DNA of 42,877 bases from Chloroflexota bacterium (GCA_002730795.1 PCAX01000063.1:1-42877), one strand, 5' to 3'; shown: positions 1 through 42,877, counted from the first letter of the stretch. Numbers and translations: made by a program. The notes: a model not told the origin generated them from the sequence alone.

Positions 1-36
1 CCTTAAATAATAATCTATCCCTGTTCTATAAACTAG

Positions 37-112
37 TGGTGGGGGATAGCGGGGACGAACCGCTGACCTCCTGCTTGCAAAGCAGGCGCTCTCCCAGCTG
101 AGCTAAGGCCCC
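37..112 (-). tRNA. tRNA-Ala(TGC)-like gene, aberrant acceptor stem and T-loop
   Basis: Reverse complement GGGGCCTTAGCTCAGCTGGGAGAGCGCCTGCTTTGCAAGCAGGAGGTCAGCGGTTCGTCCCCGCTATCCCCCACCA; D arm and anticodon arm (CCTGC-TTTGCAA-GCAGG) canonical, encoded CCA; acceptor positions 5 and 6 mismatched. Confidence 0.8.
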
Positions 113-302
113 ATTTTCAATTACAACAGCAATAACATTTTAATTAAACACCTTGTGATGATTGAATGCACGATGGCATTACATCACTTTTTTCGGTATT
201 TAAGCAGTTTAGAGTGAGTATCACTTGAAGATGGTCCACATAATGGTAGTATCGATTTCAAAAATATAAACTTGTTACAAATTTAACGGACGTTTAAATA
301 GA

Positions 303-1718
303 ATGACAACAACCACTAAAACTGATCCGGCGTTGGTTTCACATCTTTTAAGACGGGCTGGGTTTGGGTCGGATATAACTGAAATCAATCACTACACTTC
401 ACAATCTTATGAAAGATTAGTAGAAGATTTACTGAATTCTGAAAAATTCCCTGACGTAGATGATAACGCGATCGGAAGATATTACCCGAGTTTAGCAGCA
501 TGCAAAGACGATTTAGGACCATGGGTTACTAGATGGTTTTACAGAATGATAAACACAAAAAGACCACTTCAAGAGAAAATGGCGTTATTTTGGCATCATG
601 TTCTTGCTACGGCTTGGTTTAAAAGTGAACATTCACCTTCGATGATAGATCACATACAGATGTTAACAACAAACGGACTAGCAAATTTTAGAACGATATT
701 ACTTGAATTATCGCGTGATCCCGCGATGATATATTGGCTAGATAATAATGAAAACCACGCAAAGTCTATAAATGAAAATTATGGCCGAGAAATCTTAGAA
801 CTATTTTCAATGGGCATAGGAAATTATTCTGAAGACGACATAAAGAGTGCTGCGAGATCTTTTACGGGATGGAGTTTTAAACAACCACTTCCTCTATATC
901 CCTTTGGTCATTATGATTCTGGGTTTAGATTTATATCTGAAGATCATGATTATGGCGAAAAAACGTTCTTGGGTCATAAAGGGAATTTCAACGGTGAAGA
1001 TATTATAAATATAATCGCTTCGCAAGAAGCAACAGCTAAGTTCGTTTGTCGCCATCTATACAATTTTTTTGTCGAAGACGAACCTCAAGTTCCGGCCTGG
1101 AGTATTACACCACCCAAAAATCAGGCTGCAATAGACTCATTAGTGAAATCATGGTTCGAATCAGACGCCGATATCAGATCGGTGATGAGAACACTTTTTA
1201 ATGCAGAGTGGTTCAAAAATTCATTACAAAAAAGAGTTAAGTGCCCCGCCGAGTTTATTGTAGGCACATTAAAAATTTCCGGAGATTTTAAATACCCTGA
1301 ACCAGGACTAAAGGATCTTGATGGAACATGCATAGCGATGGGACAAGCATTAATGAATCCTCCATCTGTTGAGGGGTGGCACACAGGAAAGGAATGGATA
1401 GACGGAGGGACTCTAACTGAAAGAGTAAATTTTGCAGTAAAAATGCTGAATGATCCGAAAAAACCAGGTGTAAGGAACATAATATCAATAATAAAAGAGA
1501 ACGGAAAAACAGTGCCGCCTGAGATGTTTGTTTCAAAAATGTTAGAAGCGTTGGGATATTTAAAAGTAAGTGACAACACTCATTCTTTACTTACAGATTT
1601 TGCTGAAAAGGATGGTCATTTGAAATTTGGGACTGAAAAAGAATCACAAAAATCTGAAATTAGGATAGTCAGAATGTTGCGTCTGATCGTTTCTTCGATG
1701 GAATTTCAATTTGCGTAA
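303..1718 (+). CDS. DUF1800 family protein
   Basis: N-terminal HLLRRAGFG, RPLQEKMALFWHHVLAT, NENYGREILELFSMGIGNYSEDDIKSAARSFTGW, NPPSVEGW: DUF1800 hallmarks. Confidence 0.9.
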   Translation: MTTTTKTDPALVSHLLRRAGFGSDITEINHYTSQSYERLVEDLLNSEKFPDVDDNAIGRYYPSLAACKDDLGPWVTRWFYRMINTKRPLQEKMALFWHHVLATAWFKSEHSPSMIDHIQMLTTNGLANFRTILLELSRDPAMIYWLDNNENHAKSINENYGREILELFSMGIGNYSEDDIKSAARSFTGWSFKQPLPLYPFGHYDSGFRFISEDHDYGEKTFLGHKGNFNGEDIINIIASQEATAKFVCRHLYNFFVEDEPQVPAWSITPPKNQAAIDSLVKSWFESDADIRSVMRTLFNAEWFKNSLQKRVKCPAEFIVGTLKISGDFKYPEPGLKDLDGTCIAMGQALMNPPSVEGWHTGKEWIDGGTLTERVNFAVKMLNDPKKPGVRNIISIIKENGKTVPPEMFVSKMLEALGYLKVSDNTHSLLTDFAEKDGHLKFGTEKESQKSEIRIVRMLRLIVSSMEFQFA

Positions 1719-1739
1719 CAAGATATACGGAAGGATATT

Positions 1740-2897
1740 GTGACAATTACAGAAAATATTTCCTCGAAAGAACCTGTGTTGGTTGTTGTTCAATTGTCAG
1801 GTGGGAATGATTTTATGAATACCGTTATACCTTTCACATCAGGTGTCTACTACGATAATAGACCACTTGTCGGAATTCCAGAGGATAAGGTTATACCGTT
1901 CACTGAAACTTTGGCATTTCATCCATCAGCGAACGCTCTAAAAAAGTTATATGGGCAAGGAAAGGTGGCAATAATTCAAGGTATAGGATATGAAAATTCA
2001 AGCAGGTCCCATTTTCGAGCAATGGACATATGGCACACTTGCGAACCTAATCACATTGCAGTTGAAGGTTGGTTGGCTAAAGTCATAAGACAAATAGACC
2101 CAGACAGTAAAAATCCCGTTACAGCGGTTAACTTTGGCAGAGGTTTACCGCGTGCTCTTGCGGCACCAGGTGTCGTGGCAACTTCAGTGGGTGATTTAGA
2201 TAATTACGGCTTAATGTCGGATATTGAAAAACACCGCGAAAAAGAAGAAGATTTGGAAATATTCAGAAGAATGTACACACCTGCTATCGGGAGCGGGATG
2301 GTTACAAATTATTTCGGCCAAACAGGGCGAAATGTTTTAACGGGGGCGGAAATTCTATCTGAATCTCCGGTGAACTATTCATCTACAGTAGAGTATTCTG
2401 ATAACCCGATCGCTCGTTCATTAAGGGACGTAGCAAGAGTTCATTTATCTGGATTAGGAACAAAGATTTTTTACACCAGTCACGGCGGATACGACCATCA
2501 CGCCCAAGAAGTTCCCAATCACGCCCGGTTATTGACCGAGTTAACTGAAGCTATTAGTGATTTTATGAATGATCTTTCCGAACATGATGCCGCGCAAGAA
2601 ATCGTTATTTTGGTCTTCACGGAGTTTGGAAGAAGGGTAAAAGACAACGGATCAGGTACAGACCACGGATCTGGAGGTGGTGCCTTTATTATTGGAGAAA
2701 ATATTGCAGGCGGATTGTATTCTGAGTATCCATCTCTCGAACCCTCCACTTGGCTTTATGGTGAGGATATGCGGCATACTATTGATTTCAGGGGTGTTTA
2801 CGGAACTATTCTTGAACAATGGTTAGGTTTGGACCCCAAAGATATAGTTGGCGGAGATTTTGAACAGATTAAACCTTTTAGAACAACTTTGATTTGA
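1740..2897 (+). CDS. DUF1501 family protein
   Basis: VVVQLSGGNDFMNTVIPF, HFRAMDIWHT, FYTSHGGYDHHAQE, TEFGRRVKDNGSGTDHGSGGGAFIIG; GTG start; adjacent to DUF1800 as is typical. Confidence 0.9.
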   Translation: MTITENISSKEPVLVVVQLSGGNDFMNTVIPFTSGVYYDNRPLVGIPEDKVIPFTETLAFHPSANALKKLYGQGKVAIIQGIGYENSSRSHFRAMDIWHTCEPNHIAVEGWLAKVIRQIDPDSKNPVTAVNFGRGLPRALAAPGVVATSVGDLDNYGLMSDIEKHREKEEDLEIFRRMYTPAIGSGMVTNYFGQTGRNVLTGAEILSESPVNYSSTVEYSDNPIARSLRDVARVHLSGLGTKIFYTSHGGYDHHAQEVPNHARLLTELTEAISDFMNDLSEHDAAQEIVILVFTEFGRRVKDNGSGTDHGSGGGAFIIGENIAGGLYSEYPSLEPSTWLYGEDMRHTIDFRGVYGTILEQWLGLDPKDIVGGDFEQIKPFRTTLI

Positions 2898-2905
2898 GAC
2901 ATGTT

Positions 2906-3904
2906 ATGAGCAAACCACATGGATTACTTAGAGCAGGATTCCCTTTCCACGCCACATTGGGAATGAGACGGGTAACTACCAATCCCATAGATCTGGCAAT
3001 ATTGAAAGACGGTACGCTGCTGGTTTTAAATCGTTCATACGGCCTAGGAGCTCAAATAAGAAAAACCAATTGGGATGATGAAGATTTAGGCACGATCGGT
3101 TCGGGATTAGAGTGGCCTGTACAAATTATTATTGACCAACAAGAACAGATTTACGTTACAGATGAAGCAACAAACAAGATAATAATATTTGACCGAGATG
3201 GGAACAATATCGGATCCTGGGGGGACTACGGTTCAAAACCGGGCGAGGTCAATAGACCATCTGGAATGAGTTTTGACGTGGATGGCAATCTTCTTATTGC
3301 TGACACATTGAATCACAGAATTTCAAAATTTACTCCTTCAGGATCATATTTAACTTCATTTGGAAAGTTAGGATCAGAGGAAGGATCATTTAACATGCCC
3401 TGGGGGTTATCTGTGGATAGTGATGACGCCACAATCGTGGTATCGGACTGGGGGAATAACAGACTTCAAAAGTTTGACAAAGATGGAAATTTTATGATGT
3501 CTTTTGGAGACACTGGACCTGAATTAGGTGGACTAAGTGGACCCGCGGGTATCGAAGTAGACTCTGATGGTGATACATACGTTGCAGATAGAGGTAATCA
3601 CAGAATACTTCAGTATGATGCCTCCGGAAGATATGTAGACAGATTCATTGGAGATGCTGTTCTCTCAAAAAGTGGTCGAATATATCTGATGGCAAACGCA
3701 CGAGCTTGCAGGTCACGGGAAATGACAACTTTAGAAGAATCAAAAAGATTTAGGGGTCCTACCTCTGTAAGGATTTATGGTGATCTGATGTATGTAACTG
3801 ATTGTGGCAGCCATCGAATACAAGTTTATAAAAAAGAAATTTATGAACTAAGCCCATCCCAAATCCTTCCCGATCCAGGCATCCCTTTTCTCTATAACGT
3901 TTGA
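2906..3904 (+). CDS. NHL-repeat (beta-propeller) protein
   Basis: Repeated DxxGNxxVADxxNxRIxKF and FGxxGxxxGxFxxPxGL units; track starts at a TTG at 2894, an in-frame ATG at 2906 looks more likely. Confidence 0.85.
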   Translation: MSKPHGLLRAGFPFHATLGMRRVTTNPIDLAILKDGTLLVLNRSYGLGAQIRKTNWDDEDLGTIGSGLEWPVQIIIDQQEQIYVTDEATNKIIIFDRDGNNIGSWGDYGSKPGEVNRPSGMSFDVDGNLLIADTLNHRISKFTPSGSYLTSFGKLGSEEGSFNMPWGLSVDSDDATIVVSDWGNNRLQKFDKDGNFMMSFGDTGPELGGLSGPAGIEVDSDGDTYVADRGNHRILQYDASGRYVDRFIGDAVLSKSGRIYLMANARACRSREMTTLEESKRFRGPTSVRIYGDLMYVTDCGSHRIQVYKKEIYELSPSQILPDPGIPFLYNV

Positions 3905-4077
3905 AATATAATTACTTTTGGCTAATTGAAATTAAATTTCTAGAGAGCTCCCAGTTATCTCTATTACGTAAATCTGGTCAGTACTATTAAAAAACAATCT
4001 AATAAGAAAAACTCCGTACATTTACCCTGAAAACAAATAAAATCAGAATTAAATTAAAAGATTAGAGTCTTTAGTGG

Positions 4078-4434
4078 GTGATAATTATGTCTCCGATGAT
4101 GTTTGGATTTTCACAACAGAGAAAACAAATTTTGAACGGTGAAGCAGAGCGGTTCGTAAGAGAAATGCCCCAGTTGGGTGCAAAAAAAATAATATTAGTT
4201 GGTGATTTATCAGTCGGCAATGTATCAGTCGATAGTGGATTAGAGGTATTAATTGTGCAGGAAACAGATCAGCCATATAAGGATAGGTCAGATTTTTGGG
4301 TAACACATTTAAGACCCACAGTTAAAGCAGACTTTTACGTGTTCACCCCAAAAGAATTATCCAATCTATCCCAAACCGATCCATTTTTAATAAAATCTTT
4401 ATCTATAGGGGAGGTCTTATACACAAGTGAATAA
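4078..4434 (+). CDS. Minimal nucleotidyltransferase-like protein (MNT/NT-fold)
   Basis: KKIILVGDLSVGNVSVDSGLEVLIV aligns with the GS-x9-11-(S)DxD NT motif; VKADFYVFTPKEL resembles the third-Asp strand; overlaps the HEPN ORF. Confidence 0.65.
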   Translation: MIIMSPMMFGFSQQRKQILNGEAERFVREMPQLGAKKIILVGDLSVGNVSVDSGLEVLIVQETDQPYKDRSDFWVTHLRPTVKADFYVFTPKELSNLSQTDPFLIKSLSIGEVLYTSE

Positions 4435-4825
4435 ATTGTCGAATAATTGGGTGAAGCAGGCGAATTACGATTTTGAAGTGGCAAATTTTAATGCAAAAGC
4501 AGGACATCATGCCCTTGCATGCTTCTTATGCCATGAATCTGCTGTGAAAATAGTAATTGCATATATATATAGTAAGGGAGCCGAATTTGTATGGGGTACT
4601 TCCCTTTCTGATTTATGTGAAGATGCGATGGTATTTGATCCATCTTTCGACCTAGTAAAATCTATAGCCATGCTACTTGACAAATATTACATTGGTACTC
4701 GGTTACCATCAAGTTTACCTGGCGCAGCCCCATATGAAGTTTACGATAAATCAGATTCTGAAAAGTCTTTAGAAATAGCAAAAGCTGTTTTAGATGGTGT
4801 CATAAAAAGGATGCAGAAAGATTAG
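4427..4825 (+). CDS. HEPN domain protein
   Basis: WVKQANYDFEVANFNAKAGHHALACFLCHESAVKIVIAYIY ... YYIGTRLPSSLPGAAPYEVYDKSDSEKSLEIAKAVLDGVIKRM matches the HEPN (COG2250-type) pattern; start overlaps the NT gene by 8 bp. Confidence 0.8.
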   Translation: MNKLSNNWVKQANYDFEVANFNAKAGHHALACFLCHESAVKIVIAYIYSKGAEFVWGTSLSDLCEDAMVFDPSFDLVKSIAMLLDKYYIGTRLPSSLPGAAPYEVYDKSDSEKSLEIAKAVLDGVIKRMQKD

Positions 4826-4887
4826 TAAACCTCAGCTCGTATTATTTTATAAATTGTTACAAGTTCTTCAAATAAAGTAGGGAAAAC

Positions 4888-6000
4888 ATGAAAATATCCG
4901 ATATTCAATTAACTCCATTAAAAATAGGAAAAACGTTAATAAGAATTCAAACAGACAGCGGAATAGAAGGATGGTCTGAAGCACCTGGAGGGTCAAAGGT
5001 GGTACCCGGTAGATCCGTTGAAGTCTTTAGAGCTTATCTCGAACAGATAATCAAACCCGTGCTAATAGGAGAAGATCCCATAGAAATCGACCGCCACTGG
5101 GAAACATTAGCGTTAGGTAAAGAAGATCGTATGTACAAATTGCCAGCAAACGTAGTTGGTGCAATTGATATAGCTTTATGGGATTTAATGGGTAAGGAAG
5201 CCGGTATGCCGGTATATAAACTTATGGGAGGGGCCGCTAGAACGACAATTCCTTTGTATTGGAGCGTAGGAAGTGGATGGAAAAAAACTCCTGATGAGAT
5301 GTTAGACGATATAAAGGAAGGTTGGAATTCAGGGTATACCGCCTTCAAGATAAGGATGGACTGGAAAGGTTGGCGACAAGATAGTAATCCCGAAAAAGAT
5401 TATGACATGTTTAAACTTGTCAGAGAGTTTTTGCCGAATGAAATTTATTTGGGTTTCGATGCAAACAATGGATATTCGGTCAGCACAGCCATTCAGCAAG
5501 GGCGTAGATTTGAAGAATTGGGAATTAATCACTTTGAAGAACCTATCCCACACTACGATTTACCGGGTCTAAAGCAGGTTTCAGATGCTCTGGACGTAGC
5601 GGTTTCAGCAGGCGAGCAAGATTCCTACAGATGGTGGTTTCAACAATTAGTTCTATTAGGGAATCCAGATATTTTACAGCCAGATATTTTAAACGCAGGG
5701 GGGCCATCTGAAGTGAAACGTATATATGAAATGGCAATTACCTTAGATAAACCAGTAATGCCCCACAGTCCACAAGCAGGAATAAACAGTATTGCTTCTA
5801 TACACACTTATTCAACTGTTCAAAATGGAATAAGACCTCACGAATTTTCAACAGAGTTCTCCGGAGATCTTGATGAAATTGCAGAGTTGTATGGTGACCA
5901 CGTAATTCCGGTCAAGGGATCAATAAAATTAAATAATAAGCCGGGTTTAGGTATTGAACTAAATGAAAATGCGGTTCAAAAATTAGCTCTAAAAAATTAA
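4888..6000 (+). CDS. Mandelate racemase/muconate lactonizing enzyme family protein (enolase superfamily)
   Basis: ALWDLMGKEAGMPVYKLMGG, GFDANNGYS, HFEEPIP, SAGEQDS, QPDILNAGG, MPHSPQ. Confidence 0.9.
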   Translation: MKISDIQLTPLKIGKTLIRIQTDSGIEGWSEAPGGSKVVPGRSVEVFRAYLEQIIKPVLIGEDPIEIDRHWETLALGKEDRMYKLPANVVGAIDIALWDLMGKEAGMPVYKLMGGAARTTIPLYWSVGSGWKKTPDEMLDDIKEGWNSGYTAFKIRMDWKGWRQDSNPEKDYDMFKLVREFLPNEIYLGFDANNGYSVSTAIQQGRRFEELGINHFEEPIPHYDLPGLKQVSDALDVAVSAGEQDSYRWWFQQLVLLGNPDILQPDILNAGGPSEVKRIYEMAITLDKPVMPHSPQAGINSIASIHTYSTVQNGIRPHEFSTEFSGDLDEIAELYGDHVIPVKGSIKLNNKPGLGIELNENAVQKLALKN

Positions 6001-6998
6001 TAACCTTCAACTTTTATACACGCTACAAAATGATTTGATTTGTGAATATTCTTTATTTCGGGTCGTAGGTTAGAACAATCTGGAGTGCTTATAGGACACC
6101 TTGGGTGAAAATGACACCCAGATGGCGGATTCAAATAACCTGGAAGCTCTCCTGAAAGAATGATCCGTTCTCTTTTTAATTCAACATCTGGATCAGGTTC
6201 TGGTATAGCTGACAATAAGGCCTTGGTATATGGATGGTAGGGATTAAAAAATATCTCATCAGTTTTTCCAAGCTCTATTATCTTGCCCATATACATCACC
6301 CCAACTCTATCACTGATATGTCTTACGACAGAAAGATCGTGAGAAATGAATAAGTAGGCAACATTAAACTTATCCTGTAAATCAATCAATAAATTAAGAA
6401 CTTGGGCTTGAATTGATACGTCAAGAGCTGAAACAGGCTCATCCAAAATTACAAGGTCCGGATTCGTAGCAATTGCTCTGGCAATACTTATGCGTTGACG
6501 TTGTCCTCCACTAAATTCATGGGGAAATCTCTCAGCAAAATTTGGATTTAAACCAACTATATTCAAAAGATCATTAATTTTTTTTCTAAAATCTTCGTCT
6601 TCCCCATAAAGTTTATGAACTTTTAAGGGCTCACCTATGATATCTCCTACCCTCATTCTGGGGTTTAACGAACCGTAGGGATCTTGAAAAACGAATCCAA
6701 TTTGTCTTCGAATATTCATTAATTCATTGGAGCTGCATGTACTAATATTGGTACCGTCGAATTCTACATCCCCATACATATTCCCCAATAAACCTACGAT
6801 AGATTTTGCAACTGTCGACTTCCCCGAACCGCTTTCACCAACCAGAGAAAAAGTCTCTCCCGGAGCTATATCAAATGAAATACCATCGACAGCTCTAACC
6901 CTACCGGTTTCTTTTGGGAAAAAAATACCCCCCGTAACCGGATAATGAACTCTAAGGCTATTCACATTTAAAAGTTTCTTTCTCTTTCCCGTTATCAT
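5997..6998 (-). CDS. Oligopeptide/dipeptide ABC transporter ATP-binding protein (OppF/DppF-type)
   Basis: Walker A GESGSGKS, FSGGQRQRISIARAIA, LDEPVSALD, C-terminal PPSGCHFHPRCPISTPDC cysteine motif. Confidence 0.92.
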   Translation of the reverse strand: MITGKRKKLLNVNSLRVHYPVTGGIFFPKETGRVRAVDGISFDIAPGETFSLVGESGSGKSTVAKSIVGLLGNMYGDVEFDGTNISTCSSNELMNIRRQIGFVFQDPYGSLNPRMRVGDIIGEPLKVHKLYGEDEDFRKKINDLLNIVGLNPNFAERFPHEFSGGQRQRISIARAIATNPDLVILDEPVSALDVSIQAQVLNLLIDLQDKFNVAYLFISHDLSVVRHISDRVGVMYMGKIIELGKTDEIFFNPYHPYTKALLSAIPEPDPDVELKRERIILSGELPGYLNPPSGCHFHPRCPISTPDCSNLRPEIKNIHKSNHFVACIKVEGY

Positions 6999-7002
6999 AT
7001 CA

Positions 7003-7968
7003 TCAGAGGGGATTCCAACATGCGTAGGATTGATTAGTCGTGTGTACAGACAATCCAGGTTCGGTGTTACATTTTTTTACAACCTTCGTACACCTAATAT
7101 TATATGCACAACCAAGAGGCAAGTCCGTTGGATCTGGTACCTCCCCTGCTATAGAGTTTAGACGTGTCAGTTTTTTCCCTTTCAGTTTAGGGACTGAATC
7201 GAGCAATCCAGCAGTATATGGGTGCTTTGGAGCGCGGTAAACATCCGTTGCCAACCCAATTTCCCTTATTTTACCCGCATACATAACGGCAATCCTTTGA
7301 GCATATCTAGCAACAATTCCAAGATTATGGGTTATGATCAATAACGATATCCCCAAATTATCCGAAAGGTCTTTCAATAGTTCAAGAATCTGCGCTTGAA
7401 CAGTAACATCAAGTGCTGTAGTAGCTTCATCAGCTATTAATAAAGCGGGTTCACATGCGAGGGCTATAGCGATCATTATTCTTTGCTTTTGACCGCCGCT
7501 AAATTGGTGAGGATAATCATTTATCCTTTGCTTACCATCAGGAATACCAACCATTTCGAGCAGTTCAAGACTACGTGATAAGCTCAAATTTTTGTTCATT
7601 TTTAGGTGCCTAGTTAAAGGCTCAGAAATTTGTGTGCCTATTTTCAACACTGGGTTCAAAGAACTCATTGGTTCTTGAAAAACCATCCCTATCTGACGAC
7701 CTCTTATGTCTTGCATTTGAGATTCACTTAATTGGAGTAAATCCACTCCATTAAATATGATTTCTCCACTAATTATTTCCCCTGGAGGATTTGGGATTAA
7801 CTTCAAGATCGATAAGGCCGTAACGCTTTTCCCACATCCACTTTCTCCCACAAGGCCCATAATTTCACCTTTTGCCATACTAAACGTAACGTTGTCTACT
7901 GCGTGAATTGTCCGACCACCTGACGTTTCAAACACAGTTGACAAATTTCTTACGTTCAGTAATGACAT
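7003..7968 (-). CDS. Oligopeptide/dipeptide ABC transporter ATP-binding protein (OppD/DppD-type)
   Basis: GESGCGKS, FSGGQKQRIMIAIALA, ADEATTALD, LPLGCAYNIRCTKVVKKC; start trimmed to the MSLLNVRN methionine. Confidence 0.92.
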   Translation of the reverse strand: MSLLNVRNLSTVFETSGGRTIHAVDNVTFSMAKGEIMGLVGESGCGKSVTALSILKLIPNPPGEIISGEIIFNGVDLLQLSESQMQDIRGRQIGMVFQEPMSSLNPVLKIGTQISEPLTRHLKMNKNLSLSRSLELLEMVGIPDGKQRINDYPHQFSGGQKQRIMIAIALACEPALLIADEATTALDVTVQAQILELLKDLSDNLGISLLIITHNLGIVARYAQRIAVMYAGKIREIGLATDVYRAPKHPYTAGLLDSVPKLKGKKLTRLNSIAGEVPDPTDLPLGCAYNIRCTKVVKKCNTEPGLSVHTTNQSYACWNPL

Positions 7969-8109
7969 TTTTTTTCTGTTAAGTGTTATTTCTAACAAAA
8001 ACAACACTTGTTAATTTATCACCGAATAAATTTATCGATAAGGAGTGTATGTAAGTAAATCATAATTAAAATAGTAGCGATACTATTTAATAGTCAACAT
8101 TTATTATAG

Positions 8110-8183
8110 TCCCGGGTCGTCTAATGGTAGGACTGAGGACTTTGAATCCTCCAATCCAGGTTCGAATCCTGGCCCGGGAGCCA
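8110..8183 (+). tRNA. tRNA-Gln(TTG)
   Basis: TCCCGGG...CCCGGGA acceptor pairing, anticodon loop CTTTGAA, GGTTCGAATCC T arm, encoded CCA. Confidence 0.95.
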
Positions 8184-8245
8184 CGGTACTACTTTTGACA
8201 AAATCTAAGGTAATTTTTTTACTCAGGTACACAAATCTTTTAAGA

Positions 8246-9328
8246 TCAGGACAAATCTACCTTAAACCCTGACTCTTCTGTGGCAATACTCCAAGGAGTT
8301 TCAACAACCCAGTGATCAGGTTCAAGTTCAGCTAGTGGCGGACGTTCATTAGCATATTTATGGCTCTTATCCACCTCTAGCGGAGTTCTTGACATAAAAA
8401 CATCACCGGGTGGTGGGTCGATTGGTGATACAACCTCACCTGGAAGCAAAAACTCTCTTCTCTGTATATCTGGGTGCGACGGTAAAGCAGCTGAAACCAA
8501 TGCATTTGTGTAAATATGCATTGGATTATCAAACAATTTTTCGGTTTCACCCATCTCCTGGATAACACCCAAGTACATCACGGCCATACCGTGACACATA
8601 TACCTTACGGTCGCCAAATTATGGGCCACAAGCAGATACGCCAAACCATGTTCTTCCTGTAAATCAACAAGCAGATTCATTATCTGAGCTCGTATGGAAA
8701 CATCTAAAGCGGAAACGGGTTCATCAAGACATATAATTTTGGGATTTAAAGCGAGAGCCCGGGCAACTCCAATTCGTTGCCTTTGCCCACCTGAAAATTC
8801 GTGCGGATACAAATTAGATTGATATGGATTTAGGCCAACTTCCTCTAATAGCGTTGAAACCCTATCTTTTATTTGAGCTCTGGTGTTGGTCGTGGCTATT
8901 TCAAGTGGTTCGCCCACTATGCTACCTACCCTCATCCTTGGATTCAAAGATGACCAAGGATCTTGAAAAACAGCTTGAACATTGGTTCGAAACTCTTTTC
9001 TTCCCACTTTTGACATTGTGGCTACGTCTTCACCTTCATAAAATATCGTCCCCTCAGTGGGTATCTCAAGTCCCAACAAAACCTTCAAAGTGGTAGTTTT
9101 TCCGCAACCAGATTCGCCAACTAGCCCGAACGTTTTTCCTCTTTCCACATCAAACGAAACATCATCAACAGCCTTAAGAAAGGTCTTCTTTCCGATTCCA
9201 AGCAAATTATTACCAACGTTATACCATTTCCTTAGGTTTCTTATGGACACCACAGGATCGGTGGCGGAACATCCAGGAGCAGAAGGTATACCATTTCTTG
9301 ACTGGGGTTTTTGGCTCGTTGTTGTCAT
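8246..9328 (-). CDS. OppF/DppF-type ABC ATP-binding protein lacking the C-terminal cysteine motif
   Basis: GESGCGKT, FSGGQRQRIGVARALA, LDEPVSALD; C-terminus IDPPPGDVFMSRTPLEV in place of PxGCxFxPRCP. Confidence 0.92.
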   Translation of the reverse strand: MTTTSQKPQSRNGIPSAPGCSATDPVVSIRNLRKWYNVGNNLLGIGKKTFLKAVDDVSFDVERGKTFGLVGESGCGKTTTLKVLLGLEIPTEGTIFYEGEDVATMSKVGRKEFRTNVQAVFQDPWSSLNPRMRVGSIVGEPLEIATTNTRAQIKDRVSTLLEEVGLNPYQSNLYPHEFSGGQRQRIGVARALALNPKIICLDEPVSALDVSIRAQIMNLLVDLQEEHGLAYLLVAHNLATVRYMCHGMAVMYLGVIQEMGETEKLFDNPMHIYTNALVSAALPSHPDIQRREFLLPGEVVSPIDPPPGDVFMSRTPLEVDKSHKYANERPPLAELEPDHWVVETPWSIATEESGFKVDLS

Positions 9329-9365
9329 GTTATCCTCTCCGTAGTTAATATTCCTGTTAGAAAAT

Positions 9366-10478
9366 TTATGCCGCGTTGCCTATCAAATGTTTATACTTAT
9401 CAAAATTCTGTACTGAACTTCTGCATAATTGAACCCAGTGACCTGGTTCAACTTCACACAATTCCGGCCTTATAGAAGCGTCCTCTTCCGTAAATTCTAA
9501 AGGTGATCGAGGAGCAAATGCATCGCCAGGAGGTAGATTATGGAGTAGTGGTGGTTGCCCTTCAATTTGAGGAAGACGTCCGGTCTTCTCTTCCAATTTC
9601 GGAACCGATTCTATAAGTGCTTTTGTATACTCGTGCAATGGTGAGTTAAATATTGTTCTTACATCTGAAAGTTCCACTATTCGTCCTGCGTACATAACCG
9701 CTACCCTGTCACACATTTTGGCTACAATACCAAAGTCATGGGTTATAAATATGATCCCCACTCCTTCTTCCTGCTGTATCTGCCTGAGTAATCTTAGGTA
9801 AGCAGCCTGAATAGTAACATCAAGCGAAGTAGTAGGTTCGTCCGCGATTATAACGGACGGAGCAGATGATATACCGATAGCGCCAACAACTCTTTGTCTC
9901 ATACCACCGGATAGCTGGTGAGGATAATCTTTCGCCCGAGTATCAGGAGCTGGAATTCTAACTTTTTTTAATGAATCAACAACCTTATCAACTAAAACCT
10001 TACCCCTGAGACCTTGATGAATCTTAATAGCTTCCCCAACCTGATTTTCTATCGTAAAAACTGGATTTAGTGCCTGCATTGGATCCTGAAGTATCATAGA
10101 AATCTCACCACCTCTTACAGATGTCATCTCTTTCTCTGATAATTTTAGTAGGTCACGACCATTTAATATCACCTCTCCAGATACGATCTCTCCAGGTGGT
10201 GAAGGGACTAACCTCATTATAGACAAAGCGGAAACGGATTTTCCTGATCCCGATTCACCAACCACACCTAACGTTTCCCCTCGTTTCACGTTATAGCTTA
10301 CCCCGTCCACAGCCTTTACTGTACCCCATCTAGTAGTAAAATGAGTTTGCAAGTCTTTCAGATCGAGAACCACCTCACTTGAAGCAGCACTCTTACCAAA
10401 ACCATCCGTATCTAGATCCAGGGCCTCTGAAAGTATCTCATCTTTTTCTTTCTTTGTGGTTCTAGTGGTTTTTGCCAT
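9366..10478 (-). CDS. OppD/DppD-type ABC ATP-binding protein with altered C-terminal cysteine motif
   Basis: GESGSGKS, LSGGMRQRVVGAIGI, ADEPTTSLD; C-terminus LPPGDAFAPRSPLEF. Confidence 0.92.
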   Translation of the reverse strand: MAKTTRTTKKEKDEILSEALDLDTDGFGKSAASSEVVLDLKDLQTHFTTRWGTVKAVDGVSYNVKRGETLGVVGESGSGKSVSALSIMRLVPSPPGEIVSGEVILNGRDLLKLSEKEMTSVRGGEISMILQDPMQALNPVFTIENQVGEAIKIHQGLRGKVLVDKVVDSLKKVRIPAPDTRAKDYPHQLSGGMRQRVVGAIGISSAPSVIIADEPTTSLDVTIQAAYLRLLRQIQQEEGVGIIFITHDFGIVAKMCDRVAVMYAGRIVELSDVRTIFNSPLHEYTKALIESVPKLEEKTGRLPQIEGQPPLLHNLPPGDAFAPRSPLEFTEEDASIRPELCEVEPGHWVQLCRSSVQNFDKYKHLIGNAA

Positions 10479-10613
10479 AACTTAGTCCTATATTCAAATT
10501 TGTCCAGAAAATCATTTTCTAACTTTACCTTAAAAGTCACTTAAAAATACCACAATACATTAGCTTATTTACCAGCAAATATAGATTTCTAGTCCTAAAA
10601 CGCTAGACTCATT

Positions 10614-12005
10614 TTATTTAGTTAACTTTTTCGACAGTTCCACAAGTGATTCATCCAAAGCAGAAATTAAGAAATCTACCTCATCTTTGGAAATAGAAAG
10701 GGGAGGACAAATGGAAATGATATCACCAGCCCGAAAACTAATTAATTTATGGTCATAAAGTATTTTAGATAATATTTTGCTCAGCCCAATATTAGCGGCA
10801 AAAGATGTTTTTGTTGACCTATCATTAACCAATTCGACAGCAGCCAACAAACCCAATCCTCCTCTTATATCACCAACTATTTTATGATCATAAAGTTTCT
10901 GCAATTTTTCGTATAAATACTCTCCCATTCTACGAGAATTCCCTACCAAATCTTCTCTGTCAAATATCTTTAAATTTTCTATTGCAGCTGCACACGAGAC
11001 CGGATGCCCTCCAAAAGTTAAAAGATGCTTAAATGTCCTGTCATCTTCTCCTATAAAAGCATCCGATATTTTTTTGGTGGCTATTGCAGCTCCTAGCGGG
11101 GCATATCCGCTCGTTAATGCTTTAGCTACTGTAGTTATATCCGGAATTATTCCAAAATTAGTTGGGGCAAAATATTCTCCAGTCCTCCCGAAACCGGTGA
11201 TAACCTCATCGGCGATAAGAACGATATCGTATTTATCGGCTATTTCCCGAAGTCTTTGCCAATATTCTACTGGGGGTATCTGGATACCATGAGCAGCCGA
11301 AACAGGCTCTGCAATAATCGCCGCTACAGAGTCAGGCCCTTCATGGAGAATAACGGTTTCAAACTCATTAGCACACTTGACTGCGACATCAATAGGATCT
11401 CCCTCGTAGGGCATCCTATATGAATTCCAGTTGTTCACATATATAGCGCCTGGCATAGTTGGACCCACGGAGTCAGCGGCAGGACTACCACCTAAACTTA
11501 CTGCCATCGCTGTAGCACCATGGTAGGAAAAGCGACGACTTAAGATCTTAAACGCACCGTTTTTACCAGTAAGGTGCCTATAATGTTTTGCCATTTTGAC
11601 TGCCGTTTCAACTGCTTCTGAACCACCTGAAACAAAAAAAACACGTGCGCTGGTATCGTGATAAAGGGAAGCTATTTTCCCAGATAATTCTATTTGAGGG
11701 ACGCAGGCTCCTCCGGCGGGAGGCGTGTCTATCATCAACATCTGATTTTGAACAGCATCGGATATCTCTTTTCTCCCGTAACCGGCTGCTTTAAACCATA
11801 AACCTGCCATCGCATCCAATAACCGGTTGCCGTTCGTGTCCTCAACCCAAACTCCTTCTCCTTTGGTGAAAATTTTCAAATTACCCCGCCAATCGTTAAC
11901 CTGCTGCGCATGCATAAAAAGATGATCGCCTGCAACCGATTGAAGCTCTTCTATCTTATCTCCCGAAAAGACTGGGGTAACACTCAAAATTAAATTTCCT
12001 TCCAT
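10614..12005 (-). CDS. Class III (PLP-dependent) aminotransferase, omega-amino-acid type
   Basis: DAMAGLWFKAAGYGRKE, FFVSGGSEAVETAVKMAKHYR, IADEVITGFGRTGEYFA, TVAKALTSGYAPLGA (PLP Lys), FKHLLTFGGHPVSCAAA. Confidence 0.93.
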   Translation of the reverse strand: MEGNLILSVTPVFSGDKIEELQSVAGDHLFMHAQQVNDWRGNLKIFTKGEGVWVEDTNGNRLLDAMAGLWFKAAGYGRKEISDAVQNQMLMIDTPPAGGACVPQIELSGKIASLYHDTSARVFFVSGGSEAVETAVKMAKHYRHLTGKNGAFKILSRRFSYHGATAMAVSLGGSPAADSVGPTMPGAIYVNNWNSYRMPYEGDPIDVAVKCANEFETVILHEGPDSVAAIIAEPVSAAHGIQIPPVEYWQRLREIADKYDIVLIADEVITGFGRTGEYFAPTNFGIIPDITTVAKALTSGYAPLGAAIATKKISDAFIGEDDRTFKHLLTFGGHPVSCAAAIENLKIFDREDLVGNSRRMGEYLYEKLQKLYDHKIVGDIRGGLGLLAAVELVNDRSTKTSFAANIGLSKILSKILYDHKLISFRAGDIISICPPLSISKDEVDFLISALDESLVELSKKLTK

Positions 12006-12250
12006 TCAAAAAAAACAAAATTAAATATCTTAAAGTTATTACAAAATATATGTCCGAAAAAGGCAGACACACATTATGTAAATGAAAACATTGTAATGTC
12101 TAGGATAACTTACATATAGCTATTAAATGTAACTCCCTTTATAAATAGAAAGACAATAATTCAAAAGTATTCGGACTCAGTAGTAATAAGGCAGTCATTT
12201 ATTTACAACGTGAATTTGGATATCCATCTACAAACTAACACCCCTCTATT

Positions 12251-13534
12251 TTGAAAACCTCATTTATTGGATTAGCTATATCCCTTTTGATGCCTGCTGC
12301 GGCCAATGCCAGTATTGGAGCAGTTCTTAACCCAGCAATGTCGGGTGTGCTCGCAAGAAGTAGTAACCCGACAGCTGCTATAGCTGGCTACGGATTAGCT
12401 CTCTCTATAATGTTGTTCGTAGGACTGCCCCAACTGCGGACTCAACAGTTGACATTGGTTTACGCAGAATCTAGTGATTCGATAAAGACTGTAGGAAAAT
12501 TTTTATTGTTGGTAATTGCAACTGTCATACTGTTTTCATTCATCGTTATCACACCTAGCGTAAAAGATTTTTTACTTTCTGACATTTTCGGGGTAAGTGG
12601 CATTCTCAAAACTCATGCCTCACAATCTTTAACTTGGTTATTACCGTTACCTTGCCTCTTAATAATTAGAATGTATTTATACGGTATCGCTCTAAAATTT
12701 TGTAATCCGGCTATAGTTTGGGCAGGAACAATATTTGGAGCTACATCAGTCCTTGCGATTGCAATATATTTACTCATGTTTACTGGGTTTGATGGAGCAG
12801 TTACGGGTGCCATAGCAATGTCGTTTGGAACAACGTCAGAGGTACTGTTAATGTTTCTTCTAACAAAACTATTTGGCCGTACATTACCGAACCCATCAAT
12901 AAGCAAACATATTCATATTAAAGATCTAGTTAGATTTTTTTTACCTATGGTTTTCGCGGCATTTCTTCCATCGGCGACGCTACCTATAATAAACGCGGGT
13001 TTGGCGCGAACAAACGACCCTATTACTTCTATTGCTGCTGTTTCTATGGCTTCGGGTTTATTTGCTCTTCTCACGATACCAACAAATGGGATACAAAATA
13101 CCTCTTTGACACTTATGGCAAGAGGAAAAAACTTGGTTCAAATTAAAACTTTTTCTATTGGCGTTGGTTTAATCACAATGATCATTGCTTGGATTTTCAT
13201 ACTGATATCCCCCATACATAACTTCATCATTTCAAATATTATGGGCATCACAGAAGAACTCATGGAAGAAACCATGTACGGCTTAACAATACTTGCCATT
13301 CTCCCACTCGCATTAGTATTCGAACAATTCTATTCGGCACATTTGATGCACAAAAAAAACACAATCCCGTTGATTTATATAAATTTGTGGCGGCTAGGAT
13401 TTTTAACCGTGTGGATTATAGGTACCGTAAATTTAACACAGTTACCTGGCATTACCATTGGTGCAGGGGCTTGGTTACTAACATTGAGCAGTGAAGCTTT
13501 TTTTACATGGATTTACGCCAAAAAAGAATCATAG
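12251..13534 (+). CDS. Multi-pass membrane transporter, MOP/MATE-like, resembling progressive ankylosis (ANKH) proteins
   Basis: About 12 hydrophobic segments; FLPSATLPIINAGLARTNDPITSIAAVSMASGLFALLTIPTNGIQNTSLTLMARGK; TTG start preceded in frame by a stop. Confidence 0.6.
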   Translation: MKTSFIGLAISLLMPAAANASIGAVLNPAMSGVLARSSNPTAAIAGYGLALSIMLFVGLPQLRTQQLTLVYAESSDSIKTVGKFLLLVIATVILFSFIVITPSVKDFLLSDIFGVSGILKTHASQSLTWLLPLPCLLIIRMYLYGIALKFCNPAIVWAGTIFGATSVLAIAIYLLMFTGFDGAVTGAIAMSFGTTSEVLLMFLLTKLFGRTLPNPSISKHIHIKDLVRFFLPMVFAAFLPSATLPIINAGLARTNDPITSIAAVSMASGLFALLTIPTNGIQNTSLTLMARGKNLVQIKTFSIGVGLITMIIAWIFILISPIHNFIISNIMGITEELMEETMYGLTILAILPLALVFEQFYSAHLMHKKNTIPLIYINLWRLGFLTVWIIGTVNLTQLPGITIGAGAWLLTLSSEAFFTWIYAKKES

Positions 13535-13634
13535 CGAAAAAAATAACTACTCAAAAATCTGCTTGATAATTTTAATTATTAGTAAATAGAGTTTTTGATT
13601 TTTAAAAAAAAAGTGTTTAATTAATATAGTAAGT

Positions 13635-13709
13635 TCCCGAGTAGCTCAGCGGTAGAGCAGCTGACTGTTAATCAGCGGGTCACAGGTTCGAATCCTGTCT
13701 CGGGAGCCA
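13635..13709 (+). tRNA. tRNA-Asn(GTT)
   Basis: TCCCGAG...CTCGGGA acceptor pairing, anticodon loop CTGTTAA, TTCGAAT T-loop, encoded CCA. Confidence 0.95.
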
Positions 13710-13780
13710 AATGAAATATTATGCATTCACTGGGAATTCTAACGTTTCCGTAATTTTTTTGGCTATATATATTTACATTT

Positions 13781-14554
13781 ATGGAAAATGAATTAATAAA
13801 ATTTTCTGGTGGATTTTCTGCAATAATTATAGGGTTACTTGTAGGGTTACGACATTCAACAGATGGTGACCACATCATAGCTATATCCACTTTATCCCGA
13901 GACTACAGAAGTGTTTTCAAAAGTATGTGGGTCGGAGTTTCATGGGGGCTAGGCCATTCAACTCCTCTTTTTATATTAGGAATCATAGTACTATTCGTAA
14001 AACAGTCTTTTATAGATTTTTACATACCAATAGCCGGTTTTTTTGAGTTTGGTGTAGCTTTAATGTTGATCTTTTTAGGTCTAAATGTCTTTTGGAAAAT
14101 CCACAAGGGATCATTTCACTCTCATACCCATGAACACGAAGGATCAAAACATACCCATTTCCACGGTTCCCACAATCATATGGGAAGTAAATTCGACGAA
14201 CATTATTCAAAAAAGCACTGGTTTTTACCAGAATTAATTCCTTTTTTTAGAGCAAAATCATACCTGATTGGAGTTGTTCATGGGCTTGCTGGCAGTGCTG
14301 CGGTTATGTTATTAATACTACCAACTTCCCCTAACATAACTAATGGGATAGCTTTCTTAGTTTTCTTCTCGTTGGGAACAATGATTTCAATGGCAATAAT
14401 GACAATAATGTTTTCTATCCCTCTTAGTATTTTTTCCAATTCTAATAAGGTGAGCAATTTGTTTATTTCCGTAGCTGGGTTACTAAGCATCGTACTAGGG
14501 TTAATCATGGGGTTGGATATAACTTTAGGAATTCATTTCACCGATTATTTATAG
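13781..14554 (+). CDS. Nickel/cobalt transporter (NiCoT/NicO/UreH-like)
   Basis: GLRHSTDGDHIIAIS matches the HX4DH signature; WGLGHSTPLFILG; His-rich loop HSHTHEHEGSKHTHFHGSHNH. Confidence 0.8.
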   Translation: MENELIKFSGGFSAIIIGLLVGLRHSTDGDHIIAISTLSRDYRSVFKSMWVGVSWGLGHSTPLFILGIIVLFVKQSFIDFYIPIAGFFEFGVALMLIFLGLNVFWKIHKGSFHSHTHEHEGSKHTHFHGSHNHMGSKFDEHYSKKHWFLPELIPFFRAKSYLIGVVHGLAGSAAVMLLILPTSPNITNGIAFLVFFSLGTMISMAIMTIMFSIPLSIFSNSNKVSNLFISVAGLLSIVLGLIMGLDITLGIHFTDYL

Positions 14555-14798
14555 CCTTAAAATTCCTTATGTACTTAAATGTGCAAGAAATATATTGTTT
14601 TTATAATATCTATCACTACTATCGTCAATTAGTTGGTTCCACATTGTGCAAAATATTTACAAATAAAATAAGGATTACACTATCTGCGTTAAAAAAAATT
14701 TGTTACGGTCTTGTCTAGGTCGGATAAAAAGGTATAAAACTAACGCGGGTACACTTATCTGAATTTTTATTATAGAATTCGGACGAAAAAACAAAAAT

Positions 14799-15326
14799 AT
14801 GATTTTACAAACTCGAGTACTTGTCCTTAATCAAAATTATCAACCTATAAACATTTGTAACATTAGACGCGCTATAAATTTAATCGGGAAAGAAAAAGCG
14901 GAAAACGTCGTTGAGACAGGAGAATATTTAAGGTCCGTAGATGACATTTTTGAAAAGCCAGATGTAATCAGACTTTTCTACATGGTAAAACGGCCTTTAC
15001 AAAAGAAAAAACTGACACGCAGAGAGGTCTTTATACGCGATCGATTCCAGTGTCAATATTGTGGTTCCTTTCAAAAAGACTTAACTTTAGATCACATCAT
15101 CCCACGATGTAAGGGTGGAGGTTTATCGTGGAATAACATAATAAGTGCTTGCAAAAAATGTAATCATCGGAAAGCTGGAAAAACACTACAGGAAGTCGGG
15201 ATGGAACCAATTAAATATCCAAAAGAACCCAAGCCAAATCCTTACATCTTTATTAGTGAATACAACATAAAAAGCACTTGGATACCTTTCATACCCTGGG
15301 TAAAAAAAGAACCCATTCCAGCTTGA
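14799..15326 (+). CDS. HNH endonuclease family protein
   Basis: CQYCGSFQKDLTLDHIIPRCKGGGLSWNNIISACKKCNHRKAGKT. Confidence 0.92.
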   Translation: MILQTRVLVLNQNYQPINICNIRRAINLIGKEKAENVVETGEYLRSVDDIFEKPDVIRLFYMVKRPLQKKKLTRREVFIRDRFQCQYCGSFQKDLTLDHIIPRCKGGGLSWNNIISACKKCNHRKAGKTLQEVGMEPIKYPKEPKPNPYIFISEYNIKSTWIPFIPWVKKEPIPA

Positions 15327-15395
15327 TCAAGAATAGATAAAGTTGATACATATTTTAGTTAATTTTTTTCGGGCGAACTTATCCTGGCATTCTGA

Positions 15396-16187
15396 TCAAA
15401 GACGGCTTTTTCCACCACCCACAGTTATAGTCTCTCCGGTTATGTATCTTGAAGCATCACTTGCAAGAAAAGATACCGCAGAGGCGATATCATCAGATTC
15501 CGCAAGACGTCCTAGTGGGATATCAGTTTCCGCTCTCTGCATTAATTGTCCTGGTTGTAGACCCAATTGTTGTTGTCCAACAAGTAAGTCAACTTCATCG
15601 TGGAAATGTGTGTTCACTATTCCAGGAGCAATTGCATTTACACGTACACCATATTGACCTAATAAAACAGCAGCGGTAACAGTCATGGTTACTATGCCAG
15701 CCTTGGCAATAGCATACGGAGGCGAAGAAGTTTTTCCGCCCCAAGCGGATATGGAGGCTATATTTATGATCGATCCACTGCGTTGACGAGTCATGATTTT
15801 CGCCGCTTGTTGCATCAAAAAATATGGACCTTTCAAGTTAAGATCTATAGTCCAATCCCACATATCCTCCGTCACTTCTGGAAATGATTGTGGTCGCGAA
15901 GCGCCGGCGTTGTTTACAAAAACATCTAAGTTACCATAATGCTCTTGAATATCTTTTATGAACCGATCTGTATCTTGTAAATTACTGGCATCATAAACTC
16001 CCCCAGAAACCTTAAACCCAGAACTGTTTAAATCGCCAATTGTTTCCTCTAGCAACTCCGCTTTTATGTCACCCAAAAATAATGAGAAACCTTGTTTCCC
16101 CAGCTCAAAAGCTGTAGCTCTCCCATTACCTCTTCCTGCACCTGTGATTGCAGCAACTTTTTGGTAAGAATCAGTTTTAGAATTCAT
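15396..16187 (-). CDS. SDR family oxidoreductase
   Basis: AITGAGRGNGRATA, NNAGAS, S-x-YAIAKAG motif, C-terminal SDASRYITGETITVGGGKS. Confidence 0.93.
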   Translation of the reverse strand: MNSKTDSYQKVAAITGAGRGNGRATAFELGKQGFSLFLGDIKAELLEETIGDLNSSGFKVSGGVYDASNLQDTDRFIKDIQEHYGNLDVFVNNAGASRPQSFPEVTEDMWDWTIDLNLKGPYFLMQQAAKIMTRQRSGSIINIASISAWGGKTSSPPYAIAKAGIVTMTVTAAVLLGQYGVRVNAIAPGIVNTHFHDEVDLLVGQQQLGLQPGQLMQRAETDIPLGRLAESDDIASAVSFLASDASRYITGETITVGGGKSRL

Positions 16188-16192
16188 TTTTG

Positions 16193-16237
16193 TTTCCTTT
16201 TGTTCTCTTTCCTTTTGTTCTCTTTCCTTTTGTTCTC
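16193..16237 (-). repeat. Three perfect tandem copies of a 15-nt unit (minus strand GAGAACAAAAGGAAA) containing an SD-like AAGGA
   Basis: TTTCCTTTTGTTCTC at 16193-16207, 16208-16222 and 16223-16237, immediately upstream of the SDR start. Confidence 0.95.
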
Positions 16238-16382
16238 ATGATATAAAAAAACATTACCCCAAAATCAAAATCCTTCTGTTTGAATCGTTACAAGGATTTA
16301 CATTGGAATTATACATATATCATGAGGCTTTTAGGCAAATAATGAAAACGTGATCATAATACATTTAGGGAGAGTAACTTAA

Positions 16383-18059
16383 ATGAGCAAACTTACTGGA
16401 GCAGAATTTCTCGCAAAAACACTTAAAGGCTACGATGTAAGCCATTTCTTTTTTATGCCGGTGATCGTACCTGAATCTATTCCAGAAATGGAAAAATTAA
16501 ATATAAAACGAATTATGACTCATAGTGAAAAAGGTGCCGCATATATGGCTGACGCTTTTGGTCGTATAAGTAAAAAACCTGGGATTTGCGGTTCCCAATC
16601 GGTTGGGGCATTGAATCTTTCTGCAGGATTACAAGACGCCTACTTGGGATGCTCACCCGTGATTGCATTAACGGGTCGACTTCCTCAAAGTAAGCAATTC
16701 AGAAATGCTTATCAGGAAGTTGACCACATGAAACCTTTTGATGCGGTGACGAAATTTAACACGTTGGTAAACAGTGTAACTGAACTTCCAACTTTTTTAC
16801 GGCAAGCATTTCGGGAAGCTACTTCAGGTACTCCAGGACCTGTTCACTTGGATCTATGCGGTATAGCAGGGGGGGAAATTATGACTGGTGTCCTAGATAG
16901 CGAAATAGTTGTTGAAAAAGAATTTACAAAAACTCCCGCTTTTCGGCCCCAACCAGAATCACAGTTGGTTTTGAAAGCTCTTGATTCCTTAAAAAACTCC
17001 AAACGACCTATAATCATCGCAGGTGGTGGAGTGCGTAGCTCTAACGCGGGCGAGGAATTAACAAAAGTAGCGGAATTTTTACAAATTCCCGTCGCTACAT
17101 CCCTTAACGCCAAACAAACAATGCCATATAACCACCCATTAAACGTCGGGGTTTGCGGATCCTACTCCAGAAGTTGTTCAAACAAAGCTATTTCTATGGC
17201 AGATCTAGTTTTTTTTATCGGCAGTCACTCAGGAGGTCAAGTCACGAACGATTGGGAAATTCCCAGACAAGGTACCCGAATTATCCAAATCGATATCAAC
17301 CCTGATGAACTTGGTAGGTCGTATCCTTTAGAAGTTGGTATACAAGGAGACGTGAAAGCAACATTAACTAAAATGATAAAAATCCTACAAAGTGATGACG
17401 TCAAACGAAAACCAAATAAATGGACTTCTACCATCGAACGTTTAGTATCAGATTGGAAAGAAAGCGTTTTGGAAATCGAAAATTCAAGTGAAATCCCCAT
17501 ACGACCCGAACGTCTGTGTAAAGAACTTACCAATTTGCTCCCAAATGATTCCATTTTAGTCTCTGATACTGGTCACGCTGGTATATGGACAGGAACTATG
17601 ATGGATTTGAAATATTCCAGTCAAGATTACATACGTTGTGCTGGGTCTCTTGGATGGGGAATACCTGCAGCAATAGGTGCCAAATGTGCCGCCCCCGACA
17701 GAACGGTAGTTTGCTTTACAGGAGATGGTGGAACATGGTATCACTTGACAGAATTAGACACAGCTCTAAGATATGGGATCAAAACTATAACAGTGGTAAA
17801 CAATAATGCATCGTTAAATCAAGAACAGGCCCTGAACGAACGTAACTATGGAGGAAGAACCCCGGGGTCTGATGAACTTTGGATGTTAAGTGATTGCGAT
17901 TTCACTTCAGTAGCTAATGCGATGGGTTGTTTCGGAATAACAGTTAAAAATCCCTCCGAAATATCAAATGCATTTCAAATGGCCGTCGAATCTAAACTTC
18001 CCACTGTCATTGACGTAAAAACGGATATTGCCGGAATAGCACCAAAAGCTTGGAATTAA
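16383..18059 (+). CDS. Thiamine diphosphate-dependent enzyme (acetolactate synthase large-subunit-like)
   Basis: THSEKGAAYMADAFGRISKKPGICGSQSVGALNLSAGLQDA (TPP Glu), GTPGPVHLDL, GDGGTWYHLTELDTALRYGIKTITVVNNNASLNQ. Confidence 0.9.
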   Translation: MSKLTGAEFLAKTLKGYDVSHFFFMPVIVPESIPEMEKLNIKRIMTHSEKGAAYMADAFGRISKKPGICGSQSVGALNLSAGLQDAYLGCSPVIALTGRLPQSKQFRNAYQEVDHMKPFDAVTKFNTLVNSVTELPTFLRQAFREATSGTPGPVHLDLCGIAGGEIMTGVLDSEIVVEKEFTKTPAFRPQPESQLVLKALDSLKNSKRPIIIAGGGVRSSNAGEELTKVAEFLQIPVATSLNAKQTMPYNHPLNVGVCGSYSRSCSNKAISMADLVFFIGSHSGGQVTNDWEIPRQGTRIIQIDINPDELGRSYPLEVGIQGDVKATLTKMIKILQSDDVKRKPNKWTSTIERLVSDWKESVLEIENSSEIPIRPERLCKELTNLLPNDSILVSDTGHAGIWTGTMMDLKYSSQDYIRCAGSLGWGIPAAIGAKCAAPDRTVVCFTGDGGTWYHLTELDTALRYGIKTITVVNNNASLNQEQALNERNYGGRTPGSDELWMLSDCDFTSVANAMGCFGITVKNPSEISNAFQMAVESKLPTVIDVKTDIAGIAPKAWN

Positions 18060-18064
18060 AAAAC

Positions 18065-18907
18065 TCATTCTAAAATTTTCTGGTTTATTTGGCTGAGATC
18101 ATGATCTCCAATGGTTCTTTTTAGAGAACCAGAGGTATATTGCTTTATTTCAAGGTCCGCTAGGGTATTGATTATCGTATATTGGGTTGGCATATCTTCC
18201 CATCGGGCAACATTCCATTTAAAGTGACCGTTCCCAGTAAATTCCTCCAAAATTTTTCTGTTTGGATTATACGCCGGTGATATTACGGGGTATGCCACAT
18301 CCGGAGTTCCCCATTGACCTGTACGAGGAATATATTTGTAATGTAAAAGTCCATCGGGTTCAAAATCGCCCGGACCCGTAGGAAAAGGAGTTGTAATTGA
18401 TTTTAAACTGCTTACTTCGAGGTTAAGAAAGTTAAATCCCAACCAACTTGCAGAAATCGCTGCAAAATCGCTACTTATTCTTATTTCAGGAAGTTCACAA
18501 TATATTTTTGAGAAACCTAGTTCCTCGCGGCCAGTGATGATAGGATCCGCCAAATTTTCCCACAGAACAGTTAAAAATGGTCCATGAACCTTGTCTTTTT
18601 TTCCAGAAAATTCGGCATTTAATGTGACGCCTAGTACGTTGTATCCTCTACCTGCTAACCATTGAATTTCTTTCATGTAACTGGCAAAAATGGTTACGAT
18701 TGGATCACCGTAAAGATTGAAACCGGGAGGTAATAGTTTGCGGAGTTGGGCAGCGTTAGAAAGAAACGAAACAGAAACAGTAGTCGTTTTGTGGCTTATT
18801 TTTCCATTAAACTTCACCCCGTCAGGAGATTGCCTAGGGCCATAAGCTGGGCCAAAATGAGTAGGCATTCTATACATACGTTTCGGATCAAAACTGTATG
18901 ACATCAA
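18065..18907 (-). CDS. Acetoacetate decarboxylase family protein
   Basis: GREELGFSKIYCELPEIR resembles the ADC active-site Lys region; TVLWENLADPIITGREE, KYIPRTG. Confidence 0.75.
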   Translation of the reverse strand: MMSYSFDPKRMYRMPTHFGPAYGPRQSPDGVKFNGKISHKTTTVSVSFLSNAAQLRKLLPPGFNLYGDPIVTIFASYMKEIQWLAGRGYNVLGVTLNAEFSGKKDKVHGPFLTVLWENLADPIITGREELGFSKIYCELPEIRISSDFAAISASWLGFNFLNLEVSSLKSITTPFPTGPGDFEPDGLLHYKYIPRTGQWGTPDVAYPVISPAYNPNRKILEEFTGNGHFKWNVARWEDMPTQYTIINTLADLEIKQYTSGSLKRTIGDHDLSQINQKILE

Positions 18908-18943
18908 ATTTCCCCCATTTTATAAATATTTCGTGTTTATATA

Positions 18944-19744
18944 TTATGAAATTATATTATCTACCACGCTTATCGGTGAAGCTGCCAATAAACCACCATC
19001 CACCGGAAGTACGATCCCGCTTACCCAACGTGCTTCATCACTAGCTAAGTATACAGATGCCCAAGCAATATCTTCTGCAACACCTTCTATACCTAGGGGG
19101 GATGCTTTTCTACGCAATTCCCTAAATTTATCGCTGTTATTTAAACTAAAAGGGGCATGCAATAAACCTGGAGCGATACAATTTACTCTAATATTTTGCC
19201 TTCCGTGATGCACAGCCATTGCTCTTGTAATGGAAATTACTCCGCCTTTTGAAGCCGTGTAGGGTATATTTTTAGTTTGTCCGGCTCTGATTCCGTCCAC
19301 AGATGAAACGTTTATAATAGAACCAGATCCATTTTTCGTCATTTCCGGGATGGCATATTTTGAAATAAAAACCATACTTTTTAAGTTTGTATCCAGCACA
19401 GTTGTCCAAAAGTTTTCCTCGATTTCAGTCACCATTCCAGGACCACCGATTGCTACGTTGTTCATTAGAATATCTATCTTTTCAAATATCTTAACAGCTT
19501 CAAAAACCAAGCTTTTGCAAATCTTTTCATTAGAAACATCTCCCTGAAAAATTTCACAAATTCCTCCCGATGAATCAATCATGGACTTGGTTTTTTTTGC
19601 GGCCTCCAAATTTTTGTCCACAATAAGCACTTTAGCACCTTCATCAGCGAACTTTATTGCAGTAGCTTGACCCACTCCAACCACTTCATCAAATCTTGAA
19701 CCAGCACCAGTGACTATAGCAACCTTTCCTAATAACCTCCTCAC
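18944..19744 (-). CDS. SDR family oxidoreductase
   Basis: AIVTGAGSRFDEVVGVGQATA, NNVAIGG, YTASKGGVISITRAMA, VSGIVLPVDGGLLA. Confidence 0.93.
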   Translation of the reverse strand: MRRLLGKVAIVTGAGSRFDEVVGVGQATAIKFADEGAKVLIVDKNLEAAKKTKSMIDSSGGICEIFQGDVSNEKICKSLVFEAVKIFEKIDILMNNVAIGGPGMVTEIEENFWTTVLDTNLKSMVFISKYAIPEMTKNGSGSIINVSSVDGIRAGQTKNIPYTASKGGVISITRAMAVHHGRQNIRVNCIAPGLLHAPFSLNNSDKFRELRRKASPLGIEGVAEDIAWASVYLASDEARWVSGIVLPVDGGLLAASPISVVDNIIS

Positions 19745-19746
19745 AA

Positions 19747-20853
19747 TTAATCCTTTCTTACAGTAGCTTTTTTTATTGTAAATTCTGAAAGCAAATTTAT
19801 GTCAGGTTCAGGGAGTCCATCGGTGAAGGGAGAGACTGTCATGTTTTTGGTTAATTCTATTTTGGGATAACCTAAATCCCGTTCATAAAATCGATCTGAA
19901 GGAAATAAATCCCCAGGGTAAGAAAAATTTGGTAATGTTGCTAATTCAACACAAATGGCCGACCCTACAGCACTTTCTAGCATGCCACCCACCCAAACGG
20001 GAATTCCTGATTTAAAACACATATCATGTATTTTTACCGAATTATATAAACCTCCGACCCTTCCTGGCTTGATGTTTACGTATTCACACGCGCCCATTTC
20101 AATAGCTTGTTCCATCCGTCTTATACTGTTTATACTTTCATCTAGGCAAACAGGAGTTTTTATAATGGCTGACAATTTTGAATGGTCCAGCAAGTCATCG
20201 TATCCAAGAGGTTGTTCTATAAATTCCAAGTTAAATTCGTCAAATTTTTCAAACAAGTCTACATCTCCTAAAGAATACCCAGAATTACAATCAATATGTA
20301 TCCTGATATTTGGAAATGCACTCCGAACTGTTTCCAACATTTCTACATCCCAACCCTTAGATACTTTAAGTTTGACCCTTGAAAACCCGTCGTCAACAGC
20401 CTTTTGTATGTTTCCTAAAAGCATATCGTAATCATCTTGAATGCCAAAGTCGGCTCCAGCTTCAACGTTATCGGTAACGCCACCCAGCATAATATGTAAT
20501 GGTATTCCAGTTATTTTACTCTGTAACGTCCACCATAAAATTTCAAGAGCTGCCTTGGCAAACTGGTTCCCTTTAAAAACATTTAATTGATCGTTAAATT
20601 GTTCTATTGTTTCGTACGTTTTTCCGACCATCAACGGAGCAAAATATTCAACAATATTTAAGAAAACTGAGTTTGCCGCTTCTGGGCTGTAAGTCGGCTT
20701 CTCTAACGGAGTAGATTCGGCCCAGGCAATGTGGTCTCCACTGTACCCTTTTACCAAAATCGAGTGAATAAAATAGTCAGTTCCATATGAAGTCCTCCAT
20801 GGGTATTTTAATGGCATAGAAACGTAAAAAATGTCAATTTGGTCTATTTGCAT
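19747..20853 (-). CDS. Mandelate racemase/muconate lactonizing enzyme family protein (MLE/MenC-like)
   Basis: FSRVKLKVSKGWD (KxK), IHIDCNSGYS, EFIEQPLGYDD, CLDESI, INIKPGRVGG, VWVGGMLESAVGSA. Confidence 0.9.
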   Translation of the reverse strand: MQIDQIDIFYVSMPLKYPWRTSYGTDYFIHSILVKGYSGDHIAWAESTPLEKPTYSPEAANSVFLNIVEYFAPLMVGKTYETIEQFNDQLNVFKGNQFAKAALEILWWTLQSKITGIPLHIMLGGVTDNVEAGADFGIQDDYDMLLGNIQKAVDDGFSRVKLKVSKGWDVEMLETVRSAFPNIRIHIDCNSGYSLGDVDLFEKFDEFNLEFIEQPLGYDDLLDHSKLSAIIKTPVCLDESINSIRRMEQAIEMGACEYVNIKPGRVGGLYNSVKIHDMCFKSGIPVWVGGMLESAVGSAICVELATLPNFSYPGDLFPSDRFYERDLGYPKIELTKNMTVSPFTDGLPEPDINLLSEFTIKKATVRKD

Positions 20854-20979
20854 GAATAAACTTTCATCACTAGTACAGTTTTATCAAATAAAGTTCTATC
20901 GGTTTTTGTTGCCCATAACTGTCGTGCAACTTCCAGCATACTTCCAAAAATATATACTTGAAATAATTAACGAACGAAA

Positions 20980-21726
20980 ATGATCACAAGGTTAAAAAAA
21001 ATATACAGGTTTATTAGGCATAAATCTGAATATATGTTTTTTGTTATTAGCAAAAAACCTACTATCACGGTAAGTATTAACGAGATATCAGCACGTTTTC
21101 ACGTAAATAGTTATGGAGAATATGTAAGGGTAAAATCGTTATCAGGGGAGCGGGAAATTCTTGAAAGCCTGCTATCGCAAATATTTCCCGGAGATATCAT
21201 CATGGACGTGGGAGCCAACATAGGTACACATACCATTCTTTTTTCCAAAAAGTCTGAACGCATTGGTGAGGTAATATCTATTGAACCCAACAGAAAATCA
21301 TCCGAAAGATTGAAGGAAAACATACTCCTAAACCAATTAGAAAATATTCAAATTTTCGATGGAGGATTAGGATCAACGGATGCAACGAAACTACTATTAG
21401 TCGGGGAAGAACCTTCGTACGGTAAAAGTCGTATATGGTCTACTGAAGATTCAAAATCTTCAACGGTAGAAATAAAGGTTACAAAGGGAGACAATTTAGT
21501 TTCACGATCACTATCAGCAATACCAAATGTTATTAAAATTGATGTTGAAGGATATGAAAAAGAAGTTATTCAAGGATTAAGGACAACTTTAGAGCACGCC
21601 GAATGCAGAGTAGTAATGTGCGAATATAACAGAATTCCAAATCCCGATCTCATCGTTGAAATGGGGTTTACCATTCTCAGTTCATCAAAAAGAGGAACTG
21701 ACACACATATCATTTACGTTAAATGA
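20980..21726 (+). CDS. FkbM family methyltransferase
   Basis: FPGDIIMDVGANIGTHTILFSKK, SIEPNRKSSERLKENI, NVIKIDVEGYEKEVIQGL. Confidence 0.9.
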   Translation: MITRLKKIYRFIRHKSEYMFFVISKKPTITVSINEISARFHVNSYGEYVRVKSLSGEREILESLLSQIFPGDIIMDVGANIGTHTILFSKKSERIGEVISIEPNRKSSERLKENILLNQLENIQIFDGGLGSTDATKLLLVGEEPSYGKSRIWSTEDSKSSTVEIKVTKGDNLVSRSLSAIPNVIKIDVEGYEKEVIQGLRTTLEHAECRVVMCEYNRIPNPDLIVEMGFTILSSSKRGTDTHIIYVK

Positions 21727-21747
21727 AATAATTTGTGAAACTTTATT

Positions 21748-22470
21748 TTAATAAGTGGACTTATTACTACGAATTTGATCTTGTTTTTTTGCAGCCTCTC
21801 GAAGGGTATTAGGGGTTGCATTCGGCATACTCGCGGCTTTAATCATCGGGTACTCATACTCTTCCATTTCTTTTGCTAATTTTGGGAGAATCTTAGCGAC
21901 TTCAATTGGTATTTGTATGGCACCATGCTGATCGGATGCTATCAAATCTCCAGGTGAAACTGACATTCCACAAATATCAACGGTTGTATTCAGTGCTTCA
22001 ATGTGTACATATGCATGAGAAACCAAAATTTCTTTAGCTAAAAATTGAAATCCAAGTTTTCTAACTTCGTTTATGTCTCTAACTCCACCATCAGTTACAA
22101 CTCCTACAGCGCCCAAACCTTTCGCAATGTTTCCGTTAACCTCACCCCAAAAAGATCCAATGACGTTGGGGTAATCTCGATCTTTAACAACGATCATGCG
22201 CGGTTCAGGTATTGTCATTATGTATTCCCAATATTCATCTCTGGGAACAGGTTTTTCTCCACGATTTGCTGCAGCTATCTCGACCGTAGCAGCATATCCT
22301 ACACTTGTCCCAAATTCTGGATAGCAACACTTGATTTCTGGTTTAGTAAACCCTTCCGTCCATGGTCTTAATCCTTCAACAAGTTCTAGGCAGTTAGCAA
22401 TCGTTGGCACATCGAGCTTTTTTATTTCCGAAATCTGTTTTTTGTTCAGAAGAATTTTTTTTTCTCTCAA
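21748..22470 (-). CDS. RraA/HMG-aldolase family protein
   Basis: GAVGVVTDGGVRDINEVRKLGFQFLAKEI and SPGDLIASDQHGAIQIP. Confidence 0.88.
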   Translation of the reverse strand: MREKKILLNKKQISEIKKLDVPTIANCLELVEGLRPWTEGFTKPEIKCCYPEFGTSVGYAATVEIAAANRGEKPVPRDEYWEYIMTIPEPRMIVVKDRDYPNVIGSFWGEVNGNIAKGLGAVGVVTDGGVRDINEVRKLGFQFLAKEILVSHAYVHIEALNTTVDICGMSVSPGDLIASDQHGAIQIPIEVAKILPKLAKEMEEYEYPMIKAASMPNATPNTLREAAKKQDQIRSNKSTY

Positions 22471-22766
22471 CGTGTCTCTCCTATCTTTTTTGCAATACTT
22501 GGATAATACAAAAACTTAACTTCTTATAGTCTAGTTACCGGCAACGTGTTTAATATTAATTCAGCAAAAATACTTCAGTTATTTCACCACACTATTCTAG
22601 CCAATTTCATCATATATTTTTATTATTATTTATATATAACACTTATATTAGATAGTAATAAATTTCAAAAGCGGTAACAAATCAATGCAGATTAACCATG
22701 GGAGTTAAGTAAATAATTATCGTGAAACACTTTTCAACCTGACGATAAAACGAAGTTTAAAACACA

Positions 22767-23528
22767 TTGCCAATTAAATATCCAACAATATTTTTATCTC
22801 TATCAATATTGATACTGGCGTTATTTATCGCCTGTGAATCTGAGTCTCCACCAGAAACACCAATTTCTACTGGTCTTTCTTCAGAATCAACAGAACCAAA
22901 AGATCCTTCGCCAGAACCTTTGCCAGAGAAGTACTTAAAAGCCACAATATCTGCATATGTTGAACAAACTGTCACTGCAAGACCTATTCCTGAGCCAGTT
23001 GAAATTATAAAAACAGTTATTGTAGAAAAAATAGTAGAAAAAACTATAGAAAAAACCGTTGTTATAGAAAAATTCGTTGAAGTTCCTGTTTCTGTGATAA
23101 TAACTGCTACACCAACCATTACACCCACGCCCGAAAACACACCTACTCCTACTCCGACCCAATATCCTACTCCTCTTCCAACACCCACAAGCACACCCAC
23201 TCCAACGAGTACTCCTATGCCCACATCTACTCCAACCCCTGAATTCACAATCAATCCAGGTCAAACCCCTAAATCGACCGCTGGAGCTAATTTAACTCTT
23301 GTGAATACAAGAGTCGTTCGATCGGATAACGTTAGCGATTTCTCTGATTTTGATGCGGAAGTTAGATGGGTTGATGGAGGAAATTGGGAGAGTTTACCTA
23401 TAGTGGCAGAGGACGGCAAAATTAATGCCTTCCACGTTTATTCCACAGTAGGAGTCCACCAAATCACTATTAAAGTCACTGTCGGAAATACGACTAAATT
23501 AATACAATTCAATGCCTTAATAAACTAG
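22767..23528 (+). CDS. Predicted lipoprotein with charged VEK/VEV linker, Thr/Pro-rich spacer and C-terminal beta domain
   Basis: Lipobox-like ILALFIAC; KTVIVEKIVEKTIEKTVVIEKFVEVPVSV; TPTPTQYPTPLPTPTSTPTPTSTPMPTSTPTP; TTG start. Confidence 0.75.
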   Translation: MPIKYPTIFLSLSILILALFIACESESPPETPISTGLSSESTEPKDPSPEPLPEKYLKATISAYVEQTVTARPIPEPVEIIKTVIVEKIVEKTIEKTVVIEKFVEVPVSVIITATPTITPTPENTPTPTPTQYPTPLPTPTSTPTPTSTPMPTSTPTPEFTINPGQTPKSTAGANLTLVNTRVVRSDNVSDFSDFDAEVRWVDGGNWESLPIVAEDGKINAFHVYSTVGVHQITIKVTVGNTTKLIQFNALIN

Positions 23529-23557
23529 CAACCTAAAAACACATACATTCTTTTTAA

Positions 23558-23932
23558 TTAAGCAAGTTTCGACAGTTTGAATCCAAGGTATATTAAAAAT
23601 ATCCCAACAATGTTATTTGCTAAAATATTTAACACAAGCTTGGCCCAATCAAGTTGCGTTATGTAGATAGTATTGTCGAATGCGAAAGTACTAAATGTCG
23701 TGAAAGAACCCATGAATCCAACAAGTATGATTAGGCGCATATTCGAGTTAACTATTCCCTTGTCTTCAGATAACGCCCAAATCAATCCAAATAAGAAGGA
23801 CCCTAACATGTTGGCGACAAAAACGCCTATAGGAAAATTTACAACTGCATATTTATTAAAAAAGATAGAAATACCATAACGGGCTAGGGTTCCCAAAGAT
23901 CCGGCAACCATCAAGTATATAATCTTATCCAT
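23558..23932 (-). CDS. crcB: Fluoride channel CrcB/FluC
   Basis: AGSLGTLARYGIS, FPIGVFVANMLGSFLFGL, GFMGSFTTFSTFAFD. Confidence 0.93.
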   Translation of the reverse strand: MDKIIYLMVAGSLGTLARYGISIFFNKYAVVNFPIGVFVANMLGSFLFGLIWALSEDKGIVNSNMRLIILVGFMGSFTTFSTFAFDNTIYITQLDWAKLVLNILANNIVGIFLIYLGFKLSKLA

Positions 23933-23945
23933 TTAAATTCCTTTT

Positions 23946-24743
23946 CTAGGTTTTTGCGCATCGAGCAAGATAAACCGGCCAAGAAAATGAAAAATCTTTG
24001 CCTGTCTTACAAACGTTAAACTCCGACTTTATTTGTTCAGGTAACAAAAGCCACTCATCCCACATTTTTTTTACTTCATCTGTAGGTGTACCTGATCTTT
24101 TAACCCATTCACGGAACGTCATATCAACAGTAGTAAATCTTTCGTCTTGTACCACAAATCCAGTTTGAGATATTTCTTTTCTCCATTCACTAGGAGACGG
24201 GGCTCGAATGTGAGTGTTATCTCGGCGAAACTCCATTTCCTGGTGCCAATTCCTCATGAAAGGATTTTCACTAGTGGTAGTATCCGATAGAAGAAAAACA
24301 CCATCTGTTTTTAATACTCTATAAACTTCACCTAAAAACAAGTGGACAGAAGAAAAATGATGTGCAGCGGTTCTACAGGAAATTAAGTCCAAACTATTGT
24401 CAATAAACGACATCTGCATTGCGTCCACGTATCCAATCGATATATTGTCAATGGACTTTTTTTCTATGGAATTAGCAGCAGCGTGTAGCATGTTAGAAGT
24501 TATATCCGTCGCTATCATATCATCGCAAAGCTCAGCCAGGGCAAAGGCAGTAAATCCTGGACCTGTACCTATATCTGCTGCTGTTTGAAATTTCGAATCT
24601 TTGGCAAGTTCAATAATCAAATCAAGACTTGAACTTGATGAGTGAGCCACACTTGTAACATAATGTTCTGCTTGGGAATTGAATTGTTGACGAGTTTGTC
24701 TATTCACAACGTGTTTGTAAATTATACTACCGTCATTCAACAT
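23946..24743 (-). CDS. Class I SAM-dependent methyltransferase
   Basis: AADIGTGPGFTAFALAE, DITSNML, MSFIDNSLDLISCRTAAHHFSS, EVYRVLKTDGVFLLSD. Confidence 0.88.
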   Translation of the reverse strand: MLNDGSIIYKHVVNRQTRQQFNSQAEHYVTSVAHSSSSSLDLIIELAKDSKFQTAADIGTGPGFTAFALAELCDDMIATDITSNMLHAAANSIEKKSIDNISIGYVDAMQMSFIDNSLDLISCRTAAHHFSSVHLFLGEVYRVLKTDGVFLLSDTTTSENPFMRNWHQEMEFRRDNTHIRAPSPSEWRKEISQTGFVVQDERFTTVDMTFREWVKRSGTPTDEVKKMWDEWLLLPEQIKSEFNVCKTGKDFSFSWPVYLARCAKT

Positions 24744-25473
24744 CTACTCTAGGAGGAGGATTTAGAACTGGATGGATTGCTAACAGTTTGCCTAGGGATT
24801 TTGACTGATTAAATATTCCGTGTCTAACTCCAATTTCACAAGTGAATATATCTCCAGAATGGAGCTCGATTGAATTTTCTTTATCGTAAACGGCAGTCAG
24901 GTTACCTTCAAGACAGAACATTGATTCTTCATGAGATGGATGAAAATGGTTCGGAGCTATTGAACCTGGTTGAAATGTTAATTCACTGAAATATGTTGAT
25001 TCAGCTCCTAGAAAATTTCCAACCATATCGTATCGTGAAATACCTGGGAAAAACTCATAGCTTTCAGCCCTTCCTCTGAAAAAAACTCCCTGTTTCGGTT
25101 CAGATAAAACAAACTCTGGTTCGTCAATTTCTTGACGATCCGGAATTGGTACTGGATAAGCACATACGAATCTCGCGTCCGAATCACCTATGTTTTTCAA
25201 ACCATGTCCAACTCCTCTTGGAGCCAGAACACAATCACCCGCAGACACTTGAAATTTATGATTGCCCACCCTAAATTCCGCTTCTCCGGAAACAACAAAA
25301 ATAGACTCTTCTGTATTTGGATGGCAGTGGTAAGCGGATGCTACATTAGATTTGACCGTTAAATCTGATACGGTCATCATGGTGGATCCAGTAGATGGGC
25401 CAGTTACGACCAAAATATTAGCTCCTTTAAACGGTTCGATTTGTTGTTGTTTGGATCTTATCGTTATTCCCAT
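24733..25473 (-). CDS. Bicupin protein (two cupin domains)
   Basis: YHCHPNTEESIFVVSGEAEFRVG...GDCVLAPRGVGHGLKN and NHFHPSHEESMFCLEGNLTAVY...GDIFTCEIGVRHGIFN. Confidence 0.9.
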   Translation of the reverse strand: MGITIRSKQQQIEPFKGANILVVTGPSTGSTMMTVSDLTVKSNVASAYHCHPNTEESIFVVSGEAEFRVGNHKFQVSAGDCVLAPRGVGHGLKNIGDSDARFVCAYPVPIPDRQEIDEPEFVLSEPKQGVFFRGRAESYEFFPGISRYDMVGNFLGAESTYFSELTFQPGSIAPNHFHPSHEESMFCLEGNLTAVYDKENSIELHSGDIFTCEIGVRHGIFNQSKSLGKLLAIHPVLNPPPRVDVE

Positions 25474-25540
25474 AATTTTAGTTCCTTCAATTTAATAAAA
25501 TACTACTGCTAAGTTTTTATAGATATGCACAGTTGTTCCA

Positions 25541-26212
25541 CTAATCAGTGGATCCAGCATTCCAGGCATCTTCCCAAAATGTTAGTTCATGTTGGGTACT
25601 TTTGTGAAAAATATCCTTCATTTTTTTACGGGAAATTTCACTAGAAATGTTACCTAGTGAATCGACATATTCCCTTAACCAAATCGTCATTTCTTGATAC
25701 GCAGGATTATTATAACCTAATATCCATCTGGCGTGAAAGGAGGCAGGATTTAAACCGTCAAGACTATAAAATCTTCTCCCAATCTCATCATAGCCCCACT
25801 GACAAGGTAATAATGATACCGCTATATCATTAACGTCCCCTTCATAAGCTGTTCGTACAAGATGGTTTGTATAGTTGATGGTGGCAGCGCTCGGAATGGT
25901 CTCATCTAAATCCAAAATATTAATACCTATATCCGTACAAAACCCTCGATGTAAATCCATTTCAATGTTCAAAGTTTCATCCAATAATTTTGACCATTTA
26001 CCCATTGTAGAAATCCTGTCACTTTTTGCTGTAGCTAAAGCCACTACTCTACAGTAGTCAATCAAAAACAAATAATCTTGTTTCATAAAGTAAGTAAATC
26101 TGTCCAGAGAAAGCGTGCCGTCACCCATAGATTTAATAAACGGATGATGTTCGTGAGCTAATTCCCATACATCCAAACATGATTTTTTTAAATCCTCCGA
26201 AAATGAAACCAT
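25541..26212 (-). CDS. TenA family protein (thiaminase II/TenA-like)
   Basis: HPFIKSMGDGTLSLDRFTYFMKQDYLFLIDY and SLLPCQWGYDEIGRRF resemble the TenA signature including the LLPC cysteine. Confidence 0.9.
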   Translation of the reverse strand: MVSFSEDLKKSCLDVWELAHEHHPFIKSMGDGTLSLDRFTYFMKQDYLFLIDYCRVVALATAKSDRISTMGKWSKLLDETLNIEMDLHRGFCTDIGINILDLDETIPSAATINYTNHLVRTAYEGDVNDIAVSLLPCQWGYDEIGRRFYSLDGLNPASFHARWILGYNNPAYQEMTIWLREYVDSLGNISSEISRKKMKDIFHKSTQHELTFWEDAWNAGSTD

Positions 26213-26214
26213 AC

Positions 26215-26601
26215 TTAATAGTCCCTGATCAAATCTACAGTAATTGATTTTCCATTTTTAACGTTTGAAAGCATGGTTGCATCACCTTCCACTTTACCTA
26301 TTACAGTAACTGGTGATGCTGGTCTAATTTCTCCTTCTTCACTAATCGGAGTCGGTCCCCAAAAAAGGCAAACCGAATTCCCTGGTGGCCAATAAGCAAT
26401 ATCTCCTTTATTGACCGTTTCTACTGAAATATCTGTTGTTTCTCCACAACTGGTAATAGGAAAATACAATTCATCACCCCACGTTTGAATATTCGAATTA
26501 ATTGGTAATAATTTCAACACATGTTGAGCGAGTTCAGTAGAATTCATATCCCCCTCTAAGGTCACTTGGTCTATAGTGAACCTGACTTTCGTTTCACCCA
26601 T
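26215..26601 (-). CDS. Cyclophilin-like fold protein (TM1367/DUF369-type)
   Basis: NKGDIAYWPPGNSVCLFWGPTPIS..EEGEIRPASPVTVIGKVEGD. Confidence 0.75.
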   Translation of the reverse strand: MGETKVRFTIDQVTLEGDMNSTELAQHVLKLLPINSNIQTWGDELYFPITSCGETTDISVETVNKGDIAYWPPGNSVCLFWGPTPISEEGEIRPASPVTVIGKVEGDATMLSNVKNGKSITVDLIRDY

Positions 26602-27348
26602 TTATTCACCCTTCGTCCATTTAGAAAACATTTTTTTTGTTTCATCATTGAAGGGGTAAAATTTCTTAGGCGAAATCTTCTTCCTTTGGGTGTAATCAAT
26701 TATCGCCTTTTCAATTTCGTCATGTTTCAGACAGTCACTGTAAATATCTTCTGCCATTCCTGATGGGAGAACCACGACCCCATCATCATCACCAAGAATT
26801 AAGTCACCCGGCCAAACTAAAACACCTCCACATTGTATTGGTCTGTTAACTTCATAAGGTAGAATATTTGGTTCTCCAACAGTAGGTGTACTTCCCCCAG
26901 CAAATACAGGATAACCGTATTTAATCACTTTGTACCCATCGCGCACTGCCCCATCAGTAACTAATCCTTCGCCTTCTCTTGTCAAAATTCTTGAAAAAAC
27001 TACATCTCCCCCTATACTCGTTCTTTTCAAACCCATTGCATCAGCAACTAAAACACTACCTCTCGAAAGAGTTTCAAGAGCGTCCCATCGAGGAGTTTCA
27101 TTAAAACCTTCACCGTGTTCTCCTTTTGCTATGTAATCCTGTAAGTCTGGTCTAGACGGCAGATATCTTAGTGTTACAGCAGGACCACATAGTCGTCTTC
27201 CATTTTGTAAAGATTTAACTCCTTCCATATATGTTTTGCTATACCCTAGTTTTAAAAGTTGTCCAAGAATTGTGGCATTAGATATGTTTCTAAATTTTTC
27301 GACTAAATCTTGCGATACAAGAGAAAAGGGTTCCATTTTTTTTCCCAT
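26602..27348 (-). CDS. RraA/HMG-aldolase family protein
   Basis: GEGLVTDGAVRDGYKVIKYGYPVFAGG, VWPGDLILGDDDGVVVLP. Confidence 0.9.
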   Translation of the reverse strand: MGKKMEPFSLVSQDLVEKFRNISNATILGQLLKLGYSKTYMEGVKSLQNGRRLCGPAVTLRYLPSRPDLQDYIAKGEHGEGFNETPRWDALETLSRGSVLVADAMGLKRTSIGGDVVFSRILTREGEGLVTDGAVRDGYKVIKYGYPVFAGGSTPTVGEPNILPYEVNRPIQCGGVLVWPGDLILGDDDGVVVLPSGMAEDIYSDCLKHDEIEKAIIDYTQRKKISPKKFYPFNDETKKMFSKWTKGE

Positions 27349-27380
27349 TGGGCAATTGAATAACTGGAGTTGATAAGTAT

Positions 27381-27402
27381 ATTTAAGTATAAGTACTTAA
27401 AT
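27381..27402. promoter_or_regulatory. Candidate operator: perfect 9-bp inverted repeat ATTTAAGTA-TAAG-TACTTAAAT
   Basis: Lies between the divergent rraA-operon start (27348) and the probable mobA start (27436). Confidence 0.5.
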
Positions 27403-27435
27403 GTTAATAGAACAGAGAGAATAAAAAAAATATTC

Positions 27436-28131
27436 ATGGGATTTAATGGCTTATTAACAGGTGTTGTTCTAGCAGGTGGAAAATCTAAAAGACTTGGGAA
27501 AGGGAGGTCCAAGCCTTTAATACAGGTCGGCGGTAAATTACTGTTAGCTAGGGTTGTTGACACACTTAAGCCGATATGCGACGAATTAATTTTAGTAGTC
27601 AAACCAAACCAAGAAGGCGATATACCAGATTTAGGTATAGCACTTGGAACACACGTGATTACAGACACTATGCCATTTTCGGGTCCGTTGGCGGGGTTAC
27701 ATGCTGGTTTATCTGCGTCTGTGACACCTTTGTCATTTGTTGTGGGAGCGGATCATCCGTTTCTTTCAAGAAAATTAATTGAAACGATGATTAATATGTC
27801 GATGTCAACAGGAACAAAACAAACCGCCACCTCAATAGTACCCCGACATGGAGGTTATCTGTATCCATTACACTCTATATACACAAAAATCGGTTGGAGT
27901 GACTTCATTATTGAGAATTTATCTCAGGGTATTTCTTCAATATCGCAAGTTATAAAAAATGCTATAAATAGTGAATATCCCCCGGTTCAACTAATTACGG
28001 ATGAAGAAATGGAATTAATCGATCCAATGTTTATGAGTTTAATGGATATAAATAACCAGGAATCATTAATGAAGTGCCGTAAAATAGCAGACCACAAAAA
28101 ATTGTACGGTCAACCAAGGCGGAACAAGTAA
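27436..28131 (+). CDS. mobA: Molybdenum cofactor guanylyltransferase (MobA-like)
   Basis: GVVLAGGKSKRLGKGRSKPLIQVGGK, SFVVGADHPFLS; start trimmed from 27370 to MGFNGLLTG. Confidence 0.8.
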   Translation: MGFNGLLTGVVLAGGKSKRLGKGRSKPLIQVGGKLLLARVVDTLKPICDELILVVKPNQEGDIPDLGIALGTHVITDTMPFSGPLAGLHAGLSASVTPLSFVVGADHPFLSRKLIETMINMSMSTGTKQTATSIVPRHGGYLYPLHSIYTKIGWSDFIIENLSQGISSISQVIKNAINSEYPPVQLITDEEMELIDPMFMSLMDINNQESLMKCRKIADHKKLYGQPRRNK

Positions 28132-28136
28132 TTCTA

Positions 28137-31100
28137 TTATTCATACCGAAGTGCTTCTGACGGACTAACTTTCGACGCCTGTCGAGCAGGTAAAAACGTG
28201 GTCACTAGCGAGAAAATTAATGTAACTAAAACCACCATTCCTACGTTTCCCCAAGGAATTGCGAAGGTAACACCTTCAGATTCCTGGCTTATAGTTTTGA
28301 ATATGTTCCATGCAATCAAAGTCCCCAGACCTATTCCAAGAACTGAACCAAGTACTGCAACAATCCCTGATTCCATAAGAAATTGAAGTTGCACCATCCG
28401 CTCTTTGAATCCAATAGCCCTCATCATTCCTATCGATTGACGACGTTCGACAACTGCTCGGAAGGCAATTACTCCTATGGATGCTACGCCTACCAACAAA
28501 CCAAGTCCCATAAAACCTTGGAACAATTGGTTGAACGCATTGCTTTGCGTTTGATTTTCGTCTATGTAACTTTTGATGGATCTAGATTTCATCCCATGTT
28601 CGATAAACACTGTATCTAGAAGTAGAGCTATTTCATCAGCTCTTAGCGGGTCACTTAGCTTGAATTTATATTCAGTGAAGGGTACAAATTTATCAGAAAC
28701 TTGCTGAAGCACGGAATGATGCATATAAATATCATTTCCACTGTTTTCAAAACTATCTGCAAAACTATCGAGAACACCAATCACCTTACGTTTAACGGCA
28801 GTATCAAGACTTCCTTGGCCGATTGGAGGACGCAAGGTAATACTTACACTTTTCATTTGCCCCTTCTCAGCTGGGTCAATCCCTTCAATTTTGAACGAGG
28901 AAGGATCGACGGGAGGTCCAAAACCGCCATCAGTCGAAATAATGTTTCCAGCAACAACTGCTAGTTCAGGATTTGTTGCAACTGCCTCCCAAATTTCAGC
29001 TGAAGTTCCACCATATTCGGAATCCCAATGCGTAAGTTGATATGTGTTATTTTGTAACCAAGATTCATCAGAAGCACGAATACGAGCGCTTTTATATTGC
29101 ATTTCTTCACCACCATCTTGGCGTACTTCAACCCTCACTCTAGCCTGCGAAGTAATTACTTTAAAATCTGTTGTTGATAATTTTCCTGTACCTAAGGCAA
29201 GAACCTCATATGGGTCATCAATCGGTAATTCGGGCCTTATGGTCGCCCTAATATCAAATCCTCCAGACGCTCGATCAGGTTCATCTACCAATACATTGCC
29301 AAGGTTTATCAGAATGGCGAATATCATCATTGTGAATATGACAAGAGAAAACATGGCGAGTGTGAGGCCTGTACGGAGGCGAGCAGCCATAGGATATGCA
29401 ATGGCCAATTTTACAACAGGTCTCAGACCTCCCCACCGGCCTATCAATTTTGAGATAATCCACACAATTACATCGGCATTGTGCATAATCACCCAGACGG
29501 AAGCAGCGACCAGTGACACCCCTGATAGGACAAACATCTCTGGGCCACCGTCTAATTCACCTGTAATGTCTTCTAATGCGTCAAAAGGAAGAGCATAGAA
29601 CGTGAGCATTCCTAACCCAATAAATGTCATAGATACACGCCTTTGCAGTTCACCCCTATATCCACGGCGAGCAAGAAAACTTCGAATAATTAAGCCTAAA
29701 GAAACAATTACAAAACTTATCCCGACTGACACCAGGGCAGCGTTCCCTAATCCAAAACCCTTTATTCCTTTTTCCGGATCCAATCCATACACAGTCATTA
29801 TTAACCCGATCGGAAGTAAGGGCCATCCTGTAAGTAACCAAGGTTGAAAAAATTTAAAAATCTTCCAAATGATTATCAACAACCACGGGAAAATCAATAA
29901 AAGTCCCATAATAGTAAGAACTCTAATAAGTATCCCCTGACCTGATCTCCAAATAAACCATGTTTCATAGGCAAATGTAAACGGACCAAAAATCCACTTT
30001 AAAATTGTCATAGCTCGTTGCTTTGCATTTGGTATCTCGTCTGTCACAAACTCCTCACTCAAACCCCTGATAGCGACTACTATGTTTAACTTGCTGACGC
30101 GGTAAGCTGAAATTGTAACGGTTAGCGCTGTCAATACAAAACCTGCCGAAAAAGCAATAATTATGGATTGAAAAGTAACAGAATAATAGAATGTAATTTC
30201 ATCTTCATCAGCAAATCCCCGAATCATGAGTTGCATTAAAAGAACACTTGCCAGCAATCCCAAAACAGTACCGGCAATAGATGCCCCCAATGAGTAAAGC
30301 AAGCCTTCATATGTAAACATCTGAACCAAATGCCGTCGTTTGGTCCCAATTGCACGTAATATACCCATCTCTGTAGTTCTGGAAGCGGCAAGCATAACAA
30401 ATACAAGAAATATCAACATCAATCCGACGATAATAGAAAAAGAACCGAAAATAGTAAAAAACAAAACTATTCCGGAACTAATAATTTCAGCAAATTCGAG
30501 ACTACGGGTCTTGATAGAATCTACGTTCAATTCCACTAGTTCCGACATCGCAAAAAATAGTGACTGAGTCAAATTTTCATCTTCAAGTTTCTCGATTAAA
30601 CCCAAAATTTTGGCTTGAGTCAAACTGTCAGCGATGGCCATCTTTAACTCATCAGATGGGAGATCTTTGTCTAATTCGGGTAATAAATCCGCTAGCTTAT
30701 CACTGAAAATAGGATTAGATGAATCATTTTCTCTTTCCGTAAGTTCTGATTTTATTGCCTTCACAACCTTTGGCGTTTTCAAAAGATTAAACAACTCATT
30801 AACAGCCTGATTATTTATAAAGGCTAAACTTAGTTTTTTTGCGACTTCTTCCGATTTAATCTCATCATAAGTTACCCCCTCTACAACATAGTCCCCTGTA
30901 ACGGATACTTCTATAATGTTGTATTTGGCATCTCGATTAAACAATCTTTGAACCGTTTTAACCGGAAATAATGCAGATGACCTAGAAGATTCTGTGCCAC
31001 CAATAAGCCCAACTGGATCAACAATAGCGACAACTTTATGTTGAGTACGGCCAGTCGCTGAGACTAAAGTAAGTAGATCGTCAATGCGAAGGTCAAGTTT

Positions 31101-31688
31101 ATCTGATAAAGGTTTATTGATGACAGTTTCACCTTCTTGGAGATTTCTTATATCAATTTTGATCGGTCCATTTTCTTCTGTTCCAAGAACATCTGTAAAC
31201 CCATTCATGGAGTTAAGATCCGCACCAACAATCACAGCGTCAGAAACAGTTTTGCCACTCGTTTCATTTATCACCGGCATTTTTTCGCGGATTAAAGGAA
31301 GTATTCCATCTACCCGCGTGTCACCCTGTAATGCAGATCTCACCTCATCCACTACTGTCTCATCGAGGTAGTTATCTCCAAAGCGTGAAAATACGGGGGA
31401 ACTTAAACGAACATCAGTCCCACCTAGTGAATACAATGCACCTAAACGAATACCACTGTTAATTGAATCCCCAATAGCCAATGCAGCCATAATAATGGTT
31501 GTACTTAACATCAGTCCTGTAATGATTAATAGTGTCTGTGCCTTGCGACGAGGTATATTTCTAAGGGCAAGCTTGATTAAAACACGATTACGAGCAGCTA
31601 AAAAGATAGTAACCAAAATGATGACCAGCATTCCACTAAAGAGTGCAATAGCCAACACGTCCATTTCAATTCCAAATAATTTTTCCAC
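28137..31688 (-). CDS. Large FtsX-like ABC transporter permease (MacB/LolCE-type, tandem FtsX domains)
   Basis: 1183 aa; N-terminal LALRNIPRRKAQTLLIITGLMLSTTII; AASRTTEMGILRAIGTKRRHLVQMFTYEGLLYSLGAS; second copy VVERRQSIGMMRAIGFKERMVQLQFLMESGIVAVLGSVLGIGLG; LPARQASKVSPSEALRYE. Confidence 0.92.
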   Translation of the reverse strand: MEKLFGIEMDVLAIALFSGMLVIILVTIFLAARNRVLIKLALRNIPRRKAQTLLIITGLMLSTTIIMAALAIGDSINSGIRLGALYSLGGTDVRLSSPVFSRFGDNYLDETVVDEVRSALQGDTRVDGILPLIREKMPVINETSGKTVSDAVIVGADLNSMNGFTDVLGTEENGPIKIDIRNLQEGETVINKPLSDKLDLRIDDLLTLVSATGRTQHKVVAIVDPVGLIGGTESSRSSALFPVKTVQRLFNRDAKYNIIEVSVTGDYVVEGVTYDEIKSEEVAKKLSLAFINNQAVNELFNLLKTPKVVKAIKSELTERENDSSNPIFSDKLADLLPELDKDLPSDELKMAIADSLTQAKILGLIEKLEDENLTQSLFFAMSELVELNVDSIKTRSLEFAEIISSGIVLFFTIFGSFSIIVGLMLIFLVFVMLAASRTTEMGILRAIGTKRRHLVQMFTYEGLLYSLGASIAGTVLGLLASVLLMQLMIRGFADEDEITFYYSVTFQSIIIAFSAGFVLTALTVTISAYRVSKLNIVVAIRGLSEEFVTDEIPNAKQRAMTILKWIFGPFTFAYETWFIWRSGQGILIRVLTIMGLLLIFPWLLIIIWKIFKFFQPWLLTGWPLLPIGLIMTVYGLDPEKGIKGFGLGNAALVSVGISFVIVSLGLIIRSFLARRGYRGELQRRVSMTFIGLGMLTFYALPFDALEDITGELDGGPEMFVLSGVSLVAASVWVIMHNADVIVWIISKLIGRWGGLRPVVKLAIAYPMAARLRTGLTLAMFSLVIFTMMIFAILINLGNVLVDEPDRASGGFDIRATIRPELPIDDPYEVLALGTGKLSTTDFKVITSQARVRVEVRQDGGEEMQYKSARIRASDESWLQNNTYQLTHWDSEYGGTSAEIWEAVATNPELAVVAGNIISTDGGFGPPVDPSSFKIEGIDPAEKGQMKSVSITLRPPIGQGSLDTAVKRKVIGVLDSFADSFENSGNDIYMHHSVLQQVSDKFVPFTEYKFKLSDPLRADEIALLLDTVFIEHGMKSRSIKSYIDENQTQSNAFNQLFQGFMGLGLLVGVASIGVIAFRAVVERRQSIGMMRAIGFKERMVQLQFLMESGIVAVLGSVLGIGLGTLIAWNIFKTISQESEGVTFAIPWGNVGMVVLVTLIFSLVTTFLPARQASKVSPSEALRYE

Positions 31689-31736
31689 CTAGGACATCCT
31701 GAATATTAGGCGTAGTCCAAATACCTTCAAAGTACG

Positions 31737-32426
31737 CTAACCTGTTCCTTTATCTACAATCACTCCGTCGCTCATACGCATTATTCGATCAGTGAGCATT
31801 CCGATTTCCTCGGAATGGGTAACCAATACAAACGTTTGTTGACTTTCTTTATTTAGTCTCTTAAGCAGCTGCATAATTTCTGAAGCGTTACTAGAATCCA
31901 GGTTACCGGTTGGTTCGTCAGCCCAAACTATTGCAGGATCATTGGCAAGAGCACGTGCAATAGCAACTCGCTGTTGCTGCCCGCCTGAAAGTTCTGACGG
32001 TAAATGGGACAATCTATCACCTAGTCCAACCATTTCGAGTTTTTCTTCTGCCGACTTCGTTGCATCACGTTGACTGGATCCTGCAAGAATAAGGGGCAAT
32101 TCAACATTCTCAACGGCTGTAAGAACGGGTAAAAGGTTATAAACCTGAAATACAAACCCCATATTCTTGGCTCGATATCCACTCAAAGCATCATCTGATA
32201 ATTCGCTTAACGATTGACCATTTATGGAAACATTTCCTGAATCAATCGAATCCAAGCCTGACAGACAATTCAAAAGAGTAGTTTTACCTGAACCACTGGG
32301 GCCCATTACGGCTATCATCTCACCTTCTTCAACTTCTATTGAAACATCAACTAACGCATTAACCGTTATATCTTTAGAACGATAGGTCTTACTAACAGAT
32401 TCTGATTTTATTATCGCTCTCGTCAT
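31737..32426 (-). CDS. ABC transporter ATP-binding protein (LolD/MacB-type)
   Basis: [51 protein letters not shown]. Confidence 0.93.
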
Positions 32427-32531
32427 GCCCTAACCAATTAATGATTTTGTTCAAGAATAATTCCATCTTTAATTTTACACTCAACTATTAATAAATTATT
32501 AACTTTTTTACCTCTTGAAAATATTTACCTA

Positions 32532-33326
32532 TCATATGTAAGATACAGATTTTATTTCGATATTTAAATCTCCATTCATATCATGTACCAATGCGTTAAC
32601 GGAAAAAACTTCCTTGATATTAGTTTCGGTAAGCACTTTTTTAGGGGTTCCATACGCATGCATCTTGCCGTTTTTTATTAGAAAAATTTGATCACAGGTT
32701 TTCGCAGCAAGATTGATATCATGCATGACCATTACGCATCCTGCTGCACGTTTATCGCGTTCCTCCTTTATGAGTGATGTAACTTGTATTTGATATTTTA
32801 TATCCAATCCAGACATTGGTTCATCCATCAGTATATATTCTCCTCCTTGGACAAGAAGTCGGGCTAAAAGTACAAGTTGCCGTTCTCCTCCTGAAATAGA
32901 GTTCAGTTTCCTTTGGGATAGGTCAAAAATCCCAACCCTTTCCAGAACTTCCAAAGTTCTATCGACTTCTTTTTTTCCTTCAATTTCAAATCTTCCCATG
33001 TGCACATATCTCCCCATAAGAACAGTTTCCATAACCGAAAACGGATGCATTTCCGAAAACTGCGACAGGTAGCTTATTATTCTCGCTCGTTTTGACGACG
33101 GAATTTCGAGTATTGATTTACCGTTCAGTTTGATAACACCAGTTTTAGGCTTTACCATTCCAGTTAATGTTCTCATTAAGGTTGTTTTACCACTTCCATT
33201 AGGTCCCAAAATACCAATAATTTGACCCGGAACAATTTGAATATTTATACCTTTTAACACAACGTTTCCACTAAGGACAACTTCAATATTTTTTGCTTGC
33301 AAACAATTTGTTAACAACGGAATCAA
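32532..33326 (-). CDS. ABC ATP-binding protein, iron-siderophore/cobalamin type (FecE/BtuD-like)
   Basis: GPNGSGKTTLMRTL, SISGGERQLVLLARLLVQGGEYILMDEPMSGLD; next to SBP and FecCD permease. Confidence 0.92.
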   Translation of the reverse strand: MIPLLTNCLQAKNIEVVLSGNVVLKGINIQIVPGQIIGILGPNGSGKTTLMRTLTGMVKPKTGVIKLNGKSILEIPSSKRARIISYLSQFSEMHPFSVMETVLMGRYVHMGRFEIEGKKEVDRTLEVLERVGIFDLSQRKLNSISGGERQLVLLARLLVQGGEYILMDEPMSGLDIKYQIQVTSLIKEERDKRAAGCVMVMHDINLAAKTCDQIFLIKNGKMHAYGTPKKVLTETNIKEVFSVNALVHDMNGDLNIEIKSVSYI

Positions 33327-33338
33327 CCTAAAAATTTT

Positions 33339-34472
33339 TTAATTTTGATGATTTATAAAATCTTCAAATATGTAATCGTTGAATTGTTCGGGATAGAGTA
33401 ATTGTGCAAGTTCTTCTATACCCCGCACATTCCAGTGTGAAAGAGTTGTATTGTATTGCGGAGTAACGTAATAAATCCGTTTATTGATGATTGCTGGGAC
33501 CTCTGCAAGAACTGGATCCGATAAAAGCTGTTTTTTGAATTCTATGGCACTCGCTTCAGGTTGTGGTAGTAAAACAGCATCTGGATTGATAGCGGCGATC
33601 GATTCTATGCTCACTTCTTGATGTCCGCTTATACCGGAATCGGCCGCAGCATTAATAGCAGAAACTTGTTCAATAATCCCACCTTCGGTCGACCCAGAGC
33701 CTGCCGCAAAAATAGTTGACCATTTAGTTATTGATAAAACTCTAAGTTTTTCTTCGACAGGAATATTTTTCACAACCACTTTAACTCTTTTCTCAATTTC
33801 TTCAACCAACGACAACGCTTCGTACTCTTGACCTAATGCATAACCCATAAGGAGAATATTCGGTATGTTACCCATAGTTGAATCATCTAATTCAGCTCTT
33901 AAAACAGGAATTCCCACATCCTTCAGAATTGCAACAGTTTCTGGATCGGTAAATTTAGACGCTATGACAATATCTGGGTCTAAAGCCACAACTTCTTCTG
34001 GATCATACCCAATTTGTTTATGTGAGGAAGAAATTTCAACGATGTTCGATGTCGAAGGATCAGTGTAGAAATCATAAACGGCACTAATTCTATTGAAATC
34101 CATAATTGCTGCAATTATCTCTGCATGTCCAAGAGACAACGGGTGCACTTTTTCAGGTACTGAGTCAATAGTTATTTTACCCGCAGAAGATTGTATTTCT
34201 CTAGGCCATCCAAAGTTGTTAGCATCTATAATTCCATCGACAGTACTAAATTTTTCAAGGCCTACTAAATGTTCAATTTTATTAATATTTGAACTGTTAT
34301 AATTTTTTAACTTATGACTTTCTGGGTGTCCTGTATTACCGTCATTTCCGGTTGAAGTTTCAACCACCGATTGGCATGAGGAAATGGTAAAAGGAAAAAT
34401 TACACTAATCAAAATCAGTGTTCCCATTGAAAAGATTTTCCAAAGAATTATCAGTTTACTCAGAATAACCAA
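33339..34472 (-). CDS. ABC substrate-binding lipoprotein, iron-siderophore/cobalamin type
   Basis: N-terminal hydrophobic segment with ISSC lipobox; GYDPEEVVALDPDIVIASKFTDPETVAILKDVGIPVLRAE; SIESIAAINPDAVLLPQPEA. Confidence 0.88.
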   Translation of the reverse strand: MVILSKLIILWKIFSMGTLILISVIFPFTISSCQSVVETSTGNDGNTGHPESHKLKNYNSSNINKIEHLVGLEKFSTVDGIIDANNFGWPREIQSSAGKITIDSVPEKVHPLSLGHAEIIAAIMDFNRISAVYDFYTDPSTSNIVEISSSHKQIGYDPEEVVALDPDIVIASKFTDPETVAILKDVGIPVLRAELDDSTMGNIPNILLMGYALGQEYEALSLVEEIEKRVKVVVKNIPVEEKLRVLSITKWSTIFAAGSGSTEGGIIEQVSAINAAADSGISGHQEVSIESIAAINPDAVLLPQPEASAIEFKKQLLSDPVLAEVPAIINKRIYYVTPQYNTTLSHWNVRGIEELAQLLYPEQFNDYIFEDFINHQN

Positions 34473-34484
34473 ACGTCTACCTTT

Positions 34485-35555
34485 TTAAAGTGAAAAAATT
34501 TGTTGTCGCCGTTTAATAAGTAAAAAAATAAAAAACGGTGCTCCAGCGAGAGCTGTTACCATACCCACTCGCAGCTCAGCTGGTGAAACCAATGTCCGTG
34601 CCAAAGTATCCGCAATCAACATAAATATTGACCCTGTCAAAAATGCGAGTGGCAATAAAACCCTATGATCGGGACCCAATATAATCCTAACCACGTGAGG
34701 AACCACCAATCCTACAAAGGCAATAATACCCGTGTATGCAACAGCAACACTAGTAACAATAGAAGCCACAATTAATAAAAAATTTCTGACTAAACCTACT
34801 CTTATCCCTAATGCTTGGGCTTGGTCTTCACCCACTAATATAAGGTTTAAATCTCTTGCAAAAAAAATCGAAACAATAACTGGAACAATAATAAGCGGCC
34901 CCACCAATTTAACTGTGTCCCAACGAGTGGAATCAAATCCACCAGCAAGCCAAAACATCATTTGCCGTTGGGCATCTATATCACCCGAAAAAAGAACTAC
35001 AGCAGAAATAATAGAGTTAAGAAAAGCTCCAATTGCTATCCCTGCCAGAAGAAGCGTTGGGACAGAAACACCACCTCCAGAAGAAGCAATCAAAAAAACG
35101 AGTGTCATTGCCACTAAAGACCCCACAAAAGCAAATCCTGGAATAGCCCAAATCGAATACAGTGCAGCCCCGGTTGATATGGCAATTACCGCACCAACTG
35201 CGCCACCTGCTGAAACTCCAATTATTCCAGGGTCAGCCATGTTGTTCCGAAAAACACCCTGCATTATTACTCCTGCTGATGAAAGTCCTCCACCAACAAG
35301 TAATGCCATTGATATTCTAGGTATACGGATATTTTCAATTATTGCCCGATGGGTGTTTGGAACCTCTATAGTATTAATGCCCGTAAGACCAATGAAAAAT
35401 CCAACTGTTGACCTTATGGAGACATCGTAAGGACCCAATCCTGTAGCTACGATCACGGAAAATATTCCGATAATTCCAAGAATTACTGTCCCACCCACAA
35501 TCCTGATGGGAATCGAAAAACTATTTATTGGTCTGTGTACTGTAATGCGCAGCAC
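34485..35555 (-). CDS. FecCD-family ABC permease
   Basis: RIPRISMALLVGGGLSSAGVIMQGVFRNNMADPGIIGVSAGGAVGAV, LLAGIAIGAFLNSIISAVV, GIIAFVGLVVPHVVRIILGPDHR. Confidence 0.95.
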   Translation of the reverse strand: MLRITVHRPINSFSIPIRIVGGTVILGIIGIFSVIVATGLGPYDVSIRSTVGFFIGLTGINTIEVPNTHRAIIENIRIPRISMALLVGGGLSSAGVIMQGVFRNNMADPGIIGVSAGGAVGAVIAISTGAALYSIWAIPGFAFVGSLVAMTLVFLIASSGGGVSVPTLLLAGIAIGAFLNSIISAVVLFSGDIDAQRQMMFWLAGGFDSTRWDTVKLVGPLIIVPVIVSIFFARDLNLILVGEDQAQALGIRVGLVRNFLLIVASIVTSVAVAYTGIIAFVGLVVPHVVRIILGPDHRVLLPLAFLTGSIFMLIADTLARTLVSPAELRVGMVTALAGAPFFIFLLIKRRQQIFSL

Positions 35556-35832
35556 TATCCAATCCTCTCACGATCAGAAATACAATGAAAAGCATAGCTT
35601 CACCGAATAACTCAATCGCTGCCATGTCGTCATATTTTTGCTTTGAAAGGTTTCCTGACTTACGGATACTCGAAACATTTTCAAGTTCGTTAAATCCACT
35701 CAGAAAATCATCCTGGTAGTGAATGAAACGATTAAACCCGTTCACAGTGGCGCTACCGCAGCGGCTTCTCACCGCTTTCCCCTTTTTATCTGAGCCTACT
35801 AAAATGGACACACAGATAGCCAAAACACTCAA
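35521..35832 (-). CDS. Hypothetical small ORF upstream of and overlapping the FecCD permease start
   Basis: 103-aa ORF same strand; one hydrophobic stretch AIELFGEAMLFIVFLIV; no recognised family. Confidence 0.3.
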   Translation of the reverse strand: MSVLAICVSILVGSDKKGKAVRSRCGSATVNGFNRFIHYQDDFLSGFNELENVSSIRKSGNLSKQKYDDMAAIELFGEAMLFIVFLIVRGLDSAAHYSTQTNK

Positions 35833-35982
35833 GTTCAGGACGATGCTAACCCAATATAAATAATAGTCAATAATTAATCGGGGATAAAATCAAAAGAACA
35901 AAATAAAAATGAACACATTAGAGTAAAAATGTTAAAATAAAAATTGTGGAACAATTATCAACTGATAGTCAGGAATAATTAA

Positions 35983-36240
35983 ATGTCACCAACATCGGAC
36001 AAAAAGCTACGAAAATCGGGTAATAAAAAGAAAATCTCTAAAGAGGTTGTTTCAAGCAAAAAAGGTCAATGCGTACATCATTGGTCAATAGAACCCCCGA
36101 ACGGCACGATAAGTGTCGGCCGTTGTAAGCTTTGCGGAGAATCAAGAGAGTTCCGGAATTCCTTCGAATATTCTTCGTGGTACGGTAGCAAAACTCCGCA
36201 AGATGGGGATTCTGAATCATCAGAAAAAAAATCAGGTTAA
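35983..36240 (+). CDS. Small zinc-ribbon-like protein
   Basis: CVHHWSIEPPNGTISVGRCKLCGESREFRNSFEYSSWYG: C-x-H-H...CxxC pattern; 85 aa with basic N-terminus. Confidence 0.7.
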   Translation: MSPTSDKKLRKSGNKKKISKEVVSSKKGQCVHHWSIEPPNGTISVGRCKLCGESREFRNSFEYSSWYGSKTPQDGDSESSEKKSG

Positions 36241-36244
36241 TTGT

Positions 36245-36994
36245 TTATCTAAATAAATCCTCTGTATTAGAGCGTTTCAATACTTGCCATCCAACATCAG
36301 AGCCGTCTGGTCTCATTCCTCGTACTATCGCTATAGGGATTCCGCCAGATTCACCCATAACTAGTTGGGCAGCGGAAGCAATTTCATCTCCAATTGCAAC
36401 CATGCTACTTTCCAAAGTTTTTCCAACATCATCTTTAGTGCCTCTTAAATCAACCAAAGGATTGATACCCGAAACGCCTAAAGCTACGTTGACGGATCCT
36501 TTTCTCCACGGTCTGTTGAAAGAATCCGAAATTATTACACCTACCTCTAAACCATAAATACTTTTAATCCTCTCCCTGATTTCCATTGCGGTCCTGTCTG
36601 GATTTTCTGGTAATTTCAAAAAAATGCCGTCACCAAAAACATTAGATCTATCTATACCTGCATTAGCACATATAAAACCGTGATGTGTTTCCACAATTAA
36701 CACACCAGGAGCCGATCTCACGATCCTAATTGATTCACTTAGTATTAATTCTACTAACCTTGGGTCCTTGTTTACCTCTTTAGCCAATTGAAGAGCCGTT
36801 TCGGACGGTTTTACATCCGAAATTTTTACTGAACGACCTTCAATCTTAGATATTATTTTTTGCCCTATAACAATTATGTCTCCATCAATCACTTTGGCCA
36901 GATCAAACAATAAATCCACAATATACGAAGCCCCACGATCTGACTCATATATTGAAGGAAAATTGTTTACTGGTATGATTTTTATTTGAGACAA
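36245..36994 (-). CDS. cofE: Coenzyme F420-0:L-glutamate ligase
   Basis: DGDIIVIGQKIISKIEGR, RIVRSAPGVLIVETHHGFICANAGIDRSNV, GVIISDSFNRPWRKGSVNVALGVSGINPLVDLRG. Confidence 0.93.
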   Translation of the reverse strand: MSQIKIIPVNNFPSIYESDRGASYIVDLLFDLAKVIDGDIIVIGQKIISKIEGRSVKISDVKPSETALQLAKEVNKDPRLVELILSESIRIVRSAPGVLIVETHHGFICANAGIDRSNVFGDGIFLKLPENPDRTAMEIRERIKSIYGLEVGVIISDSFNRPWRKGSVNVALGVSGINPLVDLRGTKDDVGKTLESSMVAIGDEIASAAQLVMGESGGIPIAIVRGMRPDGSDVGWQVLKRSNTEDLFR

Positions 36995-37051
36995 ATTAAT
37001 AATTACTAGACCCGTTTACATATTATTTTATTGGATAGGCAAAATATACAA

Positions 37052-37076
37052 TTTGTTTTGTAGGTCACAAAACAAA
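37052..37076. promoter_or_regulatory. Candidate operator: perfect 10-bp inverted repeat TTTGTTTTGT-aggtc-ACAAAACAAA
   Basis: In the divergent intergenic region between cofE (minus) and an SDR (plus), about 30 bp upstream of the SDR start. Confidence 0.5.
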
Positions 37077-37104
37077 ATAACACTAATAATTAAAGAGGAA
37101 GTTC

Positions 37105-37881
37105 ATGGATTTAAAGATTTCAGGAAAGCACGCGTTGGTAACTGGAGGCAGTCGAGGATTGGGTAAACAATCGGCTATAGCACTAGGGAACGAAGGTGTA
37201 AATGTTTCTATATGTGCACGGGGAGAAAACGATTTGGCCAACGCTACGAAGAAATTAGAAAAACTTGGAATATCTGTTTCAGGTTTTTTGGCCGATCTTT
37301 CGAAAAAAGGGTCAGCAAAAAAGATATTTTCTGAAGTAACTAAAAATAGTGGACCCATTGACATTTTGGTTAACAACGTAGGAGGCAGTTTGGGGACATC
37401 AGATATTGTCGGATCAACGATGGACGATTTTGAGCGTGTAATGAACGTAAATTTATGGTCTGCTGTGGAGCTGATGAAACTCGTGATACCGGATATGAAA
37501 AAAAATAAATGGGGAAGAATTGTTAATATATCGTCGATATATGGCCGAGAATTTGGAGGAACAGCACCATACATGACCGCGAAGGCAGCAATGATTGCCG
37601 CTAGTAAACATGCTTCTCAAACGTTGGCAACTACAGGGATTACCGTAAATTCCGTATCCCCAGGATCAATATGGTTTGAAGGTGGTTCATGGGATAATTT
37701 TGTTAATTCTAACACCCAAAAAACAGTGACCAGTTTTATTGAAAAAAATTTACCTATGGGAAAATTCGGTTGGCCCGAACCTATAGGGGCCACGGTAGCA
37801 TTTCTGTCCTCTCAAAATGCCGATTTAATAACCGGAGCATGTATAAATGTCGACGGAGGACAATCCCATAATCTATTCTAG
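37105..37881 (+). CDS. SDR family oxidoreductase
   Basis: ALVTGGSRGLGKQSA, NNVGG, YMTAKAAMIAASKHAS, ITGACINVDGGQS. Confidence 0.93.
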   Translation: MDLKISGKHALVTGGSRGLGKQSAIALGNEGVNVSICARGENDLANATKKLEKLGISVSGFLADLSKKGSAKKIFSEVTKNSGPIDILVNNVGGSLGTSDIVGSTMDDFERVMNVNLWSAVELMKLVIPDMKKNKWGRIVNISSIYGREFGGTAPYMTAKAAMIAASKHASQTLATTGITVNSVSPGSIWFEGGSWDNFVNSNTQKTVTSFIEKNLPMGKFGWPEPIGATVAFLSSQNADLITGACINVDGGQSHNLF

Positions 37882-37885
37882 AACA

Positions 37886-37915
37886 AATAACTGGGTTGGT
37901 ACTTTCACAGTTATT
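37886..37915. terminator. Possible bidirectional hairpin between convergent SDR and rplL
   Basis: AATAACTG(n14)CAGTTATT perfect 8-bp inverted repeat; no strong T tract. Confidence 0.35.
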
Positions 37916-37930
37916 CTCTCCGAAATAGAC

Positions 37931-38305
37931 CTACGATAATTCGACAGTGGCTCCTGCCTCTTCGAGTTTTGTTTTTGCACTGTCGGCGTCTTCCTTAGAA
38001 GCACCTTCAAGAACCGCTTTAGGTGCAGCTTCCACGAGGTCTTTCGCTTCCTTTAACCCCAAAGGGGTCAATTCTCTCACTGCCTTAATAACTGCGATCT
38101 TCTTTGCACCAAATTCTTTCAATACGACATCAAAACTATCTTTTTCTTCTTCCGCAGCCGAAGCTTCAGTTGGGGCTGCGGCAACCGCAACAGGAGCAGC
38201 GGCACTTACTCCAAATTCATCTTCTAGTGCGGTTACCAGATCAGAAAGGTCTAGCACCGACATCTTTTTAATCTCCTCTATTAATTCTTCCTTTGTCATT
38301 GGCAT
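37931..38305 (-). CDS. rplL: 50S ribosomal protein L7/L12
   Basis: [71 protein letters not shown]. Confidence 0.98.
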
Positions 38306-38343
38306 TTTGTTTACTCCTATAATTTTGTTAGTTCAATTATTAA

Positions 38344-38871
38344 TTACGACTGTGTTTGTTGTTTTTCAATATGATTTTTTAACACCGATGATAGTGCTCT
38401 TATTGGTCCCCCCATAACTGTTACTAAAGAAACTATTGGGCTATTCAAAGATCCAATCATTTTAGATAACAGCTCATCCTTTGCCGGAATTTTAGCTAAT
38501 TTGTTTACTTGATCAGAATTTAAAATATTTCCTTCAAACCAACCACCTATCACCCGTACCGGTAGTGAATTATCTTCGGCATGTTTTACGAGTGCTTTAG
38601 CCGCCAATGCACTATCTGAATTCGTGGTCAAAAACCCTATAGGTCCATCAATAAAAGTTTTTATTTCTGGTTTACCACAATCATCCGCGGCAATTCTTGC
38701 AAAGGTATTTTTAACAATCTTAAATTGTGCGTCACTACGTTTAATCGTTTTCCTTAGTTCTCCCATATCAGAGACATCGATACCACGATATTCGGCAGCT
38801 ACGATTAGAGAAGACGAGGCAAAGAGCTCCGACATTTCTCTGACTGTCTTCTGTCCTCTTTCGGTCGGCAT
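38344..38871 (-). CDS. rplJ: 50S ribosomal protein L10
   Basis: EYRGIDVSDMGELRKTIKRSDAQFKIVKNTFARIAA; syntenic with rplL/rplA. Confidence 0.97.
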   Translation of the reverse strand: MPTERGQKTVREMSELFASSSLIVAAEYRGIDVSDMGELRKTIKRSDAQFKIVKNTFARIAADDCGKPEIKTFIDGPIGFLTTNSDSALAAKALVKHAEDNSLPVRVIGGWFEGNILNSDQVNKLAKIPAKDELLSKMIGSLNSPIVSLVTVMGGPIRALSSVLKNHIEKQQTQS

Positions 38872-38879
38872 TTAAACTC

Positions 38880-39025
38880 CTAGTTTCAGAATATCAATCT
38901 AATAAAAAAACCCCGGGACTTTTCCGAGGTTCTCACAATGGGTCAACAGGGACATTAACTTCCATGGCGGCCTCGGCAGGCTAAAAAAATTAATCCCAAT
39001 GGGAACCTACTGTCTCGGACCTATA
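38880..39025 (-). promoter_or_regulatory. Ribosomal protein L10 leader-like region upstream of rplJ
   Basis: Minus strand GGTCCGAGACAGTAGGTTCCCATTGGG resembles the L10-leader core; ends in a terminator-like hairpin before rplJ. Confidence 0.7.
38904..38931 (-). terminator. Intrinsic terminator/attenuator hairpin in the rplJ leader
   Basis: AACCTCGG-aaaagtc-CCGGGGTT followed by a T7 run on the minus strand. Confidence 0.75.
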
Positions 39026-39079
39026 AATTATTCTTGCTGGTCTAATTCTACATAATCATCAATAAACCTTGTTAGCTTA

Positions 39080-39796
39080 TTATGATTCTTTGACTCCAAT
39101 TTTTTCCATTTCCTGCAAATCCAACTTTATGCCTGGACCCATCGTTGTACAAATCGTAGCCGATTTAATGAATTGCCCTTTAATACCGTCCGGTTTCGAT
39201 CTCAATAATGTGTCATACACACTCGTCAGATTGTCCAAAATTTGCTCTGCGTTAAACTCTATAGTACCGATTCGTACGTGAACATTCGCCCCTTTATCCA
39301 ATTTAATCTCTGCCCTACCTTGTTTATTACTAGATATAGCAGATTCAATATTGTCTGCCTGAACAACAGTTCCGGTCCTAGGATTAGGCATTAATCCTTT
39401 CCGGCCCAAATATCGACCAAGGCGACCTATTTTTGACATTTGATCAGGTGTAGCTATTGCAACGTCAAAATCGGACCATCCGCCCTCTATTTTTTTTATT
39501 AAGTCATCGTCGACTATATAGTCAGCGCCAGCATCCTTGGCTACCCTAGCTGCATCTCCATCTGCAAAAACACAAACCTTAACATTTTTGCCCGTACCGT
39601 GCGGTAGAGGTGCAATTTCACGTATTTGTTGATCAGCATGCCTAGGATCAGCACCCGTAGCAACATGCAATTCAACAGCTTCCGGAAATGTGGAAGAGGC
39701 GTGTTCTTTAGCCTTCGTTACAGCATCTTCAGGAGAATAATAACCTAGCCCCACATCATTGATCGCTGCATTATATCTTTTACTATGTTTTGACAT
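39080..39796 (-). CDS. rplA: 50S ribosomal protein L1
   Basis: GRLGRYLGRKGLMPNPRTGTV; GTGKNVKVCVFADG. Confidence 0.98.
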   Translation of the reverse strand: MSKHSKRYNAAINDVGLGYYSPEDAVTKAKEHASSTFPEAVELHVATGADPRHADQQIREIAPLPHGTGKNVKVCVFADGDAARVAKDAGADYIVDDDLIKKIEGGWSDFDVAIATPDQMSKIGRLGRYLGRKGLMPNPRTGTVVQADNIESAISSNKQGRAEIKLDKGANVHVRIGTIEFNAEQILDNLTSVYDTLLRSKPDGIKGQFIKSATICTTMGPGIKLDLQEMEKIGVKES

Positions 39797-39838
39797 CTTG
39801 CCTCCGTTTTATATACCGTAATTCACCGAGATATGTTT

Positions 39839-40261
39839 TTATTCAATTTCAATACCCATACTTTTAGCAGAACCTGAAATGATTTTTATAGCGGCATCTA
39901 TATCAGAAGCATTTAAATCAGACATTTTCGTCTCAGCTATTTCCTTAACTTGGCGCTGAGTTATTTTCCCTATAATTTCCAGCCCGGGACTTCCTGAAGC
40001 CGATTCAACACCTGCAGCTTTTTTAATCAGGTCAGATGCCGGAGGAGTTTTTAACAACATATCAAATGAACGATCAGCGTACACAGTCAATTCTACGGGG
40101 ATTATATTACCCACTAATTCTTTGGTGCGTTCGTTATATTCCTTAACAAACTGCATTATATTCACTCCTGCCTGACCCAAAGCTGGTCCCACCGGTGGTG
40201 CAGGAGATGCCTGACCTGCCTGTAATTGCAATTTGAGAATGTTGTCTATTTTTTTTGCCAA
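39839..40261 (-). CDS. rplK: 50S ribosomal protein L11
   Basis: [36 protein letters not shown]. Confidence 0.98.
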
Positions 40262-40291
40262 TTAATTTAACCTCTTAACGACCTTTACCGT

Positions 40292-40858
40292 TTATGTTTT
40301 TTCCAATTGTAAGAAATCAAGTTCAACTGGAGTTTCTCGCCCAAAAAATGAAACATGAACCCTGACCTTCCCCCTATCTTCAAATACTTCATCAACTGTC
40401 CCCATAAAATCAACAAAAGGACCATCCTTAATCCTTACCCCATCACCTTCAGAAAATCCAATTTTTACATGCCGGACATCGGATTGCATTCTGTTTATTA
40501 TTCTATCAACTTCGTGTTGTTCTATTGGTATGGGCTTAGGTCGATTTTCATGTGCGTCCTCAGACGAGATAAATCCTGTAACACCTGGGGTATTACGAAC
40601 AATATACCAAGATTCATCATCCATGAACATATGTACAATTAAATAACCTGCATACATCTTTTTTTCCACTTCAACACGTTCCCCGTCTCTTATCTCCACT
40701 TCGACTTCGGTTGGAACTACGACCTCAAGAATTCTATCTTTGACATCCATCGTTTCAATCCTCTGACGTAGATTTTTCTGGACTTTATCCTCCTGTCCAG
40801 AGTACGTGTGTACTATATACCATCGGGATTGTTCCTTGGCGTTAATTTCTGAAGTCAT
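40292..40858 (-). CDS. nusG: Transcription termination/antitermination protein NusG
   Basis: RWYIVHTYSGQEDKVQKNL; YAGYLIVHMFMDDESWYIVRNTPGVTGFIS; C-terminal KOW domain. Confidence 0.98.
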   Translation of the reverse strand: MTSEINAKEQSRWYIVHTYSGQEDKVQKNLRQRIETMDVKDRILEVVVPTEVEVEIRDGERVEVEKKMYAGYLIVHMFMDDESWYIVRNTPGVTGFISSEDAHENRPKPIPIEQHEVDRIINRMQSDVRHVKIGFSEGDGVRIKDGPFVDFMGTVDEVFEDRGKVRVHVSFFGRETPVELDFLQLEKT

Positions 40859-40867
40859 GTGTTATTC

Positions 40868-41101
40868 CTATGTACCTGAAAGTAGAGCCATTAGCCTTGA
40901 AAATACATAATCCACTATACCTAAAAAGATACCAATAGTTATTGAAAGTCCCAAGACCAAAATAGTTAATCGTGTAGCTTCTTGCCTGCTGGGCCACGAC
41001 ACTTTCCGTAATTCAGCGAAAACTTCGCCAAAAAAACGGAATACAGAAAATCGATCGGATCGCCGTATGCCTCTTGATAAGGGTGTATTATTGCGGGCCA
41101 A
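40868..41101 (-). CDS. secE: Preprotein translocase subunit SecE
   Basis: FFGEVFAELRKVSWPSRQEATRLTILVLG. Confidence 0.95.
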   Translation of the reverse strand: MARNNTPLSRGIRRSDRFSVFRFFGEVFAELRKVSWPSRQEATRLTILVLGLSITIGIFLGIVDYVFSRLMALLSGT

Positions 41102-41111
41102 CTAAAATTTC

Positions 41112-41279
41112 CTATCTTCGTTCTCTAAACGTACTCCTAGTTCGGCACGTTCGGCAGTACTTACTTAGTTCAATGCGATCCGGAGTATTCCGACGGTTTT
41201 TTTCCGTATTATAACTATATTTTTTGCATTCAGTACACGTCAAAACGACCAAAGTACGAACAGCGCTTTTCTTTGCCAT
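41112..41279 (-). CDS. rpmG: 50S ribosomal protein L33 (absent from supplied ORF track, 55 aa)
   Basis: Manual translation MAKKSAVRTLVVLTCTECKKYSYNTEKNRRNTPDRIELSKYCRTCRTRSTFRERR; CxxC pairs; between tuf and secE. Confidence 0.96.
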   Translation of the reverse strand: MAKKSAVRTLVVLTCTECKKYSYNTEKNRRNTPDRIELSKYCRTCRTRSTFRERR

Positions 41280-41368
41280 TTAAGCCTTTTAAACAAACCT
41301 ACGTCTCTCTCGAGACAAATCCCTAATTTTTTTAGGTGTAAATATCCCAAATCCAAACGATAATTTAA

Positions 41369-42568
41369 TTATTCCAATACCTTTGTTACAACACCTGAAC
41401 CAACTGTTCGACCACCTTCACGTATTGCAAACCTTAGGTTTTCCTCCATAGCAACAGGATACATAAGGGACACTTCCATTTCAGTATTATCTCCAGGCAT
41501 CACCATCTCCATTCCGTCTGGTAACTTTATTTCTCCAGTTACGTCCGTAGTCCTTATATAAAACTGAGGTTTATATCCTGAGAAAAATGGAGTATGCCTT
41601 CCTCCTTCTTCTTTAGTTAAAACATAGACCTGCGCTTTAGCTTTAGTATGAGGAGCCAAAGATCCAGGCTTAGCGAGAACAGCTCCTCTCGCAACATCCT
41701 CTCTTTCAATACCCCGTACTAGGCATCCAACTGCATCTCCCGGTTGACCTTCGTCAAGAGTTTTATGAAACATTTCCACTCCTGTGACTACCGTTGATGT
41801 ATTTTGCCCAAATCCAATAATGTCAATTGTTTCCCCAGTTTTAACCACGCCTCGTTCAACTCTCCCTGTAAGTACAGTTCCCCTGCCTTTAATACTGAAA
41901 ACATCTTCAACAGGCATGAGAAACGGTTGATCAGTAGGCCTATCAGGAATAGGAATATAATCATCCACAGATTTCATAAGGTTGTGAATTGCCTCTACCC
42001 ATTTATTACTACCGTCCTCATGATTCTCCAAGGCCTCTAACGCACTTACACGAACTATTGGAATATCATCACCAGGAAAATCGTAATCAGAAAGCAGTTC
42101 CCTGATCTCGAGCTCAACCAATTCAAGCAACTCTTCATCATCCATCATATCGGACTTATTCAGTGCCACAACCAGCCTGGGTACATTAACCTGCCGCGCC
42201 AATAGAATATGCTCCCTAGTCTGCGGCATAGGACCATCTGGCGCAGCCACAACCAAGATAGCTCCATCCATTTGGGCTGCACCGGTAATCATATTTTTAA
42301 TATAATCAGCGTGCCCGGGACAATCTACGTGGGCATAATGGCGATTTTCAGTCTCATATTCAGTGTGAGTCGTCGCGATAGTTACCCCTCTTTCACGTTC
42401 TTCTGGGGCATTGTCAATCTCATCAAAACCTTTCGCAGTAACGTTTTCATTCGTTTGGGATAAAACATGAGTGATCGCCGCCGTCAAGGTGGTTTTACCA
42501 TGATCAACGTGACCAATTGTCCCTACATTTACATGTGGTTTACTACGATCAAATACTTTTTTAGCCAT
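41369..42568 (-). CDS. tuf: Elongation factor Tu
   Basis: [33 protein letters not shown]; start trimmed from 42583 to the MAKK methionine. Confidence 0.98.
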
Positions 42569-42656
42569 TTTATTCTCTTTCAAGCCTTCACAGGAATCAG
42601 TTTAAAATTTTATCTTTTCCAAGATTTACCATCTACATTCTACCTCTAAATCTAGG

Positions 42657-42731
42657 TGGAGCCCACACCGAGGATTGAACTCGGGACCTCATTCTTACCA
42701 AGAATGCGCTCTACCACTGAGCTATGTGGGC
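42657..42731 (-). tRNA. tRNA-Thr(GGT)
   Basis: Acceptor GCCCACA/TGTGGGC, anticodon loop TTGGTAA, T arm CCGAGTTCAATCCTCGG, encoded CCA. Confidence 0.95.
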
Positions 42732-42772
42732 CCGATTAACCTTCTAGAGGTAGACCACCTAAACTAAATAAA

Positions 42773-42857
42773 TGGTGCAGGGGACAGGATTCGAACCTGT
42801 GAAGCCGAGGGCGGCAGATTTACAGTCTGCTGGGTTTAACCACTCCCCAACCCCTGC
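42773..42857 (-). tRNA. tRNA-Tyr(GTA)
   Basis: Acceptor GCAGGGG/CCCCTGC, anticodon loop CTGTAAA, long class II variable arm, encoded CCA. Confidence 0.95.
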
Positions 42858-42877
42858 TGTAGTAACTATTTTAACAC

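Follow-up and report, generated by a model that had tools for sequence, protein, structure and literature searches.

A Cys-type TenA, predicted to act in vitamin B1 salvage, and its gene neighbourhood in SAR202

Genes of the locus

Do six tightly packed genes of a Chloroflexota bacterium encode one undescribed pathway, or do they merely share a neighbourhood? The genes in question are six minus-strand open reading frames at positions 23558-27348 of the window, by which we mean the whole stretch of 42,877 nucleotides analysed here. It is contig C63 of a 1.49-Mb metagenome assembled genome (MAG) with a completeness of 72%. The initial annotation named the six families (RraA, cyclophilin-like, TenA, bicupin, methyltransferase, and CrcB), and the matches in Pfam and NCBIfam agree with these names (Table 1). 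It also described six same-strand genes with near-zero spacing. The genes, the strand, and four of the spacings stand: in the order of transcription, there are 0 nt between RraA and the cyclophilin-like gene (DUF369, hereafter Cyc), 2 nt between Cyc and TenA, -11 nt (an overlap) between the bicupin and the methyltransferase, and 13 nt between the latter and CrcB. The exception is the gap of 67 nt between TenA and the bicupin.

Table 1. Features of the window locus, in the order of transcription of the six genes, and the divergent flanking gene.
Feature	Coordinates	Strand	Family matches and remarks
RraA-like protein (PRK08245-like)	26602..27348	-	PF03737 2.8e-29
DUF369/PF04126 cyclophilin-like protein (Cyc, TM1367-like)	26215..26601	-	PF04126 7.4e-37
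TenA, Cys type (TenA_C)	25541..26212	-	PF03070 2.4e-42; TIGR04306
Bicupin	24733..25473	-	PF07883 4.2e-31, two stretches
SAM-dependent class I methyltransferase (MT), BioC/UbiE-like	23946..24743	-	PF08241 1.1e-17
CrcB/Fluc-type fluoride exporter	23558..23932	-	PF02537 6.4e-24; TIGR00494
MobA-like nucleotidyltransferase, divergent flank	27370..28131	+	PF12804 1.6e-28; in 41 loci

The search of the window locus for intrinsic terminators or terminator-like hairpins between the six genes found none, and promoter-like matches there were no more frequent than in shuffled sequence. The arrangement is more than chance: no terminator was found between its genes, and parts of it recur in about 50 relatives, as the initial annotation had guessed. 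The same neighbourhood is present in Candidatus Lucifugimonas marina JH1073 (locus L204), a member of the SAR202 cluster (Dehalococcoidia) according to NCBI. We therefore assign the window to the SAR202 family that includes this species.

Conservation of the neighbourhood in SAR202

To describe conservation in this family, we used 76 of its genomes, took 60 neighbourhoods, and mapped the genes of the window on them. Genes were considered adjacent when they were same-strand neighbours within 150 nt, and adjacency was counted among the loci holding both. Cyc is present in 56 of the 76 genomes and TenA in 48. The two are adjacent in 36 of 37 loci, RraA and Cyc in 26 of 33, and TenA and the bicupin, less often, in 14 of 25. 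Hence, the co-occurrence across genomes that the initial annotation proposed to search for exists for these pairs, but it does not extend to the methyltransferase and CrcB, which are loose neighbours. The methyltransferase is adjacent to the bicupin in one of 12 loci and to CrcB in one of 16. Several relatives have it in the opposite orientation, and in the majority of loci it is either inverted or missing. CrcB lies next to the bicupin in 6 of 27 loci and has no fixed partner, which bears out the earlier suspicion that its presence is fortuitous.

The members of the neighbourhood also occur separately. Within the window's genus, the locus of genome G024 reads Cyc-TenA-bicupin-CrcB, with neither RraA nor the methyltransferase. 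In three other genera (g4, g5, and g10), the locus has no RraA and retains Cyc, in most cases together with TenA; genus g2 and many genomes of genus g8 keep RraA-Cyc without TenA. A good part of the genomes lacking TenA still hold Cyc, RraA, the bicupin, and CrcB. Apart from the window, the complete order of six genes was seen in just three genomes, all of another genus (g8), where additional genes interrupt it. Given this separate occurrence across genera, the six genes are not an obligate unit, even if the neighbourhood is widespread in the family.

The TenA of the locus

The initial annotation proposed that TenA could act here as a C-N hydrolase. It also remarked that the protein retains the cysteine of the LLPC motif, and this is indeed residue 137. 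The protein scores 148.9 bits with the thiaminase II profile TIGR04306 (cut-off 130), the TenA of two relatives (loci L063 and L089) likewise exceed this cut-off, and its best matches in the PDB are solved structures of TenA/thiaminase II. Residues D46, Y114, C137, Y141, Y167, and E209 are conserved in 39 of 39 TenA_C sequences. Five of them (D46, Y114, C137, Y167, and E209) correspond to Asp44, Tyr112, Cys135, Tyr163, and Glu205 of Bacillus subtilis. The window protein thus shares the fold family and all the catalytic residues with the TenA_C of this species (PDB 1tyh; also 2rd3 and 3ibx). A comparison of active sites with thiaminase II had been suggested as a check; it returned the catalytic residues of a Cys-type TenA, all present. 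With this full active site, a score above the thiaminase II cut-off, and a distribution that follows thiE and thiD (see below), the idea of a new hydrolase is not supported. The window TenA is most likely an ordinary TenA_C, predicted from its residues and profile score to be an aminopyrimidine aminohydrolase in the salvage of the B1 pyrimidine (amino-HMP to HMP). This role is already expected for SAR202 from published surveys.

Unlike TenA_C of the B. subtilis type, the window TenA is found beside DUF369, RraA, and bicupin genes instead of thiamine genes. No TPP riboswitch was detected at the TenA/DUF369 locus, neither in the window nor in the seven relatives scanned, and we dropped such control of the window locus from consideration. 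Control by a TPP riboswitch is common in TenA operons, but does not define the enzyme. The initial annotation had contrasted its proposal with a thiamine-salvage TenA regulated by a TPP riboswitch. The salvage type is what we find, whereas the riboswitch is elsewhere, at a locus encoding a TenA_E, ThiD, and an ABC transporter.

That locus concerns a second TenA, encoded by many genomes of the family and about 27% identical to TenA_C, where the position of C137 is occupied by Thr, followed by Glu. According to a published rule, proteins with the Cys are TenA_C, and those without it but with a conserved Glu are TenA_E (PMC5635689). By this rule, the second protein classifies as TenA_E-like. At locus L120, its gene is directly 5' of ThiD (TIGR00097, 326 bits), and a TPP riboswitch precedes an ABC transporter with a binding protein of the NMT1/THI5 type. 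The corresponding locus of L. marina (L274) keeps the riboswitch, the ABC genes, and the genes of SMP30-like (lactonase-like), HAD, and ornithine-cyclodeaminase-like proteins; it lacks the TenA_E-ThiD pair, which in L120 sits between the last two. This type of locus (L120 and L121) has the TenA superfamily and pyrimidine salvage in common with the window locus, and has been lost in many of the same genomes. It differs in having Thr for the active-site Cys, in the linkage to ThiD, and in ABC genes placed behind a TPP riboswitch.

Thiamine genes and a probable role in the salvage of vitamin B1

We found thiC in none of the 76 genomes of the family, while the control search was positive in 13 of 14 genomes. 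All 39 genomes with TenA_C have ThiE, 21 have ThiE only, and 16 have neither (p=1.2e-6). For ThiD above the cut-off, there are 34 genomes with both, 5 with TenA_C only, 15 with ThiD only, and 22 with neither (p=3e-5); as these Fisher tests were made over related genomes, they overstate independence and both p-values are only indicative. The association is also visible within genera. In g8, 6 genomes have both TenA_C and ThiE, 13 have neither, and none has only one of them (the ThiE of G044, with two stops, being counted as absent). In g6, the corresponding numbers for TenA_C and ThiD are 3, 5, and none. At least two separate co-losses of TenA with thiamine genes can thus be seen, in these two genera, and one relative (L236) has a broken remnant of TenA between Cyc and the next gene. 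These results show that genomes retain or lose TenA_C along with thiE and, in most cases, thiD, and that its neighbours at the locus are less tied to these two genes. Since thiC is absent, TenA co-occurs with ThiE, and TenA is lost together with thiD and thiE, TenA is most likely an enzyme of pyrimidine salvage.

Hence, we consider it likely, with a probability of about 0.8, that the locus represents a gene neighbourhood shared at the level of a SAR202 family, with a Cys-type TenA at its centre whose predicted role is in the salvage of thiamine (vitamin B1). TenA_C enzymes hydrolyse AmMP to HMP, ThiD converts HMP to HMP-PP, and ThiE couples HMP-PP with the thiazole derived from ThiG. Following this established enzymology, a degraded B1 pyrimidine would be taken up or produced by the cell, TenA_C would turn AmMP (amino-HMP) into HMP, ThiD would turn HMP into HMP-PP, and ThiE would combine the latter with the thiazole supplied by ThiG. 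The formylated pyrimidine would be the substrate of the TenA_E type, which many relatives encode at the second locus. As for RraA, the bicupin, the methyltransferase, and CrcB, these neighbours occur separately, and nothing in our data links them except position.

Our findings fit the published surveys of SAR202. One of them reported TenA_C and TenA_E in the group, and expected the use of AmMP and FAMP (PMC10470507). Another described SAR202 as pyrimidine auxotrophs that lost thiC, many of them with thiG and thiE (PMC12236431). Our analysis adds to them the co-loss at the level of genes and the locus itself. A supposed new degradation pathway is replaced by a testable account of B1 salvage, in which a family without thiC is predicted to be incapable of B1 pyrimidine synthesis and to have up to two types of TenA for salvage. 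Some of its lineages, including the cultured L. marina, lost TenA together with ThiD and ThiE. The account predicts which SAR202 can live on breakdown products of B1 and which need whole thiamine.

Some observations count against the salvage role. One is the adjacency of DUF369 and TenA, which thiamine salvage does not explain, and another is that no TPP riboswitch was detected at the locus. A further one is ThiD, missing from the five TenA_C genomes mentioned above. A genome search did not find ThiD in the MAG of the window, 72% complete, nor in G024, a congener with a completeness of 74%. Because both MAGs are only about three quarters complete, this is a caveat and not a contradiction; if ThiD were truly absent from the window's lineage, TenA there would need another explanation. 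Another genome of the genus (G023) has ThiD without TenA_C. In the window's MAG, thiG (PF05690, 1.4e-106) is directly followed by a gene of the ThiE/TenI family (PF02581). Its product scores 99.7 against a cut-off of 145.1 for TIGR00693, and could instead be the tautomerase paralogue TenI.

Possible shared ancestry of the block, and the DUF369 partner

The block might also be family-wide synteny, inherited as such, whose genes are functionally unlinked, with TenA still a salvage enzyme. The flanking genes (an ABC ATPase, a permease of 1183 aa, and the divergent MobA) occur as widely as the core genes and are functionally unrelated, and the positions of the methyltransferase and CrcB drift, as expected from such inheritance. 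We nevertheless hold this to be possible but less likely, since Cyc and TenA are also adjacent in several SAR202 families whose flanking genes are wholly different, which inheritance of a block does not readily give. Outside the family but within the order, Cyc is directly followed by TenA in 6 of 7 genomes with a strong Cyc match, among other flanks. The pair is also present in a few other Chloroflexota MAGs and in one labelled Rhodothermales (loci L178, L185, L189, and L190).

The recurrence of the pair raises the question of what DUF369 does. The model of the window protein (pLDDT 93) has an atypical cyclophilin fold, and its best structural match is TM1367 (1zx8, TM-score 0.90). Together with 2ka0 and 2nnz, this structure shares a conserved core with the window protein (32-36% identity over the structural alignments, TM-scores of 0.81-0.91). 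The structure search returned TM1367/AF2241, then the Pictet-Spenglerases KslB/McbB and true cyclophilins, and no significant amide hydrolase. The structure of PF04126 has been known since 2005. The family has no assigned function (PMC2954229), and the literature searched, including for TenA or thiaminase with cyclophilin-like proteins, contained no link between DUF369 and TenA.

One could suppose that DUF369 is a dedicated accessory of TenA, e.g. the missing deformylase for FAMP (N-formyl-AmMP) or a pyrimidine-binding protein, and that the two genes are a salvage module. Beyond the adjacency within the family, in further SAR202 families, and in the few other MAGs where the other genes are lacking, this is suggested by the amplification of the pair, together, about eightfold in G008. 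The invariant residues C78, T84, S96, and W are consistent with it, as is the fact that YlmB is not clearly possessed by surveyed marine taxa (PMC10470507). However, Cyc persists without TenA, ThiD, and ThiE, for example in seven Cyc-positive g8 genomes without ThiD, and of 44 Cyc-matching genomes of the same class outside the order, all but one lack even a weak match to TenA. In most other genomes, DUF369 has no TenA nearby and is beside other catabolic-looking genes. Furthermore, the TenA_E-type enzyme of SAR202 could already serve FAMP, and we know of no catalytic chemistry for the DUF369 fold. This makes a dedicated accessory improbable, and weakens the case for DUF369 as an obligate partner. 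Although no other gene accompanies TenA as constantly as DUF369, the latter survives without it. DUF369 is thus in all likelihood a separate protein on a shared transcript, and a dedicated role in B1 salvage is unlikely. We give only a very small chance to the specific proposal that it acts with TenA_C in SAR202 as a component of B1 pyrimidine salvage, be it a deformylase, a carrier, or a regulator for FAMP/AmMP. If true, PF04126 would gain its first function, and YlmB would have a substitute in the deep ocean. The pairing with TenA, recurring in several SAR202 families, is a concrete lead on the function of PF04126.

The proposed pathway of six genes and the remaining proteins

The proposal of the initial annotation, one undescribed catabolic route for a heteroaromatic, keto-acid, or fluorinated compound, has hardly any chance of being right and is largely refuted already by separability: it could draw on the tight same-strand spacing in the window, a partly conserved gene set, and the conserved catalytic cupin site and Arg-Asp pair of RraA, but the members separate freely among relatives, TenA tracks thiamine genes instead, and neither the methyltransferase nor CrcB keeps its place. 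We thus rejected the novel operon as a unit. The heteroaromatic substrate found no support, and the fluorinated one was discarded, as the Rfam scan was blank near CrcB and CrcB is not linked to the other genes.

The proteins encoded by these neighbours can be described individually. CrcB is a marginal match to TIGR00494 (80.8 bits for a cut-off of 80.45). The methyltransferase scores below every curated NCBIfam cut-off. In the bicupin, the C-terminal domain alone retains a complete metal site (H176, H178, E182, and H218, with each ligand kept by 34 or more of the 35 relatives), the N-terminal site being degenerate. The RraA-like protein scores 200.4 bits with NF006093, just below the cut-off of 208. 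The literature searched contained no publication linking SAR202 and RraA. The Arg-Asp pair of the RraA-like protein, R136-D137, is conserved in 34 of 34 sequences and equivalent to Arg-123/Asp-124, residues whose roles are described in the HMG-CHA aldolase family (PMC5065237). At position +3 from the pair, where we sought a second acidic metal ligand, there is Lys, Ala, or Arg, and never an acidic residue. The protein is possibly a class II aldolase/decarboxylase, an assignment that remains putative. It shares the PF03737 fold and the pair with the RraA-like/HMG-CHA aldolases (3noj and 5x15), but matches the aldolase 3noj with only 42.5 bits, against 133 bits for 5x15, which was deposited as a 'putative transferase'.

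Decay and loss of TenA in other genomes

In one record (PBTE01000010.1), a remnant of TenA with segments missing is found at L236:6300-7000, in sequence that contains some N. It occupies the usual position, between DUF369 and an alcohol-dehydrogenase-like gene, and the gene order is that of SAR202, even though the record is labelled Planctomycetaceae NP69. This is in-place decay of TenA. The second TenA type, TenA_E, is cleanly missing together with ThiD in Lucifugimonas marina (L274:7081-15499), at a TPP-riboswitch locus otherwise syntenic with L120:3973-11946. Since this cultured SAR202 strain lacks TenA_E-ThiD at that locus, we predict that it requires whole thiamine.

A different arrangement was observed in the single-contig genome of an uncultured Dehalococcoidia (G008:C1, OY282385.1), where the Cyc-TenA pair is repeated about eight times in a tandem array (L062:8398-15997). 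The repeat pieces share 82-97% mutual identity. Two TenA copies are full-length without internal stops, one is full-length with a stop, and the rest are truncated.

DUF369 and its neighbourhood

After TM1367, the modelled fold of the window DUF369 (26215-26601) most resembles portions of two Pictet-Spenglerases, KslB (9nst) and McbB (3x27), with E values of 7e-6 to 3e-4. This modelled likeness is a possible hint at ligand chemistry. Catabolic genes seem to accompany DUF369 often: among neighbourhoods from other genomes (L156, L199, L203, L205, L207, L213), some place it amid genes that, judged by eye, resemble those for a CoA-transferase, a ThDP enzyme and an oxidoreductase of the FAD-dependent kind, and in others an FGGY-kinase-like gene adjoins it.

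DUF3179 proteins are inserted at the MobA/RraA and TenA/bicupin junctions of one relative (L066:11526-12800 and L066:7883-9436), and such DUF3179 insertions recur in several larger-genome genera of the SAR202 family.

Other features of the window

The TP-repeat-rich ORF next to the cluster has no match in Pfam. The cobalamin riboswitch upstream of the ABC importer suggests, from sequence, that the latter may mediate B12-type uptake.

Features of the window outside the six-gene cluster
Feature	Position	Strand	Remark
Acetoacetate-decarboxylase-family gene	18065-18907		Near second RraA-like gene
Enolase-superfamily gene	19747-20853		Above menC_lowGC_arch cut-off; near second RraA-like gene
Second RraA-like gene	21748-22470		Divergent; 21% identity to first RraA
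Lipoprotein-like ORF, TP-repeat-rich	22767-23528	+	Adjoins CrcB end of cluster
ABC importer, ATPase	32532-33326		Downstream of riboswitch
ABC importer, Peripla_BP_2	33339-34472		Downstream of riboswitch
ABC importer, permease-like	34485-35555		Downstream of riboswitch
Cobalamin riboswitch (RF00174)	35628-35839	-	54.3 bits; upstream of ABC importer
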